From an uncultured Nitrospiraceae bacterium (lineage in GTDB: Bacteria > Nitrospirota > Thermodesulfovibrionia > Thermodesulfovibrionales > Thermodesulfovibrionaceae), in NCBI GenBank assembly GCA_937139565.1, contig CAKZQH010000089.1, positions 1 to 61,203 of the forward strand: a DNA stretch of 61,203 nucleotides, read 5' to 3'. Under the pieces are notes generated by a model. It saw only the letters and a program-made list of their open reading frames with translations. It was not told the DNA's origin and searched no databases. Both the position numbers and the translations under genes were made by a program. The stretch's first letter is position 1; the number at the start of each line of letters is the position of its first letter. Below are positions 1 through 61,203 of this stretch, one piece after another.

Positions 1-312
1 TAAGATTAGAAATAGCTAACTTATTGAAATATAAGGTTTTTCTTAAAATTTCGGGGTTATTTTTGATGAAGTTGGGTAAGATAATAAAACAATTCAGGAT
101 GAGTTTATTGATAACAATCTGGATGTAATTTTTGATAAACCAATGTTTTACCAGAGACTTGCTGATTGTCTTAATATTTAAATTAAATAATACAACACAT
201 AAATCACTAGGGTTAAAAAGCCCTGTAGAGTATTTAATTTAAAATGGAAGAATGTCGCAAAAGTTTTTAACTTAATAAGATAGTTAATATTCTTACCTGC
301 GATATATAGAAA
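1..312. other. Gene-free AT-rich stretch at window edge
   Basis: No reading frame of convincing length, tRNA or strong terminator is visible between the window edge and the end of folP. The stretch is AT-rich. Bases 64-78 (TGATGAAGTTGGGTA) recur exactly at 60777-60791 near the other window edge; the frame following this motif (65-180) is short and broken by a stop, so it may be a decayed gene fragment. A weak AGGG/CCCT hairpin near 208-232 is too short to call. Confidence 0.5.
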
Positions 313-1155
313 CTAGGCGTATCCAAATTTGATTGCATCAGCTATTTTAACTATTTTTGTCATATAGGCTACATCGTGGACTCTTACTATATTTGCACCA
401 TTTATGATCGAGATCGCCACGGCAGAGGCTGTTCCTTCCAGTCTATTCTCAGGAGAGCTTTCATTAAGCACCTGGCCGATAAAGCTTTTTCTTGAGACTC
501 CGATGAGTATAGGCTTTCCAAATTTAGTAAACTCTTTAAGATTTCTGATTATCTCAAGATTGTGCTGCAGGTTTTTACCAAATCCCACGCCTGGGTCAAT
601 TACAATTTTGTTTTCTTCAACTCCAGCTTCCTTGGCAATTACAATAGAGTCTCTAAGATACTCTACAATCTCTGGGATTAAAGCCTGATAGGAGGGATTT
701 TTTTGCATGTTTTGAGGTGTTCCCTTGATGTGCATTATAATCAAGGCAACCTTATACTTAGCAGCTACAAGGGCCATTTCTTTGTCAAATCTAAGTCCGC
801 TTATGTCATTTATAATTTTAGCTCCTGCTTTTATTGCTTCTTCAGCAACTTTTGCTTTATATGTATCTATAGATATGGGAACAGAAACTTTTGTGGAAAG
901 GGACTCTATCACCGGTATCACCCTTTTTAGTTCTTCATCTAAGGAAACAGGTTTAGCTCCAGGACGGGTAGATTCTCCACCAATATCGAGAATGTCAGCA
1001 CCTTCATCCACTAACCTAAGTCCATGTTCAATTGCCTTATTGGTGGTAAAGTTTTTTCCTCCATCATAAAAAGAATCAGGAGTGACATTTATGATTCCCA
1101 TAATATAGGTTTTTTTTGAAAAGTTTAGCTCAAAATTGTGGAAATTGAGCTTCAT
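313..1155 (-). CDS. folP: Dihydropteroate synthase
   Basis: Cytoplasmic folate enzyme that condenses 6-hydroxymethyl-dihydropterin pyrophosphate with p-aminobenzoate to dihydropteroate. The 280-residue protein is normal length for a single-domain TIM-barrel DHPS. Visible signatures are MGIINVTPDSFYDGG near residues 19-33 (pterin/pyrophosphate loop), GADILDIGGESTRPG near 52-66, and the C-terminal IGVSRKSF substrate loop. Its ATG overlaps the ftsH stop codon (ATGA, 1152-1155), so it is translationally coupled to ftsH and probably shares its promoter. The ftsH-folP order is a known arrangement in many bacteria. No terminator is obvious after the stop within the window. Confidence 0.97.
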   Translation of the reverse strand: MKLNFHNFELNFSKKTYIMGIINVTPDSFYDGGKNFTTNKAIEHGLRLVDEGADILDIGGESTRPGAKPVSLDEELKRVIPVIESLSTKVSVPISIDTYKAKVAEEAIKAGAKIINDISGLRFDKEMALVAAKYKVALIIMHIKGTPQNMQKNPSYQALIPEIVEYLRDSIVIAKEAGVEENKIVIDPGVGFGKNLQHNLEIIRNLKEFTKFGKPILIGVSRKSFIGQVLNESSPENRLEGTASAVAISIINGANIVRVHDVAYMTKIVKIADAIKFGYA

Positions 1156-2963
1156 GCAGCCTTTTTAACTTGAGACACTATTTCATCTATTTCAGGAGCC
1201 TCTAAGGTTTCTCTCTCAAGCAGAGCATTTGCAATAGCATCTAAGATTTCTCTGTTATTCTCAAGTAATTCCCTTGTCTGATGGTATGCCTCTGTGACGA
1301 TTCTCTTTGTTTCTTCATCTATTTCCTCAGCTGTTTTATCTGAATAATCTCTGTTTTTTGCTATTTCTCTTCCGAGAAAAACATGTTCTTCCCTTTTACC
1401 AAAGGTAAGAGGTCCCATTCTTTCACTCATTCCCCATTCAGTTACCATTTTTCTTGCAAGCTCAGTAGCTCTTTCAAGGTCATTTCCAGCTCCTGTTGTC
1501 ATTGTCTGTAATGCTATTTCTTCGGCTACTCTGCCTCCAAGAAGAACCTTTAAGGTTCCGTAAAGATAATCTCTGGAATAAGTATAACGATCATCAAGAG
1601 GAAGTTGTTGCGTAACTCCAAGGGCTCGACCTCGTGGAATTATGCTTACCTTGTGAATAGGATCTGTATGAGGTGTAAGTTTAGCAACTAAAGCATGCCC
1701 TGCTTCGTGATATGCTGTGATTCTTCTTTCTTCATCACTAAGAACCATACTTTTTCGTTCCACTCCCATTAACACCTTGTCTTTTGCTGCTTCGAAATCG
1801 TGCATAGAGACCGTATTACTATTTTTTCTCGCCGCAATCAATGCAGCTTCATTAACAAGATTAGAAAGATCAGCACCAGAAAAACCAGGTGTTCCTCTTG
1901 CGATTTTCTCAAGATCCACATCGCTTGCGAGGGGAATTTTTTTAGTGTGAACCTTTAGAATTTCAAGCCTACCTTTTACATCAGGTAAAGGGACAACTAT
2001 CTGACGATCAAATCTACCAGGTCTTAAAAGGGCAGGGTCTAATACATCAGGTCTATTTGTAGCTGCAAGAACTATAATGCCTTCATTGCTTTCAAATCCA
2101 TCCATTTCAACAAGAAGTTGATTAAGAGTCTGCTCCCTTTCATCATGTCCACCTCCAAGGCCTGCACCTCTTTGTCTTCCTACAGCATCTATTTCATCTA
2201 TAAAAACTATACATGGAGAATTTTTCTTTGCCTGATCAAAAAGATCTCTTACTCTGCTTGCTCCAACTCCAACAAACATTTCAACAAAATCTGAGCCTGA
2301 TATGGAAAAGAAAGGTACTCCAGCTTCTCCTGCTATGGCTTTTGCAAGAAGAGTTTTTCCCGTACCAGGAGAACCTACAAGAAGAATTCCTTTTGGAATT
2401 TTTGCTCCAAGTTTTATGTATTTTTGAGGACTGGTGAGAAAGTCAACAACTTCTTTTACCTCTTCTTTTACTTCCTCAATTCCTGCTACATCTGAGAAAG
2501 TTACTTTAATTGCTTTGTTAGAGATCATTTTTGCTCTTGCCTTTCCAAAAGACATAGCACGGCTGCTTCCTGCTTGCATCTGTTTCATGAATAATATCCA
2601 TAAAAAAACCAAAAATATAACAGGCCCCCAGGAGATAAGAAAATTCACATACCAGGGAGTTTGTTCTGGTGGTTTTACTGATATTTTAACTCCATGACCA
2701 GTAAGCTCCTTTATGAGGTCAGGGTAATTTATGTAATAGGTCCTGAATGAAGCACCGTCTTTTAATTTACCGTTTATTGCTGTATCTTTTATAACAACTT
2801 CTTCGATTTCTCCATTTTGAACTTTTAGCAGGAATTCGGAAAATATTATCTCTTTTTCATTTTTTTGTGGGACACTGAAAAGATTAAAAAGCGCTATTAT
2901 ACAAACGCCTATTATTAGCCAGATAATTAGTGTTTTGAGTGAACCCTTTGTCTGTCCGTTCAT
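1152..2963 (-). CDS. ftsH: ATP-dependent zinc metalloprotease FtsH
   Basis: Membrane-anchored AAA+ protease for quality control of membrane and regulatory proteins. Order of parts in the 603-residue protein: N-terminal transmembrane segment (about 11-30), short periplasmic domain, second transmembrane segment (about 108-126), AAA domain with Walker A GSPGTGKT (197-204), Walker B IVFIDEID (252-259) and second region of homology near 303-320, then the peptidase domain with zinc motif HEAGH (419-423). Length is typical. The start is the ATG at 2963; no Shine-Dalgarno precedes it, but a -10-like TACAAT lies five bases upstream, which suggests a leaderless message. It is followed by the overlapping folP. 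Confidence 0.98.
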
Positions 2964-2968
2964 ACTTA

Positions 2969-2998
2969 ATTGTAACCCAAAAAGAGATTAAAAGTAAA
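2969..2998 (-). promoter_or_regulatory. Predicted leaderless promoter of ftsH-folP
   Basis: On the minus strand TTTACT (2998-2993) and TACAAT (2974-2969) are separated by 18 bases. The -10 box ends five bases before the ftsH ATG, so transcription should begin at or next to the start codon. No Shine-Dalgarno is present. The pattern recurs at several other genes in this window. Confidence 0.5.
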
Positions 2999-3101
2999 AA
3001 ATTTGAAATAGTACTTTTGTATTTCTTTATAAAAAGTCACCTTAGAAAAATGAATCTCTGATTAAAGAACTCAGACAAAGTCTTGCCTAATAATCAGAAA
3101 A

Positions 3102-3107
3102 TATAAT
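3102..3107 (+). promoter_or_regulatory. Predicted -10 box of cimA
   Basis: A TATAAT hexamer lies 11 bases before the cimA ATG at 3119, and the intervening bases hold no Shine-Dalgarno. A transcript starting from it would have a leader of only about five bases. No convincing -35 is seen at standard spacing. Confidence 0.45.
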
Positions 3108-3118
3108 ATATTACATCA

Positions 3119-4714
3119 ATGAGAAAAGACATAGAAATATACGACACCACCTTAAGAGATGGAGCACAGGCAGAGGATATATCATTTTCTTTAGATGACA
3201 AGGTGAAAATTACGGAAAAACTTGACGAATTGGGATTTCATTATATTGAAGGTGGATGGCCTGGTTCAAATCCAAAAGATGCAGAGTATTTTAAAAAAGT
3301 CAAAAAATTGAAATTAAAAAATGCAAAAATCGTTGCTTTTGGTAGCACCCATAGACATAAATTTAAGGTTGAAAGCGATCCAAACATAAAAACATTGATT
3401 GCTGCTGAGACAGAGATTATTACCATTTTTGGGAAAACATGGGATTTTCATGTAATTGAAGCACTTAAAATCACTCTTGAAGAAAATCTTGACCTAATTT
3501 ATAACACAGTAGACTATTTAAAGAGATATGCTCAAAAGGTCTTTTTTGATGCAGAGCATTTTTTCGATGGATTTAAAGATAACGAAGAGTATGCTTTGAA
3601 ATGTCTTGAAGCTGCTCAAAAAGCAGGGGCAGACTGTGTTGTTCTCTGCGATACCAATGGTGGCACACTTCCACATGAAGTTGAAAAAATATTCAAAGAA
3701 GTAAGAAAACATATAAATGCACCTCTTGGTATCCATGCCCATAATGATTCTGACTGTGCTGTGGCAAATAGTATTGTAGCAGTCCTGAATGGAGCAATAC
3801 AGGTTCAAGGAACAATGAATGGTTTTGGTGAAAGATGCGGTAATGCCAATCTTTGCTCTGTAATACCCAATTTGCAGCTTAAGATGAGATTCAACTGTAT
3901 AGGAGAGGATAAGCTAAAAAAACTGACTGAGGTTTCAAGATTTATTTACGAAATAGCTAATCTAACGCCCTTTAAAAGGCAACCCTTTGTGGGAGAAAGT
4001 GCTTTTGCCCATAAAGGAGGAGTTCATGTTAGCGCAGTAAGAAAAAGACCAGAAACTTATGAGCATATAAGACCTGAATTTGTTGGTAATAAGCAAAGAG
4101 TTCTTGTATCTGACCTTTCTGGTAAAAGTAACATTCTAAAGAAAGCTGAGGAATTCGGCTTTCCTATTGATCCTAATTCACCTGATGTTCAGGCAATTGT
4201 AGATGCTGTGAAAGAATTAGAGAATGAGGGGTTTCAATTTGAAGGTGCAGATGCATCCTTAGAACTCCTTTTTAAAAAGGCTTTAGGGCTTAAGAGGAAA
4301 TTTTTTGATCTTATTGGTTTTAGAGTTATTGATGAAAAGAGAAAGGGAGACGAACCAACTCTGAGTGAAGCTACGATAATGGTAAAAGTTGGTAAAAATA
4401 TAGAGCATACTGCAGCAACCGGGAACGGACCTGTTAATGCACTTGACAATGCATTAAGAAAGGCCCTTGAGAGGTTCTATCCAGAGCTTAAAAGGGTTAA
4501 ATTGAAAGATTATAAGGTTAGGGTGGTTAATTCTGGGAAAGGAACAGCTTCAAAGGTTAGAGTTTTAATTGAATCAGGGGATGATGAAACTACTTGGAGC
4601 ACTGTAGGCGTATCGGAGAACATAATAGAGGCATCATGGCATGCGATTGTGGATGCTATCGAATACAAGCTTTACAGAGAAAAGCTAAAAAAAGGAGATT
4701 CCCATGATTACTGA
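3119..4714 (+). CDS. cimA: (R)-citramalate synthase
   Basis: Condenses acetyl-CoA with pyruvate to (R)-citramalate, the threonine-independent entry into isoleucine synthesis. The 531-residue protein has the HMGL-like TIM barrel first (DTTLRDGAQ at 9-17, metal-binding HAHND near 206-210) and a C-terminal LeuA-type regulatory dimer domain ([16 protein letters not shown] region), where isoleucine feedback acts in the family. The [13 protein letters not shown]-like stretch near the start separates the CimA branch from 2-isopropylmalate synthase. There is no Shine-Dalgarno; a TATAAT lies just upstream. Its last codons overlap hisI by 11 bases. Homocitrate synthase is a less likely alternative. Confidence 0.93.
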
Positions 4715-5033
4715 ATTAAAATTCGATGAAAATGGACTAATACCTGCAGTGATTCAAGAAGTAGATACAAAGGAAGTCTTAATGGTTGCTTATATGGATA
4801 AAGAAGCACTTAATAGAACCATAGAATCAGGATATACCCATTTTTGGTCAAGATCCAGGAAGAAGTACTGGAAAAAGGGAGAAACTTCAGGAAATGTTCA
4901 GGAAGTAAAATCAATTCTATATGATTGCGATGCAGATTGTTTGCTTGTGCTTGTAAAACAACATGGAAGTGGAGCCTGTCATACAGGTAATAGAACATGT
5001 TTCTATAGACAGATAGAGATAAAGGGAAAATAA
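4704..5033 (+). CDS. hisI: Phosphoribosyl-AMP cyclohydrolase
   Basis: Opens the adenine ring of phosphoribosyl-AMP in the third step of histidine synthesis. At 109 residues it is a single-function HisI without a HisE domain. The zinc-site cysteines are visible in YDCDADCLL (about 73-81) and [11 protein letters not shown] (about 90-100), together with the [16 protein letters not shown] substrate motif. An AAAGGAG Shine-Dalgarno (4691-4697) lies inside the end of cimA, so the genes are coupled. No other his genes are in the window, so the histidine genes are dispersed. Confidence 0.96.
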
Positions 5034-5375
5034 ATGAACTGCATATTTTGTAAAATAGCAAATGGCGAGATTCCTGCAAAAAAAATTTACGAAGATGATA
5101 GAGTTTTAGCCTTTTATGATATTGCACCTCAAGCTCCAATTCATATTCTCATAATTCCCAAGAAACATTTTGCAACTCTTCTTGAAATTGGCGAGGAGGA
5201 TAGTCAATTGATTGGACATATTTTTTTAGTTGCCAATAAAATAGCGAAAGAATTGAAGATTGATGAATCTGGATTTAGGATAGTTGTAAACTGTAATAGA
5301 GATGGTGGACAGACAGTTTTTCATCTTCATTTTCATCTTCTTGCAGGAAGACCAATGCACTGGCCTCCAGGATAA
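5034..5375 (+). CDS. HIT-family nucleotide-binding hydrolase (HINT type)
   Basis: A 113-residue cytoplasmic protein of the HINT branch, whose members cleave nucleoside phosphoramidates and acyl-adenylates. The N-terminal CIFCKIANGEIPAKKIYED and the C-terminal histidine triad HLHFHLL (about 100-106) followed by MHWPPG are diagnostic. It starts immediately after the hisI stop and is followed by a NUDIX gene after two bases, forming the operon cimA-hisI-HIT-NUDIX. The physiological substrate cannot be read from the sequence; neighbouring hydrolases suggest nucleotide housekeeping. Confidence 0.93.
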   Translation: MNCIFCKIANGEIPAKKIYEDDRVLAFYDIAPQAPIHILIIPKKHFATLLEIGEEDSQLIGHIFLVANKIAKELKIDESGFRIVVNCNRDGGQTVFHLHFHLLAGRPMHWPPG

Positions 5376-5377
5376 GA

Positions 5378-5944
5378 ATGCAAATCATCAATAAAGAAAC
5401 CCTCTGGCAGGGAAAGTTTCTGAGAGTAGTCCTTATATCTTTCATCGATAAAGATGGAATTTTAAGAAAATGGGAAGCTGTGGAAAGAATAAATACTAAA
5501 GGTATAGTTATTGTAATACCTGTCACTCCAGAAGGCGAGCTTGTTTTTATTAGGCAATTTAGACCAGCCTTTGGAGGGTATGTGATAGAATTTCCAGCAG
5601 GCCTTAATGATAGAAAAGAAACTTTAGTTGAGGTTGCCAAAAGAGAATTAATAGAGGAAACAGGACTTTTTTCTGATGAGATAGTTTTTCTCGCAGAAGG
5701 ACCTGTATCCTCAGGGCTTTCCACAGAAGTTATCACTGTTTACATAGCAAGAAATGTTAAAGAAGCATCGGAGGAATTAAAAAAACTTTATCCTCCTGAT
5801 GATACAGAAAGGATTGAAGTTTTGAAAGTTGACCATGAAAGGGCTTTTGATTTTTTGGAAAAGCAGAGATTAAGTGGAGACTTTATTGACCTAAAAATAT
5901 ACGGATTTATTGAGCTTGTGAAAAATTTTATTCAATCAAAATAA
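5378..5944 (+). CDS. NUDIX hydrolase, ADP-ribose pyrophosphatase-like
   Basis: Predicted to hydrolyse ADP-ribose or a related nucleoside diphosphate sugar to AMP and a sugar phosphate. The Nudix box is complete, from the glycine of AGLNDRKE at about 75 through RELIEETGL, with the catalytic glutamates present. The upstream FIRQFRPAFGGYVIEFPAG stretch is typical of the ADPRase subfamily. At 188 residues it is standard length. It is last in the cimA-hisI-HIT-NUDIX operon and is followed by a hairpin terminator shared with the convergent ferredoxin gene. Confidence 0.88.
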   Translation: MQIINKETLWQGKFLRVVLISFIDKDGILRKWEAVERINTKGIVIVIPVTPEGELVFIRQFRPAFGGYVIEFPAGLNDRKETLVEVAKRELIEETGLFSDEIVFLAEGPVSSGLSTEVITVYIARNVKEASEELKKLYPPDDTERIEVLKVDHERAFDFLEKQRLSGDFIDLKIYGFIELVKNFIQSK

Positions 5945-5975
5945 GAGGGCAGAGTTATTAACTCCACCCTCCCAT
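5945..5975. terminator. Bidirectional hairpin terminator
   Basis: The inverted repeat GAGGG(CA)GAGTTA...TAACTC(CA)CCCTC spans 5945-5971. On the minus strand it is followed by TTATTTTG and on the plus strand by a weaker T-rich run. It sits in the 34-bp gap between two convergent genes, the only convergent junction in the window with room for a terminator. Confidence 0.7.
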
Positions 5976-5978
5976 TTC

Positions 5979-6161
5979 TTACTCAAATCTAATAGCCTGA
6001 GATGGACAAAGATCTGCAGCCTGCTGGCAATCACAGGTGTCACACTTGTCTGGGCCAATAACCCAGGCTTTGTCATCTCTCATCTCGAAAACCTCAGGGC
6101 AGATCTCTGCACAGCTTCCGCAGCTGACGCAAAGATCGTAATCAACAACAGGTGTGGCCAT
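5979..6161 (-). CDS. Small 4Fe-4S ferredoxin
   Basis: A 60-residue soluble electron carrier. The cluster motif CVSCGSCAEICP (about 11-22) with the distal cysteine in ADLCPSQAI supplies four ligands for one [4Fe-4S] cluster. A further CDTCDC group (about 40-45) adds three cysteines that do not form a full second CxxCxxC-C motif; in known single-cluster ferredoxins an extra pair can form a disulfide. An AGGAGGGA Shine-Dalgarno precedes the ATG. It is transcribed alone, divergent from proA. The partner enzyme is unknown. Confidence 0.93.
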   Translation of the reverse strand: MATPVVDYDLCVSCGSCAEICPEVFEMRDDKAWVIGPDKCDTCDCQQAADLCPSQAIRFE

Positions 6162-6259
6162 AATTAAATCCCTCCTTCTTATAAAATTTTATTTTTATAA
6201 AATATAACAGAAAAAGTTAAAATATGCAATTAAAATTTTATAAAAGGAGGTAACTGCCT

Positions 6260-7510
6260 ATGAAAGAAAAAGTTTTAGAAAAAGCAAAGGAAGCAAAGGA
6301 GGCATCAAGATTTATAGCAAAAGCATCCACTGATTTAAAAAACAAAATAATACTTCGAATGGCTGATTATATTAGACAAAAAAAGGAAGAGCTTATTGAA
6401 GCTAATAAAGTTGATGTAAGAAATGCGGAAAAGAAAGGGCTTTCAAAGGCGCTTATTGATAGACTTACCTTAACAGAAGGACGAATTTCAGAGATGATAA
6501 AAGGCCTTGAGGAAGTAGTGGCTCTGCCAGACCCAGTAGGAGAGGTTACTAAGATGTGGTTAAGACCAAATGGTATGCAGGTAGGAAGAATGAGAGTTCC
6601 CATAGGAGTAATCGGAGTTATATACGAGGCAAGACCAAATGTGACAGTTGACGTAACAGGACTTTGTCTTAAAGCTGGAAATTCAGTAGTTCTTCGTGGT
6701 GGTTCAGAAGCTATAAATTCAAATGTTTCCCTTGTTAAGATTCTTAAGGAAGCATTAAAAGACGAGGGAATGCATGATGGCGTTGTAACATATCTTGATA
6801 TACCAAATAGAGAGGCTGTGCTTGAAATGATAAAACTTGAAGGAATTATTGACCTTATTATTCCTCGCGGTGGAGAAGGGCTTATAAGAACTGTGACGGA
6901 GAATTCAAGAATTCCAGTGCTTAAGCATTATAAGGGAGTCTGTCATGTATTCGTCGATGATGAAGCTGACTTAAAAATGGCAGAGGAGATATGTTTCAAT
7001 GCGAAGGTACAAAGACCAGCTACCTGCAATGCAATGGAAACAATGCTTGTGTCAGAGAAGGTGGCAAAAAAGTTTCTTCCAAAGATGCTTAAGAGATTTG
7101 AAGAAGCTCAAGTTGAAATTAGAGGCTGTGAGAAAACAATGGCGATTTATAAAAATATTAAGCCAGTTTCGGAAAATGACTTTTATAACGAGTATCTCGA
7201 CTTAATACTAAATGTAAAAGTTGTGAAGGATATCGATGAAGCAATAGAGCATATTTCCAAATACGGTTCATCTCATTCAGATGCTATTGTGACTGCCAAT
7301 TACGATAAAGCCATGAAATTTTTAAGAGAGGTTGACTCTTCTGCTGTCTTTGTTAACGCATCCACAAGATTGAATGATGGTTATCAGTTTGGTCTAGGCG
7401 CAGAGATTGGCATCTCCACCGATAAAATCCACGCTCGTGGACCAATGGGGCTTGAGGAGCTTACAAGCCTAAAATTTATCGTTTTTGGCAATGGACAAAT
7501 TAGAAAATGA
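6260..7510 (+). CDS. proA: Glutamate-5-semialdehyde dehydrogenase
   Basis: Reduces gamma-glutamyl phosphate to glutamate 5-semialdehyde in proline synthesis, using NADPH. The 416-residue protein is full length for the ALDH-like ProA family. Characteristic stretches are GVIYEARPNVTVD (about 119-131), LRGGSEAINSN, and the catalytic cysteine in QRPATCNAMET (about 251-261). AAGGAGGT at 6243-6250 is a strong Shine-Dalgarno eight to nine bases from the ATG. The neighbouring proB often found with proA is absent; instead the stop overlaps nadD (ATGA). Confidence 0.97.
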   Translation: MKEKVLEKAKEAKEASRFIAKASTDLKNKIILRMADYIRQKKEELIEANKVDVRNAEKKGLSKALIDRLTLTEGRISEMIKGLEEVVALPDPVGEVTKMWLRPNGMQVGRMRVPIGVIGVIYEARPNVTVDVTGLCLKAGNSVVLRGGSEAINSNVSLVKILKEALKDEGMHDGVVTYLDIPNREAVLEMIKLEGIIDLIIPRGGEGLIRTVTENSRIPVLKHYKGVCHVFVDDEADLKMAEEICFNAKVQRPATCNAMETMLVSEKVAKKFLPKMLKRFEEAQVEIRGCEKTMAIYKNIKPVSENDFYNEYLDLILNVKVVKDIDEAIEHISKYGSSHSDAIVTANYDKAMKFLREVDSSAVFVNASTRLNDGYQFGLGAEIGISTDKIHARGPMGLEELTSLKFIVFGNGQIRK

Positions 7511-8124
7511 AAATAGGGCTTTTCGGAGGAACTTTTAATCCCATACATTTAGGTCATCTAAGAGGAGCAGAGGAAGTTAGGGAGAATTTCTCTTTAGATA
7601 AAATTATTTTCATTCCATCTGGAGTGCCACCTTTGAAAACAGAAGGTGTTATAGAGGGCATTCACAGGTTAAGAATGGTAGAGGCTGCAGTTAAAGGTAA
7701 TCCTTTTTTCGAAGTTTCTGACTATGAAATACAAATCAAAGGCCCTTCTTTTACTTTAAATACTTTGTTTTTTTTTAAAAAACTTTACGAACAGCATACT
7801 CTTTTTTTTATAATGGGTGTTGATTCATTTATGGAGTTACATAAGTGGCATAGACCAGAGGAAATTTTAAAAATGATTGATTTAATTGTTATGTCAAGAC
7901 CAGGTTACAAAAAAATTAGGCAAGGAAAATTCATAGAAGGTTCAGATGGAGAAAATTGCTTTAGAATAAAAAATTCAGACAAAAAAGTTTATTATTTGCC
8001 TATTTCGCCATTTGCCTTTTCATCAACAAAGTTAAGAGAATTGGTAAAAAGCGGTAAGAGTATTCGATATTTAGTCCCAGAGGTCGTATTTGAATACATA
8101 AAGGAGAAAAAACTCTATTGTTAG
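7507..8124 (+). CDS. nadD: Nicotinate-nucleotide adenylyltransferase
   Basis: Transfers AMP from ATP to nicotinate mononucleotide in NAD synthesis. At 205 residues it has the nucleotidyltransferase signature GGTFNPIHLGHL (8-19) and the C-terminal SSTKLREL motif (about 176-183). Its ATG overlaps the proA stop, so it is translationally coupled. proA-nadD is a frequent neighbourhood in bacteria. The other late NAD gene, nadE, lies at 23980 in this window. Confidence 0.95.
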   Translation: MKIGLFGGTFNPIHLGHLRGAEEVRENFSLDKIIFIPSGVPPLKTEGVIEGIHRLRMVEAAVKGNPFFEVSDYEIQIKGPSFTLNTLFFFKKLYEQHTLFFIMGVDSFMELHKWHRPEEILKMIDLIVMSRPGYKKIRQGKFIEGSDGENCFRIKNSDKKVYYLPISPFAFSSTKLRELVKSGKSIRYLVPEVVFEYIKEKKLYC

Positions 8125-8142
8125 CAAAAGAGGAGATTAAAT

Positions 8143-9036
8143 ATGTGGAGCCTAATTGATTATTGTTTGAGCGAATCTTCAATTTTCAAGGTCTATAAAA
8201 GCCCTGTAATGCGAGGTATATTGGAAAAAATAAGGGCTCTTTCCTTTGAAAATACAACTGTTTTTATATGCGGCGAAAAAGGAACAGAAAAGGAATACTT
8301 GGTGGAAATAATCCTTGAAAAAAATCCCGGAGTAGAAGTTTTGAAGCTATCTGAACCTTTAAAAGAGAAGAATCTTCTTTTGAAGGAGAAAAATTTAGTT
8401 TATATCATAGAAAAATTAGACAATGTTGACCTATCTTTATTTAACAATCCAGAAATAGTCTTTAAATGCGCTATTTTTTTAGCTAACAATGATCTTGAGA
8501 CACTATTTGCAGAGGGTAAAATAGAACCTGGATTGCATGAATTTTTATCAAAGGCTCACAAATTCTATATTCCACCGCTAAGAGAGAGAAAACAGGATAT
8601 TCTTCCTCTTGCTAATTTTTTTCTCAAGGAAATTGCCGAGTTTTTAAAAATTCCGACCAAGGAATTATCAAAAGAAGCAAAGAATGTTATTTTAGAACAT
8701 CCATGGAATGGTAATGCCCATCAACTTAAGCAATGTCTTGCAAAGGCCTGTATCATGAGTAGGCATATTAAGCTTAATTCAAAAGACCTCTTTGGTAATT
8801 ATGAAGACAAGCTTTCTATAAAGAGTTTTCTTGAACAAAAACTTGGTAGCTTACTCAAGGATTTTGAAAACATAAAAAATTCCAACCTATATGATACGGT
8901 CATTCAAGAGGTGGAGAAGGCGCTCTTTATTCTTGCTTTGAATGAAACTGGTGGTAATCAGCTGAGAGCTTCAAAAATTTTAGGTATTAATAGAAATACG
9001 CTAAATAAAAAGTTAAAGCACTATAATTTGATTTAA
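8143..9036 (+). CDS. Degenerate NtrC-type regulator with Fis-type HTH
   Basis: A 297-residue protein that keeps the frame of a sigma54 enhancer-binding protein but not its catalytic parts. The Walker A position reads GEKGTEKE (44-51) instead of GESGTGKE. The GAFTGA sigma54-contact region is missing altogether, and the Walker B position reads VYIIEKLD without the Asp-Glu pair. Retained parts are IPPLRERKQDILPL (143-156), the HPWNGNAHQLK equivalent of PWPGNVREL (about 186-196), and a C-terminal Fis-like helix-turn-helix (262-297, ALNETGGNQLRASKILGINR). It should bind DNA but not activate sigma54 polymerase by itself. An AGAGGAG Shine-Dalgarno precedes it, directly after nadD and before the rpsF operon. 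Confidence 0.85.
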   Translation: MWSLIDYCLSESSIFKVYKSPVMRGILEKIRALSFENTTVFICGEKGTEKEYLVEIILEKNPGVEVLKLSEPLKEKNLLLKEKNLVYIIEKLDNVDLSLFNNPEIVFKCAIFLANNDLETLFAEGKIEPGLHEFLSKAHKFYIPPLRERKQDILPLANFFLKEIAEFLKIPTKELSKEAKNVILEHPWNGNAHQLKQCLAKACIMSRHIKLNSKDLFGNYEDKLSIKSFLEQKLGSLLKDFENIKNSNLYDTVIQEVEKALFILALNETGGNQLRASKILGINRNTLNKKLKHYNLI

Positions 9037-9128
9037 AAAAGATAAATGTGTTATAAAATAAATTGTAATTTTTTCTCCATGCTCTTCTTGTTTATGGGGA
9101 GGGCTGAAAATCCATATGGAGGTATGTA
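9037..9128 (+). promoter_or_regulatory. rpsF leader with possible Shine-Dalgarno sequestration
   Basis: The 92-base leader of the ribosomal protein operon contains CTCCAT (9075-9080), which is complementary to ATGGAG (9116-9121) overlapping the rpsF Shine-Dalgarno GGAGGT (9118-9123). The same CTCCAT can instead pair with AT...GGAG at 9094-9101. The SD also lies in a 10-bp palindrome TCCATATGGA (9111-9120). Autoregulation of this operon by the S6:S18 complex on its own leader is known in other bacteria; I do not see the published S6:S18 motif clearly here, so regulation is an inference from base pairing. Confidence 0.35.
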
Positions 9129-9494
9129 ATGACAAAAAACTTTTACGAGAAGATGGTTTTGCTATTGCCTAACCTTTCTGAAGAAGAGGTTGAAGAATCT
9201 GTTAAAAGAATCTCAACTCTAATTACAGAAAATGGTGGTGAAATTTTAAAAGTCGATAATTGGGGAAAGAAAAAGCTTGCTTACAGGCTTAATAAGCAAA
9301 CAATGGGCTATTATATTTTGTTTCTCTTTAAAGCTCCTTCATCAGCAATAAAAAAATTTGAAGATTTTTACAAGGTTTATGATCCTGTCTTCAAGTTTAT
9401 GATTGTAAAGCTCACGCAACATCAAATTAATGCCCTGCCCCCAGAAATTAAAGGCATTCCTATAGAGCCTTCTGAAATTATGGCAAGGGAGTAG
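9129..9494 (+). CDS. rpsF: 30S ribosomal protein S6
   Basis: Binds the central domain of 16S rRNA as a heterodimer with S18. At 121 residues it has the S6 fold signatures: the opening NFYEKMVLLLPNLSEEEVE, the GGEILKVDNWGKKKLAYRLNKQ stretch (about 38-58), and GYYILFLFKAP. First gene of rpsF-ssb-rpsR. GGAGGT lies five bases before the ATG. Confidence 0.97.
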   Translation: MTKNFYEKMVLLLPNLSEEEVEESVKRISTLITENGGEILKVDNWGKKKLAYRLNKQTMGYYILFLFKAPSSAIKKFEDFYKVYDPVFKFMIVKLTQHQINALPPEIKGIPIEPSEIMARE

Positions 9495-9495
9495 A

Positions 9496-9882
9496 ATGTT
9501 TAATCGTATTATTCTTGTAGGAAATTTAACCAGAGACCCAGAGATTAGATATACTCCTTCAGGTGTTGCAGTTGCTACAGTTCCAATTGCGGTGAATTCC
9601 AGATTTAGGCAAGGCGATGAAATGAAAGAAGAAACGCTTTTTATTGATACGATTGTATTTGGAAAACAAGCTGAAGCGTGTACTCAGTATCTTAATAAAG
9701 GAAGAACTGTTCTTGTCGAAGGTAGATTGCGTGAGAGAAGATGGGAATATGAAGGTCAGAAAAAGAGTAAGGTTGAGGTTATTGCAAATACGATCAGATT
9801 TTTATCAAAAAGGGAATCGGTAGAATCACATGATACTGAACAGATTCCCCCTGAAGAATACACAGATTCAGAACCATTTTAA
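9496..9882 (+). CDS. ssb: Single-stranded DNA-binding protein
   Basis: Coats single-stranded DNA in replication, repair and recombination. The N-terminal OB fold is clear (MFNRIILVGNLTRDPEIRYT, later VEGRLRERRWEYEGQKK), followed by a short acidic linker. The tail ends EEYTDSEPF, a form of the usual D-D-I-P-F partner-recruiting tip. At 128 residues it is shorter than the E. coli protein because the linker is short. It sits in the conserved position between rpsF and rpsR with a GGGAG Shine-Dalgarno. Confidence 0.97.
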   Translation: MFNRIILVGNLTRDPEIRYTPSGVAVATVPIAVNSRFRQGDEMKEETLFIDTIVFGKQAEACTQYLNKGRTVLVEGRLRERRWEYEGQKKSKVEVIANTIRFLSKRESVESHDTEQIPPEEYTDSEPF

Positions 9883-9893
9883 GGAGGAAATAG

Positions 9894-10127
9894 ATGCAGC
9901 AAACATCACAGAGAAGATTTTTTAGAAAAAAATATTGTAGATTTTGTGCAGAAAAGGCGGATTTTATTGACTACAAAAACGCCAAACTCCTCAGAGGATT
10001 TATGACCGAAAGAGGAAAGATTCTTTCAAGAAAGCTTACAGGTACCTGTTCTAAACATCAGAGAGAGCTTACAAGGGCTATAAAAAGAGCTCGTTCAATA
10101 GCCTTATTACCATATATTGAATTGTAA
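9894..10127 (+). CDS. rpsR: 30S ribosomal protein S18
   Basis: Partner of S6 in the small subunit. The 77-residue protein has the S18 core [20 protein letters not shown]. It also carries a CRFC pair (about 15-18) with a downstream C and H (GTCSKHQ), the cysteine-containing form of S18 thought to bind zinc. AAGGAGG precedes the ATG. rplI would normally follow but does not; two DUF507 genes follow instead. Confidence 0.97.
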
Positions 10128-10130
10128 AAT

Positions 10131-10412
10131 ATGAGAATTCCGAAGAATTGGATACCTTATATTGCAAACAACATAATTGAGAATTTATTAAAAAAAGAAA
10201 TGATTGAAATTAATGTTCCAAAAGAACAACTTCTGGAGGAAGCTGAAAAACTTATCTTTGATGAACTAATGGTTGAGGATAGGCTTAATGAAGAAGTAAG
10301 AGAGATTCTCAAAAAGTTTGAGACAGAAATCGAGAAGGGTAAACTCGATTACAGAAAACTTTTCGAAATGACAAAACAAAAACTTGTAAAGCAAAGGAAT
10401 TTAGTCCTATGA
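10131..10412 (+). CDS. DUF507 family protein, copy A
   Basis: A 93-residue charged, helix-rich cytoplasmic protein of the DUF507 family, which usually occurs as adjacent or fused copies. The stretch ELMVEDRLNEEVREILKKFETEIEKGKLDYRKLF is the recognisable core. Function is unknown. It starts three bases after rpsR and overlaps copy B by four bases (ATGA), so it is likely expressed with the ribosomal genes. No clear Shine-Dalgarno is seen before its ATG. Confidence 0.75.
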   Translation: MRIPKNWIPYIANNIIENLLKKEMIEINVPKEQLLEEAEKLIFDELMVEDRLNEEVREILKKFETEIEKGKLDYRKLFEMTKQKLVKQRNLVL

Positions 10413-10687
10413 TGCTTTCAGATGAGAAAATTTCTCATACATCCCATATTCTCTTTAATGGCCTGATCAATAAGGGGCTTATACAGCTTAAGGTAGATGA
10501 GCAGGAAGTAAGAAGGGAGATAAAGAGAAGTTTTATTCAGGCTTTGAAAGTTGGACAATCTATTGATGAAGTAGTTAGAAGAAAGCTTCAGTCATTTTCT
10601 AAAAAGATAGTTGAGGGAAGTCCTGAATGGAATGTGCTTTATAAAAAATTTTTTGAAGAAGAAGAGAAGAAAAGATTTGGTCGTTGA
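10409..10687 (+). CDS. DUF507 family protein, copy B
   Basis: A 92-residue paralogue of the upstream gene; both share an N-terminal helix, an I/L-rich middle and the pattern of two glutamate- and lysine-rich helices separated by a short turn (EVVRRKLQSFSKKIVEGSPEWNVLYKKFFEEE). Tandem DUF507 genes may form a heterodimer, which is inference. Two ATG codons (10409, 10412) are possible starts; the first overlaps the copy A stop. Function unknown. Confidence 0.7.
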   Translation: MMLSDEKISHTSHILFNGLINKGLIQLKVDEQEVRREIKRSFIQALKVGQSIDEVVRRKLQSFSKKIVEGSPEWNVLYKKFFEEEEKKRFGR

Positions 10688-11001
10688 TGGAAAAATTTAT
10701 ACCTATTCCTTCAGATAAAGAGATAACAATAGAAAAACAAAAGGCAAGACTTTTAAGGAAAACCGAATGGTGGCGAAAAAAAATCTCAAAAGGATTATGT
10801 TACTATTGCGGTAACCGTGTATCTCCTAAAGACTTAACCATGGATCATGTAGTTCCGATTATAAGAGGTGGAAAATCAACAAAAAGCAATATTGTAGCAT
10901 GTTGCAAAGAATGTAATAACAAAAAGAAATATATGCTTCCTTTTGAATGGGAAGAATATCTTACCAAGCTAAATTCCTTTGACCCAGAGAGAATTCTTTA
11001 A
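10687..11001 (+). CDS. HNH endonuclease
   Basis: A 104-residue HNH-family nuclease, counted from the ATG that overlaps the preceding stop codon (TGATG); a TTG three bases upstream is possible but less likely. The zinc-binding pairs CYYCG (about 37-41) and CCKECN (about 78-83) frame the catalytic MDHVVPIIRGGKSTKSNIV segment. This is the small stand-alone HNH type common in bacteria, with unknown substrate. Its stop TAA shares bases with the stop of the convergent CDF gene (10998-11001). Confidence 0.88.
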   Translation: MEKFIPIPSDKEITIEKQKARLLRKTEWWRKKISKGLCYYCGNRVSPKDLTMDHVVPIIRGGKSTKSNIVACCKECNNKKKYMLPFEWEEYLTKLNSFDPERIL

Positions 11002-11861
11002 TTTTTTAAATATGGCTCAACATGAACTACCACATCAATCACATCGGGAAACTCTTTCTTTATTATTTCCTCAACTTTTTCAGCTATTTCGTGCCCTTCT
11101 TGAACAGAAATTGAAGAATCAACAAGAATTTTTAAATCCACAAAAATTTGTCCTGCTGTGCCTCTTGTCCTGATACCTTCACATCCTTGTACACCATGGA
11201 AACTTTTTACCACTTTGGCAATCTCAGAGCTTTCAATTAAGGCTTTATCGATTAGGATATCTGTAGATTCTTTAATTATGCTAAAGGCTTCTTTTGCCAC
11301 CAATATGCCAATAATTAAACCAGCAATAGAGTCGAGAATATAGAATCCTGAATTTATAAAAATTATAGCTAAAATTATTCCTGAGGTAATATAAATGTCT
11401 GTTTTAGTATGAGAAGAGTCAGCAATTAAAAATTCGCTTTTTAGCTTTTTCCCTTTTTTTCTTTCGTAAGTAAATACAAAAATGTTGATAAGAAGTGTAA
11501 TTAATAGGATTACAAAGGCTCTTTCGTCCAACTCAGGTCTTTTCTCTTTGATGAGAGAATGGTAAGCTCCTTTTAGAATTTCCAATGCGGTAAACCCCAT
11601 TAAAACTCCAATAAAAACAGCAAAAATAGTTTCATATTTTCTGTGACCATACGGATGTTCTCTGTCAGGTGGACGACTTGCTAAGTAAAGCCCAATTAAT
11701 CCACCGATATTGCTAACTGCATCAAAAAGAGAGTGAAATCCGTCTGAATAAATTGCAAGGGAGTTGACTGTCAAGCCATAAGCTATCTTAGAAAAGGATA
11801 CAAAGAGATTTAGGCTAAGTGTAATCAGAAGTACTTTTTTTATTTCTTTTTTTCTATCCAT
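10998..11861 (-). CDS. Cation diffusion facilitator (Zn/Fe/Mn efflux)
   Basis: Inner-membrane metal/proton antiporter of the CDF family, 287 residues, full length. Six membrane segments are visible, followed by a cytoplasmic ferredoxin-like domain (FHGVQGCEGIRTRGT... EIIKKEFPDVIDVVVHVEP). The transport site is HSLFD (43-47) in the second segment and HTKTD (151-155) in the fifth, an HxxxD/HxxxD arrangement typical of zinc-type carriers, though iron or manganese is not excluded. The REHPYGHRKYE motif (about 67-77) is conserved in this subfamily. It starts two bases after DUF1460 and is probably co-transcribed with it. Confidence 0.93.
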   Translation of the reverse strand: MDRKKEIKKVLLITLSLNLFVSFSKIAYGLTVNSLAIYSDGFHSLFDAVSNIGGLIGLYLASRPPDREHPYGHRKYETIFAVFIGVLMGFTALEILKGAYHSLIKEKRPELDERAFVILLITLLINIFVFTYERKKGKKLKSEFLIADSSHTKTDIYITSGIILAIIFINSGFYILDSIAGLIIGILVAKEAFSIIKESTDILIDKALIESSEIAKVVKSFHGVQGCEGIRTRGTAGQIFVDLKILVDSSISVQEGHEIAEKVEEIIKKEFPDVIDVVVHVEPYLKN

Positions 11862-11862
11862 C

Positions 11863-12558
11863 TCAACATAATGTTTTGTAGATTATTATTCCTTCTTTGT
11901 CTTTAATATATTCGAGAAAAGGTTCGTCAATAACTTTTTTCCTAATACTGGATGCATGTCTTAGAATTAATCCGTCTTTATTATTAAATAGGATACCCAC
12001 ATGGTTAACATCAAGGCCTTTTTTTGAGCTATAGAATCCAACATAGTAACATGAATCGAGTTTATATAGAATCTCTCCAATATTATCTTTTTCAATGTAG
12101 TATATCTCAACCTGTTTAGAAGGAACTCCTTCTATCCAAAATTTTCCATTATCGGCTTTATTTAACTGTTTAGATACTCTCTTGCAGTATATTCCGCCTA
12201 TTTCTTTAGTTATGTTCTTAACTGAAGGAATACTATTCCAATCAATAAAAAAGTGCCTTCTATTTACAAAATCAACAATTCCATTGGAATATCTTACAAA
12301 TTGCAGATTTTTGACAAAGCTGTCGAAGTCTGAGGATATTCTCAGAGCTTCAACATATTCAATAAATGTCATACAATCAACACCTTCAAAGTCAACTATT
12401 AACTCTTCCTTGTCTTGATCTCCGCTATTCAACGAATCTTTCTTATAGGGAGTTCCCAGAAAATGCTCGGATATTAAGGAGAGTTTTTGAGAGTTTTCAG
12501 TCTTCTCAAATTGAGAAAATAAGCCATATAAGTTGATTTTCCCGGGCTTAAATATCAT
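11863..12558 (-). CDS. DUF1460 (NlpC/P60-like) protein
   Basis: A 231-residue member of DUF1460, annotated in databases as amidase-like and structurally related to NlpC/P60 cysteine peptidases. The likely catalytic cysteine is in VDCMTFIEYVEALR (about 60-73); the conserved YSNGIVDFVNRRHFFIDW block and HVGILF histidine block follow. No signal peptide is visible, unlike many relatives, so a cytoplasmic location or unusual export is possible. The message is predicted leaderless: TATCAT ends five bases before the ATG. It is divergent from nagA, with 15 bp between the start codons. Confidence 0.75.
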   Translation of the reverse strand: MIFKPGKINLYGLFSQFEKTENSQKLSLISEHFLGTPYKKDSLNSGDQDKEELIVDFEGVDCMTFIEYVEALRISSDFDSFVKNLQFVRYSNGIVDFVNRRHFFIDWNSIPSVKNITKEIGGIYCKRVSKQLNKADNGKFWIEGVPSKQVEIYYIEKDNIGEILYKLDSCYYVGFYSSKKGLDVNHVGILFNNKDGLILRHASSIRKKVIDEPFLEYIKDKEGIIIYKTLC

Positions 12559-12576
12559 ATGTTATGATAAAACATG
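12556..12576. promoter_or_regulatory. Shared divergent leaderless promoter, DUF1460 / nagA
   Basis: The two start codons are 15 bp apart. TATGAT (12563-12568) is a -10 for nagA, ending five bases before its ATG. On the other strand TATCAT (12569-12564) is a -10 for DUF1460, also ending five bases before its ATG. The two boxes overlap by five bases, so polymerase can serve only one direction at a time. Any -35 elements would lie inside the opposite gene. Confidence 0.5.
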
Positions 12577-13401
12577 TCAATTGTCGATATCCACTTTCAC
12601 GGAACAGAAAACTTAGAGATAAATGAAGCTGAAAGCGAAGAACAGATACTTGTTTTGGCTAAAGAATATGGAGAGCAAGGCATAGATGGCATATTATTTA
12701 CCCTTTATCCTGCAGAAATAAATAAAATGAGAAATATCCTTTCCTATATTAAAAAAGCTATGGGAATGCAGACAGAGGGAGCAAGGATTTATGGAGCCTA
12801 TCTTGAAGGACCTTTTTTAAATCCAAACCAGGCAGGAGCTCTTAATCGAAAATATTTCCTCATGCCTAATACTAAAATTCTTGAGATGCTTCTTGATGGA
12901 TATGAGGATGTAGTAAAAGTAATCACAATTGCTCCAGAATTACCGGGTGCAATTCAAATTATTGAAAAATGTTGTGAGAGAAAATTAATAGTAGGCATGG
13001 GACACTCAGATGCAACTTTTAATGAAGCCTCCGAAGGTTTTAAAGCTGGTGCAAGGCTCATAACGCACCTTTTTAATGCTATGAGAGGTATTCATCATAG
13101 GGAGCCGGGTCTTGCAGGTTTTGGGCTAATAAATGAAGAAGTATATGTGGAACTCATTGGTGATGGAAGGCATTTGAGTGACGAGATTCTTAAGTGGGTT
13201 TTTATGATAAAAAACTCCGACAGATTAATTCTTGTATCCGATATGGTTAAAGATAGTGGTAATGGATTAAAACTAAAGGGAGGTTGTTTAAGTTTAAAAT
13301 CAATTTCTTACAGACTTTTACAATTGAATATTGACAGCGAGAAGATAAATAGGGCAATAAATGAAAATCCGCTAAATTTATTGCAAATTAGCTTTCTTTA
13401 A
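12574..13401 (+). CDS. nagA: Short N-acetylglucosamine-6-phosphate deacetylase-like protein
   Basis: An amidohydrolase related to NagA, which removes acetate from GlcNAc-6-phosphate. All family metal and catalytic positions are visible: H7xH9, EGPF (about 76-79), the GHSDA and THLFNAM histidines, and the SD aspartate near 226. At 275 residues it lacks the N-terminal beta-sandwich half and much of the C-terminal region of the usual 380-residue enzyme, starting directly at the first TIM-barrel strand. Substrate is therefore uncertain. It is predicted leaderless and its 3' end overlaps the convergent DksA-like gene by 14 bp. Confidence 0.7.
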   Translation: MSIVDIHFHGTENLEINEAESEEQILVLAKEYGEQGIDGILFTLYPAEINKMRNILSYIKKAMGMQTEGARIYGAYLEGPFLNPNQAGALNRKYFLMPNTKILEMLLDGYEDVVKVITIAPELPGAIQIIEKCCERKLIVGMGHSDATFNEASEGFKAGARLITHLFNAMRGIHHREPGLAGFGLINEEVYVELIGDGRHLSDEILKWVFMIKNSDRLILVSDMVKDSGNGLKLKGGCLSLKSISYRLLQLNIDSEKINRAINENPLNLLQISFL

Positions 13402-13771
13402 GTTTTTCTGCTTCTTCTTGCTCTGTTTTGCATTCAATACACAAATCAGTAACAGGTCTTGCCTTCAGTCTTTCAATTGGAATTTCAGCCCCACATACTT
13501 CACAAATTCCATAGGTACCGCCTTCCATTTTTTCAAGGGCTTTTTCAATTTTCTTGAGTAATTTTCTTTCTCTGTCCCTTAGTCTTAATAGAAAGCTTCT
13601 ATCAATTTCCTGTGAAGCTATATCTCCTATTTCTGATAGATTTGAATCAGCAGGTAGATTGGAAATTAAAACTCCCGCGTCAACAAGAATTTGTTCCTTT
13701 TGTTTTAATAAGTCTCTTTTAATTTCTTGTATTTTTTCATATCTGTCTTTATTTTTCATTTTACCCGCCAT
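13388..13771 (-). CDS. DksA/TraR-type C4 zinc-finger protein
   Basis: A 127-residue protein with an N-terminal coiled coil (about 1-85) and a C-terminal four-cysteine finger, CEVCG...CIEC (about 92-117), the layout of DksA-type RNA polymerase secondary-channel factors. The coiled-coil tip acidic residues needed for DksA activity cannot be assigned with certainty. It is shorter than E. coli DksA (151) and resembles the YteA/TraR-like group. A second ATG at codon 5 is possible. Its last 14 bp overlap the end of nagA on the opposite strand. Confidence 0.85.
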   Translation of the reverse strand: MAGKMKNKDRYEKIQEIKRDLLKQKEQILVDAGVLISNLPADSNLSEIGDIASQEIDRSFLLRLRDRERKLLKKIEKALEKMEGGTYGICEVCGAEIPIERLKARPVTDLCIECKTEQEEAEKLKES

Positions 13772-13798
13772 TAATAGTTTTATTAGAATATCAAAAAA

Positions 13799-13860
13799 TA
13801 GCCTAAACAGTCAAATAGACCTCTTTATCTTGAAATTAATTTTTCCCAACCTTTAGGCTA
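13799..13860 (+). promoter_or_regulatory. Long-loop inverted repeat upstream of sfsA fusion
   Basis: TAGCCTAAA (13799-13807) and TTTAGGCTA (13852-13860) are perfect 9-bp inverted copies separated by 44 bases. The right arm ends at the weak Shine-Dalgarno AAAGGAAC before the ATG at 13869. It could be a leader stem or an operator; nothing further supports either. Confidence 0.3.
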
Positions 13861-13868
13861 AAAGGAAC

Positions 13869-15005
13869 ATGATAGACTATCCTTTCAATTTTAAAAAAAC
13901 ATTAGGCAAATTCATTGAAAGACCTAATCGCTTTGTAGTAAAGGTCAAAGTTAACGGGAAATTGGTAAATGCCTATTTACCTAATCCTGGAAGACTTTGG
14001 GAGTTGCTAATTCCAAATGAGACAGAGTTAATGCTAATTTCCAATAAAAACAGCGTTAAGCTGCCCTACACTGTGTTAGGTTGTAGAAGGGAAAATGAAA
14101 GAGTTTTACTTCACACCCATCTGACCAATAAGATTGTTAAATCTCTTATAAGTGAAGGAATGCTAAATTTTTACAAAGGGTTCAAAGTTATAGGAGAAGA
14201 GATTAAATTGGGTAAAAGCAGGTTTGATTTATTGATTGAAAATGAGGAATCTTTGCTCATTGAAGTTAAAACCTGCACTCTTTTTAGTGGAAAAGTGGCT
14301 ATGTTTCCTGATGCACCTACCGAAAGAGGAGTTAAACATTTGAAAGATTTAGATAATTTAGCTAAAAGTGGTATTAAAACTGCAATGCTTTTTGTAATCA
14401 TGAATCCTGAAGTTGATTTTTTTCTTCCTGCCTATCACATTGATTTTAAATTTGCCGAGGCTTTTAATGAGGTAAAGAATAATGTTGAAATTAGGGCAAT
14501 CTCTCTTAAAATGGATGATACCTTCACCTATGTGGAAAGAACAAAGGATGTAGTAATTCCTTTTTTCTTTATAGAAAAGGAATTGAAAGACAGAGGATGT
14601 TATTTACTCTTACTTTATCTGGAAAAAACAAAGCCAATTAAAATAGGCCATAAGGGAGAGATTCTATTTCCCTCGGGCTTTTATATATATGTTGGAAGCG
14701 CAAAGGTAGGACTACAAAAGAGAATAGCGAGGCATAGAAGGAGGCTTAAAAATTTACATTGGCATATAGATTATTTTATTAGGAATGCTAAAATCTTGAA
14801 AGACATCCCAATTGTGACTAATGAAAATATTGAATGTGAACTGGCTAAGAATCTTTTAGAGATTAGTAATCAACATATTCCCTTTTTTGGATGTTCAGAC
14901 TGTAAATGTAAAAGCCATCTTTTTTATTTCAAAGAAAATCCCATCTTAAATAAAAAATTTCTTAAAATCATCAATTATTTCAGAATGGACCTCATCAAAA
15001 TATAA
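13869..15005 (+). CDS. sfsA: SfsA-DUF123 fusion nuclease-like protein
   Basis: A 378-residue two-domain protein. Residues about 1-230 are SfsA, with the OB-like start (RPNRFVVKVKVNGK, YLPNPGRLWELL) and the nuclease-like core SRFDLLIE...LIEVKTCTLF and FPDAPTERGVKHL. Residues about 238-365 are a DUF123 domain (GCYLLLLYLEK, SGFYIYVGSAKVGLQKRIARH, WHIDYF, FGCSDCKCKSHLFYF), known mainly from archaea and thermophiles and related to GIY-YIG nucleases. SfsA was named for sugar-fermentation stimulation but its fold is that of a PD-(D/E)xK nuclease. The stop abuts the convergent methyltransferase with no gap. Confidence 0.88.
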   Translation: MIDYPFNFKKTLGKFIERPNRFVVKVKVNGKLVNAYLPNPGRLWELLIPNETELMLISNKNSVKLPYTVLGCRRENERVLLHTHLTNKIVKSLISEGMLNFYKGFKVIGEEIKLGKSRFDLLIENEESLLIEVKTCTLFSGKVAMFPDAPTERGVKHLKDLDNLAKSGIKTAMLFVIMNPEVDFFLPAYHIDFKFAEAFNEVKNNVEIRAISLKMDDTFTYVERTKDVVIPFFFIEKELKDRGCYLLLLYLEKTKPIKIGHKGEILFPSGFYIYVGSAKVGLQKRIARHRRRLKNLHWHIDYFIRNAKILKDIPIVTNENIECELAKNLLEISNQHIPFFGCSDCKCKSHLFYFKENPILNKKFLKIINYFRMDLIKI

Positions 15006-15698
15006 CTAACCCTTTTTCCTCCAGTAGGCTATGCTTACATTAGCATAGTCTTTTATCCATATATGTCCAAATTCATAAGAAAGATTTTTAAATATTTTAT
15101 CTTTCTCGAAGGGATACAATTCTCTTTTGAATTTAAACTCCCAATGTTCAAGTAGTTCGTCAATGCTATGATAGGCGAAGGAATTTTCCCACACATAGGA
15201 ATTATAAAAGAGCATTTTATAGGAAGGATAATAGGAAGTTAACTTATTAATTGGAAAGGGTTTTTCTGAGACGAGGAAAAAGTTTTTGACTCCTGAGTTA
15301 AAAATTTTAAAGAGAGAACCTTCGAGTCCATCCTCAGTTAAATGAAGACTATTGCAGGCCAATACAAGATCATATTCATTAAGTTCATGGATTGCTAAAT
15401 CTTCAAATCTCCTGCTATCAATGTCTACTTTATTGAGGTTATCTCTATTTTTTTCTATGAGAAATTCTCTAATCTTTGTGGAAGGTTCAAGAGCTGTTAC
15501 GGAACATTTTTTTTCTAAAAGAGGGAAACTTAGCACTCCATCTCCAGCCCCTATGTCTAAAATTCTACATTTTTCCGAGATAAGATGGAGTAATAGCTTC
15601 TTTATCGGTTCATGATAAGTAGTATGAGTTCTCCAAAGCCTGTACCATTTGGCATAATCATTCCAATAGTTGATTTTTTTTATTTCAGTTTCTATCAT
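15006..15698 (-). CDS. Class I SAM-dependent methyltransferase
   Basis: A 230-residue Rossmann-fold methyltransferase. Motif I is RILDIGAGDGVLSF, followed by the acidic strand TALEPS and the motif IV region DLVLACNSLHL. No specific substrate is evident. I chose the ATG at 15698 because the upstream in-frame ATG (15731) lies inside the loop of a terminator hairpin. No Shine-Dalgarno precedes 15698; the U-run of the hairpin ends three bases before it. The gene lies downstream of a perfect consensus promoter on the same strand, so attenuation is likely. Confidence 0.7.
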   Translation of the reverse strand: MIETEIKKINYWNDYAKWYRLWRTHTTYHEPIKKLLLHLISEKCRILDIGAGDGVLSFPLLEKKCSVTALEPSTKIREFLIEKNRDNLNKVDIDSRRFEDLAIHELNEYDLVLACNSLHLTEDGLEGSLFKIFNSGVKNFFLVSEKPFPINKLTSYYPSYKMLFYNSYVWENSFAYHSIDELLEHWEFKFKRELYPFEKDKIFKNLSYEFGHIWIKDYANVSIAYWRKKG

Positions 15699-15700
15699 AC

Positions 15701-15750
15701 AAAAATAAAGAAGCCACAGCTCGGGATTCATCCCAAACTGTGGCCTTCAT
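15701..15750 (-). terminator. Intrinsic terminator / attenuator hairpin
   Basis: On the minus strand GAAGGCCACAG pairs with CTGTGGCTTC (ten pairs, one bulged G), capped by GGGA-TGAA-TCCC and followed by TTTATTTTTG. It sits about 50-95 bases from the transcription start predicted from the upstream promoter and ends three bases before the methyltransferase ATG. An alternative stem GTGGTC-ATGAA-GGCCAC (15756-15740) would capture the left arm and prevent terminator formation. Confidence 0.75.
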
Positions 15751-15803
15751 GACCACTATAATTTCAAATAGACTAAAAACTTTTGTCTTTAAGTTTTTAA
15801 AAA

Positions 15804-15832
15804 ATTATAGCTAAAAAGGTACATTTTGTCAA
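15804..15832 (-). promoter_or_regulatory. Perfect consensus sigma70 promoter
   Basis: Reading the minus strand, TTGACA (15832-15827) and TATAAT (15809-15804) are separated by exactly 17 bases. Both hexamers match the consensus fully, the only such promoter noticed in the window. Predicted start is near 15797. The following 97 bases contain an 8-bp AT hairpin (AAAAACTT / AAGTTTTT), an antiterminator-like stem and an intrinsic terminator. Confidence 0.85.
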
Positions 15833-15884
15833 CAATTTTGCAAAAGTGATATAATCAAAACAATTAAATGGTTGGAGGAAGATA

Positions 15885-16613
15885 ATGGTTATTTTAGGTG
15901 TAAATGTTGACCATGTGGCCACTGTTAGGCAAGCAAGAAAAACCTTTGAGCCTGATCCTGTAATGGCAGCCACACTTGCTATCTTAGGAGGTGCTGATGG
16001 AATAACAGTTCATCTTCGAGAGGATAGGCGTCATATCCAGGACAGAGATTTAAAACTTTTAAGAGAGGTTGTTCCCTGTGAGCTTAACTTAGAGATGGCT
16101 GCAACGGAAGAAATGATTAAAATAGCCTGTTCGACAAAGCCAGATTTGGTAACAATTGTTCCAGAAAAAAGACAAGAACTTACCACAGAAGGCGGATTAA
16201 ATGTGCGAGATTTAAAGGAACATTTGAAAGAAGCTATACAAAGAATAAAGGATGAAGGAATCCCTGTAAGTCTTTTTATAAATCCAGACCGAGCTGATAT
16301 TGAATGCTCTAAGGAAATAGGCGCAGACATGGTTGAAATTCATACAGGATACTATTCTGAGGCAAAGGGAGAGTTAGCCCTTAGGGAACTTCAAAGAATA
16401 AAAGACGCTGTAGCATTCTCTCTATCATTAGGCCTAAAGACCAATGCAGGTCATGGACTAAACTACTACAATGTTAAGCCAATTGCAGGAATAAAAGGTA
16501 TTAGAGGTCTTTATATAGGACATAGCATAGTCTCAAGAGCAGTGCTTGTTGGAATAGAGGAAGCAGTAAGGCAGATGAAAAAGCTAATAGGAGAGGCTTG
16601 TAGTGGTGTTTAA
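15885..16613 (+). CDS. pdxJ: Pyridoxine 5'-phosphate synthase
   Basis: Condenses 1-deoxy-xylulose 5-phosphate with 3-amino-2-oxopropyl phosphate to pyridoxine phosphate in the DXP-dependent vitamin B6 pathway. The 242-residue TIM barrel shows LGVNVDHVATVRQARKT (4-20), HLREDRRHIQDRD (about 44-56), GADMVEIHTGYY and NAGHGLNYYNV, all standard. GGAGG lies about eight bases before the ATG. The partner pdxA is not in the window. It overlaps xseA by 11 bp. Confidence 0.97.
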   Translation: MVILGVNVDHVATVRQARKTFEPDPVMAATLAILGGADGITVHLREDRRHIQDRDLKLLREVVPCELNLEMAATEEMIKIACSTKPDLVTIVPEKRQELTTEGGLNVRDLKEHLKEAIQRIKDEGIPVSLFINPDRADIECSKEIGADMVEIHTGYYSEAKGELALRELQRIKDAVAFSLSLGLKTNAGHGLNYYNVKPIAGIKGIRGLYIGHSIVSRAVLVGIEEAVRQMKKLIGEACSGV

Positions 16614-18072
16614 TACAGATGTCACATATAGAACTCTTTCTCAATATCTTATTGAGATAAAAGAGGTAATACAGGATATCTTTGATTACGAATGGATAGT
16701 CGCAGAGATAGCAAATATGAGCATTGATAAAAACGGACATTGCTGGATTGAACTATTAGAAAAAAGAGGTAACGAGATTATAGCTCAATGTAAAGGTGTT
16801 ATTTGGAAAAGTAATTCTGAGATTATAAAATACTTTTTCTTAAAAACAGGAACGCAACTACAAAAAGGTATTAAAATTCTTTTCCTTGGTAAAGCCGTAT
16901 TCCACGAAAAATACGGATTCGTGATTTATGTCTCCCAGATCGATCCATCCTTTACGCTTGGAGAAATGGCAATAAAGAAAAAGGAGGTAATTGAAAGACT
17001 TACTCGAGAAGGCTTTATTAATAAAAACAAACTTCTCGAAGTCCCTTTGGTTATTCAAAGAATTGCTATTATATCCAGTAAAACAGCAGCAGGATATGAA
17101 GATTTTATGAAAATACTTAATGAGAACAAGTATGGATTCAGATTCCATACAGTTCTTTTTGATACACTTGTTCAGGGAGAAAATGCTGCATCCTCTATAA
17201 TAGAGGAGCTTCAAAGATGTGCGGAAGAGTATTGGAATTTTGATGTAGCTGTTCTGGTTAGGGGAGGTGGCTCTGAGGTGGACCTGCACTGCTTCAATGA
17301 TTATGAACTTGCTAAGAAGATTGCCCTTATGCCTATTCCAGTATTTACAGGTATAGGTCATACAAGAGATGAAACAGTGGTAGATTATGTTTCTTCTAAA
17401 AGCTTTAAAACACCCTCTGAACTTGCTAAGTTTATAATCGATAGAGCCTTTGATTTTTATTCCCAGATCGAAAATTTGAGCAAAAGAATATACAGCAGAG
17501 TTGAAGTAATGTTAAAGTTAGAGGCTGAGAGAGTAAAAACTTCAAAGGAGCGTATCCATGTGTTAGTTTTAAACTGCATTGAAAGATCGATTAACAAAGT
17601 TAATATGACTACGAATTTGATTCATAGAAGTGTTCTAAAACGAATCCATACCCAGAGGGAAAAACTCTCTACCCTAAAATATGACTTAAAGAGAAAATTA
17701 AATTTACGGACAAAAAATGAGGAGAATTTGATTAATAGCTTGCGGAGTGAATTAAATTATAGAACATCCGATTTTTTAATAAGAAATAATTTTAACTTAA
17801 AGTCCAGAACAGAAATACTGGTTGAAAAGGCAAAGAACCTTCTTAAACTTGAAAGCCTTAAAATTGAGGGCGTAGTTGAAAGAATTCATCTTCTTAACCC
17901 TGAAAACATTCTCAAAAGGGGATATAGTATAACCTATGCAAAGGGTAAAGTGGTGAAGGATGTTAAAGATATTGATCTAAACGAGGAAATTTTTATAAAA
18001 CTTTACAAAGGAAAAATAAAAGGAAAAGTTATTGATAAGGAGGAAGATAGTGGAGAAATTAAGTTACTCTAA
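16603..18072 (+). CDS. xseA: Exodeoxyribonuclease VII large subunit
   Basis: Catalytic subunit of the two-subunit single-strand exonuclease VII. The 489-residue protein has the N-terminal OB-fold DNA-binding domain (about 10-105), the nuclease core with VLVRGGGSEVDLHCFND (about 218-234) and FTGIGHTRDETVVDYVSSK (about 246-264), then a long coiled coil and a C-terminal strand segment (LKRGYSITYAKGKVVKD). It starts at GTG 16603 with AGGAGAGG six bases upstream inside pdxJ; the next codon is also GTG. It is followed by overlapping xseB. Confidence 0.95.
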   Translation: MVFNTDVTYRTLSQYLIEIKEVIQDIFDYEWIVAEIANMSIDKNGHCWIELLEKRGNEIIAQCKGVIWKSNSEIIKYFFLKTGTQLQKGIKILFLGKAVFHEKYGFVIYVSQIDPSFTLGEMAIKKKEVIERLTREGFINKNKLLEVPLVIQRIAIISSKTAAGYEDFMKILNENKYGFRFHTVLFDTLVQGENAASSIIEELQRCAEEYWNFDVAVLVRGGGSEVDLHCFNDYELAKKIALMPIPVFTGIGHTRDETVVDYVSSKSFKTPSELAKFIIDRAFDFYSQIENLSKRIYSRVEVMLKLEAERVKTSKERIHVLVLNCIERSINKVNMTTNLIHRSVLKRIHTQREKLSTLKYDLKRKLNLRTKNEENLINSLRSELNYRTSDFLIRNNFNLKSRTEILVEKAKNLLKLESLKIEGVVERIHLLNPENILKRGYSITYAKGKVVKDVKDIDLNEEIFIKLYKGKIKGKVIDKEEDSGEIKLL

Positions 18073-18271
18073 AGCAATGAAAGAAATAGAGGAAATTTTA
18101 AAATACATTGAATCTCAGGAAGTTGATGTGGATATACTTGTTGATAAGGTTAAAAAAGCAACAGAACTCATTCGTTTCTGTAAAAATAAACTTAAATTAG
18201 CAGAAGAGGAACTGCAGAAAACCCTTAGCGAATTAGAGGAAACACCAAATCAGGAAACAGAGCCTTTCTAA
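18050..18271 (+). CDS. xseB: Exodeoxyribonuclease VII small subunit
   Basis: Small helical hairpin subunit that binds the XseA coiled coil. The core LSYSKAMKEIEEILKYIES and VDKVKKATELIRFCKNKLKLAEEEL is typical. I chose the GTG at 18050 because a strong AAGGAGG (18037-18043) lies seven bases upstream; the in-frame TTG at 18032 would overlap that site. This gives 73 residues. It overlaps the end of xseA by 23 bp and abuts trmJ. Confidence 0.93.
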   Translation: MEKLSYSKAMKEIEEILKYIESQEVDVDILVDKVKKATELIRFCKNKLKLAEEELQKTLSELEETPNQETEPF

Positions 18272-19000
18272 ATGAACTGGAAAGACAACGTTTCTTTTGT
18301 TCTTGTTGAACCTAAAGAATCTGGTAACATCGGTGCGTCAGCCCGAGGGATTAAGAATATGGGCTTTACCAGACTTACCCTTATTAATCCTCCGCTACTT
18401 ACCGATGAAGCCTTTTGGATGGCATGGAGAAGTAAGGATGTTATTGAAAATGCTGAAATTAAAGAGGATCTCGATAGAGCTATTGAAGATAAAGCCCTTG
18501 TGGTTGGAACAACCAGAAGAAGAGGTTCAAAGCGCGGGGCAATAGTAGATGTGAGAGACGGAGTAAAGAGAATTTATGAAGTAGCCCAAAATAATAAAGT
18601 GGCTATAATTTTTGGAAGAGAGGATAAGGGGTTATTTAATGAAGAGGTTGAAAAATGCGGTTTTTTGATGACAATTCCTACTTCTTCGCTTCAGCCCTCA
18701 TTGAATTTAAGTCAGGCTGTGATGATAGTAGCTTACGAACTTATGCGTTGTGAAGATTTAGAAGATTATCATATGCACCGTCAGTTTTATGTTGACCAGA
18801 GAGAGCTTGAGAAGTTATACGCAAGGTTATATAAGGTATTAAAAGATATAGGTTACATCCCTGATAATAAAGATATCGAACGGAGAGTTTTAAATAATTT
18901 AAAGCATTTCTTTGGTAGAACTGGGCTTACTTTTTGGGAATTAAAAATGCTACACGGAATCTGTTCTCATCTCGAGGAGACTATTAATAAAGAGGATTAA
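18272..19000 (+). CDS. trmJ: tRNA/rRNA 2'-O-methyltransferase, TrmJ-like
   Basis: SPOUT-class RNA methyltransferase of the TrmH family, group 1, expected to methylate the ribose at tRNA position 32. Signatures in the 242-residue protein are VEPKESGNIGASARGIKNMGF (about 12-32), FGREDKGLFNEEVEKC (about 112-127) and IPTSSLQPSLNLSQAVMIVAYEL, which form the knotted SAM site. The C-terminal helical extension (about 170-242) is typical of TrmJ. It starts one base after the xseB stop in the pdxJ-xseA-xseB-trmJ operon. Another TrmH-family target is possible. Confidence 0.87.
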   Translation: MNWKDNVSFVLVEPKESGNIGASARGIKNMGFTRLTLINPPLLTDEAFWMAWRSKDVIENAEIKEDLDRAIEDKALVVGTTRRRGSKRGAIVDVRDGVKRIYEVAQNNKVAIIFGREDKGLFNEEVEKCGFLMTIPTSSLQPSLNLSQAVMIVAYELMRCEDLEDYHMHRQFYVDQRELEKLYARLYKVLKDIGYIPDNKDIERRVLNNLKHFFGRTGLTFWELKMLHGICSHLEETINKED

Positions 19001-19084
19001 TTTTAAAAATAACCCTAAATGCCTATAGAGTGTTTTATTTTGATAAATTTACAAAAATTTTCCTTTTTTTGTTAAAATAAAAAA

Positions 19085-19115
19085 TCTCCCGTATATTGGG
19101 AGAATTTTATTTTTT
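19085..19115 (+). terminator. Hairpin terminator before DUF177-rpmF
   Basis: TCTCCC (19085-19090) pairs with GGGAGA (19098-19103) across a seven-base loop and is followed by ATTTTATTTTTT (19104-19115). It would end the trmJ operon. The T-run directly abuts GAGGT, the Shine-Dalgarno of the next gene, so the hairpin may also act at the 5' end of that message. A TTTACA (19048-19053) with TAAAAT (19073-19078) upstream could be a promoter that starts just at the hairpin. Confidence 0.65.
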
Positions 19116-19126
19116 GAGGTTTTAAG

Positions 19127-19645
19127 ATGAAAATTGAGGTCTTTGAAATACCAGAAGAAGGTTTAAATATTGAGATTGAAGAAAAGCCCAAGATAGAAGG
19201 AATAGAAATACTAGCTCCATTTAAAGCAGTACTAAAAGTAGAGAAAAGACATAAGGAAGTATTCATTAAAGGCATTGTAAGTGGAGAGATAATGCTTCAG
19301 TGTAGCAGATGTCTGAAGGATTATCCCATGCCTATAAGAACTTTGATAGAGGTCACCTATCATCCAATTGAGGAGTTAAACAAAGAAGAGCTAATTGAGT
19401 TGAAAAAGGATGAGATGGAGGTTGATTTTTACAAAGAGGGATTAATTGATACAGAGAATATAATTCGTGACCAGATTTTACTTAATATACCAATGAAGCC
19501 CCTCTGTAATGAGAATTGTAAAGGATTTTGTCCTGTCTGTGGTAATGATTTAAATGAATCTGATTGCGGATGCAAAAAAGAGGAGATAGATCCAAGATTT
19601 GAAACATTACAAACACTTTTAAGGAGGATGAAAGCAAATGGCTAA
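19127..19645 (+). CDS. DUF177 / YceD family protein
   Basis: A 172-residue member of the DUF177 family, whose plant and bacterial members affect 23S rRNA accumulation; it nearly always precedes rpmF, as here. Visible marks are the CSRCLKDYPMPI pair (about 60-71) and the C-terminal cysteine cluster CNENCKGFCPVCGNDLNESDCGC (about 128-150), a probable zinc site. The gene overlaps rpmF by eight bp. First in DUF177-rpmF-plsX-fabH. Confidence 0.92.
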   Translation: MKIEVFEIPEEGLNIEIEEKPKIEGIEILAPFKAVLKVEKRHKEVFIKGIVSGEIMLQCSRCLKDYPMPIRTLIEVTYHPIEELNKEELIELKKDEMEVDFYKEGLIDTENIIRDQILLNIPMKPLCNENCKGFCPVCGNDLNESDCGCKKEEIDPRFETLQTLLRRMKANG

Positions 19646-19817
19646 TCCAAGACATCGTCATACTCCCTCAAGAAGGGACAAAAGAAGAGCAAATTGGAAG
19701 GCAGTAGCTCCAAATTTAGCTTTATGCTCAGAGTGCAAGGAACCAAAGTTGCCCCATAGAGTTTGTCCAAATTGTGGTTCCTACAGAGGTAAAAAATTTA
19801 TAGAGGTAGAAGAGTAA
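19638..19817 (+). CDS. rpmF: 50S ribosomal protein L32
   Basis: A 59-residue ribosomal protein of the large subunit. It begins MANPRHRHTPSRRDKRRA, the universal L32 start, and carries the zinc ribbon CSEC...CPNC (30-33 and 43-46), so it is the zinc-binding form. AAGGAGG (19621-19627) lies ten bases upstream inside the DUF177 gene. It is co-transcribed with plsX and fabH, the common link between ribosome and fatty-acid genes. Confidence 0.97.
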   Translation: MANPRHRHTPSRRDKRRANWKAVAPNLALCSECKEPKLPHRVCPNCGSYRGKKFIEVEE

Positions 19818-19826
19818 TCAAAAAAG

Positions 19827-20864
19827 ATGCTTAAAATTGCTGTTGATGCAATGGGGGGTGATTTTGCCCCTGAGGTAAATATTCTTGGAGCCTATGATGC
19901 AGCATCAGATAACGAGATAGAGGTTATCCTTGTAGGCAAAGAGGATAAAATAAAAGATTTTCTTCCAGAAAAAAAGGAGCTCAAAGGTAAAGTTTCTATC
20001 TTTAATGTGGAAGATCAGATCCGCATGGATGAAAACGTATCTTCTGCTATAAGAAGAAAAAATACATCAATGAGAAGGGCTATAGAGTTGGTTAAAAACG
20101 GTGAGGCCCATGCAGTTTTAAGTGCTGGCAATTCTGGAGCTATGATGGCACTTAGTTTTCTTTTACTTGGAAAACTTCCCAATGTTGATAGACCTGCTAT
20201 AGCTACTGTAATGCCATGCCTTAAGGGTCATTTTATTTTACTTGATGCTGGAGCAAATGTGGATTGTAAGGCTGAACATTTACTTCAGTTTGCCTTTATG
20301 GGTGATGCTTATCATAAGGCTCTTTTTAATTCAACATCGCCAAGGATTGCTCTTTTAAGCATAGGAGAGGAACACTCAAAAGGTAACGAGGCAACAAAAG
20401 AGGCATATAAGCTTCTTCAGGAAACGAATCTGAACTTTATTGGGAATATAGAAGGTAAGGATGTTTTTTTTGGCTCTGCTGATGTAATAGTTTGCGATGG
20501 ATTTGTGGGAAATATTGTTTTGAAAGTTGGAGAGGGACTTGCGGATGCACTTATGAAAATGCTTAAGAGAGAGATTGCAGAATTAATAACTGGAAAGATT
20601 GGTTATATGATGATAAAGCCTGCTATAAAGAGCTTTCGTAAGAAAGTTGATTATTCTGAATACGGAGGAGCCCTGCTATTAGGCATAAATGGAACAAGCA
20701 TTATATGTCATGGTAGGTCCTCTGCAAAGGCAATAAAGAATGCAATAAAAGTAGCTACTGAAATGGCTAAAAAAGAAATATACAAAAGAATTTCAGAAAG
20801 CTTGACCATAACGGAGGATATAAATGAGGGCAAAGATTCTCTCAACAGGCTCATATATTCCTGA
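19827..20864 (+). CDS. plsX: Phosphate acyltransferase
   Basis: Makes acyl-phosphate from acyl-ACP, the donor for PlsY in phosphatidic acid synthesis. The 345-residue protein opens IAVDAMGGDFAPE (4-16) and contains HAVLSAGNSGAMMA (about 94-107), LDAGANVDCK and DVIVCDGFVGNIVLK, all PlsX hallmarks. It lies nine bases after rpmF and overlaps fabH by 41 bp, unusually long for codirectional genes, so the two are tightly coupled. Confidence 0.97.
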   Translation: MLKIAVDAMGGDFAPEVNILGAYDAASDNEIEVILVGKEDKIKDFLPEKKELKGKVSIFNVEDQIRMDENVSSAIRRKNTSMRRAIELVKNGEAHAVLSAGNSGAMMALSFLLLGKLPNVDRPAIATVMPCLKGHFILLDAGANVDCKAEHLLQFAFMGDAYHKALFNSTSPRIALLSIGEEHSKGNEATKEAYKLLQETNLNFIGNIEGKDVFFGSADVIVCDGFVGNIVLKVGEGLADALMKMLKREIAELITGKIGYMMIKPAIKSFRKKVDYSEYGGALLLGINGTSIICHGRSSAKAIKNAIKVATEMAKKEIYKRISESLTITEDINEGKDSLNRLIYS

Positions 20865-21801
20865 AAGGGTTATAACAAACTTTGATCTTGAAAAAATGGT
20901 TGATACATCAGACGAATGGATAACAGAAAGAACAGGAATAAAGGAAAGAAGAATTGTAGCAGATAACCAGGCAACAAGTGATTTGGCTTATGAAGCATCA
21001 ATAAACGCTTTAAAAAAGGCTGGACTAACTTCACAGGATATAGATTTAATCATTGTAGCTACTGTAACACCTGACATGCTAGTTCCTTCTGCTGCTTGCA
21101 TTCTTCAAATGAAGCTCGGTGCCAGTAAGGCAGTTGCTTTTGATATAAATGGTGCTTGCACAGGTTTTATATATGCTCTTTCCGTTGCAGAGAAATTCAT
21201 TAGAACAGGCGCAGCAAAAAGAGCTCTTGTAGTAGGAGCAGAAACTCTTTCGCGATTTACTGATTGGACTGATCGCAGTATTTGTGTTTTGCTTGCTGAT
21301 GGAGCAGGAGCAGTTATCCTTGAGGGAACAAAGAAGGATGAGGGGATAAAGGTTATTGATATATTTTCAGATGGAAACATGTGGGATTTTATACATATGC
21401 CAGCAGGTGGATCTAAAATGCCAGTTGATGAGACAGTATTAAAAAAGAGATTGAATTTCATAAAAATGAGAGGTAATGAAACCTTTAAAGTGGCTGTCAA
21501 AACCCTTGAAGAAGTGGTAGTTGCCACTCTTCAAAAAGGCGGGATAGAATCTTCGCAACTTAATTTACTTGTTCCTCATCAGGCAAACATTAGAATTATA
21601 CAGGCTATGGCAAAGAGACTCTCGCTTCCAATGGAAAAGGTTATGGTTAACATTGACAAATACGGAAACACCTCAGCTGCATCAATTCCTATTGCCCTTG
21701 ATGAGGCAAATGAAAGTGGAAAAATTAAGAAAGGCGATAATGTAATGCTTGCTGCTTTTGGAGCAGGCCTCACATGGGGAGCAGCTCTTATTAAGTGGTA
21801 G
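20824..21801 (+). CDS. fabH: Beta-ketoacyl-ACP synthase III
   Basis: Starts fatty-acid chains by condensing acetyl-CoA or branched acyl-CoA with malonyl-ACP. The 325-residue thiolase-fold enzyme shows the catalytic cysteine C112 in DINGACTGF, the histidine in LVPHQANIR (near 252) and asparagine in YGNTSAAS (near 282). GGAGG lies before the ATG within plsX. The gene ends 11 bp inside the convergent DedA-like gene. Chain-primer specificity cannot be read. Confidence 0.97.
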   Translation: MRAKILSTGSYIPERVITNFDLEKMVDTSDEWITERTGIKERRIVADNQATSDLAYEASINALKKAGLTSQDIDLIIVATVTPDMLVPSAACILQMKLGASKAVAFDINGACTGFIYALSVAEKFIRTGAAKRALVVGAETLSRFTDWTDRSICVLLADGAGAVILEGTKKDEGIKVIDIFSDGNMWDFIHMPAGGSKMPVDETVLKKRLNFIKMRGNETFKVAVKTLEEVVVATLQKGGIESSQLNLLVPHQANIRIIQAMAKRLSLPMEKVMVNIDKYGNTSAASIPIALDEANESGKIKKGDNVMLAAFGAGLTWGAALIKW

Positions 21802-22525
21802 AGGAATTCTTTCGTTTCTCTTTATCTCTTTTATAACGATGAATGTGCCACATTCTGAAGAGTCTTTCGATTCTGTCTTTGAATAACCAGATAGTTACCA
21901 TAGCAACAATAGCAATTCCTGCAAGCCTTAAGAATTTTTCATATTCATGATGTCTTAAATAGCTTCCTCCAAGAGAAAGTAGCACTGTGCCAAGAAGTCT
22001 TCCTATACCTGCAATTATTGTAAATTCAATTATAGATAACCTACTTAGGCCAAGAAAATAGCTTAAGTAGTCTTTAGGAAATCCAGGAATTAGAAAAAGA
22101 AAAAAAACTAAAAAAGCGCCTTTGTGGTGAAGAAGATAGTCAAACTTATTGAGAACCATTGGATCAACAACTTTTTCAACAAAGGGTTTACCGAATACTC
22201 TACCGAGGGTGAAGGCTATTAGTGAGCCCAGAGTAAGTCCAATTGTAGAAAGAATGGCACCCCCAACGGTTCCATAAAGATATCCTCCAAGCAATCCTGT
22301 AACTTCTCCTGGAATTGGAGCTGCAACAACCTGAAAAGCCTGAATGAGAATAAAACCTAAAAATCCAAGAGGACCAAGAGATTGTATGAAATTTTTAAGC
22401 TTTTCCTCATTTAGAAAGAATTCAATTAAACCAAATCGATAGGATAAATAAACTATTAATGCGATAAGCACTGCGAGAATAGAAAATCTCAGCAGTGCTT
22501 TAAGGGTAGTTTTATTTTTTGTCAA
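21791..22525 (-). CDS. TVP38/TMEM64 (DedA-superfamily) membrane protein
   Basis: A 244-residue inner-membrane protein with about six hydrophobic segments. The motifs [28 protein letters not shown] (in two parts, about 58-85) and [20 protein letters not shown] place it in the SNARE-associated/TVP38 family, some of whose members act in lipid scrambling. It starts at TTG and overlaps the upstream slipin gene by 14 bp, so the two are coupled. A strongly basic tail follows the last segment. Precise function is unknown. Confidence 0.85.
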
Positions 22526-23285
22526 CCTTTAATTTCTCCAAAAAGGGTGATACTAAATCCATTGGCAATGGGAATAGTATAGTGGAATTTTTCTCTGATG
22601 CAATTTCTTTAAGGGTTTGTAAGTATCTTAGTTGTAATGCTGCTGGTTCAGATGCAATAATTCTTGCAGCTTCAGTAAGTTTTTCCGCTGCTTGAAGTTC
22701 TCCTTCTGCATGGATAATTTTAGCTCTTCTTTCTCTTTCTGCCTCTGCCTGTCTTGCCATTGCACGAAGCATTTCTTGAGGAAGGTCCACATTTTTAACT
22801 TCAACTGCTGTAACCTTTATTCCCCAAGGTTCAGTTTGGGAATCAATTACCTGCTGAAGTTCAGCATTTATTTGTTCACGATTGGTAAGAAGATCCTGAA
22901 GCTCACTTTGACCTAAGATGCTTCTTAGAGTGGTTTGGGCTATCTGACTTGTAGCATAATAGAAGTCCTCTACAGCAGTTACAGCTTTGATAGGATCAAT
23001 GGGCCTAAAATAAACAACCGCATTTACTTTAACAGACACATTATCTTTAGTAATAATATCTTGGGCTGGAACATCCATTGTGACAATTCTGAGGCTTACC
23101 TTAACCATCTTATCAATAACTGGCCAGATAAGAACAAGTCCAGGTCCTTTAACAGGAATAACTCTTCCAAGCCTAAAAACAACTCCTCTTTCGTATTCCT
23201 TCAGGATTTTAATGGCACTACTTAAAATGTAGAAGGCTAAAAACACAATGACAATTAAAGTTAAAAGCGATGTCTCAAAAAACAT
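22512..23285 (-). CDS. Slipin (stomatin/prohibitin SPFH protein)
   Basis: A 257-residue membrane-associated scaffold. One N-terminal hydrophobic segment (about 5-25) precedes the SPFH domain ([13 protein letters not shown]... [27 protein letters not shown]) and a coiled-coil region rich in A/E ([25 protein letters not shown]). Slipins usually pair with an NfeD protease in one operon; here a full-length NfeD is encoded about 29 kb away at 52385. AGGAGG precedes the ATG. The coupled downstream partner is the TVP38-like protein. Confidence 0.93.
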
Positions 23286-23356
23286 TTGAACCTCCTAATG
23301 ACTTATTTATAAATTTTAACATACTAAGACAAAGTTTTTTGTTTTGTCCTTTTTTA

Positions 23357-23386
23357 TTGAATTTTCATAATTAATCCGTTTATTAT
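23357..23386 (+). promoter_or_regulatory. Possible promoter of HsdR-N gene and nadE operon
   Basis: TTGAAT (23357-23362) and TATTAT (23381-23386) are spaced 18 bases apart in the AT-rich gap upstream of the gene at 23423, which has its own ATGGAGG ribosome site at 23411-23417. Matches are partial and the region is AT-rich, so the call is tentative. Confidence 0.35.
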
Positions 23387-23422
23387 TTAATTTGATAAGA
23401 ATAAAATTCATGGAGGTTTTTT

Positions 23423-23983
23423 ATGGAAATACCCCTAAATAAAGCACCTGAGAGTCCAGAGGAAAGGCAAATTATGATTGCAGAACTTATCAAGGAGCAG
23501 GAGGAAAAGTTCGCTCATAGTATCGGTTATATTCAGAGATTTATGATAGAAAACTTAACAAATAAGGGATATACTTTAGAGGATATAGAAATAAATAAGA
23601 GTTATGAGGTAGAGGTTTCTGAAAATGAGAAGTTTGTTACCTCTGTGGATCTTCTAATAAAACTAAATGATAAATATGTTTATGCCATTAAATGCACTCC
23701 AGCTTCAATTGACTCTTGGCAGAGATTTATGCTTGCTTTTTGCAGAGTTGTAGAATCATATCAGATTCCCTTTGCAATGATAACCGATGGTATAGAGGGA
23801 AGATTAATAAATATAACCTCCGGTGAGGTTCTTGAGACTATGGAAATTCCTAATAAAGAAGAGCTACAGAATTTGACCTCAAATATTGATTTTGTTCCTT
23901 ATAGTAAGGATAAACTTCCGAAGGAAAAGAGAATTCTTTATGCCTTTGATGCTATAAAGTGCTGTCCAACTTATAAAATATGA
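23423..23983 (+). CDS. Stand-alone HsdR N-terminal-like protein
   Basis: A 186-residue protein resembling the N-terminal nuclease-like domain of type I restriction R subunits. The relevant block is TSVDLLIKLNDKYVYAIKC (about 74-92), where a PD-(D/E)xK nuclease has D...ExK; here the glutamate position is alanine (AIK), so cleavage is doubtful. The following segment WQRFMLAFCRVVESYQIPFAMITDG is also family-typical. No hsdM, hsdS or helicase is nearby. It overlaps nadE by four bp (ATGA), so it is co-expressed with NAD synthesis. Function unknown. Confidence 0.7.
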   Translation: MEIPLNKAPESPEERQIMIAELIKEQEEKFAHSIGYIQRFMIENLTNKGYTLEDIEINKSYEVEVSENEKFVTSVDLLIKLNDKYVYAIKCTPASIDSWQRFMLAFCRVVESYQIPFAMITDGIEGRLINITSGEVLETMEIPNKEELQNLTSNIDFVPYSKDKLPKEKRILYAFDAIKCCPTYKI

Positions 23984-25698
23984 AAATTTTAAGATTGGCT
24001 CTCTGTCAGATAAATTCTACAGTTGGGGACTTAGAGGGTAATTTAGAGAAAATTTTAGATTTTACCTATAAGGCTAAAAATCAGGGTGCTAAGATTGTAG
24101 TTTTTCCAGAACTATCCCTTACAGGCTATATGCCTGAGGATCTTCTTTTTTATCCTTCTTTTATTAAAAAAACTAAGGAAACCCTTCAGTTAATTGTAGA
24201 AAAAGTAGAGGATTTTGTTTTGATATTAGGAATGCCTTTAAAAGAAGAAGACCTCTATAATTCAGCGGTAATTATTGCTGATAAAAAGATCATTGATAAG
24301 TATCACAAAATTTATCTTCCCAATTATAGTGTGTTTGATGAAATGAGATATTTTAAGTCGGGTAAAAGAACCCCAGTTTACGATTATGATGGTGTTCTTT
24401 TTGGATTAAATATATGTGAGGATATTTTTCATTCAACTCTACCAAGCCCCGTTCAAGCCTATAAAGGAGCTGAGATAATTATTAACATTAGCGCCTCTCC
24501 ATTTTATAAAGGCAAATTTGATAAAAAACTACGAATGCTCTCTACAAGAGCGTATGACATGGGAGTTTATATTGCGTATTTAAATGCAGTGGGTGGGCAG
24601 GATGAGATGGTGTTTGATGGAAGAAGTCTTTTAATTTCGCCATCAGGAGAAGTTGTTGCTACTGGAAAAGCTTTTGAGGAAGACCTCATAATTGTTGATA
24701 TTGACCTTGAGGAAGTCACACGAGTAAGGATGAGAGAACCAAAAATAAGATGGGAACAGGATTTTGTTAGAGAAACCGAGCTCATATCTATTCCTTTAAA
24801 AAGAAAAGAAGGAGAAACATTTTCCTTATCTTTAAATAGAGATATTAAAAAACTTTCTGAGGAAGAAGAGATTTTTAGTGCCCTTTCTCTGGGATTGAGA
24901 GACTATGTTAAGAAGAATGGCTTTAAGAAAGTTTGTCTTGGCTTGAGTGGCGGAATAGACTCTTCCTTTGTTGCTTTAGTTGCTGTTGAAGCTATTGGCA
25001 GAGAGAATGTGGTAGGTGTATTTATGCCATCTCGATATACCTCCAGTGAAAGCAGAGAGGATGTATTTGAACTTGTTAAAAATTTAGGTATCGAGCTTAT
25101 TGAGATTTCAATTGATGAAATATTTGAAGAGTATTTAAATTGTCTTTCAAAGGTTTTTAAAGGTCTTAAAGAGGATGTGACAGAAGAAAACATTCAAAGT
25201 CGGATTAGAGGCAACATTCTAATGGCCTTATCTAACAAGTATGGTTGGTTAGTAATTACCACAGGGAATAAGTCAGAGCTGGCTGTTGGCTATGCTACTT
25301 TATATGGAGATATGGCAGGAGGATTTTCGGTAATAAAGGATTTATACAAAACAGAAGTTTATAAAGTGGCTAAGTGGGCTTCCAAAGGAAGGATTCCAGA
25401 GAGAGTTTTTATAAAACCACCTTCAGCAGAACTCAGACCTAATCAGACTGATCAGGACAGTTTGCCTCCTTATGATTTATTAGACAAAGTTCTTTATCTC
25501 CATATAGAGAAATGCATGGGAGAGAGAGATATTGTTTCCTATGAAATAGATAGGGATACGATAAAAAAAGTTCTCAGAATGGTGAAAAAAGCAGAATTTA
25601 AACGCAGACAGGCACCTCCAGGTGTTAAGATTTCGCCTGTAGCTCTTGGAAAAGATTGGAGATTTCCGATAACAAACGAATACACATGGGAGGCTTGA
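23980..25698 (+). CDS. nadE: Glutamine-dependent NAD+ synthetase
   Basis: Final step of NAD synthesis, amidating deamido-NAD with ammonia released from glutamine. The 572-residue protein has an N-terminal nitrilase-type glutaminase (E44 in FPELSLTGY, lysine in YHKIYLP, cysteine in NICEDIF) and a C-terminal synthetase with the pyrophosphatase loop GLSGGIDSSF (about 323-332), TGNKSELAVGYATLYGDMAGG and PPSAELRPNQTDQDSLPPY. Length is typical of the two-domain form. It is coupled to the upstream HsdR-N gene and overlaps the next gene by one base. Confidence 0.97.
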   Translation: MKILRLALCQINSTVGDLEGNLEKILDFTYKAKNQGAKIVVFPELSLTGYMPEDLLFYPSFIKKTKETLQLIVEKVEDFVLILGMPLKEEDLYNSAVIIADKKIIDKYHKIYLPNYSVFDEMRYFKSGKRTPVYDYDGVLFGLNICEDIFHSTLPSPVQAYKGAEIIINISASPFYKGKFDKKLRMLSTRAYDMGVYIAYLNAVGGQDEMVFDGRSLLISPSGEVVATGKAFEEDLIIVDIDLEEVTRVRMREPKIRWEQDFVRETELISIPLKRKEGETFSLSLNRDIKKLSEEEEIFSALSLGLRDYVKKNGFKKVCLGLSGGIDSSFVALVAVEAIGRENVVGVFMPSRYTSSESREDVFELVKNLGIELIEISIDEIFEEYLNCLSKVFKGLKEDVTEENIQSRIRGNILMALSNKYGWLVITTGNKSELAVGYATLYGDMAGGFSVIKDLYKTEVYKVAKWASKGRIPERVFIKPPSAELRPNQTDQDSLPPYDLLDKVLYLHIEKCMGERDIVSYEIDRDTIKKVLRMVKKAEFKRRQAPPGVKISPVALGKDWRFPITNEYTWEA

Positions 25699-25946
25699 TG
25701 AAAAAAGCATTTTTTAGTATTTTATTTGCTTTTTTTATATTATTTGCTGACCATGTTTTTTGTGAAACCCAAGGGATCAGTCAAAGTAAAGACAAAGTCC
25801 TACAGTATGCTAAACCCAAAAAACCGGTGAAAATAAAACTTCATCGAGACAAAAAAGGTGAGTATAGTTGGGATATTACAGGTGAAAGCGTTGAGGAAGT
25901 TATTAGAACAGACAAAAGATTAAGGCAATTATTAAAGGAAGAATAG
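25698..25946 (+). CDS. Small exported protein of unknown function
   Basis: An 82-residue protein beginning with a signal peptide (MKKAFFSILFAFFILFADHVFC, shown here as its two parts: basic MKK then a hydrophobic core). The mature part is short, basic and charged, ending in VEEVIRTDKRLRQLLKEE. The ATG at 25698 overlaps the nadE stop (TGATG); a longer frame upstream lies inside nadE and is not needed. A cysteine ends the hydrophobic core but it does not fit a lipobox. Not recognised as a family. Confidence 0.6.
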   Translation: MKKAFFSILFAFFILFADHVFCETQGISQSKDKVLQYAKPKKPVKIKLHRDKKGEYSWDITGESVEEVIRTDKRLRQLLKEE

Positions 25947-26780
25947 ATGTCGCAAGGAAAACTTTATATTGTTTCAACGCCTATAGGTAATCTTGAAGAC
26001 ATAACCCTAAGAGGTTTAGAAACTTTAAAAAAAGTTGATTATATAGCATGTGAAGACACAGAGCATAGTCTTAAACTTCTAAACTACTATGGCATAAAAA
26101 AACCTTTGATAAGTTATTGGTCTGAAAAGGAAAAAGTGCGTGCCGAGGAAATTGTTGAAAAAATTAAGAGTGGACACACAGTAGCATTAATAACCGATGC
26201 AGGAACTCCAGGAATTTCTGATCCAGGAGGAATTGTAATTAGAAGAGCAATAGAGGAAGATATAGAGATAATACCCATTCCAGGAGCTACAGCTCTAATT
26301 ACCGCATTAAGTATCTCTGGACTTAGCACAGATGAATTTACCTTCATAGGATTTCTTCCAGTCAAGGAATCCCAGAGGAAGAAGAAGTTACTTGAGCTGA
26401 GCACAGAAAAAAGAACTCTTGTATTTTATGAGGCTCCTCATCGATTATTAAATGCTCTGCATGACATGCTTGAGGTTTTTGGAGACAGAAATGTTTGCAT
26501 TGCTAGAGAGCTTACAAAAATGTTCGAAGAAGTTTTAAGAGGAAGACTTTCTGAATTGGTTGAAAAACTTGAGGAAAGTAAGATAGCTGGTGAGTATGTT
26601 ATAGTAGTTGAGGGAGGGAGTTTAGCTGAACGATCCTTTGAAGAAGCTTTAAGAGAAGTTAAGGAGCTTATGAAAAGAGGAAAAGGCAGAAAAGAAGCAG
26701 TTAAAATAGTTTCAGAACTTTATAATTTAAGCAAAAAAGATCTATATGATAAAAGTTTAAAGATGGATGAATTAAGATGA
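25947..26780 (+). CDS. rsmI: 16S rRNA 2'-O-ribose C1402 methyltransferase
   Basis: Methylates the ribose of C1402 in the decoding centre of 16S rRNA. The 277-residue protein has the tetrapyrrole-methylase fold: KLYIVSTPIGNLEDITLRGL (5-24), CEDTEHSLKLLNYYGI, VALITDAGTPGISDPG (about 80-95), PGATALITALSISGL and ETLVFYEAPHRL-like RTLVFYEAPHR. It abuts the small exported gene and overlaps the dehydrogenase by four bp. Confidence 0.96.
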   Translation: MSQGKLYIVSTPIGNLEDITLRGLETLKKVDYIACEDTEHSLKLLNYYGIKKPLISYWSEKEKVRAEEIVEKIKSGHTVALITDAGTPGISDPGGIVIRRAIEEDIEIIPIPGATALITALSISGLSTDEFTFIGFLPVKESQRKKKLLELSTEKRTLVFYEAPHRLLNALHDMLEVFGDRNVCIARELTKMFEEVLRGRLSELVEKLEESKIAGEYVIVVEGGSLAERSFEEALREVKELMKRGKGRKEAVKIVSELYNLSKKDLYDKSLKMDELR

Positions 26781-27784
26781 AGGCAGCCTATCTAATATCT
26801 CCTCAAAAAATTGAGATTGTTGAAAAACCTATCCCATCAATAGATAAAGGGGAGGTTTTAATAAGAGTCAAAGCAGCCCTTACATGCGGTACAGATCTAA
26901 AAGCTTATTTGCGAGGACATCCTCTTATCCCAATGCCAGGTCCTTTTGGACATGAGTTTTCAGGAATTATAGAAGAAATAGCACCTGATGTAGAAGGATT
27001 TAAAAAAGGCGATTCGGTCATGCTTGTTCACACAGCACCTTGTGGAGAGTGTTCCTATTGTAAGCGTGGACTTTTTAATCTGTGCGAAATATTAACAAAA
27101 GATATGATGCTCGGAGCCTTTTCAGAGTATATGGTTGTGAAAAAAAGAGTTGCCAAGCAGAACATGTTTCATAAACCCGAGGACATTCCTTTTGAAGAGG
27201 CTGCATTTCTTGAGCCTCTTTCCTGCATTGTTCACGGTGTTAGAACCCTTAACCCGCAAACTGATGATAGGGTGCTTATTATTGGAACAGGACCGGTCGG
27301 ACTTTTATTCATGCAGGTGCTTAAAATTATGGGAATTGAAGTAGCAGTTTTAGGAAGAAATAAAAACAAGCTATCAATGGCCAAGTCTTTGGGGGCAGAC
27401 AGTGTTTTTTGTACAGGTGAAAATCCGTTAGTTTATACCGATGGTTTTGGATTTGACAAGGTAGTTGAATGTACTGGACAAAAGGAGATTTGGATAAAGG
27501 CTTTGGATTATGTTAGAAAGGGTGGAACAGTGCTTCTCTTTGGAGGATTAAAATCAGGCACCGAAGTATGCTATGATGCTGGAAGACTACATTACGATGA
27601 AATTACTCTAAAGGGCGTTTTTCATTACAATCCCGATGATGTAAAAGAGGCTGTAAATTTAATTAAATCAAAAAAACTTAAACTTACGGAGCTTATATCA
27701 GGGAAAATGCCTCTTAATAAAATTTCCGAAGTATTTGAAAAATTATCAAAGGGGGAGGGAATTAAATATCTAATAGAACTATGA
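26777..27784 (+). CDS. Zinc-dependent medium-chain alcohol dehydrogenase
   Basis: A 335-residue MDR-family oxidoreductase. Catalytic zinc ligands are in TCGTDLKAYLRGH (about 36-48) and GHEFSG (about 57-62); the structural zinc loop CGECSYCKRGLFNLC (about 89-103) is complete. A Rossmann NAD(P) motif GTGPVGLL follows near 170. The stretches resemble sorbitol/threonine dehydrogenases, but substrate cannot be fixed. It overlaps rsmI and the fumarase alpha gene by four bp each. Confidence 0.9.
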   Translation: MKAAYLISPQKIEIVEKPIPSIDKGEVLIRVKAALTCGTDLKAYLRGHPLIPMPGPFGHEFSGIIEEIAPDVEGFKKGDSVMLVHTAPCGECSYCKRGLFNLCEILTKDMMLGAFSEYMVVKKRVAKQNMFHKPEDIPFEEAAFLEPLSCIVHGVRTLNPQTDDRVLIIGTGPVGLLFMQVLKIMGIEVAVLGRNKNKLSMAKSLGADSVFCTGENPLVYTDGFGFDKVVECTGQKEIWIKALDYVRKGGTVLLFGGLKSGTEVCYDAGRLHYDEITLKGVFHYNPDDVKEAVNLIKSKKLKLTELISGKMPLNKISEVFEKLSKGEGIKYLIEL

Positions 27785-28623
27785 GAAGAATAGGGAAAGA
27801 GGAAATTATCAGGGAAGTTAAAGATCTCTACAAGGAGGCGGTTATTTCACTTCCAGAAGATGTATCTAAAGCTCTTAAGGATGCTTTTAATAAGGAAGAA
27901 GGGACAGCAAAGGAGATTTTAAAACAGATAGTTGATAATGAGCGAGTATCATTGGAGGATAGAATTCCTCTTTGTCAGGATACAGGGATTGCAGTTCTTT
28001 TTGTTGAATGGGGCTGTAAAGTTATTTATGAAGATGGAGATCCTATGGATGCATTTAATGAAGGGATTAGGCTTGCAGTAAAAGAGGGTTATCTGAGGGC
28101 TAGTGTTGTTGAAGATCCTGTTTTCTCTAGGAAAAATACAGGAGACAATACTCCTTCGATTGTGCATTTTGAAATGGTAAAGAGTGATAAGGTAAAGATT
28201 ACTCTTGCTCCAAAGGGAGCTGGAAGCGAGAATATGTCAGCCTTAAAGATGCTTAAGCCTGCAGAGGGCCTTGATGGAGTAAAGGCATTTGTAATTGAAA
28301 CAGTAAAAAAGGCAGGAGGAAATCCTTGTCCTCCTGTAATCGTTGGAATAGGAATTGGTGGCAATTTTGAAAAGGCAGCCCTTTTAGCTAAGAAATCTCT
28401 TTTAAGAAAAATAGGTGAGTCCAATCCAAATCCTCTCTATGCAAAACTTGAAAAAGAGCTTCTTGAGGATATAAATTCTTTAAACATTGGAGCTATGGGC
28501 ATAGGCGGTAAAACCACAGCTTTGGCTGTGCATATTGAATACTATCCATGCCACATTGCATCTCTTCCAGTTGCTGTAAACATTCAATGCCATTCTGCAA
28601 GACATAAGGAGGTGGTGCTTTGA
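27781..28623 (+). CDS. Class I fumarate hydratase, alpha subunit
   Basis: N-terminal half of a two-subunit oxygen-sensitive [4Fe-4S] fumarase (or the closely related tartrate dehydratase). Cluster cysteines are visible in LCQDTGIAV (about 61-69), GGNPCPPVIVGIGIGG (about 179-194) and CHIASLPVAVNIQCHSAR near the end. At 280 residues it matches the family. It overlaps the beta subunit by four bp. Fumarate over tartrate is assumed from the lack of tartrate genes. Confidence 0.93.
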   Translation: MRRIGKEEIIREVKDLYKEAVISLPEDVSKALKDAFNKEEGTAKEILKQIVDNERVSLEDRIPLCQDTGIAVLFVEWGCKVIYEDGDPMDAFNEGIRLAVKEGYLRASVVEDPVFSRKNTGDNTPSIVHFEMVKSDKVKITLAPKGAGSENMSALKMLKPAEGLDGVKAFVIETVKKAGGNPCPPVIVGIGIGGNFEKAALLAKKSLLRKIGESNPNPLYAKLEKELLEDINSLNIGAMGIGGKTTALAVHIEYYPCHIASLPVAVNIQCHSARHKEVVL

Positions 28624-29150
28624 AAACTCATAAAATAGAAACTCCATTAAATGACAATGTGATAGAAAAACTTAGGGTGGGTGACTTGGTTTTAATAAAT
28701 GGTTATGTTTATACTGCGAGAGATGCAGCACATAAAAAGCTTTTAGAATTAATAAACAGCAAGTTATCCTTACCATTTGACCTAAAAGGACAGATCATTT
28801 ACTATGTAGGTCCTACTCCTGCGCCTCCAGGAAAGGTAATAGGTGCAGCAGGTCCAACAACTTCTTCAAGAATGGATTCCTATACACCTCTCTTACTCTC
28901 ATTGGGACTTAAAGGAATGATTGGGAAGGGACAACGTTCAGAGGAAGTAAAAGAAGCGATTAAAAAGTATAGAGCTATCTATTTTCTTGCAACAGGCGGA
29001 GCTGGAGCTTTGCTTAGTAAGCACATAATTGAAGCAAAAGAAATTGCTTTCTCTGAACTTGGAACAGAGTCAATAAAAAGATTGCTCCTGAGGGATTTTC
29101 CTGCCATAGTTGGGATTGATATTTATGGAGGAGATATTTTTAAAAGATAG
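28620..29150 (+). CDS. Class I fumarate hydratase, beta subunit
   Basis: C-terminal half of the two-subunit iron-sulfur fumarase, 176 residues. GPTPAPPGKVIGAAGPTTSSRMD (about 64-86), GMIGKGQR (about 98-105) and the swivelling-domain FLATGGAGALLSKHI are diagnostic. It starts inside the alpha-subunit stop and ends one base before the convergent CCA-transferase gene. In a strict anaerobe it would serve a reductive or partial TCA route. Confidence 0.93.
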   Translation: MKTHKIETPLNDNVIEKLRVGDLVLINGYVYTARDAAHKKLLELINSKLSLPFDLKGQIIYYVGPTPAPPGKVIGAAGPTTSSRMDSYTPLLLSLGLKGMIGKGQRSEEVKEAIKKYRAIYFLATGGAGALLSKHIIEAKEIAFSELGTESIKRLLLRDFPAIVGIDIYGGDIFKR

Positions 29151-29151
29151 T

Positions 29152-30381
29152 TCACTTAAGCTTAAATTTTTCTATCTCCTTCAAAGCTTCTTCTTTTTTC
29201 GAAATTTTATTCATTAGAACCAGCATTTCAATCCTCTCAAGAATTTCTCCAATGAGTGGAGAAGGTTCAAATCCGAGCTTAATAAGTTCTTCCCCATTTA
29301 TTAGAGGCAATTTTCTTTTATTTTTCAAATAAACCTTTTTGTGGAATCTTTCTAAATCCTGGTAAAACCAAGCCCTTGCAACTCCCATAGGATCTTTGCT
29401 TATACTGTACAGAAGGGCGGGATAAAGAATATTCTCGTAATTTTTTATAAATCTGACCTTATCTATGAGATTTTCTATTTTTCTTATTTTTTCTCCTGCT
29501 TCTTTTAGTTTTTCAATAAATCGGCTTTCTTTCTTAGAAGGCTTTAACTTCATTATTAGAGAAGGGCTTTGAAATCCGAAAAGACAAGCAAATTTTAAAG
29601 AGCATAAGATATTAATACTTAATAAACCCCTCCAATAGTTAAATACTTTTTTAGGGTCTTCTAAAAGCCTTTCGAGGATTCTAAGTGCATCGAGATCAGT
29701 TTTTAGGGATGTAAACGACGACAATGGAAAGATTGCTGTAAACAGTTTATCTTCAATAATTAACTCAACAGTTCTGCTACTTTCAGAGACAGAGAGAATT
29801 TTCCATAGCTCTTCTTTAATTCTTTCTCTTGCTACAAATTTTAATAGTGGAGCATTTTTCCTCAGTGCTTCGTGGGTAGTTTCATCAATAGAAAAACCAA
29901 GGGTGGCGTAAAAACGATATGCCCTTAAAATTCTTAAAGGATCTGCCTTTAGATTTTCTTCATTTACCATTCTAATCAGCTTATTTTTTAAGTCTATTGC
30001 TCCATTAAAGGGATCAATAATCTTATCAAGGGACAAAGTTATTGCCATGGCATTTATCGTAAAATCTCTCTCACTTAGGTCATTCTCAATAGAGCCGCCT
30101 CTTAATTCGGCAAAATCGATTGTTACAGAATCTTTGACAACACGACCAATGGAGAACTCTTCGTCAAGAAGCACAAAAGAGCCTTTTATCTTTTTTGCTA
30201 ATTCCCTTGCAAGTTTAATTGAATCACCTTTTATTGCAAAATCCAAGTCAATTAGAGCTCTTTTTAAGAGAATGTCTCTTACTGAGCCACCAACCAGATA
30301 GGAATTATCAGCAAGCCTTTTGTTTTTAAGAAATCCGATAACTTCCTTGAAATATGGATTTTTTATCAATGTTTTAAACAT
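29152..30381 (-). CDS. tRNA nucleotidyltransferase / poly(A) polymerase family
   Basis: Class II nucleotidyltransferase that completes or repairs the tRNA 3' CCA end, or adds only part of it. The 409-residue protein has the head signature YLVGGSVRDILLKRALIDLDFAIKGD (about 28-53), with catalytic aspartates in LDF, the ERDFTINAMAI motif (about 104-114), and LKADPLRILRAYRFYATLGF (about 143-162) for nucleotide selection. Some thermophiles split CC- and A-adding activities between two such enzymes, so full CCA addition is not certain. It follows dtd after three bases on the same strand. Confidence 0.92.
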   Translation of the reverse strand: MFKTLIKNPYFKEVIGFLKNKRLADNSYLVGGSVRDILLKRALIDLDFAIKGDSIKLARELAKKIKGSFVLLDEEFSIGRVVKDSVTIDFAELRGGSIENDLSERDFTINAMAITLSLDKIIDPFNGAIDLKNKLIRMVNEENLKADPLRILRAYRFYATLGFSIDETTHEALRKNAPLLKFVARERIKEELWKILSVSESSRTVELIIEDKLFTAIFPLSSFTSLKTDLDALRILERLLEDPKKVFNYWRGLLSINILCSLKFACLFGFQSPSLIMKLKPSKKESRFIEKLKEAGEKIRKIENLIDKVRFIKNYENILYPALLYSISKDPMGVARAWFYQDLERFHKKVYLKNKRKLPLINGEELIKLGFEPSPLIGEILERIEMLVLMNKISKKEEALKEIEKFKLK

Positions 30382-30384
30382 ATA

Positions 30385-30825
30385 TCACCCCGTTTTTATT
30401 ATAAATGTTACCGGTCCATCATTTATTAGGCTTACTTTCATAAAACTTCTGAATACTCCCTCTTTTACAGTGAGATCTGATTTTTTTAATTTTTCAACAA
30501 AATAGCGATAGAGAATTTCTGCCTTCTCAGGTTCCATAGCTCTGTCAAAGGATGGTCTATTACCTTTTCTGCAATCACCTGCCAGTGTAAACTCTGAGAC
30601 CACCATTATTTCTCCACCGATTTCTTTTATGGAAAGATTCATTTTGCCATTTTGATCTTCGAAAATTCTAAGATTAACCAATTTATTTATTAGATAGTCG
30701 GCTTCAACCTCTCCATCATCCTTTTCAATTCCAAGAAATACTAAAATTCCCCTTCTGATTGAAGATATGATTTTACCGTTAACTTCAACCTCTGCTTGAT
30801 TTACACGCTGTATTAAGGCTATCAT
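30385..30825 (-). CDS. dtd: D-aminoacyl-tRNA deacylase
   Basis: Removes D-amino acids and misloaded glycine from tRNA. The 146-residue protein shows the family motifs SEFTLAGDCRKGNRPSF (about 77-93) and the glycine-cis-proline NDGPVTF near the C terminus, plus the start MIALIQRVNQAEVEV. It is predicted leaderless: TATATT lies seven bases before its ATG on the minus strand. It is divergent from the HD-GYP regulator with 20 bp between start codons, and is followed by the CCA-type transferase gene. Confidence 0.96.
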   Translation of the reverse strand: MIALIQRVNQAEVEVNGKIISSIRRGILVFLGIEKDDGEVEADYLINKLVNLRIFEDQNGKMNLSIKEIGGEIMVVSEFTLAGDCRKGNRPSFDRAMEPEKAEILYRYFVEKLKKSDLTVKEGVFRSFMKVSLINDGPVTFIIKTG

Positions 30826-30845
30826 TTATGTTAATATAGCATAAC
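30826..30845. promoter_or_regulatory. Divergent leaderless promoter pair, dtd / HD-GYP
   Basis: Only 20 bp separate the two ATG codons. On the plus strand TATAGC (30835-30840) ends five bases before the regulator ATG. On the minus strand TATATT (30838-30833) ends seven bases before the dtd ATG. The boxes overlap and neither gene has a Shine-Dalgarno. Confidence 0.4.
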
Positions 30846-31907
30846 ATGCAAGATGAAGTGTTAAAGATATTGGCTGTTGATGATGAAATAATCAATCTCG
30901 AGCTAATAACTGCCATATTTGCTGATGCTCCAAATATAGAAATTCTAACGGCAACTAATGGTCAGGAGGCTTTAGAGATTTTAAAGAGCCATACTCCTGA
31001 CATAATTGTTCTTGATATTAGAATGCCTAAGTTAAGTGGAATTGAGGTTTTGCAAGTAATTAAATCTGAATCTTCCATATCTCACATTCCTGTGGTTGTG
31101 CTTTCAGGAGATGAAAGAGAAAGGAAAAATGCTCTTAAAATCGGTGCAAATGATTTTATTTCCAAGCCCTTTGATGCAGAGGAATTAAAGCTAAGAATTA
31201 CAAATAATCTTCAACTAAAAAAATACCATGATTTGCTTTCAAATCTTAATAATATTCTACAGAGTGAAGTAAGAAAAAAGACGAGGGAATTACAGGAAGC
31301 TCTTGATCTTGCAAAGGAAGCAGAGTACGAAATGGTTGTTAAGTTTGGTATGATATCTGAATTTAAAGATGAAGAAACAGGCCAGCACATAAGAAGAATG
31401 AGCTATTATTCAAAGCTTCTTGCCCAGCTTGCAGGCTTGTCCAAAGAAGAACAGCAAATAATATTTTATGCTTCACCTTTACATGATGTGGGAAAAGTAG
31501 GAATTCCAGATAGCATTCTTAAAAAACCAGGTCCTCTGACTCCGGAGGAGTTCGAGATAATAAAGCTTCATCCTACTATTGGTGCAAAAATTCTTGAATC
31601 TGACCCCAGATTCTCAACGCTTGAGGCTGGAAAGATAATTGCTGAGCAACACCATGAAAAATGGAACGGAGAAGGTTATCCTGCAGGTTTAAAAGGAGAA
31701 CAAATACATATTTATGCTCGAATTGTTACCATTTGTGATGTATTTGATGCTATGACATCAGATAGAGTTTATCGACCAGCTTTTTCTATTGAAAAGGCAG
31801 TAGCTATTATGAAAAAAGATGAGAGTTTTTTTGATCCTAAACTTTTAAGTATATTCCTAAACAACTTAGAGGAATTCTTGAAGATTAAAGAAAACTTCAA
31901 AGACTAA
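30846..31907 (+). CDS. Response regulator with HD-GYP phosphodiesterase domain
   Basis: A 353-residue RpfG-like protein. Residues 1-120 are a receiver domain with the acidic pocket (DD at 12-13), phosphoacceptor D57 (IVLDIRMP) and the SKPF lysine. A coiled-coil linker (about 125-165) leads to an HD-GYP domain with HD at 213-214 (HDVGKVGIPD) and HHEKWNGEGYPAGL, GYP at 277-279. The domain should degrade cyclic di-GMP on phosphorylation. No cognate kinase is adjacent. Its stop codon shares CTAA with the panC stop on the other strand. Confidence 0.95.
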   Translation: MQDEVLKILAVDDEIINLELITAIFADAPNIEILTATNGQEALEILKSHTPDIIVLDIRMPKLSGIEVLQVIKSESSISHIPVVVLSGDERERKNALKIGANDFISKPFDAEELKLRITNNLQLKKYHDLLSNLNNILQSEVRKKTRELQEALDLAKEAEYEMVVKFGMISEFKDEETGQHIRRMSYYSKLLAQLAGLSKEEQQIIFYASPLHDVGKVGIPDSILKKPGPLTPEEFEIIKLHPTIGAKILESDPRFSTLEAGKIIAEQHHEKWNGEGYPAGLKGEQIHIYARIVTICDVFDAMTSDRVYRPAFSIEKAVAIMKKDESFFDPKLLSIFLNNLEEFLKIKENFKD

Positions 31908-32746
31908 TACACTAAAAAATTATCAATCAAACGGGTATTATTTATCTTTACAGCAATTGCGAGTAAGTATTTAGCCTGTTTTTCGGATACTTCCTCAAGA
32001 GTTAAGGGATCATAGACACCCGCATACTGTATTTCTGTCACAAGAGGTTCTGAACGAAGGATTTCAATCATTTTTTCCTTTACTTCCTTAGGTTTTAATC
32101 CTTCCTTTAAAAGCCTTTCACCTTCTCTTAATGTGGTATATATGACTGTTGCAGCTTTTCGTTCCTTTTCATTTAAATAGGCATTTCTTGAACTCATTGC
32201 AAGTCCATCTTCATCTCTTATAGTAGGACAAGGTATTAGCTCAATATCAAAATTTAGATCCTCTATCATTTTTTGAATTATCAGTATTTGCTGATAATCT
32301 TTTTGTCCGAAGTAGGCTCTGTTGGGTCTTATAAGATTAAAAAGCTTGCAAACTATTGTGGCAACTCCCTGAAAATGACCGGGTCTAAATTTCCCACAGA
32401 GTTTATCGCTTAAACCTTCTACATTTACATAGGTGCTATATCCTTGCGGATACAGAGAGGTTGCCTCAGGTAAAAAAAGATAGTCAATGCCAATTTTCTG
32501 AAGCTTTTCTTTGTCGCCTTCTGTGTCCCTGGGATATTTTTCAAAATCCTCTCCTTCAGCAAATTGTGTGGGATTTACAAAAATACTCACAACCGTAACA
32601 TCGTTTTCATCTTTTGCCCTTCTTATTAATGAGAGATGTCCTTCATGTAGGGCACCCATTGTGGGAACAAAACCTATTGATTTAGATTTTATTTTTAAAT
32701 TTTTTGTTATTTCTCTCATAATTCGAGGAATTCTTATTATCTCCAT
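31904..32746 (-). CDS. panC: Pantothenate synthetase
   Basis: Joins pantoate and beta-alanine with ATP to give pantothenate, the coenzyme A precursor. The 280-residue enzyme shows FVPTMGALHEGHLSLIRRA (about 22-40, the HIGH-type loop), VSIFVNPTQF, GQKDYQQ and the KMSKS-like AMSSRNAYL (about 185-193). An AGGAG is 13 bases upstream of the ATG, too far to be a firm ribosome site. No panB or panD is close by. Confidence 0.97.
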   Translation of the reverse strand: MEIIRIPRIMREITKNLKIKSKSIGFVPTMGALHEGHLSLIRRAKDENDVTVVSIFVNPTQFAEGEDFEKYPRDTEGDKEKLQKIGIDYLFLPEATSLYPQGYSTYVNVEGLSDKLCGKFRPGHFQGVATIVCKLFNLIRPNRAYFGQKDYQQILIIQKMIEDLNFDIELIPCPTIRDEDGLAMSSRNAYLNEKERKAATVIYTTLREGERLLKEGLKPKEVKEKMIEILRSEPLVTEIQYAGVYDPLTLEEVSEKQAKYLLAIAVKINNTRLIDNFLVY

Positions 32747-32820
32747 GCTAAGCTCTTGTACTCCTTTAGCTTGTTTTTAGTAATTATAACTTAATTTAAT
32801 GCCTAATAAAAAGGATGTGT

Positions 32821-32826
32821 TATACT
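32821..32826 (+). promoter_or_regulatory. -10 box deciding the ElyC/YdcF-like start
   Basis: TATACT ends six bases before the ATG at 32833 and lies downstream of the alternative in-frame ATG at 32815. If this is the promoter, translation must begin at 32833 on a leaderless mRNA. Confidence 0.4.
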
Positions 32827-32832
32827 AAGTTC

Positions 32833-33555
32833 ATGTTTTTTCTTAAAAAATTGTTCTCTTCTTTAATTTTGCCACCAGGTGTTATTGTTGTATTTTTTCT
32901 GATTTTGTTCTTTTTAGAGAAGAAGAGAAAACTTACTAAGGGGATTTTGCTATTTTTAGCGATTTTTCTATACCTAATCTCCATTGAGCCTGCAAAGGAC
33001 TTCCTATTCTACTTTATTGAAAAAAAGTATCCTGTTATTGAGTCAACAAAGGCAGACGCTATTGTTATCTTGGGAGGTGGAATGAGAAATGAAAATACTT
33101 TTGCAGAAGATACTTTAAATAGGGTTTTAAATGGTTACTTGCTCTATAAAAGAACAAAATTGCCAATAATTGTCTCTGGAGGAGTCTCTGAAGGTGGAAT
33201 TATTGAAGCAAAGTTAATGGCAAAGGCATTATTAGAAATGGGAGTAGATGAGAATAAGTTGATAATAGAGGATAAAAGTAGGGATACAACCCAAAATGCC
33301 ACCTATGTTTCTCAAATTTGCAAAGAGAAAGGATTAAGAAAGGTTTTTCTTGTAACTTCAGCATATCATATGGAAAGGGCTTTAATTATGTTTAAAAAAG
33401 CAGGAATGCAAGTTACTGCCTATCCAACGGATTTTAAAAGGACAGATAAATACACTGTTTATAGTTTTCTTCCCCATCATCAAACCTTTGCTCTTTCTGT
33501 TAAGGCACTGCGGGAATATATTGCCCTTATAGCTCTTCGTTTTTCTTTAATTTAG
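32833..33555 (+). CDS. ElyC/YdcF (DUF218) envelope protein
   Basis: A 240-residue membrane-anchored DUF218 protein. Two N-terminal hydrophobic segments (about 8-26 and 34-50) are followed by a periplasmic DUF218 domain: ADAIVILGGG (about 74-83), PIIVSGGVSEGG, IEDKSRDTTQNA and VFLVTSAYHMERAL. E. coli relatives with this layout (ElyC) are linked to peptidoglycan and undecaprenyl-carrier metabolism. The start at 32833 is preferred over 32815 because of the TATACT between them. It ends four bases before the convergent radical SAM gene. Confidence 0.8.
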   Translation: MFFLKKLFSSLILPPGVIVVFFLILFFLEKKRKLTKGILLFLAIFLYLISIEPAKDFLFYFIEKKYPVIESTKADAIVILGGGMRNENTFAEDTLNRVLNGYLLYKRTKLPIIVSGGVSEGGIIEAKLMAKALLEMGVDENKLIIEDKSRDTTQNATYVSQICKEKGLRKVFLVTSAYHMERALIMFKKAGMQVTAYPTDFKRTDKYTVYSFLPHHQTFALSVKALREYIALIALRFSLI

Positions 33556-33559
33556 GCAT

Positions 33560-34534
33560 TTAGCTAATTCTTATTTTGGGACAATCTTTGCAAACATAAG
33601 GTTTATTTTCGGAAGAATGTTTGCCTCTGAAATTTTTATAAGCCGTGCTTCTCCATATCTTAAGAAGAGAATCAGAATTGATGTTACCAAAACAAAGAGT
33701 TGTAGGTTCTTTTGCAGGAATACCTGTAAATACGCACGGAGACACATTTCCCAAACAGTTGATAAATATGGCATTGAGTGGTTTTTCAGAACAGGTATGT
33801 CTAATTCTATTTGGATGAGATAAGTTAAAGGATACGGATAAACCCTTTTCTTCTCCTCTCTGTACTGTCTCTAGAAGTTTATCTCTAAGTTTAATAAATT
33901 CCTTTTCTGTTTGAGGTACTAAAGATTCACTTTTAATGGAAATTTCGGGAATAAAGTCGAGTAAACTTATAACCACCTGCTCAATGCCTTTGTTTTTAAA
34001 CTCTTCAGTTATATTATCAATTTCGTTAAAATTAGATTTAAGAAGCATGTAAGCTATATTAATTTGAGGTTTTTTTACACCCTTTTTATCCTTGAGAACA
34101 TTTAGACTTTCAATAATTTTAAGGACCTTTTTAATAGATGTTCCTTTTCTTAGTAAATCGTTTGTTTTAATGCCTGTAAGAGAGAAAGATATAAAATCCA
34201 TTTCAAGCTCAATAATTTTTTCAAGGTGTGAAGCTTCAATTAGCATGGCATTTGTAGTAGTACCTATTTTACATCCCTTTTTTTTCCCAATTTCCACAAA
34301 ATCAAAGAAAGAAGGGTTACAGAAAGGTTCTCCCCATCCCTGAAGATACAGAAGTTTAGTTTTTTCCAAAAAGGGGACGATTTTTTTAAATTCATGCAGG
34401 GACAAGTTTCTGTTCTTCCATGTTTTTCTGTATATTGTATGAGGGCAATAAAAGCATTCAGCATTACAAAAGCTTGATATTTCTACTTGAATCCAAAGGA
34501 AGGAAGGCATTAAAAGTTTGTCTAAGAGCTTCAT
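33560..34534 (-). CDS. Radical SAM/SPASM-type protein
   Basis: A 324-residue radical SAM enzyme with the cluster motif C23-x3-C27-x2-C30 (CNAECFYC) near the N terminus and the GWGEPFCNP stretch for SAM contacts. The C-terminal region has a partial SPASM set (C in NCLGNVSPCVF and CKDCP), which usually binds auxiliary Fe-S clusters. Substrate is unknown and no precursor peptide gene is seen beside it. It is divergent from hemW with 17 bp between start codons and is predicted leaderless (TATAAT seven bases before the ATG). Confidence 0.88.
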   Translation of the reverse strand: MKLLDKLLMPSFLWIQVEISSFCNAECFYCPHTIYRKTWKNRNLSLHEFKKIVPFLEKTKLLYLQGWGEPFCNPSFFDFVEIGKKKGCKIGTTTNAMLIEASHLEKIIELEMDFISFSLTGIKTNDLLRKGTSIKKVLKIIESLNVLKDKKGVKKPQINIAYMLLKSNFNEIDNITEEFKNKGIEQVVISLLDFIPEISIKSESLVPQTEKEFIKLRDKLLETVQRGEEKGLSVSFNLSHPNRIRHTCSEKPLNAIFINCLGNVSPCVFTGIPAKEPTTLCFGNINSDSLLKIWRSTAYKNFRGKHSSENKPYVCKDCPKIRIS

Positions 34535-34551
34535 TTAGGCTATTATAAAAC
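34535..34551. promoter_or_regulatory. Shared divergent leaderless promoter, radical SAM / hemW
   Basis: The start codons are 17 bp apart. TATTAT (34541-34546) ends five bases before the hemW ATG. On the minus strand TATAAT (34547-34542) ends seven bases before the radical SAM ATG. The two hexamers overlap by five bases and neither gene has a Shine-Dalgarno. Confidence 0.5.
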
Positions 34552-35706
34552 ATGAATGATTTTTTTTCCTCTCTATATGTTCATGTTCCCTTTTGTATTA
34601 AAAAGTGTAGATATTGTGGTTTCTTTTCTATCAGATGGACTCAAGAACTTGAAGATTTATATTTGCAGGGAATTATAAAGGAGATACTCATAACTTCTCA
34701 GTTTCCCCATTCCCTTAAAACTATTTACATTGGTGGCGGAACTCCGTCCTGTTTAAGCAATAAGGGACTAATAAATCTCTTAGAGAAAATAGGAGCTGAA
34801 TACAGAAAGGAAAAGGAATGTGAGTTTACAGTTGAGATAAACCCAGCCACAGTGAATCCTGAAAAGCTTAGAATTTTAAAAGAGATGGGAGTAAATAGAT
34901 TGAGCATAGGAGTACAGTCTCTTGAAGATAGAGAACTTAGGATTTTAGGAAGAATTCACGATTCAAAACAAGCTTTAGATACCCTTAGGCTTGTCATAGA
35001 GGAAGGATTTGAGAATATTTCAGCAGATCTTATTTATGGAATACCTTTTCAGAGTATTGATAGCTGGAGGAAGACCCTTAGAGAATTAACAAAATTACCT
35101 ATTACCCATATTTCCTTATACGAACTATCAGTTGAAGAAAATACAGAACTTAAAAATGACATAGAACTAAGAATTTTGTCTTTACCAAGAGATGAAGATA
35201 CAGTAGAGATGTATTTTTCTGCCACTGACTTTTTAGGTGAGAGGGGATTTATAAAATACGAAATCTCAAATTTTGCAAGATCATCCCATGAGTGTCTTCA
35301 TAATTTAAATTACTGGAGAATAAAGCCATATCTTGGCATTGGTCCATCATCGCACTCCTTATTGAATAGAAGACGACTCCATAACCCTTCGGATTTATTT
35401 CTATATTTGGATTCTCTAAAATCTGGGAAGTTAGCCTGGAAAGAGGACTATGAATTAACACCAACAGAGGAGCTTAAAGAGAAGGTTTTCTTAGGCTTGA
35501 GGACTAAAGGAGGCATTATAGTTAAAAGTAGATGTTTGCTCTCTTTTTTTAGAGACTTCGAGAGAGAACAATTGGTTAAAATCTCTGGAGAAAGAGTGTC
35601 ACTTACTGATAAGGGAATGGTGCTTTCTAACGAGCTTTTTGTGAGGGTATTATCACATATTGAAAACTGTCTTTTCTGTAAACAAGAATCAGTAAGTCTT
35701 TCGTGA
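34552..35706 (+). CDS. hemW: HemW-like radical SAM heme chaperone
   Basis: A 384-residue HemN-family protein. It has the radical SAM cysteines C15-x3-C19-x2-C22 followed by G-F (YVHVPFCIKKCRYCGFF), the GGGTPS loop (about 62-67), and NRLSIGVQSL. Length and lack of the extra N-terminal part of true HemN fit HemW, which carries heme rather than oxidising coproporphyrinogen. The final 80 bp overlap, in antisense, the 3' end of the PDZ gene. Confidence 0.88.
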   Translation: MNDFFSSLYVHVPFCIKKCRYCGFFSIRWTQELEDLYLQGIIKEILITSQFPHSLKTIYIGGGTPSCLSNKGLINLLEKIGAEYRKEKECEFTVEINPATVNPEKLRILKEMGVNRLSIGVQSLEDRELRILGRIHDSKQALDTLRLVIEEGFENISADLIYGIPFQSIDSWRKTLRELTKLPITHISLYELSVEENTELKNDIELRILSLPRDEDTVEMYFSATDFLGERGFIKYEISNFARSSHECLHNLNYWRIKPYLGIGPSSHSLLNRRRLHNPSDLFLYLDSLKSGKLAWKEDYELTPTEELKEKVFLGLRTKGGIIVKSRCLLSFFRDFEREQLVKISGERVSLTDKGMVLSNELFVRVLSHIENCLFCKQESVSLS

Positions 35707-36799
35707 GGGCTTGAGCTAAAGTATCTTCATAATCCTTGATATTGGTTATAGGTTTTCTATTAACTTCGACTATAATATCCTCTTCCTTGAGAATTCCCAA
35801 GGCTGAGCTATCTTCCTCAATTTTTCTAACGAATACGCCTTTTATTGACTTGGGAAGATATCGTCTGGAAGATTCAGGAATTTCTGTAACTATCAAGCCT
35901 TTTATAGTAGGAATCAAAGGTAAAGGTTTTGTTTGTAAGACCTGAAAAGGTGATTCTTCAAGAAGCACAGGAATAGTAAGTTGACTTCCATCTTTTATTA
36001 CCCTTAAATTTATTTTTTCTCCAGCAAATTTAGTAGAGAGAAAATTTTGCAAATCCTTTAGATCTCTAATTTTTATATCGTCAGCTCCGACAATAATATC
36101 ACCTCTTCGAAGTCCAGCTTTTTCAGAAGGTCCACCTTCGTAAATATTGGTTATGACAATGCCTTCTGGAGCAGAGAGAAACTTTTTTAGGTCTTCACCA
36201 ATTGTCTGTGCCTGAAGTCCCAGCCAGCCAGGTTTTCTATTAATTAATTTGCTTATTTGTGAATAGATAGGTCTAATAATTAAAGTTTCAGAAATAGCTC
36301 CAGCTTTTGTAATAATCCCAATAGGATTTAAGTCAAGGCTAAGTAGGAGAGAACCTAAGGGATATTTTCCTTCAATTTTGATTTTTCCATCTTCTGTATA
36401 GCCCTTCACAAGAACTATAGCTGGATTTTCAAAAAAGGTGTAAAGAATAAAAACATCGTCTCCACTTTCTTGAACACTGAAGGTTACCGGTGTTTTTTCT
36501 GTATTTAGCTTTACTATTGCTAAATTTAAACGAGAATCAAGGGCTACAATCGAAAGATTTTTAACCTCTTCAATAGCAGTAGCTGGCACTATGGCAAAGT
36601 CTCTATCAATTGCAACTCCCACTGAATTTCCAATGGGAGTAATTGAGTTTGCAAATTTTTGATGAATCATATGGAAATTGTTTTTAAAATTTTTTAAAGA
36701 GGTTTCTTGGCAGAAAGTTTCAGAGTTAAAGATTAAAATAAGAAGAGCTAAATTGACCAAATAGATTATAGATTTGGCATAATTTTTATTTGTAAACAT
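35627..36799 (-). CDS. HtrA-like pseudoprotease with PDZ domains
   Basis: A 390-residue exported protein. A signal peptide (about 8-30) precedes a trypsin-like domain whose catalytic residues are lost: the region equivalent to DegP NAHVV reads IVPATAI, and the GNSGG serine loop reads YPLGSLLLSLDLNPIGI. Two PDZ domains follow (about 190-275, GWLGLQAQTIG... GLRRGDIIVGADD; and about 285-385, ILKEEDIIVEVNRKPI). It should act as a periplasmic binding or sensing protein rather than a protease. It overlaps the upstream tilS by 34 bp and hemW by 80 bp in antisense. Confidence 0.82.
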   Translation of the reverse strand: MFTNKNYAKSIIYLVNLALLILIFNSETFCQETSLKNFKNNFHMIHQKFANSITPIGNSVGVAIDRDFAIVPATAIEEVKNLSIVALDSRLNLAIVKLNTEKTPVTFSVQESGDDVFILYTFFENPAIVLVKGYTEDGKIKIEGKYPLGSLLLSLDLNPIGIITKAGAISETLIIRPIYSQISKLINRKPGWLGLQAQTIGEDLKKFLSAPEGIVITNIYEGGPSEKAGLRRGDIIVGADDIKIRDLKDLQNFLSTKFAGEKINLRVIKDGSQLTIPVLLEESPFQVLQTKPLPLIPTIKGLIVTEIPESSRRYLPKSIKGVFVRKIEEDSSALGILKEEDIIVEVNRKPITNIKDYEDTLAQALTKDLLILVYRKDSFQYVIIPSQKAR

Positions 36800-38148
36800 C
36801 TTGTAGTATTATGCTCAATTTTAAACCTATCGTCAAGTCTGTATCCTGCTATGCAGATTATTTCACCGTTGCTTTCAATTATTGGAATCAAATCTCTTTC
36901 GTCTCTTGGAACTTTTTCATCCACAAAAAAATCCTGTAATTTTTTTCTTTTTCCCAAACCAAAAGGATAGAAATAATCTCCTTCTTTTCTGCTTCTAACA
37001 ATAAGTGGAAATTTAACTTTATCAGCATCTACATATATTATTTTTTTACCATCTCCAAAATCTGTAACTTCATCCCTGTTCATTTCATTTAAACTTAATG
37101 TTAATGAAGCCTCAACAATATTTATGCTTTGAGGCTTCTCTATTGTATAGGTTGAAAGTTTACCCGGAGGTTCACAAGTAATAATCACTGTTGAATACCC
37201 CTTTATTGCTCTGATTCCCTTCGGAAGATAAATTCTATCGCCAGCTTTACCCTTTTTAATTAGTTGAATGATTTGATCAATGTGATCAAATTCTATGCCC
37301 TTTAGGTCTTTTACGCTATCAATTGCAACTCTCAAGGCTCTTCGAAGAACAACAATATTCAAAACTTCCATTGGATTACAAAACAACTCAACCTTTCTGT
37401 CTGTTCTTCTACTCATAAGCCTCATAAGAGCTTTTGTAACGGAAACATTTATGAAGTCATTTTCCTCTCTCATAATCTCAGCAGTTTTTGAGATGATTTT
37501 AATCCCTTGAGGAGATATAGATTTTATTACAGGCATTAGCTCTTGACGGATTTTATTTCTTAAATATTTAGGGCTTTTGTTGGAGGAATCTGTAATATAA
37601 GAAATATTTTTCTCTTTTAAAAATTCTTCGATTTCTTCTCGCTCTATTTCAATTAAAGGCCGAATAATTTTTTTTCTCACTGGAGGAATTCCGCTTAATC
37701 CAGCTGGTCCTGCACCTCTAAGAAGTCTCATAATGACCGTTTCTGCTTGATCATCTGCATTGTGAGCAACGGCAATCTTATGAGCTTTAATGTTTATGCT
37801 AATTTGATCGAGAGCAGCATATCTTAGGTTTCTCGCAGCCTCCTGGATATTTATTCTCTCTCTCTTGGCAATCTCTTTAACATCAACTGCCTGGGTATAA
37901 AAGGGAATATCCAAATTTTCGCATAATCTCTTGCAAAATTCAATTTCAGCTGGTACTTCATCTGGCCTTAATTTATGATCAATATAAGCTGCTGAAATTT
38001 TTAATTTATAGTGTCCCTTAAGATGGTTAAGTAAGTGTAAAAGACAAACAGAGTCAGGTCCTCCTGAAAGGCCTACTAACACATGATCACCATGTGAAAG
38101 CATATTATACTTTTCAATCGTTTTTATTGCTTTTTGATAAAAATTCAT
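36766..38148 (-). CDS. tilS: tRNA(Ile)-lysidine synthetase
   Basis: Modifies C34 of tRNA-Ile(CAU) to lysidine so that it reads AUA codons. The 460-residue protein has the PP-loop LVGLSGGPDSVCLL (about 23-36), AHNADDQAETVIMRLLRGAGPAGLSGI (about 128-154) and RPLI/ITDSSN motifs, then C-terminal tRNA-binding domains. I chose the ATG at 38148, which puts the PP-loop at the usual distance; longer in-frame starts up to 38226 add an atypical hydrophobic extension. A TAAAAT lies eight bases before 38148. Confidence 0.93.
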   Translation of the reverse strand: MNFYQKAIKTIEKYNMLSHGDHVLVGLSGGPDSVCLLHLLNHLKGHYKLKISAAYIDHKLRPDEVPAEIEFCKRLCENLDIPFYTQAVDVKEIAKRERINIQEAARNLRYAALDQISINIKAHKIAVAHNADDQAETVIMRLLRGAGPAGLSGIPPVRKKIIRPLIEIEREEIEEFLKEKNISYITDSSNKSPKYLRNKIRQELMPVIKSISPQGIKIISKTAEIMREENDFINVSVTKALMRLMSRRTDRKVELFCNPMEVLNIVVLRRALRVAIDSVKDLKGIEFDHIDQIIQLIKKGKAGDRIYLPKGIRAIKGYSTVIITCEPPGKLSTYTIEKPQSINIVEASLTLSLNEMNRDEVTDFGDGKKIIYVDADKVKFPLIVRSRKEGDYFYPFGLGKRKKLQDFFVDEKVPRDERDLIPIIESNGEIICIAGYRLDDRFKIEHNTTRCLQIKIMPNL

Positions 38149-38184
38149 AACTTTTAATTTTAACAGATTTAAGATTACTTTTAT

Positions 38185-38304
38185 ATGAGGAGATATAAAT
38201 ACCTGAAACATCGAGAGAAATATCATATTTACTCCTTAGACGACGAGGTTTACTTAGGTTGGTCTTGTGAACGTGAAAGATCGTTGAATTTTAAATTTAG
38301 ATAA
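38185..38304 (+). CDS. Possible 39-residue basic small protein
   Basis: A short frame between the divergent tilS and acyl-CoA synthetase genes encodes 39 residues, rich in K/R/Y/E, with a middle segment YSLDDEVYLGW. It has no Shine-Dalgarno; a TAAGAT ends nine bases before the ATG, in line with the leaderless pattern seen elsewhere. Its local base composition is less AT-rich than the flanks. It may equally be chance. Confidence 0.2.
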   Translation: MRRYKYLKHREKYHIYSLDDEVYLGWSCERERSLNFKFR

Positions 38305-38413
38305 ATAAATATAATCATTTGTCTTAGATTTGTAGGTTAAAGTAAATTTCTTGATAAATGTATTATTTTTATTTTATGATTTAAAGTTATTTAATTTTTC
38401 TCTGGAGGAGCCT

Positions 38414-40024
38414 ATGCAAATGGAACTTGACAAGTATTACGAAAGCATTAGAAATTTTAAACTTGAAGTGCCTGAAAGATTTTCTTTTCCTTTAGATGTT
38501 TTTGACAAGTGGGGAGACTCTAAGGCATTAATATGGACTAATGGTCAGGAAATAAAAGAGTTCTCCTTTAAAGATTTAACTCAACTTTCTAGTAAATTAG
38601 CTGGAGGATTTAGAAAGCTCGGAATAAAGAGGGGCGATAGAGTTTTAGTAATATTGCCAAATATACATGAGTGGTGGGTAATAATTCTTGCCATTATGAG
38701 AATAAATGCTATTGCAATACCAGGAACAACTTTGCTTACTGCAAAGGACATTGAATATAGACTTAAGGCCGGTGAGATTAAGGCAGTGGTAACCGATTTA
38801 GAGAACTCACAAAAAATTGAAGAGGCAGTTAATAAGCATGGAAAAGATGTTATTTTGATAAACTTAGACAAAAAGGCTGGTTGGGAAAGTTACGATAGTT
38901 TGTTAAATAGTGAGGCCTTTTTAGGAGAAAGAACCTATTCAGATGATCCGGCCTTTATTTTCTTTACCTCTGGAACAACTGGACTACCCAAAATGGTTTT
39001 GCACACCCAGGTTAGTTATCCTCTTGCGCATACCATAACAGGTAAATTCTGGCTTGATCTTAAACCGGGAGATGTTCACTGGAATATTTCAGACACCGGC
39101 TGGGCTAAAGCTGCTTGGTCAAGTTTTTTTGGACCATGGAACATGGGAGCTACAGTTTTTACATATTACAGAAAGGGTAAATTTGATCCTGCTATGATTG
39201 TGGATACACTTAAGAAATACAAGCTAAGTACAATCTGTGCTCCTCCGACTGCATACAGGATGATAGTAAAAGAGATTCCTGCAAAAGATTTGAAGTTTAG
39301 TAGCGTTAGACACTTTGTTGCAGCTGGCGAGCCACTTAATCCAGAAATTATCAATATCTGGAAAGAAGCAACAGGGGATTATATATATAATGGCTACGGA
39401 CAGACAGAAACAGTCAATACCCTTGCCATGCTTCGTGATTTTCCTATGAAGGCAGGAGCAACTGGTGTTCCAACTCCTGGATTTGAAATTGACATAGTTG
39501 ATGATGATGGTAATCCCTTACCACCAGAAACAGAGGGGAATATAGCCATTAAGATAAATCCTTCAAGACCTGTTGGTTTATTCAAGGAATATATAGGCGA
39601 TAAATTAGAAATGGCGGCTGCGTTCAGAGGTGATTGGTATTATACCAGAGATAGAGGATATAAAGATAAAGAGGGATATTTCTGGTTTGTTGGAAGAGAA
39701 GATGATGTAATCATAAGCGCTGGATATCGAATTGGACCTTTTGAAGTTGAAAGCGCTCTCATTAAGCATCCTGCGATTAAAGAAGCTGCAGTCGTTGCAA
39801 GTCCAGACGAGGTAAGAGGTGAAGTGGTTAAAGCCTTTGTAGTACTTACTCAGGACTATGAGCCATCAGATGCGCTCATTAAGGATATACAGGATTTTGT
39901 TAAAAAAGAAACAGCGCCATATAAATATCCAAGAAAGATTGAGTTTGTCGATGAACTTCCAAAGACAATTAGTGGTAAAATAAAAAGAAAAGAGCTCAAA
40001 CTTAAAGAATTCGGGAAGCTATAA
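38414..40024 (+). CDS. Acyl-CoA synthetase (medium-chain ACSM/benzoate type)
   Basis: AMP-forming ligase that activates a carboxylic acid to its CoA thioester. The 536-residue protein has the P-loop FFTSGTTGLPKMVLHT, the YNGYGQTE adenylate motif, YYTRDRGYKDKEGYFWFVGR and the catalytic lysine in TISGKIKRKEL near the C terminus. The YPLAHTITGKFWLDLKPGDVHWNISDTGWAKA segment (two parts) fits the ACSM group acting on medium-chain or aromatic acids. The start at 38414 has GGAGG five bases upstream; the in-frame ATG at 38351 has none. Substrate is not determined. Confidence 0.87.
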   Translation: MQMELDKYYESIRNFKLEVPERFSFPLDVFDKWGDSKALIWTNGQEIKEFSFKDLTQLSSKLAGGFRKLGIKRGDRVLVILPNIHEWWVIILAIMRINAIAIPGTTLLTAKDIEYRLKAGEIKAVVTDLENSQKIEEAVNKHGKDVILINLDKKAGWESYDSLLNSEAFLGERTYSDDPAFIFFTSGTTGLPKMVLHTQVSYPLAHTITGKFWLDLKPGDVHWNISDTGWAKAAWSSFFGPWNMGATVFTYYRKGKFDPAMIVDTLKKYKLSTICAPPTAYRMIVKEIPAKDLKFSSVRHFVAAGEPLNPEIINIWKEATGDYIYNGYGQTETVNTLAMLRDFPMKAGATGVPTPGFEIDIVDDDGNPLPPETEGNIAIKINPSRPVGLFKEYIGDKLEMAAAFRGDWYYTRDRGYKDKEGYFWFVGREDDVIISAGYRIGPFEVESALIKHPAIKEAAVVASPDEVRGEVVKAFVVLTQDYEPSDALIKDIQDFVKKETAPYKYPRKIEFVDELPKTISGKIKRKELKLKEFGKL

Positions 40025-40029
40025 GTAAA

Positions 40030-41022
40030 ATGTCATACATATCTGTTATCGGAGCAGGAAGCTGGGGAACTACCCTGGCTTCTCTGCTTGCAAAAAAAGG
40101 TTTTGATGTGGTTCTTTGGGCAAGAGAATCTGAGGTGGTAGATGCTATAAATTCGAGGAGAGAAAATCCTATTTATCTGCCAAATTATGAACTGCCAGAA
40201 GGACTTTTCTGTACAAGTAATATTATTGAAGCCACAAAAAAAGCAAGATTCATTGTAAGCGTCGTGCCTACACAATTTATAAGAGCTGTTTTTATGCCTA
40301 TTTGTAAAGATTTAAATAGAGACATTATTATAGTCAGTGCTTCTAAAGGAATAGAAAAGGGCACCTTAAAAACTCCATCAATGATTCTTAGCGAGATATT
40401 AGATAGAAATGTAAATGTTTTATCAGGACCAACCTTTGCAATTGAAGTTGCTCAAGAAAAACCAACGGCAGTTACAATTTCAGGTCCTGATGTTAGAGAA
40501 AGATTACTTTTGCAGGAAATTTTTAGCACCTACTATTTTAGAGTTTATGAACATGACGATCCAATAGGAGCTGAGATTGGTGGAGCTATAAAAAATGTTA
40601 TTGCTATTGCATCAGGTATATGTGATGCTCTTGCACTCGGCAACAATGCAAGGGCTGCCCTTATTACAAGAGGGCTTCACGAGATGATGCGGCTTGGTAA
40701 AAAAATGGGAGCAAAGGAAATTACTTTCTCTGGCTTAAGCGGGCTTGGAGATCTTTTTCTTACCTGTACTTCCAATCTTTCAAGAAATTATACTGTAGGT
40801 TATAGACTTGGTAAAGGAGAGACTATAAACCAAATATCTGCAAGTATGCGTTCAGTTGCTGAGGGAGTCGAGACAAGCCTTTCCACTGTAGAGCTTTCTA
40901 AGAAATTTAATATTGAGATGCCTGTATCAATGGAAGTTTATAAGGTAATTTATGAAGGCAAGTCTCCTAAAGAAGCAGCTAATGATTTAATGAATAGGGC
41001 TTTAAAGCCCGAATTTTATTAG
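40030..41022 (+). CDS. gpsA: Glycerol-3-phosphate dehydrogenase [NAD(P)+]
   Basis: Reduces dihydroxyacetone phosphate to sn-glycerol 3-phosphate, the glycerolipid backbone. The 330-residue enzyme starts with the Rossmann motif VIGAGSWGTTLA (5-16) and has VLSGPTFAIEVA (about 136-147), GAEIGGAIKNVIAIASGICDAL with the catalytic lysine, and SGLSGLGDLFLTCTSNLSRNY. It begins five bases after the acyl-CoA synthetase stop with no clear Shine-Dalgarno. Its stop shares TTAG with the rimI stop on the other strand. Confidence 0.97.
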   Translation: MSYISVIGAGSWGTTLASLLAKKGFDVVLWARESEVVDAINSRRENPIYLPNYELPEGLFCTSNIIEATKKARFIVSVVPTQFIRAVFMPICKDLNRDIIIVSASKGIEKGTLKTPSMILSEILDRNVNVLSGPTFAIEVAQEKPTAVTISGPDVRERLLLQEIFSTYYFRVYEHDDPIGAEIGGAIKNVIAIASGICDALALGNNARAALITRGLHEMMRLGKKMGAKEITFSGLSGLGDLFLTCTSNLSRNYTVGYRLGKGETINQISASMRSVAEGVETSLSTVELSKKFNIEMPVSMEVYKVIYEGKSPKEAANDLMNRALKPEFY

Positions 41023-41477
41023 ATTTTTTGGAATTCATCATTTGATTGGAAGTCATACTGCATTATAAGTGCGTCTTCTTCAGGTATCTGATAATAATTT
41101 TTGCGAATTCCTCTAATTTTAAAGCCAGCTTTTTCATAGAGTCTTATTGCTTCGGTGTTAGAGACTCTTACCTCAAGAAAACAGTTTTTCGCTGTTTTTT
41201 TAATTTCCGCTAAGGCATTACTGAGGATTTTAGTAGCTACTCCCTTTTTTCTCCAATTAGGCTTTACTGCAATTGATAGTATTTCCCCTTCATCGGCAAT
41301 TATACGATATATGATGTAGCCAATTATTTCTCCCTTAAATTCAGCTACTTTTAATGAAGAGTTTTTTTGCGAGAGTTCTGCTCGAAAGGATTTTGGAGAC
41401 CAGGGGAGTATGAAGCTATTATTCGCAATTTCAACAATCTGTGGCAGATCATCCTCACTTGCACTGCGTATTATCAT
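41019..41477 (-). CDS. rimI: Ribosomal-protein-alanine N-acetyltransferase, RimI-like
   Basis: A 152-residue GNAT enzyme. SIAVKPNWRKKGVATKIL (about 69-86) is the acetyl-CoA-binding motif A and LEVRVSNTEAIRLYEKAGF (about 99-117) is motif B. RimI acetylates the N terminus of S18 in E. coli; placement next to tsaB is the conserved tsaB-rimI pairing. Its ATG overlaps the tsaB stop by four bp. In the same window S18 begins MQQ, not MA, so the native target may differ. Confidence 0.9.
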   Translation of the reverse strand: MIIRSASEDDLPQIVEIANNSFILPWSPKSFRAELSQKNSSLKVAEFKGEIIGYIIYRIIADEGEILSIAVKPNWRKKGVATKILSNALAEIKKTAKNCFLEVRVSNTEAIRLYEKAGFKIRGIRKNYYQIPEEDALIMQYDFQSNDEFQKI

Positions 41478-42154
41478 CCAAATTTAATCTCTGCTTCTGA
41501 TTTTCTTAAATAAAGAGGTAATAAATCTTTAGCTGAAATGACTTGACCGCTTTTTGCTTTTTCATATCCCATTAATGCTACAATCATCGGTGAGGGTATG
41601 CTGTAATAGGACTTAGTAAATATTGCCTTCATGGATAGATTTTTTTCTATTTGATCTCTGTAAACATCAATTCCGTCTCCAGTAAATATTGTTTTATCCT
41701 TTATCCAATCCATTAGTGCATCAACAGAAAGTACCGAGTCATTTTTTAATCTTAATAATTTTTCCCCATCCCATTTAAAGAGAGCAGCGTATACTTCCTT
41801 TCTCCTTGCATCCAAGATTGGGCATATTTGTAGCTCTACATGGGGAAATCCTCTTGCTATTACTTCAAGAGTGGAAAGAGGAATAACCATTTTCCCTGTG
41901 ACATAGGAGAGACCTTTTATGGTGCTAACTCCAACTCTCAAACCAGTAAAAGAACCTGGCCCAACAGTAATTGCATAGTAATCGATTGTCTCAAGAGGAA
42001 TTTCCATTATCCCGAGAAGATGAACAAGTTCCGGAAGTAATTTTTCCGAATGAGTAGCCTTAAACTTAAGGCTTGAGTATGCAAGCACTTCTCCATCTTC
42101 AACAATGGATATTCCCGCATATTTGGTTGATGTATCAATACCTAAAATGCGCAT
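41474..42154 (-). CDS. tsaB: tRNA threonylcarbamoyladenosine biosynthesis protein TsaB
   Basis: Partner of TsaD and TsaE in forming t6A37 in tRNAs reading ANN codons. The 226-residue protein has the ASKHA-fold start RILGIDTSTKYAGISIVEDGEVL and the conserved ITVGPGSFTGLRVGVSTIKGL (about 62-82), CPILDARRKEVYAALF. It overlaps rsmG by 13 bp and rimI by four. Members tsaC, tsaD and tsaE are outside the window. Confidence 0.95.
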   Translation of the reverse strand: MRILGIDTSTKYAGISIVEDGEVLAYSSLKFKATHSEKLLPELVHLLGIMEIPLETIDYYAITVGPGSFTGLRVGVSTIKGLSYVTGKMVIPLSTLEVIARGFPHVELQICPILDARRKEVYAALFKWDGEKLLRLKNDSVLSVDALMDWIKDKTIFTGDGIDVYRDQIEKNLSMKAIFTKSYYSIPSPMIVALMGYEKAKSGQVISAKDLLPLYLRKSEAEIKFG

Positions 42155-42813
42155 TTTACAATTTTGATTATAAATCTTTTTGCTTCAGGAAAGGAAATGC
42201 GGTTTAAAGATAGATCGAATTCTTTTATTTCTATTTTGTAGTCTTTGGGCAGTTGGGAGAGTTCTTCTTTAAACTTAATTGATTTGCTAATTATAAAAAA
42301 ACCATCGTCTCTGAGAATATGGCTTGTATTTTTTATTAAGTCTTCTATTTTCCATAGAGCCCTGCTTACGATAATGTCATAGGTATTTTCTATGTCCTCT
42401 ACCTTTGTCTGAAAAACCTCTATGTGATTCAGATTAAGCTTTCTTTTAATGTTTTTTAAAAAGGCACACTTTTTCCAAGATGGTTCAATGAGAGATATTT
42501 TTAGATCATTTCTTATGATAGAAATAGGAATTCCGGGGAAACCACCTCCTGATCCCACATCTGCAAGACTTAGGGGTTTATCTGGAACAAACCATAGATA
42601 AAGTAAGGAATCAAGAAAATGTTTTACTATAATTTCTCTTTCATCTTCTATTGAAGTAAGATTGTAGGCTTTGTTCCATTTTTTTAGTTCTGCTAAATAA
42701 AGAAGAAATTTTGATTTCCAATTTTCAAGTCTCTCTTCATCAATTTGCATTTTTAGATTATTTATTAGAGTATTTCTTAATTCTCTCTTTAAAACAGAGG
42801 CTAAATCTTGCAA
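42142..42813 (-). CDS. rsmG: 16S rRNA (guanine527-N7)-methyltransferase
   Basis: Methylates G527 of 16S rRNA, a position linked to streptomycin response. The 223-residue class I methyltransferase shows WNKAYNLTSIEDEREIIVKHFLDSL (about 44-68), LADVGSGGGFPGIPI (about 83-97) and the ISRALW-like VSRALWKIEDL. It lies two bases after mnmG, reproducing the conserved gidA-gidB order. Confidence 0.95.
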   Translation of the reverse strand: MQDLASVLKRELRNTLINNLKMQIDEERLENWKSKFLLYLAELKKWNKAYNLTSIEDEREIIVKHFLDSLLYLWFVPDKPLSLADVGSGGGFPGIPISIIRNDLKISLIEPSWKKCAFLKNIKRKLNLNHIEVFQTKVEDIENTYDIIVSRALWKIEDLIKNTSHILRDDGFFIISKSIKFKEELSQLPKDYKIEIKEFDLSLNRISFPEAKRFIIKIVKCAF

Positions 42814-42815
42814 GT

Positions 42816-44690
42816 CTATTTCCTGCTTGTTGAACCTTTTTGAAGAGCAACCATAAGAATAGATATTGCTGCCGGTGTTACTCCTGGAATTCTCATTGCC
42901 TGACCAATTGTGCGGGGAGAGACTTCTGATAGTTTTCCGATCACTTCTCTTGACAGTCCTGGAATGTTAAAGTCAAAACCATCGGGTATTATTTTTTCTT
43001 CAAAATGTTTCATTCTCTCTACGAGTTCAAGTTGCTTGGCTATGTAACCTTCATACTTTATGTGTATCTCCACAAGTTTTTCTATTTCACTTTCCAATTC
43101 TTGAGGAGATGGCGAAAAATTTTTTATCAATTCATATGTTACTTCAGGTCTTTTAAGAAGTTTGTCAAGGAAAGTTGCTTCCTCTAAAGGAGCAGTACCT
43201 ATTTCTTGAAGGGCTCTGTTTAATTCCTCTGAAGGTTTTATGGTGGATTCTTTTAGTCTTTTTATTTCTTTTTCAAGAAGCTCTCTTTTTTTTCTAAATC
43301 TTTCATAGGTTTCTTCATCAACGAGACCTATTCTGTAACCATAATCTCTAAGCCGCAAATCAGCATTGTCATGTCTTAAAAGCAGTCGGTATTCCGCACG
43401 GGATGTGAACATTCTATAAGGCTCTTCTGTTCCTTTTGTAACGAGATCGTCAATCAATACTCCTATATAAGCTTCATCTCTCCTAAGTATCAGTGGATTC
43501 TTGCCTTTGATCTTTAATGCTGCATTAATTCCTGCCATGAGCCCCTGTGCAGCAGCTTCTTCATATCCACTTGTTCCATTTATCTGTCCTGCAAGATATA
43601 GTCCTTCAATTCCTTTTACTTCAAGGGTATGTTTTATTTGTGTAGGATATACAAAATCGTATTCAATGGCATATCCTGGTCTCATTATCTCAGCTTCCTC
43701 AAGTCCAGGAATAGTTCTCACAAAGGAGATCTGAACATCATAGGGAAGGGAGGTGGGAATTCCATTTGCATAGTATTCTTTCCTGCTTAAGCCCTCTGGT
43801 TCAAGAAAAACTTGGTGTCTTGTTTTCTCTCTGAATTTAACCACCTTATCCTCAATGGAGGGACAATATCTTGGTCCTATACCTTTTATTTTTCCGCAGT
43901 AAAGGGGGGAACGATCTAAGTTTTTTAGAATAATTTCATGGGTTTTTTCGTTCGTATAGGTTATGAAGCAAGGTACCTGTGGATTAGTAATCTTTTCGGT
44001 AGAGTAGGAAAAAGGTTGAGGTGGATAATCGCCTTCTTGTTTTTCTGTTTTTGAAAAATCTATTGTTTTTGCATCTATCCTTGGAGGTGTGCCAGTTTTT
44101 AGTCTACCTAACCTTAATCCTAACTTTTTTAAAGAATGGGATAGCCGCTTAGAGGGAAACTCGCCAGCTCTTCCAGCTTCAAATGAATCAAGCCCGATGT
44201 GAATTAAACCATTTAAAAAAGTTCCGGGAGTTATTATTACTGCCTTTGCACCGTAAAAAATTCCTAATGAACTAACAACCCCTTTTACCTTGCCATTTTC
44301 AACAACTATTTCCTCTACCATGGCTTGTTTGATTATGAGATTTTCTGTGTCCTCAAGGAGTTTTCGCATACATACATTATAAAGAATCCTATCAGCTTGA
44401 GCTCTTAATGACCAAACAGCCGGTCCTTTAGAGAGATTGAGCATTCTAAATTGGATTCCAGCTTGGTCTGTTACCTTAGCCATAATCCCACCTAGTGCAT
44501 CAATTTCTCGAACAAGATGTCCCTTTGCAAGACCACCTATTGCTGGATTACAGCTTAACTGAGCAATTGTGTCAAGATATATGGTAAAAAGGGCTGTGTC
44601 AAGGCCCATTTTTGCACAGGCAACTGCTGCTTCACATCCTGCATGGCCTGCTCCTACAACAATAACATCAAAATCCCTTTCTTTGAACAT
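42816..44690 (-). CDS. mnmG: tRNA uridine 5-carboxymethylaminomethyl modification enzyme MnmG
   Basis: FAD- and NADH-dependent enzyme that, with MnmE, installs cmnm5U at the wobble position. The 624-residue protein has the dinucleotide fold [15 protein letters not shown] (8-22), [23 protein letters not shown] (about 46-68), [11 protein letters not shown] and the FAD-site [27 protein letters not shown] lies before the ATG. First gene of mnmG-rsmG-tsaB-rimI. Confidence 0.98.
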
Positions 44691-44772
44691 TTCTCCTCCT
44701 CGACGGCCTGCTTCTCTTATTTAAAATCCTAAACAGATGCAATCTTTTACCTTTATTTTTGGCAACTATTTT

Positions 44773-44780
44773 ATTATAAT
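44773..44780. promoter_or_regulatory. Symmetric -10 element between mnmG and HDOD gene
   Basis: ATTATAAT is a perfect 8-bp palindrome containing TATAAT on both strands. On the plus strand TATAAT (44775-44780) ends six bases before the HDOD ATG, which lacks a Shine-Dalgarno. On the minus strand it could drive mnmG with a leader of about 75 bases carrying AGGAGG. Confidence 0.45.
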
Positions 44781-44786
44781 ATAAGC

Positions 44787-46349
44787 ATGAGTTTTCCTGT
44801 ATTTAGACATACTATTTCTCGATTTAGAGAACTTATTGCGGAAAACGGGGAAAAAATCGCAAATTTTATCAAATATGATCCTATAATAGCTTACCGAATC
44901 TTTCAACAAGTAAATTCACCCTGCGGAAAAATAGAAATTACAAACTTTCCTCAGATGTTCAATTATCTTGGCACAAAAAAAGTGGAGCAATTGATACTTG
45001 AGAGCGATCTCTTCCTTGAAGAAGAAGATCTTAACATCTGGGTTTATGGAGCTTTAAGCGGTGAGATTGCCAGTTTACTTGTTAATAAATTACCCAATAT
45101 ACATAAAGATGAGGCTTTTTTTGCTGGAATTCTTCCAACGCTTGGAATGCTTTTTATGATGAATGATTTTCCATCCTACCGAAGCATTATTCCATTTTTG
45201 ATAAAAATTCCTCTTGAGGATAGAGTATATCTTGAACAATCTGTTTTCGGAACTAATAACATAGAAACTCTGAGAAGAAATATTATTTGTGCTCCCTATA
45301 GAGAAGTTGCAAATATTTTAAACAGAATCTTTCCAGAAAATGGAAATAAGAATTTAAAAGATTCATCTCCTCCAAAAGGTTCTGCTCTGAAAAGTTTTTA
45401 TGACCTTGCCTTAATTGCAGATCTTTCCGCTTATGGTGCTCAAGCATTAATGTTTCCCTCTGTTGTTGACAATAGAGAACTTTTTCTTGAACTTTCTAAA
45501 AGATATTTCCGTATAAAAGAAGCAGATTCCCTTGAGATCTTGCAAAATGCAATGGATAGATTTATCTCTATTGCAACTGAGTTTGGAGTTCTTCAGGAAA
45601 TTCAGTTTTCAACTGAAAGTCTTTATACTTTTAGAAAATTTAAATTTGAAAGCAAAAACTCTGTATGTTCGAATATGTTAAAACATCTTTTTGAGGAAAA
45701 TTCTAAGGATAGACATATTTACATCTATGGTGAAAGCGGTGTGGGTAAAAGACTTCTTGCAGCCGCACTTCATTCTGCTGATGATAATCCAAGAAGAGAA
45801 AAACCTTTTGTGATGATTTTTTCTGACATTGATGAAGAGACCCTTGAGGAGGAGTTTTTCGGAGTAAAGGAAGGATATTTGGGTAAAAGAGGTAAAAGAG
45901 GTGCTTTAAAACATGCTGAGGGTGGAACTCTTGTTATTAAAAAATTTGACATTATGCCTAAGGATTTTCAGGAAAAGTTATTCAAAGTTATAAAAAATAA
46001 GAAATTTTACCGATTGGGAGATGTTTCACCAGTAGAATTTGAAGATATAAAGTTTATTCTAATTGGAAGAGAAGATTTAAGACTTAAAGCAGCAAAAGGA
46101 GAGTTTTCAGGAGAACTTTTAAAATTTCTTAATCCTGTTTTTTTTAGAATCCCTCCGTTAAGGGAGAGAAGGGAAGATGTTTTTTTCATTGCCGGAGAAA
46201 TTGTAAAGAAATACAATCTAAATATCGAAGAAAAAATGAATGAGCCAGAAGTAGTAGAAAAGTTAAAAAAGGATCCTTTCCCTGCAAATTTAAGGGATTT
46301 AAAGAGATTCATATTCCTTCTTTATATCAAGAAAATCCTTAAATCTTAG
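44787..46349 (+). CDS. HDOD signalling protein with degenerate sigma54-activator domain
   Basis: A 520-residue two-part protein. Residues about 1-260 are an HDOD-type output domain (NFIKYDPIIAYRIFQQVNSP start, then FFAGILPTLGMLFM). Residues about 290-515 are an AAA+ domain of the NtrC type: Walker A GESGVGKR (315-322) is intact, but the GAFTGA loop is replaced by EGYLGKRG (near 362-369) and Walker B reads LVIKKFD in place of LFLDEI. The IPPLRERREDV signature (about 455-465) confirms ancestry. No Fis-type helix-turn-helix is present. It cannot activate sigma54 in the known way. Its end overlaps the next gene by 51 bp in antisense. Confidence 0.85.
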   Translation: MSFPVFRHTISRFRELIAENGEKIANFIKYDPIIAYRIFQQVNSPCGKIEITNFPQMFNYLGTKKVEQLILESDLFLEEEDLNIWVYGALSGEIASLLVNKLPNIHKDEAFFAGILPTLGMLFMMNDFPSYRSIIPFLIKIPLEDRVYLEQSVFGTNNIETLRRNIICAPYREVANILNRIFPENGNKNLKDSSPPKGSALKSFYDLALIADLSAYGAQALMFPSVVDNRELFLELSKRYFRIKEADSLEILQNAMDRFISIATEFGVLQEIQFSTESLYTFRKFKFESKNSVCSNMLKHLFEENSKDRHIYIYGESGVGKRLLAAALHSADDNPRREKPFVMIFSDIDEETLEEEFFGVKEGYLGKRGKRGALKHAEGGTLVIKKFDIMPKDFQEKLFKVIKNKKFYRLGDVSPVEFEDIKFILIGREDLRLKAAKGEFSGELLKFLNPVFFRIPPLRERREDVFFIAGEIVKKYNLNIEEKMNEPEVVEKLKKDPFPANLRDLKRFIFLLYIKKILKS

Positions 46350-47204
46350 ATATTCAACCCCTCCTATAAGGGAGGCAAAAACCGTTGAGAGAAACCAAAG
46401 AATAGAAACAGCTATGGCATTTTCGTTTCCAATAGAGTTACTGAAGAACATAATAAATCCCCATTCTCTTACACCTATTCCTGAAATAGAAATTGGTAAA
46501 GTTGCCATTATTATTATTACAGGAAGATAGATTACCACCTCGTAAAAGGCCACATTTAGTTTTAAACCGAAAAAAATTATGTAAACCGAGACCATTACAA
46601 TTACTTGAACCAGTAGAGAATAGATAAAACCCTTAAAGAAAAATTTTTTTACAAGAGAAATAACATAATTTTTCGCATTCCTTAAAAAGGAGAATTTACC
46701 TATTGCAAGAAGGATAAAAGTTCCTATTAAAAATAATATAAGACTTGCTGGAACAATATATAACGTAGAGTGCATTTTTATTTTAGTGAAAAATAAAAGA
46801 AAGAATAAAAGTCCAAGAAATAAAAGAGAGACAAAGCCGATATATCTTTCAATAAAAACAGAGCTCAAAGCCTCTTGAAGTCCGATTTTCCTTCTAAGTA
46901 TTAAAACTTTTACCGCATCGCCTCCCATGCTTCCTGGAAGAAAAATATTAAAAAAACAGCCTATTAAGTATAGAGAAAACAATTTCGAAGTTTTTAATTT
47001 AGCAGTTGAAGGAATGAACAATTTCCATCTAAGGGTGGATATATAGGATGATAAAATATACAAAAAAGAGGAAAAAAGAAATAACCAGGGATTGATTTGT
47101 TTTAGTACATTCCAGAGGGTATTGATTTCAATTTTTGTAAAAAAATAGGCACTTAAAGTAAGAGTAATTAAAAGGCGAAAGAGAAGGTTTAATTTTTTTT
47201 TCAA
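46299..47204 (-). CDS. Flippase-like LPG_synthase_TM (UPF0104) membrane protein
   Basis: A 301-residue integral membrane protein with about eight hydrophobic segments. GCFFNIFLPGSMGGDAVKVLILRRKIG (about 82-108), ALSSVFIERYIG and the late LPISISGIGVREWGFIMFF are the hallmark blocks of the YbhN/AglD-like family, whose members relate to MprF membrane domains and to lipid-linked sugar handling. The soluble acyltransferase half of MprF is absent. It overlaps the glycosyltransferase gene by four bp and closes the three-gene cassette. Confidence 0.88.
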   Translation of the reverse strand: MKKKLNLLFRLLITLTLSAYFFTKIEINTLWNVLKQINPWLFLFSSFLYILSSYISTLRWKLFIPSTAKLKTSKLFSLYLIGCFFNIFLPGSMGGDAVKVLILRRKIGLQEALSSVFIERYIGFVSLLFLGLLFFLLFFTKIKMHSTLYIVPASLILFLIGTFILLAIGKFSFLRNAKNYVISLVKKFFFKGFIYSLLVQVIVMVSVYIIFFGLKLNVAFYEVVIYLPVIIIMATLPISISGIGVREWGFIMFFSNSIGNENAIAVSILWFLSTVFASLIGGVEYLRFKDFLDIKKEYESL

Positions 47205-48145
47205 TCTCCAGGTCCTAAAATCTTCTTAAGAATGTAAATAGGTTTTTTTTGGGTTTCGTGATAGACCCTAACAATCATCTCACCAAGAAGTCCCATTCCA
47301 ATAAAGTTTAAACCGATTAAAACAGAGAAAAAGCCACCGAGCAATAAGGGTCTTCCACCAATTGAAATTCCGTACAGGATTTTTTGGAGCGCTAAATAAA
47401 GAACAATAGCTCCTCCAACTATCATGAACAATAGTCCAATGGGACCAAAAAATTGTAAGGGTTTTGTAGAAAAACTATGGAGAAATTTAACAGTGACAAG
47501 GTCAAGTAGGACTTTTACTGTTCTTCCAATTCCATATTTTGATTTTCCCCTATATCGAGGATGATGGGTTACCTCTATTTCTTTTATTTTTACGCCATAC
47601 CAACTTGCAAGGGCAGGAATAAATCGATGCATCTCTCCATAAAGTTTAAGATTTTTTACAACCTCTCTTCGGTAAGCCTTTAAGGAGCATCCATAATCAT
47701 GGATTCTTGCACCTGTAACTTTTCCGATAATCCAGTTTGCAACCACAGAGGGTATTCTTCTTGAAATAAGAGGATCCTTTCTCCTTCTCCGCCATCCGCT
47801 AACAAGGTCTGCATCTTTTATTGCTTCAATAAATTTAGGAATATCCGCTGGGTCATTTTGAAGATCTCCGTCCATGGTTATAACTATTTCTCCTCTTGCA
47901 AAATCAAATCCTGCTGAAAACGCTGCAGTCTGCCCGAAGTTCCTTCTAAAGCTAAGCACGACCACATGGGAATCGGTTTTTTGAATTTTTTCTAAAATTT
48001 TTAAAGTGCTATCAGTGCTTCCGTCGTCAATATAGATTACCTCATAGGAGATTGGAAGTTTATTAAGTGTATCAGATATTTTTCTATGAAGCTCTTCAAT
48101 ATTTTCTTCCTCATTGTATAGAGGAACTACTATTGATATATCCAT
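47201..48145 (-). CDS. Polyprenyl-phosphate glycosyltransferase (GT2, DPM1/ArnC-like)
   Basis: Predicted to transfer a sugar from a nucleotide donor to undecaprenyl phosphate on the cytoplasmic face. The 314-residue protein has a GT-A domain (VVPLYNEEENIEELHRKI, VIYIDDGSTDSTL, TMDGDLQNDPADIPKF with the DxD-like acidic site, SGWRRRRKDP) followed by two C-terminal transmembrane segments (about 233-255 and 268-292). This layout is that of ArnC/GtrB proteins. Its product would be the donor for the GT39-type domain encoded directly upstream. Confidence 0.93.
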   Translation of the reverse strand: MDISIVVPLYNEEENIEELHRKISDTLNKLPISYEVIYIDDGSTDSTLKILEKIQKTDSHVVVLSFRRNFGQTAAFSAGFDFARGEIVITMDGDLQNDPADIPKFIEAIKDADLVSGWRRRRKDPLISRRIPSVVANWIIGKVTGARIHDYGCSLKAYRREVVKNLKLYGEMHRFIPALASWYGVKIKEIEVTHHPRYRGKSKYGIGRTVKVLLDLVTVKFLHSFSTKPLQFFGPIGLLFMIVGGAIVLYLALQKILYGISIGGRPLLLGGFFSVLIGLNFIGMGLLGEMIVRVYHETQKKPIYILKKILGPGD

Positions 48146-48155
48146 TTTTAACTCC

Positions 48156-50186
48156 TTAATAGCTCTCTGGTTTTCTTTCCTTTATACCTTTAAAATCTAA
48201 ACATTTGAAAATCGTATAATCTCTAATTTTAACACCTTTTACTTGTGCAGTAAAACTTTCTCTTACACAATGCGCAAAAGCCATTTTTACCTCTTCAGGA
48301 GGTTCATTTTTTGATCCATAGGTGACGAATACGCCATTTACTTTTGTTCTAATTTTTAGCTCATCATTCATTGAACTCCACAGATCGTATTGATTCATTC
48401 TCCTTCCGAGATTAATGCAGTAAACATAAGGATTGTACTTAATATAAAAGGCCAGTTCGCTTGCTATCTGGTATCTATCTGAAAAGATTACGATACGTCC
48501 ATCCCTTTCCATAGTTTCTTTTACTTTGGATACATATTCTCCCAATTGTTGCCATCCTTTAAGCCTGGCCGAAGGGTCTAAATTTGCAGGTAATTTGAAA
48601 AAGGGCATAGCATAAGTTAAAAGAGTTAGTAAAGCTCCTATAATGACAGAGGTAATCATTAGCTTTTTTAAAATTTTTCTCTCAAGTGCTATTGAAGCTG
48701 CTAAAATAAAAGGCACATAAGAGGTCATTGCCCAGTTAGCCTGAACCTTTCCTTGAATGCTTTTAATGAGAAAGAAAAAGAAAATAGGAAGCGAAAAAGA
48801 GATTAGAAACCATCTTTTGTCTTCACTTATATTTAAAGCTCTTTTATGAAGAATAAGATAAAAACCGATGAAAAATAAAAGAGGAGTGAAAACAATAATT
48901 TGACTCCCAATGAACTCCCCGAAATATCTGAGAGATATTTTAAGTCCGTCATATAGATGAGCTTGACCAGCAGTGTGTTTAAAAGTAACAAAGTCGTGTT
49001 GAAAATTCCAGAAAATAACGGGTAAGAAAAGGACAAAAGAAATAATCACCCCTCCAATTAGCCACGGATTTTTTAGGTAATTTAGAGTTTCTTTAATTGA
49101 AAATCTATGCCGTATGAATAGATAAATTAATCCACAAAGATAGAAAAAAGCCATCGTGTACTTAGTAAGAAGTCCTGCTCCTACAGTAACTCCAGCTAAC
49201 AGCCAATATTTTTGATTTCCTCCATATCCTTTAAGGAAAAAATACATGGAAACAGTCCATAAGAAAATATAAGGGCTATCTATTGTAAAGATAACGCCAT
49301 AGATTGAGAAAAGAGGAAGGAGCTGAAATATTATGCCGCCTATGTATCCAGCCCTTTCACTTATAAAATGTTTGCCTATTTTATAGATAAAGATACTACT
49401 TAAAAAGGAAAATACAACTGCGAAAAATCTAATTCCAATTGGTGTGTCACCTAACATTGATGTGGAAACTGCAATTAACCAAGCAATCATGGGACCCTTT
49501 GAGTAATAACTCCAATCAAGCCTTCTTGACCATTCCCAGTAATGGGCTTCGTCAGGAGAGATATCAACAGGACCATGAAGGATGAAATAGATTCTAAATA
49601 GGCTAAATACAACAAGAAAGAAATAAAAAGCTCTCTTTAAAGAATTAACCCTAATGATTGTCTGAAAAACCGTAATTCCAATAACACTGCCTAAGATAGC
49701 TCCTCCTAAAATATCGCTTGGCCAATGAACGGCTAAATATATTCGAGAGATTGAAATTGAGAAAGTAATTAGAAGAATATAAAATGAAATGATATATTTT
49801 AATCTCATAGTCAAAGGGTATTTTTTTAGAAATAAAAAGAAAATCATTCCAACACAAAATGCATTTGTAACATGATTGGATGGAAAGCTGTAAGAATCTC
49901 TACAGCCTACAATTGGACGAAAGGATTCCATATCGCAGGGTCTTGCTCTTTGAACAAGGTTTTTAATCTCTAGTCCGATCCAATCAGCTATGAAAACTCC
50001 GAGGATAAGACCAATTAACAAATATAAGAGTTGTAAATATTCCTTTCTTCGATATTCGGTAAAGCACATCCATAGAAAAATGGGAAGCCAGAGTATAAAG
50101 CCTCTTTGGGTAAAAAAAAGCATTAATGAATCGAGGAATTTATTTGCAATGGTGTTATGAAAAAAAAGAATTATTTCTTTTTCCAT
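48156..50186 (-). CDS. PAP2 phosphatase - GT39/ArnT-like glycosyltransferase fusion
   Basis: A 676-residue polytopic membrane protein. Residues 1-175 are a PAP2 lipid phosphatase with all three catalytic motifs: K75-x6-R82-P83 (KNLVQRARP), PSNH (102-105) and SRIYLAVHWPSD (147-158). Residues about 190-560 are a GT39/PMT_2 transferase of the ArnT kind, starting with the extracytoplasmic DEAHYWEW (212-219) and SYYSKGPMIAWL motifs, then many membrane segments; a soluble C-terminal domain follows (about 565-676). The fusion suggests that sugar transfer from a polyprenyl phosphate and dephosphorylation of a lipid are linked at the outer face. Probably transcribed from a palindromic divergent promoter. 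Confidence 0.88.
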   Translation of the reverse strand: MEKEIILFFHNTIANKFLDSLMLFFTQRGFILWLPIFLWMCFTEYRRKEYLQLLYLLIGLILGVFIADWIGLEIKNLVQRARPCDMESFRPIVGCRDSYSFPSNHVTNAFCVGMIFFLFLKKYPLTMRLKYIISFYILLITFSISISRIYLAVHWPSDILGGAILGSVIGITVFQTIIRVNSLKRAFYFFLVVFSLFRIYFILHGPVDISPDEAHYWEWSRRLDWSYYSKGPMIAWLIAVSTSMLGDTPIGIRFFAVVFSFLSSIFIYKIGKHFISERAGYIGGIIFQLLPLFSIYGVIFTIDSPYIFLWTVSMYFFLKGYGGNQKYWLLAGVTVGAGLLTKYTMAFFYLCGLIYLFIRHRFSIKETLNYLKNPWLIGGVIISFVLFLPVIFWNFQHDFVTFKHTAGQAHLYDGLKISLRYFGEFIGSQIIVFTPLLFFIGFYLILHKRALNISEDKRWFLISFSLPIFFFFLIKSIQGKVQANWAMTSYVPFILAASIALERKILKKLMITSVIIGALLTLLTYAMPFFKLPANLDPSARLKGWQQLGEYVSKVKETMERDGRIVIFSDRYQIASELAFYIKYNPYVYCINLGRRMNQYDLWSSMNDELKIRTKVNGVFVTYGSKNEPPEEVKMAFAHCVRESFTAQVKGVKIRDYTIFKCLDFKGIKERKPESY

Positions 50187-50200
50187 GTTTTAGATTTGAA

Positions 50201-50218
50201 ATTATAACATGTTATAAT
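50201..50218. promoter_or_regulatory. 18-bp perfect palindrome carrying two divergent -10 boxes
   Basis: ATTATAACATGTTATAAT is an exact inverted repeat. Its right half provides TATAAT (50213-50218) six bases before the polyferredoxin ATG; its left half provides TATAAT on the minus strand 14 bases before the PAP2-GT39 ATG. Besides serving as two promoters it has the form of a dimeric repressor operator. Confidence 0.6.
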
Positions 50219-50224
50219 TTCTTT

Positions 50225-50620
50225 ATGCCTGTTTTTGTCAAAGATAATGAGAAATGTGTAGGATGCCTCATATGTTGTTTTGCCTGCGGAAGAGCCCATA
50301 TGGCAGTTGGTCTTGAAAGTTCCTGCATAAAAGTAAGTTCTATTGGAGGTATATCAAGAGGATTTGCAGTATATGTGTGCAGAGGTTGCATAGACCCACC
50401 TTGCAGTCGTGCCTGTCCAGAGGATGCACTTTCTGTTAGAAAAAATGGGGGAGTGCTTCTTAAAGAAGATAGATGTAATGGCTGTGGTGCCTGCGTTAAA
50501 GCTTGTATTTTCGATGCAATAGGCTGGAATTCAAAAAAGAACAAACCTGTTATTTGTATCCAGTGTGGTGAATGTGCAAGAAATTGCCCTTATAGGGTTT
50601 TGGAGTATGTGAGAACATGA
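50225..50620 (+). CDS. Polyferredoxin, AOR electron partner
   Basis: A 131-residue iron-sulfur protein with about 16 cysteines in four groups: CVGCLICCFAC, CRGCIDPPCSRACP, CNGCGACVKACIF and CIQCGECARNCP. These can hold up to four [4Fe-4S] clusters, the layout of HycB-type electron transfer subunits. I chose the ATG at 50225 because TATAAT ends six bases before it; the longer in-frame start at 50126 would overlap the divergent gene and add an unrelated segment. It overlaps the AOR gene by four bp and should carry its electrons. Confidence 0.9.
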   Translation: MPVFVKDNEKCVGCLICCFACGRAHMAVGLESSCIKVSSIGGISRGFAVYVCRGCIDPPCSRACPEDALSVRKNGGVLLKEDRCNGCGACVKACIFDAIGWNSKKNKPVICIQCGECARNCPYRVLEYVRT

Positions 50621-52377
50621 TTAAACAGGATCCAATAAAAAGAGTGCTTTATATTGATCTTTCAAAAAAGAGCTATTCAATTGAAGAAAGAGATGATCTT
50701 TTTGCTAATTACATAGGTGGAACAGGAGTTGCAATTAAACTTTTAAATCAAAACTGTCCTTCTAATATTGATGCTTCTTCTCCAGAAAATCCTATAATTT
50801 TTGCTATCGGTCCTCTAAATGGTCTTTTCCCCATTGCTTCAAAAACTGTAGCTCTTTTTAAGTCTCCCCATACAGGCAATCTCGGTGAGTCCCATGCAGG
50901 GGGAAGAAGTGCCTTAGCAATAAGGATGGCAGGTTATGGTGCAATTGTTATTAAAGGTAAAAGCGAGCGCCCTTCTTATATTACAATTCATGGTGACAAA
51001 GTTTATTTCAGGGATGCAACTACCCTTTGGGGATTGAAAGAAGGAGTATCTCCTGCAAGTCTCATAAGAAGGCGAGAAGAAGGAGCAGGACTGAGAACAA
51101 TTATGAGAATTGGGCCCGCGGGAGAGCGTGGAATTACTTACTCATGCGTTACCTTAGAGACATACAGACATTTTGGCAGACTCGGTTTAGGAGCGGTATT
51201 TGGTAGCAAAAATCTAAAAGCAGTTGTAATTTCAGGGAAAAGGGATTTGCCTGTCTTAGATTTCAAAGATTATAGAGCTCTTTATGGAGAACTCCTTAAG
51301 CAACTTGCAGAGTCAGATAAAATGAAAAAATATCATGAACTTGGTACTCCTGCCAATGTTAAGCCTCTATATTTTTCAAAGGGGCTTCCGATAAAAAATC
51401 TTTTAACTAATGAGCACGATGGAATAGACGAAATATCAGGAGAATCATTTGCTGAGAAGCATCTAAGTAGAAGAGTTGCCTGTTCTCATTGTCCTGTTGC
51501 CTGTATTCATCTTGCTGCATTGAGAAAACCCTATGAGGATGAGCCCTATTTTTATCGAACCGTTAACATATCCTACGACTATGAACTTCTGTATGCTCTT
51601 GGCTCCATGTTAGGTGTTACAGACACTAAAGGTGTGCTCTCACTTATTGAGATTGTAGAAGAAATGGGTCTTGATGCAATATCAACAGGTGTAGTGCTTT
51701 CATGGCTAACAGAGGCATATGAAAAAGGAATTATCACCGATGCCCTTACCGAAGGACTCAAGCTTGAGTGGGGTAATGTGGATACCTATTTAGAAGTAAT
51801 TAGACGGATTGTATATGGAAATGGTGAACTTTATGAAGATTTAAGAAAGGGAGTTGCTTACGCATCTAACAAATATGGTGGAAAAGAGTTTGCACTTGTT
51901 TTTGGAAAAAATGAAATGCCCGGTTACCACACGGGCTATGGTTCTCATCTTGGAGTACTTTTTGGAGCAAGACACAGTCATCTCGACAGCGGAGGATATG
52001 CCATAGACAAGGAGATGATGTTAAAGCCTTTAAATGAAGAACAATTAGCTGATAAAATAATCACTGAAGAGTGCTGGAGGCAAATACTTTCAAGTCTCGT
52101 AATATGCTTTTTTGGAAGAGAGATCTATATTCCTGAAGTGGTTATAAAGTGTTTGAGAATTGCAGGATATGAAATTGATGAAGAAGACCTAAATAGAATC
52201 GGCAAAGAAATATATAGAGAGAAATATCTCTTTAAAATAAAACATGGCTTTGAAATTGAAAATCTCAGTTTACCTGATCGTATATTCGAACTTCCGACTT
52301 CGGTTGGAATTCTGGATCGCCGATTTATTCAAAAAGCTACAGAAATACTGAAAGAAAAAATTAAAAGTTTGTTATAA
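50617..52377 (+). CDS. Aldehyde:ferredoxin oxidoreductase family tungstoenzyme
   Basis: Oxidises aldehydes to carboxylates, or the reverse, with ferredoxin, using a tungsten bis-pyranopterin and one [4Fe-4S] cluster. The 586-residue protein has the N-terminal pterin domain (YIGGTGVAIKLL, GPLNGLFPIASKTV, SHAGGRSALAIRMAGYGA), cluster ligands C289-x2-C292-x3-C296 (CSHCPVAC) and a distal cysteine near 497. GRLGLGAVFGSKNLKAVVI is also family-typical. The dedicated polyferredoxin is encoded just upstream. The actual aldehyde is unknown; the BamB-like or GOR-like branches are alternatives. Confidence 0.93.
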   Translation: MIKQDPIKRVLYIDLSKKSYSIEERDDLFANYIGGTGVAIKLLNQNCPSNIDASSPENPIIFAIGPLNGLFPIASKTVALFKSPHTGNLGESHAGGRSALAIRMAGYGAIVIKGKSERPSYITIHGDKVYFRDATTLWGLKEGVSPASLIRRREEGAGLRTIMRIGPAGERGITYSCVTLETYRHFGRLGLGAVFGSKNLKAVVISGKRDLPVLDFKDYRALYGELLKQLAESDKMKKYHELGTPANVKPLYFSKGLPIKNLLTNEHDGIDEISGESFAEKHLSRRVACSHCPVACIHLAALRKPYEDEPYFYRTVNISYDYELLYALGSMLGVTDTKGVLSLIEIVEEMGLDAISTGVVLSWLTEAYEKGIITDALTEGLKLEWGNVDTYLEVIRRIVYGNGELYEDLRKGVAYASNKYGGKEFALVFGKNEMPGYHTGYGSHLGVLFGARHSHLDSGGYAIDKEMMLKPLNEEQLADKIITEECWRQILSSLVICFFGREIYIPEVVIKCLRIAGYEIDEEDLNRIGKEIYREKYLFKIKHGFEIENLSLPDRIFELPTSVGILDRRFIQKATEILKEKIKSLL

Positions 52378-52378
52378 T
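52373..52378 (+). promoter_or_regulatory. -10 box of nfeD inside the AOR stop codon
   Basis: TATAAT ends six bases before the nfeD ATG at 52385 and includes the TAA stop of the AOR gene (52375-52377). It would give a leaderless transcript and an independent start for the downstream lipid operon. No Shine-Dalgarno is present before nfeD. Confidence 0.45.
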
Positions 52379-52384
52379 CTTGTT

Positions 52385-53650
52385 ATGAAAAAAATAGGAT
52401 TAATATTAATATTTCTTTTTTTTGCATCTACAGCTTATGCAGAAGAGATTATAGTCCTTACTGTAGATGGAGTTATTAATCCACCCCATGCAGAATATGT
52501 TTTAAAAGGAATAAAAAAGGGCCATGAAATAAAAGCAGAGGCTGTTATTATTCAACTTGACACTCCCGGAGGACTTGACTCATCTATGAGAGATATTGTG
52601 AAAGAGATGTTAAATTCCAGCGTGCCTATAGTTGTTTATGTAGCGCCTAAGGGTGCAAGAGCAGCAAGTGCAGGAGCATTTATAACAATTGCAGCACATA
52701 TTGCTGCTATGTCACCAGGAACAAATATTGGTGCAGCCCACCCTGTTGCAATAGGTGAAAAAATGGATAAAACCATGGCTGAAAAAGTAACAAACGACGC
52801 AGTTGCTTACATAAAATCTATAGCTAAAGAGCGGGGAAGAAACGAAGAATGGGCTGAGCTTGCGGTTAGAAAGAGTATATCTTCCACAGAAACTGAGGCT
52901 CTAAAAAAAGGCGTGATTGATCTTGTCTCTCCTGATTTGCAAACTCTGATAAAGGAGATAAACGGGTGGAAGGTAAAAACACCTCAGGGTGAAAAAATAA
53001 TCCGAAGTAAAAATGCCAAAGTAACTGAGATAAAGATGAACTTTAGAGAGAGGCTACTGAATTTTCTTAGTAATCCAAACATAGCCTATATTTTGCTTAT
53101 GATTGGTATTTACGGAATAATATTTGAATTAAGCAATCCGGGAGCCATTTTCCCTGGTGTAATAGGGGCTATTTCGCTAATTTTAGCTTTTTATAGTCTT
53201 CAGACACTTCCAATAAATTATGCTGCTGCAGGACTCATACTTCTTGGAGTTGTTCTTTTTATCCTTGAACTCAAGTTTACATCTTATGGACTTCTTACCC
53301 TGGGTGGCATTGTTTGTTTTGCACTGGGGTCTCTCATGCTCTTTGATACAGCAAATCCTATATTTAAACTTTCCCTTTCAGTGATTATTCCAGTTACGAT
53401 TGTCACAGCTCTGTTTTTTGCAGTTCTCTTAAGGCTTGCATATAAAGCTCATAAAAGAAAACCTGTGACCGGTGTAGAGGAATTAATTGGGATGCGCGGG
53501 ATTGCAAAATCAGAATTTGTGCAAGGAAGAGGAATGGTGCTTTTACATGGAGAGCTATGGCAAGCAGTATCTGAGGAAGAAATAAAAAAAGATGATGAGA
53601 TAATTGTGGAAGAGGTAAGAGGACTTACTCTTAAGGTGAGGAAGGGTTAG
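52385..53650 (+). CDS. nfeD: NfeD membrane-bound serine protease (NfeD1b/long form)
   Basis: A 421-residue membrane protein. A signal peptide (about 1-19) precedes a ClpP-type serine protease domain with the serine in RAASAGAFITIAA (about 96-108) and a lysine dyad partner further on; then four to five membrane segments (about 230-360) and a C-terminal OB-fold NfeD domain (GMRGIAKSEFVQGRGMVLLHGELWQA). Long NfeD proteins cleave stomatin-type partners. The slipin gene is not adjacent, as is usual, but 29 kb away at 22512. Its stop overlaps the next GTG start by one base. Confidence 0.93.
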   Translation: MKKIGLILIFLFFASTAYAEEIIVLTVDGVINPPHAEYVLKGIKKGHEIKAEAVIIQLDTPGGLDSSMRDIVKEMLNSSVPIVVYVAPKGARAASAGAFITIAAHIAAMSPGTNIGAAHPVAIGEKMDKTMAEKVTNDAVAYIKSIAKERGRNEEWAELAVRKSISSTETEALKKGVIDLVSPDLQTLIKEINGWKVKTPQGEKIIRSKNAKVTEIKMNFRERLLNFLSNPNIAYILLMIGIYGIIFELSNPGAIFPGVIGAISLILAFYSLQTLPINYAAAGLILLGVVLFILELKFTSYGLLTLGGIVCFALGSLMLFDTANPIFKLSLSVIIPVTIVTALFFAVLLRLAYKAHKRKPVTGVEELIGMRGIAKSEFVQGRGMVLLHGELWQAVSEEEIKKDDEIIVEEVRGLTLKVRKG

Positions 53651-54612
53651 TGAAAGTCCTTATTACTGGTGGAACAGGTTTTATTGGAAGTCATCTTGTA
53701 GAGGCCCTTTTAAAGGAGAAAGCTGATGTTTTTTGTATTGTTAGAAATCCTTCCAAACTTCGTTTTTTAGAAGGACTTCCCGTAAAGATTATTCAGGCAG
53801 ACTGTTCAGACAAGGGTAGTCTTAAAAAAATAGATTGGAACTTTGACTATATTTTTAATCTTTCAGGCATTACGAAAGCATTACATCCTGAGGAGTTTTT
53901 TATTGCAAATTACATAGGCACTAAGAATCTTGTGGAGATAGCTTTAGAGAAAAATCCTAATTTGAGAAGGTTTGTTCATGTAAGCAGCCTTGCTGCAGTA
54001 GGTCCGTGCAAAAATGGAACTCCAGTGGACGAGCAAAGAGAGCCTTGTCCAGTTTCAAAATACGGAAAGAGTAAACTTCTTGGAGAACAGGCTGTTGAGG
54101 CTTTAAAAAAAAGCCTTCCAATTACTATTATTCGTCCACCGGCTGTTTATGGACCAAGAGATAGGGATTTTCTTACTTTTTTTAAAATGATAAAAGCGGG
54201 CATAGTTATGTATCTTACCGAAGGAAACTACTCTATAATTTATGTGGACGACTTGATAAATGGAATAATATTAGCATCAAGACACGAAAATGCTTTGGGT
54301 GAGACCTTTTTTATCTCAAATCGAGAGCCTTCAAGTACCACTGAGATTATCTCTGCTATATCAGATGCATTAAAGAAAAAACCATTAAAAGTTAAAATAC
54401 CGAAACAGATTGGAGGTTTTTTTATAGGAGTATTTCAAAAAATTGACAAAAAAAGTATAATAAATAGCGATAAACTTGCAGAGCTTTTAGAACCCTGTTG
54501 GGTTTGTTCAACACAAAAGGCTGAGCATTTGCTTGGCTTTAATACTAAGACTAATCTAAAGGAAGGGATGGAATGGACAGCAAGGTGGTACAAAGACAAT
54601 CAATGGTTATAA
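53650..54612 (+). CDS. cerR: NAD-dependent epimerase/reductase, CerR-like
   Basis: A 320-residue extended SDR protein: Rossmann motif [16 protein letters not shown] (3-18), the catalytic serine in [10 protein letters not shown] (about 115-124) and YxxxK in SKYGKSK (about 138-144). In Caulobacter an extended SDR of this class (CerR) reduces the keto group of 3-ketoceramide. Position directly before serine palmitoyltransferase and a ceramide-synthase-like gene supports that role here; on its own the sequence could be any nucleotide-sugar or sterol-type SDR. It starts at GTG and overlaps spt by 40 bp. Confidence 0.68.
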
Positions 54613-55793
54613 AAAAAGATATTTTTGAAAAATGTTTCAGATTCACAACAGCCTATGAATTACAAAAAATAGGGATGTATCCCTACTTCAGAATTATAGA
54701 GTCTGCCCAGGGACCAGAAGTCATTATGAATGGTAGAAAGATGATAATGATTGGTTCAAATAACTATTTGGGACTTACAAATCATCCAAAGGTTAAAGAA
54801 GCAGCCATTAATGCCATAAAAAAGTATGGAACTGGTTGTGCTGGCTCAAGATTCCTAAATGGCACTCTTGATATTCACGTGGAACTTGAAGATAAACTTG
54901 CAAGATTTATGAGAAAAGAAGCTGCTCTTGTGTTCTCAACAGGATTTCAGGTTAACTTAGGGGTGATTGCCTCTCTTGTAGGTAAGGACGATGTGGTAAT
55001 AATAGATAAAATGGATCATGCAAGCATCGTGGATGGTTGTAGACTATCCTTTGGCGAGGTAAAAAGGTACAAACATAACGATATAGAAGACCTTGAGAGA
55101 GTTCTAAGTGAGTGTGAAGACAGGACAAAGCTTGTGGTTGTTGACGGTGTTTTTAGTATGGAGGGAGATATCGTAAAACTTAGAGAAGTTTATGAGATGT
55201 GTAAAAAATATGGCGCAAGGCTCATGGTTGACGATGCCCATGGAATCGGAGTTCTTGGAGAAACAGGTCGTGGCACTGCAGAACACTTTGGACTTGAAAA
55301 AGAAGTGGACCTAATAATGGGAACATATAGTAAATCCCTTGCTTCAATAGGAGGTTTCATTGCTGGTGATAAAGATGTAATAAACTACATAAAGCATTTT
55401 GGACGATCATTTATATTCAGTGCAAGCCCTCCTCCTGCATCAGTGGCTGCAGTTTCTGCTGCAGTTGATATTATAGAAAGCGAACCCGAGAGAAGAGAGC
55501 AGCTTTGGAAAAATACAAACAAGATGCTTAAGGGTTTCAGAGAACTTGGATTTAACATTGGAGTGGCTGAAACTCCTATAATTCCTGTAATTGTAGGTGA
55601 TGACGAATTGGCATTTAAATTTGTTATGATGCTTCAAGAAGAAGGAATCTTTGCCAATGTGGCTGTATCTCCTGCTGTTCCACCGGGTAAAGCTTTGATC
55701 AGGACAAGCTACATGGCTACTCATACGGATGAACATCTTGATAGAGTTCTTGATGCATTCTTCAAAGTAGGAAAAGCTTTAGGAGTAATTTAA
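54573..55793 (+). CDS. spt: Serine palmitoyltransferase (alpha-oxoamine synthase)
   Basis: PLP enzyme that condenses serine with an acyl thioester to 3-ketosphinganine, the first step of sphingolipid synthesis. The 406-residue protein shows [10 protein letters not shown] (35-44), [35 protein letters not shown]149 (DHAS), DDAHG (220-224) and the PLP lysine K254 (GTYSKS). The YPYFRxIES start separates the serine palmitoyltransferase group from 8-amino-7-oxononanoate synthase and glycine C-acetyltransferase, which remain alternatives. I chose ATG 54573 for its AAAGGAAGGG ribosome site; ATG 54603 has none. Confidence 0.85.
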
Positions 55794-55853
55794 AAAATTT
55801 ATCTTCCTGAAAATAACAGATTTTACATTCTTCCTAATAGGGGCGTAGGTTAA

Positions 55854-56966
55854 ATGACTATACAGGTAAAAGAGGTAAAAGATAAAAGAGCCCTGGAGGA
55901 ATTTGTTTCTTTTCCCATAGAACTACATAAGAAAAATCCATTCTATGCTTTTCCACTTATAAAAGATATGCTTTCCCATCTTAGTAAGAAAAATCCCTTT
56001 TTCAAACGGGCAGAGGCAAAGTTTTTTCTTGCCTATAAAAATGGAATTCCTGCAGGTAGGATTGCAGGCATAGTAAATTACGCTCACAATGAATTTCATC
56101 AGGATTATGTTGGTTTTTTTGGACTTTTTGATTGTCTAAATGACATGGAGGTTGCTAAAGCTCTTTTTGATGAAGTAGCAAACTATCTTATCCTAAAAGG
56201 ACTTAAAAGTATGCGTGGGCCAATGAATTTATCAACAAATGAGGAATGTGGATTTCTGTGTGAGGGATTTGATGAGCCTTCCATGATAATGATTCCTTAC
56301 AATCCGCCTTACTATAATGAGCTAGCTAAAAATTATGGGATGGAAAAAGCCAAGGACCTTTATTGTTTTCTTACTTCCGTACCCTCTGAACTTCCCTCTA
56401 AAATAGATCGGATTTCACAATTGGCTGAAAAAAAAGGAATAAAGGCAAGAAAAGTGAATATGAAAAATTTAAAGGAAGAACTCTATGCGTTCAGAGAAGT
56501 TTACAACGAAGCATGGAGAGAAAACTGGGGTTTCATTCCAATAACAAAAGAAGAGATTGACTATATGGCAGAGAGATTAAAGCCTATTGTTATTGAAGAT
56601 TTGGTAATCATAGCAGAGGCTAATTCAGAACCTGTTGGTTTTTTTGGAGCTATTCCTGACTTTAATGAAGTGCTGAGACGAATTCGAGGAAGACTTACAC
56701 CGTTTGCATTATTAAAAGCTCTGTATTACAAAAGAAAGATAGAGGGGATAAGGCTTCTACTTTTTGGAGTAAAAAAAGACTTTCGCCATAAAGGTGTGGA
56801 ATCAATAATGATAAGAGAAGCCTTCAAGGCTGCTAAAAGATATGGATTTAAAAAAGCCGAGTTTTCGTGGATACTTGAGGATAACTTTGATACAATTAAT
56901 CTAACACAAGTTTTAAATGCAAGAAAATATAAAACCCTTCGTATATATGAAAAAAGGTTAAGTTAA
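55854..56966 (+). CDS. bcerS: Bacterial ceramide synthase-like GNAT acyltransferase
   Basis: A 370-residue protein of the family that includes the bacterial ceramide synthase bCerS, which N-acylates 3-ketosphinganine. Marks are NPFYAFPLIKDM (28-39), FFKRAEAKFFLAYKNGIPAGRIAGI (about 50-74), FFGLFDC, the block RGPMNLSTNEECGFLCEGFD (about 121-140) and YNPPYYNEL; the C-terminal half has a GNAT fold (RHKGVESIMIREAF). It is the third gene after the CerR-like and spt genes, 60 bp downstream of spt. No biochemical proof exists for this branch; another acyl acceptor is possible. Confidence 0.72.
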   Translation: MTIQVKEVKDKRALEEFVSFPIELHKKNPFYAFPLIKDMLSHLSKKNPFFKRAEAKFFLAYKNGIPAGRIAGIVNYAHNEFHQDYVGFFGLFDCLNDMEVAKALFDEVANYLILKGLKSMRGPMNLSTNEECGFLCEGFDEPSMIMIPYNPPYYNELAKNYGMEKAKDLYCFLTSVPSELPSKIDRISQLAEKKGIKARKVNMKNLKEELYAFREVYNEAWRENWGFIPITKEEIDYMAERLKPIVIEDLVIIAEANSEPVGFFGAIPDFNEVLRRIRGRLTPFALLKALYYKRKIEGIRLLLFGVKKDFRHKGVESIMIREAFKAAKRYGFKKAEFSWILEDNFDTINLTQVLNARKYKTLRIYEKRLS

Positions 56967-57030
56967 TGAATAAAAAAGTTTTATCTGCAAAAAGATATAA
57001 AGCCTATTCAGCCAAATTATGGAGACCGCA

Positions 57031-59727
57031 ATGAACTGGTATCAACTAACGAGTAAAGAAATTTTACAAAAATTAAAAACCACAGAAAAGGGACTTACCT
57101 CAGAAGAAGCATTAGAGAGACTTTCACAATTTGGAGCAAATAGACTTGCTGAAGATGAAAGAATTAACAGACTTAAGATTTTTCTTCGTCAATTTGCAAG
57201 CCCCCTAATATACATACTATTAATAGCAGGCATAGTAACAATTTTTTTTAAAGAATACATTGATGCTAGTGTAATATTTTTTGCTGTGATTTTGAATGCC
57301 ATAATAGGATTTATTCAGGAGTATAAGGCAGAACAGAGCGTTAGAGCCCTTAAAAAAATGCTTGTTCCAAGGGCAAAAGTTTTAAGAGATGGTATTGAGC
57401 GGGAGATAAATAGTGAGGAACTCGTGCCAGGAGATATAGTGATACTATATTCGGGAATTCGAGTTCCAGCGGATATAAGAATAATTCACTCAGTAGAACT
57501 AAAAATCGATGAATCTATTCTAACAGGTGAATCTTTACCTGTGGAGAAGCATTATCATCCAATCAAAGAAGAAGGACTTACTTACGGAGATCAAAAAAAC
57601 ATGGCATTTATGGGCACAATTGTAGTAAGTGGCCGTGCCAGAGGAATTGTAATTTCCACAGGAATGAATACTGTTTTCGGTAAAATAGCAAAACGTATTA
57701 AGGAAGCAGAGACCGTAAAGGCTCCGCTTCAGGAGAAAATCATAAAATTTGCAAATGCAATTGGAGTTCTTGTCCTTTCAGCTTCAGTTCTTCTTTTTTT
57801 AGCAGGCATTTTTATTGGTGAAACTATAAAAAATATGTTTATGACTGCTGTAGCAGCAGCAGTTGCAGCGATACCTGAGGGCTTACCTGTTGTTGTTACA
57901 ATAGCACTTGCTGTAGGTGTTGCAAGAATGGCAAGGCAAAATGCAATAGTTCGTAAACTTCATGCTGTTGAAACTTTGGGAAGCACAACTGTAATCGGCT
58001 CTGATAAAACAGGCACACTAACAAAAAACGAAATGACTGTAAAGATTGTTTACGATGGTCAGCATACTTATGAAGTTGAAGGAACAGGATATGAACCTAT
58101 TGGTAGCATTTTGCATAACGGCCTTCCGGTCAATATCAGTGAAAAGAAGCATTTGATTGAAGTTCTGCGTATAGGTCTATTATGCAATGAATCATCTCTT
58201 TTCATTGAAAATGGCGAATATAGAATCGAGGGAGATCCAACTGAAGCAGCTCTCATTGTATCTGCTATTAAGGGAGGACTTGTTCCAGAAGATGAAAAGG
58301 AGAAATACCGACAATTGGCGATCATACCTTTTGAATCTGAAAGAGGCTACATGGCAACCCTTCATATTCACCGGGGTAAGAAATACCTTTTTGTAAAAGG
58401 GGCTCCCGAGAGAGTTCTTAACATGTCCCTACAGGATTCCTATGGTAGAAGGATTGAAAAGAGTCATGTACTCGAGATAGCGAATGAATTTGCTAAAAAG
58501 GGGCTTAGAATACTTGCCTTTGCCTACCGAGAAGTATCAGAAAACATTGAGGAAATTAGCTGTAAAGAAGTAGAAAAATGCGATGCAGTAACAGGCCTGA
58601 TCTTTGCTGGATTACAAGGCATGATGGATCCTCCCCGACCCGAGGCTATAGAGGCAATTAGAGGATGCAAAAAAGCAGGTATAAGAGTGGTAATGATAAC
58701 AGGAGACCATGCAACAACAGCAAGGGCAATAGGTGAAATGCTTGGAATTGTTGATTCAAGATCAAAGGTGCTTACCGGAAAAGAAATAGAAAGGATGAGT
58801 GATGATGAACTCTTTGAAAAGGTTAAGGATACAACCGTGTATGCAAGAGTCTCGCCGGAGCATAAACTTCGAATAGTGGAACAACTTAAGAGACACGGGC
58901 ATATTGTGGCAGTTACTGGAGATGGTGTTAATGATGCACCTGCCCTAAAGGCTGCACACATAGGAATTGCAATGGGGAAAAGTGGAACAGATGTGGCAAA
59001 AGAGGCATCCGACATGGTGCTAACTGATGATAACTTTGCAAGTATTTTCCATGCAGTAAGAGAGGGACGAATTGTATTTGATAATATACGAAAGGTAACC
59101 TTTTTTTTGATTCCAACTGGTGTAGCTTCCATATTGTCCATAATTTTTGCTATGCTCTTTAATGTACCAATACCTTATGTGCCAGCACAGATTTTATGGA
59201 TAAACCTTGTTACTAACTCTCTTAAGGACATTTCTCTTGCTTTTGAGCCAGGGGAAAAAAATGTGCTTTTAAGGCCACCAAGAGATCCGAAAGAGGGAAT
59301 AATGTCAAGAGTTCTTATTGAAAGAACCATTCTTGTAGGAGCACTTATATCAGCTGGTGTGGTTTACAATTTTATATCTGCTCTTCAAGATAATGCATCT
59401 TTAGAAAAGGCAAGGACTATAGCAGTAACAACGATGGTATTTTTTCAGTTCTTTCAGGCGTGGAACAGCAGATCTGAGCATGAGTCTATATTTCGTATAA
59501 ACCCCTTTAGCAATCCTTTTCTCTTTTTTAGTCTTTTAGCATCATTTCTTGCTCAACTGGCTTTAATTTATGTTCCATTCTTTCAATGGATATTTAGGAC
59601 AGAGCCTATTACCCTTCTTGAGTGGCAGAAAATCATCTTAGTTGCCTTTTCTGTAATTATGGTAGTAGAGATTGACAAATGGATCAGGAGAAAAAGATCA
59701 TCTGTAGCCCATATTTCCTCAAAATAA
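57031..59727 (+). CDS. P-type (P2-group) cation-transporting ATPase
   Basis: An 898-residue ion pump with ten predicted membrane segments. Present are TGES (about 155-158), the TM4 motif AAIPEGLPVVV (near 287-297), the phosphorylation site SDKTGTLTKNE (D near 328), and the hinge TGDGVNDAPALKAAHIGIAMG. The TM6 ion-site segment reads WINLVTNSLKDISLAFEP; SERCA has an aspartate where this protein has the N of VTN. Calcium, sodium or another cation is therefore undecided. GGAGA lies five bases before ATG 57031; the ATG at 57019 precedes that site. It may belong to the lipid operon. Confidence 0.9.
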   Translation: MNWYQLTSKEILQKLKTTEKGLTSEEALERLSQFGANRLAEDERINRLKIFLRQFASPLIYILLIAGIVTIFFKEYIDASVIFFAVILNAIIGFIQEYKAEQSVRALKKMLVPRAKVLRDGIEREINSEELVPGDIVILYSGIRVPADIRIIHSVELKIDESILTGESLPVEKHYHPIKEEGLTYGDQKNMAFMGTIVVSGRARGIVISTGMNTVFGKIAKRIKEAETVKAPLQEKIIKFANAIGVLVLSASVLLFLAGIFIGETIKNMFMTAVAAAVAAIPEGLPVVVTIALAVGVARMARQNAIVRKLHAVETLGSTTVIGSDKTGTLTKNEMTVKIVYDGQHTYEVEGTGYEPIGSILHNGLPVNISEKKHLIEVLRIGLLCNESSLFIENGEYRIEGDPTEAALIVSAIKGGLVPEDEKEKYRQLAIIPFESERGYMATLHIHRGKKYLFVKGAPERVLNMSLQDSYGRRIEKSHVLEIANEFAKKGLRILAFAYREVSENIEEISCKEVEKCDAVTGLIFAGLQGMMDPPRPEAIEAIRGCKKAGIRVVMITGDHATTARAIGEMLGIVDSRSKVLTGKEIERMSDDELFEKVKDTTVYARVSPEHKLRIVEQLKRHGHIVAVTGDGVNDAPALKAAHIGIAMGKSGTDVAKEASDMVLTDDNFASIFHAVREGRIVFDNIRKVTFFLIPTGVASILSIIFAMLFNVPIPYVPAQILWINLVTNSLKDISLAFEPGEKNVLLRPPRDPKEGIMSRVLIERTILVGALISAGVVYNFISALQDNASLEKARTIAVTTMVFFQFFQAWNSRSEHESIFRINPFSNPFLFFSLLASFLAQLALIYVPFFQWIFRTEPITLLEWQKIILVAFSVIMVVEIDKWIRRKRSSVAHISSK

Positions 59728-59832
59728 AATTTCTTAATTAATCCTACTTTAAGCATTATTAAACCTCCTAATTTTCTTTTCATCCCGACTTCATCAATCT
59801 AAGGCATATTTTATTAAAAAAAACTAAATATT

Positions 59833-60144
59833 TCAGAGACTTATATCTTTATCACACATCTGATATAATCTAATGCCCTTTACACTTTTCAAAGCCAATT
59901 TTTCTTTTACTTTGTTTACTAATACCACAAATCTTTTACTGGCAAAACATGAATCAAAAAATGAATACTCTCTCCTTATGATTTCTACCTTTAATCCATT
60001 GTATCCTGCGCATAATTTTCTGCCGTGAAGGGGTATCACGATTAATAAAACACATGGTTCTATTGAGATAGGTAAAGGATAGAGTGAACTATGAGGGAGC
60101 AAAAAATTGCTGGAAGGGTATCTTTCAGAATTTATCGTATGCAT
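59833..60144 (-). CDS. Doubtful hypothetical protein
   Basis: A 103-residue frame without recognised domain. The C-terminal half (GLKVEIIRREYSFFDSCFASKRFVVLVNKVKEKLALKSVKGIRL in parts) looks more protein-like than the N-terminal part, which runs towards the repeat array, so it may be the remnant of a longer gene whose 5' part was lost. No Shine-Dalgarno or promoter is apparent. Confidence 0.25.
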   Translation of the reverse strand: MHTINSERYPSSNFLLPHSSLYPLPISIEPCVLLIVIPLHGRKLCAGYNGLKVEIIRREYSFFDSCFASKRFVVLVNKVKEKLALKSVKGIRLYQMCDKDISL

Positions 60145-60147
60145 TTT

Positions 60148-60579
60148 GTCACTGCGAGGCCACGAAGTGGCCGTGGCAGGCTCATTCTGTCACTGCGAGG
60201 GGCTCGATGCCCCGAAGCAGTCTCTAAGTAATGTCTACAAAGAGGAAACGACGAGATCCCTTCGCTTCGCTCGCAATGACAACAAAAGAAAATCCTCGCA
60301 ATGACATCCTTCTTTTTGTCACTGCGAGGCCATGAAGTGGCCGTGGCAGGCTCATTCTGTCACTGCGAGAGTCTGTAGGGCCCGAAGCAGTCTTGAGATT
60401 GCTTCGTCGCTTACGCTCCTCGCAATGACTGAAAAGAAAAGCCTCGCAATGACACTTCCCCCTTTGTCACTACGAGGGGCTCAATGTCCCGAAGCAGTCT
60501 CTAAGTAAAGTTTACGAAAAGACAACTACGAGATCCCTTCGCTTCGCTCGCAATGACGGAAAAGGGGGCTCGCAATGAC
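60148..60579. repeat. Three nested REP-like palindromic elements
   Basis: The basic ends are GTCACTGCGAGG on the left and CTCGCAATGAC on the right, imperfect inverted repeats of each other. Unit 1 has outer ends at 60148 and 60305 and inner ends at 60189 and 60280. Unit 2 has outer 60318-60453 and inner 60359-60429. Unit 3 has inner 60466-60557 and only the right outer end (60579). Left outer and inner ends are 41 bp apart in both complete units. Shared internal parts are CCGAAGCAGTCT and, in units 1 and 3, GAGATCCCTTCGCTTCGCTCG. GC content is well above the flanks. Confidence 0.85.
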
Positions 60580-60962
60580 AGAAAGGGAGAGAGGTTCTAA
60601 TTGCAAGAATAGAGGGGAACGTAAAGAGATGATCAGATTCGCAAATGAGATAACAAGGCAGGAGGAAAATATAGACAGTTAGAGGAAAATCGAATGGTTT
60701 AAAAATAGCTCAGAAGGCATGTAGACTGATTTGTGGATGATAACTCATTGATTTACAGTGGTTTTTAAGTTCCTAGTGATGAAGTTGGGTATAACGGTAA
60801 TCATCTTGATAACCTTCTGAGAGAAGATTGGAATGTTTGAATGAAGGGTTTTATAAGATGATTGCCTTTTTTGTTAATTGTGAGGAGACAATACTATTTC
60901 GAAGAGATTATTTTTGAGGAAAGGCGATCTATGAAAAAGTTAAGAATTCTATAATATAATTG

Positions 60963-61082
60963 ATGAAAAGGAAATTAAATTTTAATGCAGAGAGAAATAA
61001 GAATGTTCGATTAATCGTTCGCTCAATTTTAGCTGTATTCTATAATCTAAAGAGAGTTTACAGGACTTTAATTGGCTTTTAA
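60963..61082 (+). CDS. Possible 39-residue basic leader peptide/protein
   Basis: A 39-residue frame rich in K, R, N and hydrophobic residues, ending one base before the ATG of the next gene. TATAAT (60950-60955) ends seven bases before its ATG, in keeping with the leaderless starts elsewhere; a second overlapping TATAAT ends at 60960. No Shine-Dalgarno. It could be a real small protein, the coupled leader of the sensor gene, or chance. Confidence 0.3.
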   Translation: MKRKLNFNAERNKNVRLIVRSILAVFYNLKRVYRTLIGF

Positions 61083-61083
61083 T

Positions 61084-61203
61084 ATGACTCTAAAAGAAAT
61101 CATAACAATTCGAAAAGCATTCATTAATATAGTACTTCCTTATGCTATATTTTCAGCTCTGTGGATTTTGCTTTCTGATCTTTTCTTAAGTGCTTTACCA
61201 TTA
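61084..61203 (+). CDS. N terminus of a membrane sensor protein (partial)
   Basis: The frame runs from ATG 61084 to the window edge (40 residues, no stop). A basic start is followed by a hydrophobic segment with YAIFSALWILLSDLFLSAL, a signature of the first membrane segment of bacterial sensor histidine kinases and GGDEF/PAS signalling proteins. The output domain is beyond the window. Confidence 0.6.
   Translation, partial: MTLKEIITIRKAFINIVLPYAIFSALWILLSDLFLSALPL

Follow-up and report, generated by a model that had tools for sequence, protein, structure and literature searches.

In the window (the whole 61,203-nt stretch of DNA analysed here), a promoter on the minus strand is separated from a methyltransferase gene by a short structured leader. 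The locus raises the question of whether this region makes a small RNA in its own right or controls the gene that follows it, and, if the latter, in response to which signal. Judging from sequence comparison, we consider it likely that the leader and the family to which it belongs are transcription attenuators of a nickel/cobalt uptake regulon in those Nitrospirota that lack NikR. The elements of the locus are, in order:

15827..15832, minus strand: -35 box TTGACA, matching the consensus exactly, with a 17-nt spacer to the -10 box
15804..15809, minus strand: -10 box TATAAT, read from the sequence
15774..15791, minus strand: hairpin 1, UAAAGAC-AAAA-GUUUUUA, 7 bp, from folding
15740..15756, minus strand: hairpin 2, the putative antiterminator, GUGGUC-AUGAA-GGCCAC, which shares its 3' strand with the terminator as the 5' arm of the latter
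15713..15744, minus strand: intrinsic terminator, GCCACAGUUUGGGA-UGAA-UCCCGAGCUGUGGC, conserved with compensatory changes in relatives
15701..15712, minus strand: U tract, UUCUUUAUUUUU, T-rich in the sequence
15006..15698, minus strand: class I SAM-dependent methyltransferase of 230 aa (Pfam Methyltransf_12/25), the putative regulated gene

The initial annotation had described a perfect TTGACA-17-TATAAT promoter on the minus strand. This proved correct, and neither strand of the 61-kb window has another exact TTGACA-N16..18-TATAAT; alignment places a -35 TTGACA at the equivalent position in 10 of 11 related leaders. Transcription would start near 15797. Hairpin 1, previously given as 8 bp, has 7 bp, and its sequence is not conserved: in 8 of the 11 aligned relatives a hairpin with an NGAA loop, for example GUC-UGAA-GAC, is found instead. 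Hairpin 2 consists of GUGGUC (15756-15751), the loop AUGAA (15750-15746) and GGCCAC (15745-15740). The terminator core pairs 15744-15731 with 15726-15713 over 14 bp, and its tip, GGG-AUGAAU-CCC, forms a third hairpin that is present in both states. The U tract, in which TTTATTT is invariant across 11 leaders, ends at 15701 and the methyltransferase ATG lies at 15698, just past the terminator, as the annotation had stated. This ATG, directly 3' of the U tract (window 15712-15698), lacks a Shine-Dalgarno sequence in 11/11 Thermodesulfovibrio leaders, unlike most methyltransferase orthologues of other families, which have GGAGG-like sites before the ATG. Convergent with the methyltransferase lies a gene for SfsA fused to a C-terminal DUF123 (PF01986; 13869-15005, plus strand).

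The predicted folding energy of the leader is -33.5 kcal/mol, compared with a mean of -17.5 for its shuffles (z = -5.9), and none of 200 shuffles folded as well. When the 5' part was folded alone it formed two small hairpins, whereas the full sequence formed the terminator; the two arrangements are thus mutually exclusive, which upholds the earlier proposal that GTGGTC-ATGAA-GGCCAC is an alternative stem built on the left arm of the terminator. Because the terminator is much more stable than the small hairpins, it is probably the default state. The window contains two features expected of an attenuator: a dedicated promoter followed by a terminator ahead of the gene, and a conserved alternative structure that excludes the terminator.

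We surveyed 16 Thermodesulfovibrio genomes by DNA and pattern searches. Leader and methyltransferase were both found in 11 and neither in the other 5, two of which are 99% complete. The leader always lies directly 5' of a methyltransferase orthologue (50-58% identity). The pairs occur in differing genomic settings, and the distance from the hairpin-2 loop to the ATG is fixed at 52-55 nt in all leader-bearing genomes. GUGGUC and GGCCAC are invariant in 11/11 and the loop is 98% conserved, whereas the preceding 40 alignment columns average 30% identity. Since GUGGUC falls outside the terminator core, its invariance speaks for the alternative hairpin. Conserved pairing of the alternative stems in homologous loci, which the initial annotation had put forward as its own test, is present. 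A terminator of the ordinary kind, unregulated and lying between two neighbouring genes, would account for the strength of the intrinsic terminator, and yet this one is placed between a promoter and its gene rather than 3' of a gene, GUGGUC is invariant outside the core, and both the loop sequence and the function of the downstream gene are conserved across families. We regard this as the least credible of the explanations considered.

The same comparisons bear on the choice left by the initial annotation between a 97-nt small RNA and a regulated leader. A small RNA of some 97 nt that stands alone, ending at the terminator and followed by the methyltransferase by chance, would fit the strong promoter and terminator, and in the same genus a conserved stand-alone RNA clearly begins with a related element (see below). 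However, leader and gene are jointly present or absent in 16/16 genomes at that fixed spacing, and the arrangement is repeated at orthologues in other families. Because the leader and the gene are co-inherited with the same distance in every genome, we take the leader to be a regulated methyltransferase leader, and the chance arrangement to be very improbable. A short terminated RNA must still be made from it. The 21-codon frame noted from the ATG at 15750 exists in the window only; in relatives the upstream frame has 5, 16 or 22 codons or is open into the gene, and the frames vary. A conserved translated leader ORF, as peptide-leader attenuators of the trp/his type need, was not found in the relatives, and attenuation by a leader peptide was rejected on this ground.

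Methyltransferase orthologues from other families (35-46% identity), which were collected by a protein search independent of the motif, bear an equivalent leader composed, in this order, of AGCCAYGAAGGCU, a small NGAA-loop hairpin, AGNCUUCRUGGCU and a U tract. A TTGACA promoter precedes most of these leaders, and often an upstream hairpin does too. The core motif, GCCAYGAAGGC ... NGAA hairpin ... CUUCRUGGC followed by a U-run, was sought across Nitrospirota; a scan for the methyltransferase in all GTDB genomes returned one Thermodesulfovibrio contig only. The pattern matched 58 of 176 genomes of the order and 63 of 396 of the phylum, whereas the reversed pattern matched none, and a looser pattern without the T requirement gave additional members. 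A T-rich tract, which the pattern does not demand, lies 3' of the right arm in all 112 sense copies with real flanks; the eight exceptions are these palindromes read from the antisense strand. The pair just outside the search pattern is A-T in 74 of these copies, G-C in 26, G-U in 9 and mismatched in 3, and the internal Y-R pair is T-A in 58, C-G in 49, T-G in 3 and C-A in 2. The NGAA mini-hairpin is short in most members (3-4 bp), and its outer pair is kept in 111/112. A second NGAA-loop hairpin is found in 81/112 members compared with 5.9 in shuffles, and is absent by the criterion used from 31/112; its position varies (the terminator tip in most, upstream in tonB leaders), and its stems vary in sequence yet keep pairing. 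The loop that recurs, (A)NGAA with a closing C-G pair, is found two or three times per leader, and the order varies.

These figures also bear on whether the element acts as DNA. Its arms form a strongly conserved inverted repeat, and regulation of the NikR type works by DNA binding, so that one could read it as the operator of some metal repressor with inverted-repeat half-sites and an incidental terminator. However, the spacer ranges from 8 to 36 nt, out of helical register; the T tract follows the right arm in every copy and G-U is accepted (the 9 cases at the outer pair); the stems of the second hairpin change while their pairing is kept; and the delta-proteobacterial NikR site, GTGTTAC-N13/14-GTAACAC, is different (PMC545781). 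An operator is therefore a highly doubtful explanation, and we continue with an RNA attenuator.

Several members depart from the common form. An extended outer stem (AAGGGAAGCC...GGCTTCCCTTT) occurs at L204, L206, L207 and L208 (genomes G024, G134, G135 and G036), and some of these copies lie 450-600 nt from the next gene. Tandem pairs of attenuators precede a single methyltransferase gene at L070/L190 (G024), L094 (G036) and L090 (G056). In addition, a stand-alone noncoding transcript is conserved in 11/16 Thermodesulfovibrio genomes (L225:884-1035, on contig C60 of the window's own genome; homologues L221-L231). It has a TTGACA promoter, an AUCCAAC-AGAA-GUUGGAU hairpin and the same attenuator, CCAUGAAGG...CUUCAUGG, followed in its 3' part by a conserved tail rich in C (CCCUCACCCCUUAG..CCCCCUAAGGGGUG..CCCUCCC), for which Shine-Dalgarno sequences are potential pairing partners; several of the loci have an apparent second terminator. 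Since the downstream genes differ, it looks like a trans-acting sRNA, the active half of which appears to be made only on read-through. In this subfamily the outer pair of the mini-hairpin is lost and 2 bp remain, while the terminator pair is kept via a compensatory change. With the mini-hairpin down to two pairs here, the antiterminator model is unequally supported among members.

The genes that follow the family point to its signal. The downstream gene could be read in 84 instances. In 75 of them a nickel/cobalt, TonB or associated gene lies within the first three, counting CbiM/NikM, NikK/NikL, NicO, TonB/ExbB/TonB-dependent receptor, the porin of nik operons, the small His-rich protein and the methyltransferase. 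The arrangements comprise CbiM/NikM with NikN; an LbtU-like porin followed by NikK (DUF4198), NikM and NikL; NicO; TonB, ExbB and ExbD; and TonB-dependent receptors. Among the remaining instances are genes for His-rich proteins and for a substrate-binding protein resembling, by eye, metal-chelate uptake proteins. The genome to which the window belongs has three further copies of the element, including one before tonB-exbB-exbD-receptor (C93:1216) and one before porin-nikK-nikM (C11:20969). The window methyltransferase itself stands alone, outside any nickel operon; in some Thermodesulfovibrio a TonB-dependent receptor lies 3' of it (L085), and elsewhere it is found within TonB, NikA-like or NikKM operons. 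SAM and SAH, which the initial annotation had listed among the ligands to assay, are not supported as the signal: the family precedes nickel/cobalt transport and TonB genes rather than genes of methylation or methionine.

Nickel operons also encode a small helical protein of 65-75 aa with an invariant HW..H...H..Y..W (L089:6051-6275, L138, L139, L143, L178-L180 and many genomes of the order). It belongs to no Pfam or NCBIfam family, matches part of larger proteins of about 320-400 aa that are apparently ECF-transporter ATPases, and is likely a metal-binding domain.

NikR and the leader exclude each other in their distribution. NikR (PF08753) is encoded in 36 of the 176 genomes of the order and the motif is present in 58, with no genome holding both (Fisher p = 1.3e-7, relatedness ignored); put the other way, 0/58 motif genomes encode NikR. 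Neither NikR nor the motif, as searched, is present in 82/176. Three families (f2, f3 and f13) hold both types of genome, and never both regulators in one genome. The NikR regulon resembles that of the leader in governing nickel uptake genes (nikMNQO/nikKMLQO), and has the same role in other families of the order; NikR, however, is a DNA-binding protein, and the leader element is unlike the delta-proteobacterial NikR site. A 2009 survey found NikR in fewer than half of the organisms bearing NikABCDE (PMC2667541), from which NikR-independent regulation has been suspected. The leader offers a specific candidate for a regulator of this kind: it is associated with nickel/cobalt uptake genes, is confined to genomes that lack NikR and, judged by its anatomy, acts at the RNA level. 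As the same leader stands before nickel/cobalt and TonB genes only in genomes without NikR, it probably represents an undescribed RNA-based control of nickel uptake; a search of the open-access literature found neither a published nickel-uptake riboswitch or attenuator nor a description of this leader.

We propose the following course of events. A transcript started near 15797 would by default end in the terminator (15744-15701), as a short RNA of some 97 nt. Were a factor to hold GUGGUC-AUGAA-GGCCAC and the neighbouring hairpins of NGAA type, the 5' arm of the terminator would be occupied, transcription would read through and the methyltransferase would be made. Because the leader belongs to the family of a nickel/cobalt uptake regulon, the expected signal is nickel (or cobalt) status; for the uptake genes, read-through would be expected at metal shortage, the direction being our inference. 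Several observations tell against this scheme: the shortness of the NGAA mini-hairpin in most members and its reduction in the stand-alone RNA subfamily, the members in which no second NGAA hairpin was found, the isolated position of the methyltransferase gene in the window, and the genomes of the order that have neither NikR nor the motif.

The sensor is probably an RNA-binding protein, the metal itself being the less likely choice. Direct binding of Ni2+/Co2+ or a small metal complex, which would stabilise the terminator with no protein involved, would suit a compact conserved RNA with conserved loops, a terminator as expression platform, a metal-uptake regulon and the lack of an Rfam match, and RNA can sense Ni/Co, as in the czcD NiCo riboswitch, which has been used as a sensor (PMC7917058). 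However, what is conserved amounts to two or three small hairpins whose spacing and order vary and whose NGAA loops recur, and this resembles a site for protein binding more than it does a compact metal aptamer. Moreover, the conserved loops sit in the antiterminator, so that ligand binding there would turn uptake on. We consider such a riboswitch unlikely and favour a protein. The small His-rich protein (HW..HN.EH) was rejected as the regulator: it is absent from 16/16 Thermodesulfovibrio, and NikR genomes commonly encode it, there also as a fusion with larger proteins. As the genus lacks it, it is not the sensor.

A wider and more tentative reading, to which we give slightly less than even weight, is that a new RNA-based nickel sensor replaces NikR across much of Nitrospirota, in which tandem NGAA-loop attenuators would be read by a dedicated nickel-sensing antiterminator protein or by the metal directly, together with a nickel-controlled trans-acting sRNA that possibly spares nickel as RyhB does iron. 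In practical terms, nickel genes, among them a methyltransferase of otherwise unassigned role, can be annotated by searching with the leader as a model; the leader also points to an RNA-binding sensor, and the question of regulation is open to metal-shift transcriptomics.

Among known systems, the initial annotation had recognised no riboswitch class in the leader, and Rfam 15 at gathering score, including the NiCo, cobalamin and SAM/SAH riboswitches, likewise gave no match in the window; at a permissive E-value the sub-threshold matches were eukaryotic or spurious, and in 15 related loci the only matches were tRNAs and, at genes other than those of the leaders, cobalamin riboswitches. SAM/SAH riboswitches have a likeness in that the downstream gene here is a SAM-dependent methyltransferase. 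They were rejected for want of a match in sequence or structure, and the family would regulate metal uptake, not methionine/SAM metabolism. The cobalamin riboswitch occurs in the same neighbourhoods (L086, L087), before TonB-dependent receptors other than the leader-bearing ones, and is a large aptamer with no match to the leaders studied. The NiCo (czcD) riboswitch is, like the leader, an RNA linked to nickel/cobalt homeostasis. It controls efflux genes, is on with metal and has a four-way junction, whereas the leader precedes uptake genes and has no Rfam match.

The target RNAs of ANTAR proteins (EutV/eutP, NasR/nasF, AmiR/amiE) resemble the leader in that small hairpins with a conserved loop stand in tandem and one of them overlaps the 5' arm of an intrinsic terminator; holding of that hairpin results in antitermination of the regulon (PMC3369931). 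Their loops are hexaloops with A1 and G4 (PMC3369931), in contrast to the loops seen here, (A)NGAA of 4-5 nt with a closing C-G pair, and the ANTAR domain (PF03861) was found in 0/16 Thermodesulfovibrio genomes. An ANTAR antiterminator was rejected on both counts. Since the genus has no ANTAR protein and the loops differ, a protein other than ANTAR is implied, and by analogy the loop repeats suggest one that would grip tandem hairpins as ANTAR proteins do.
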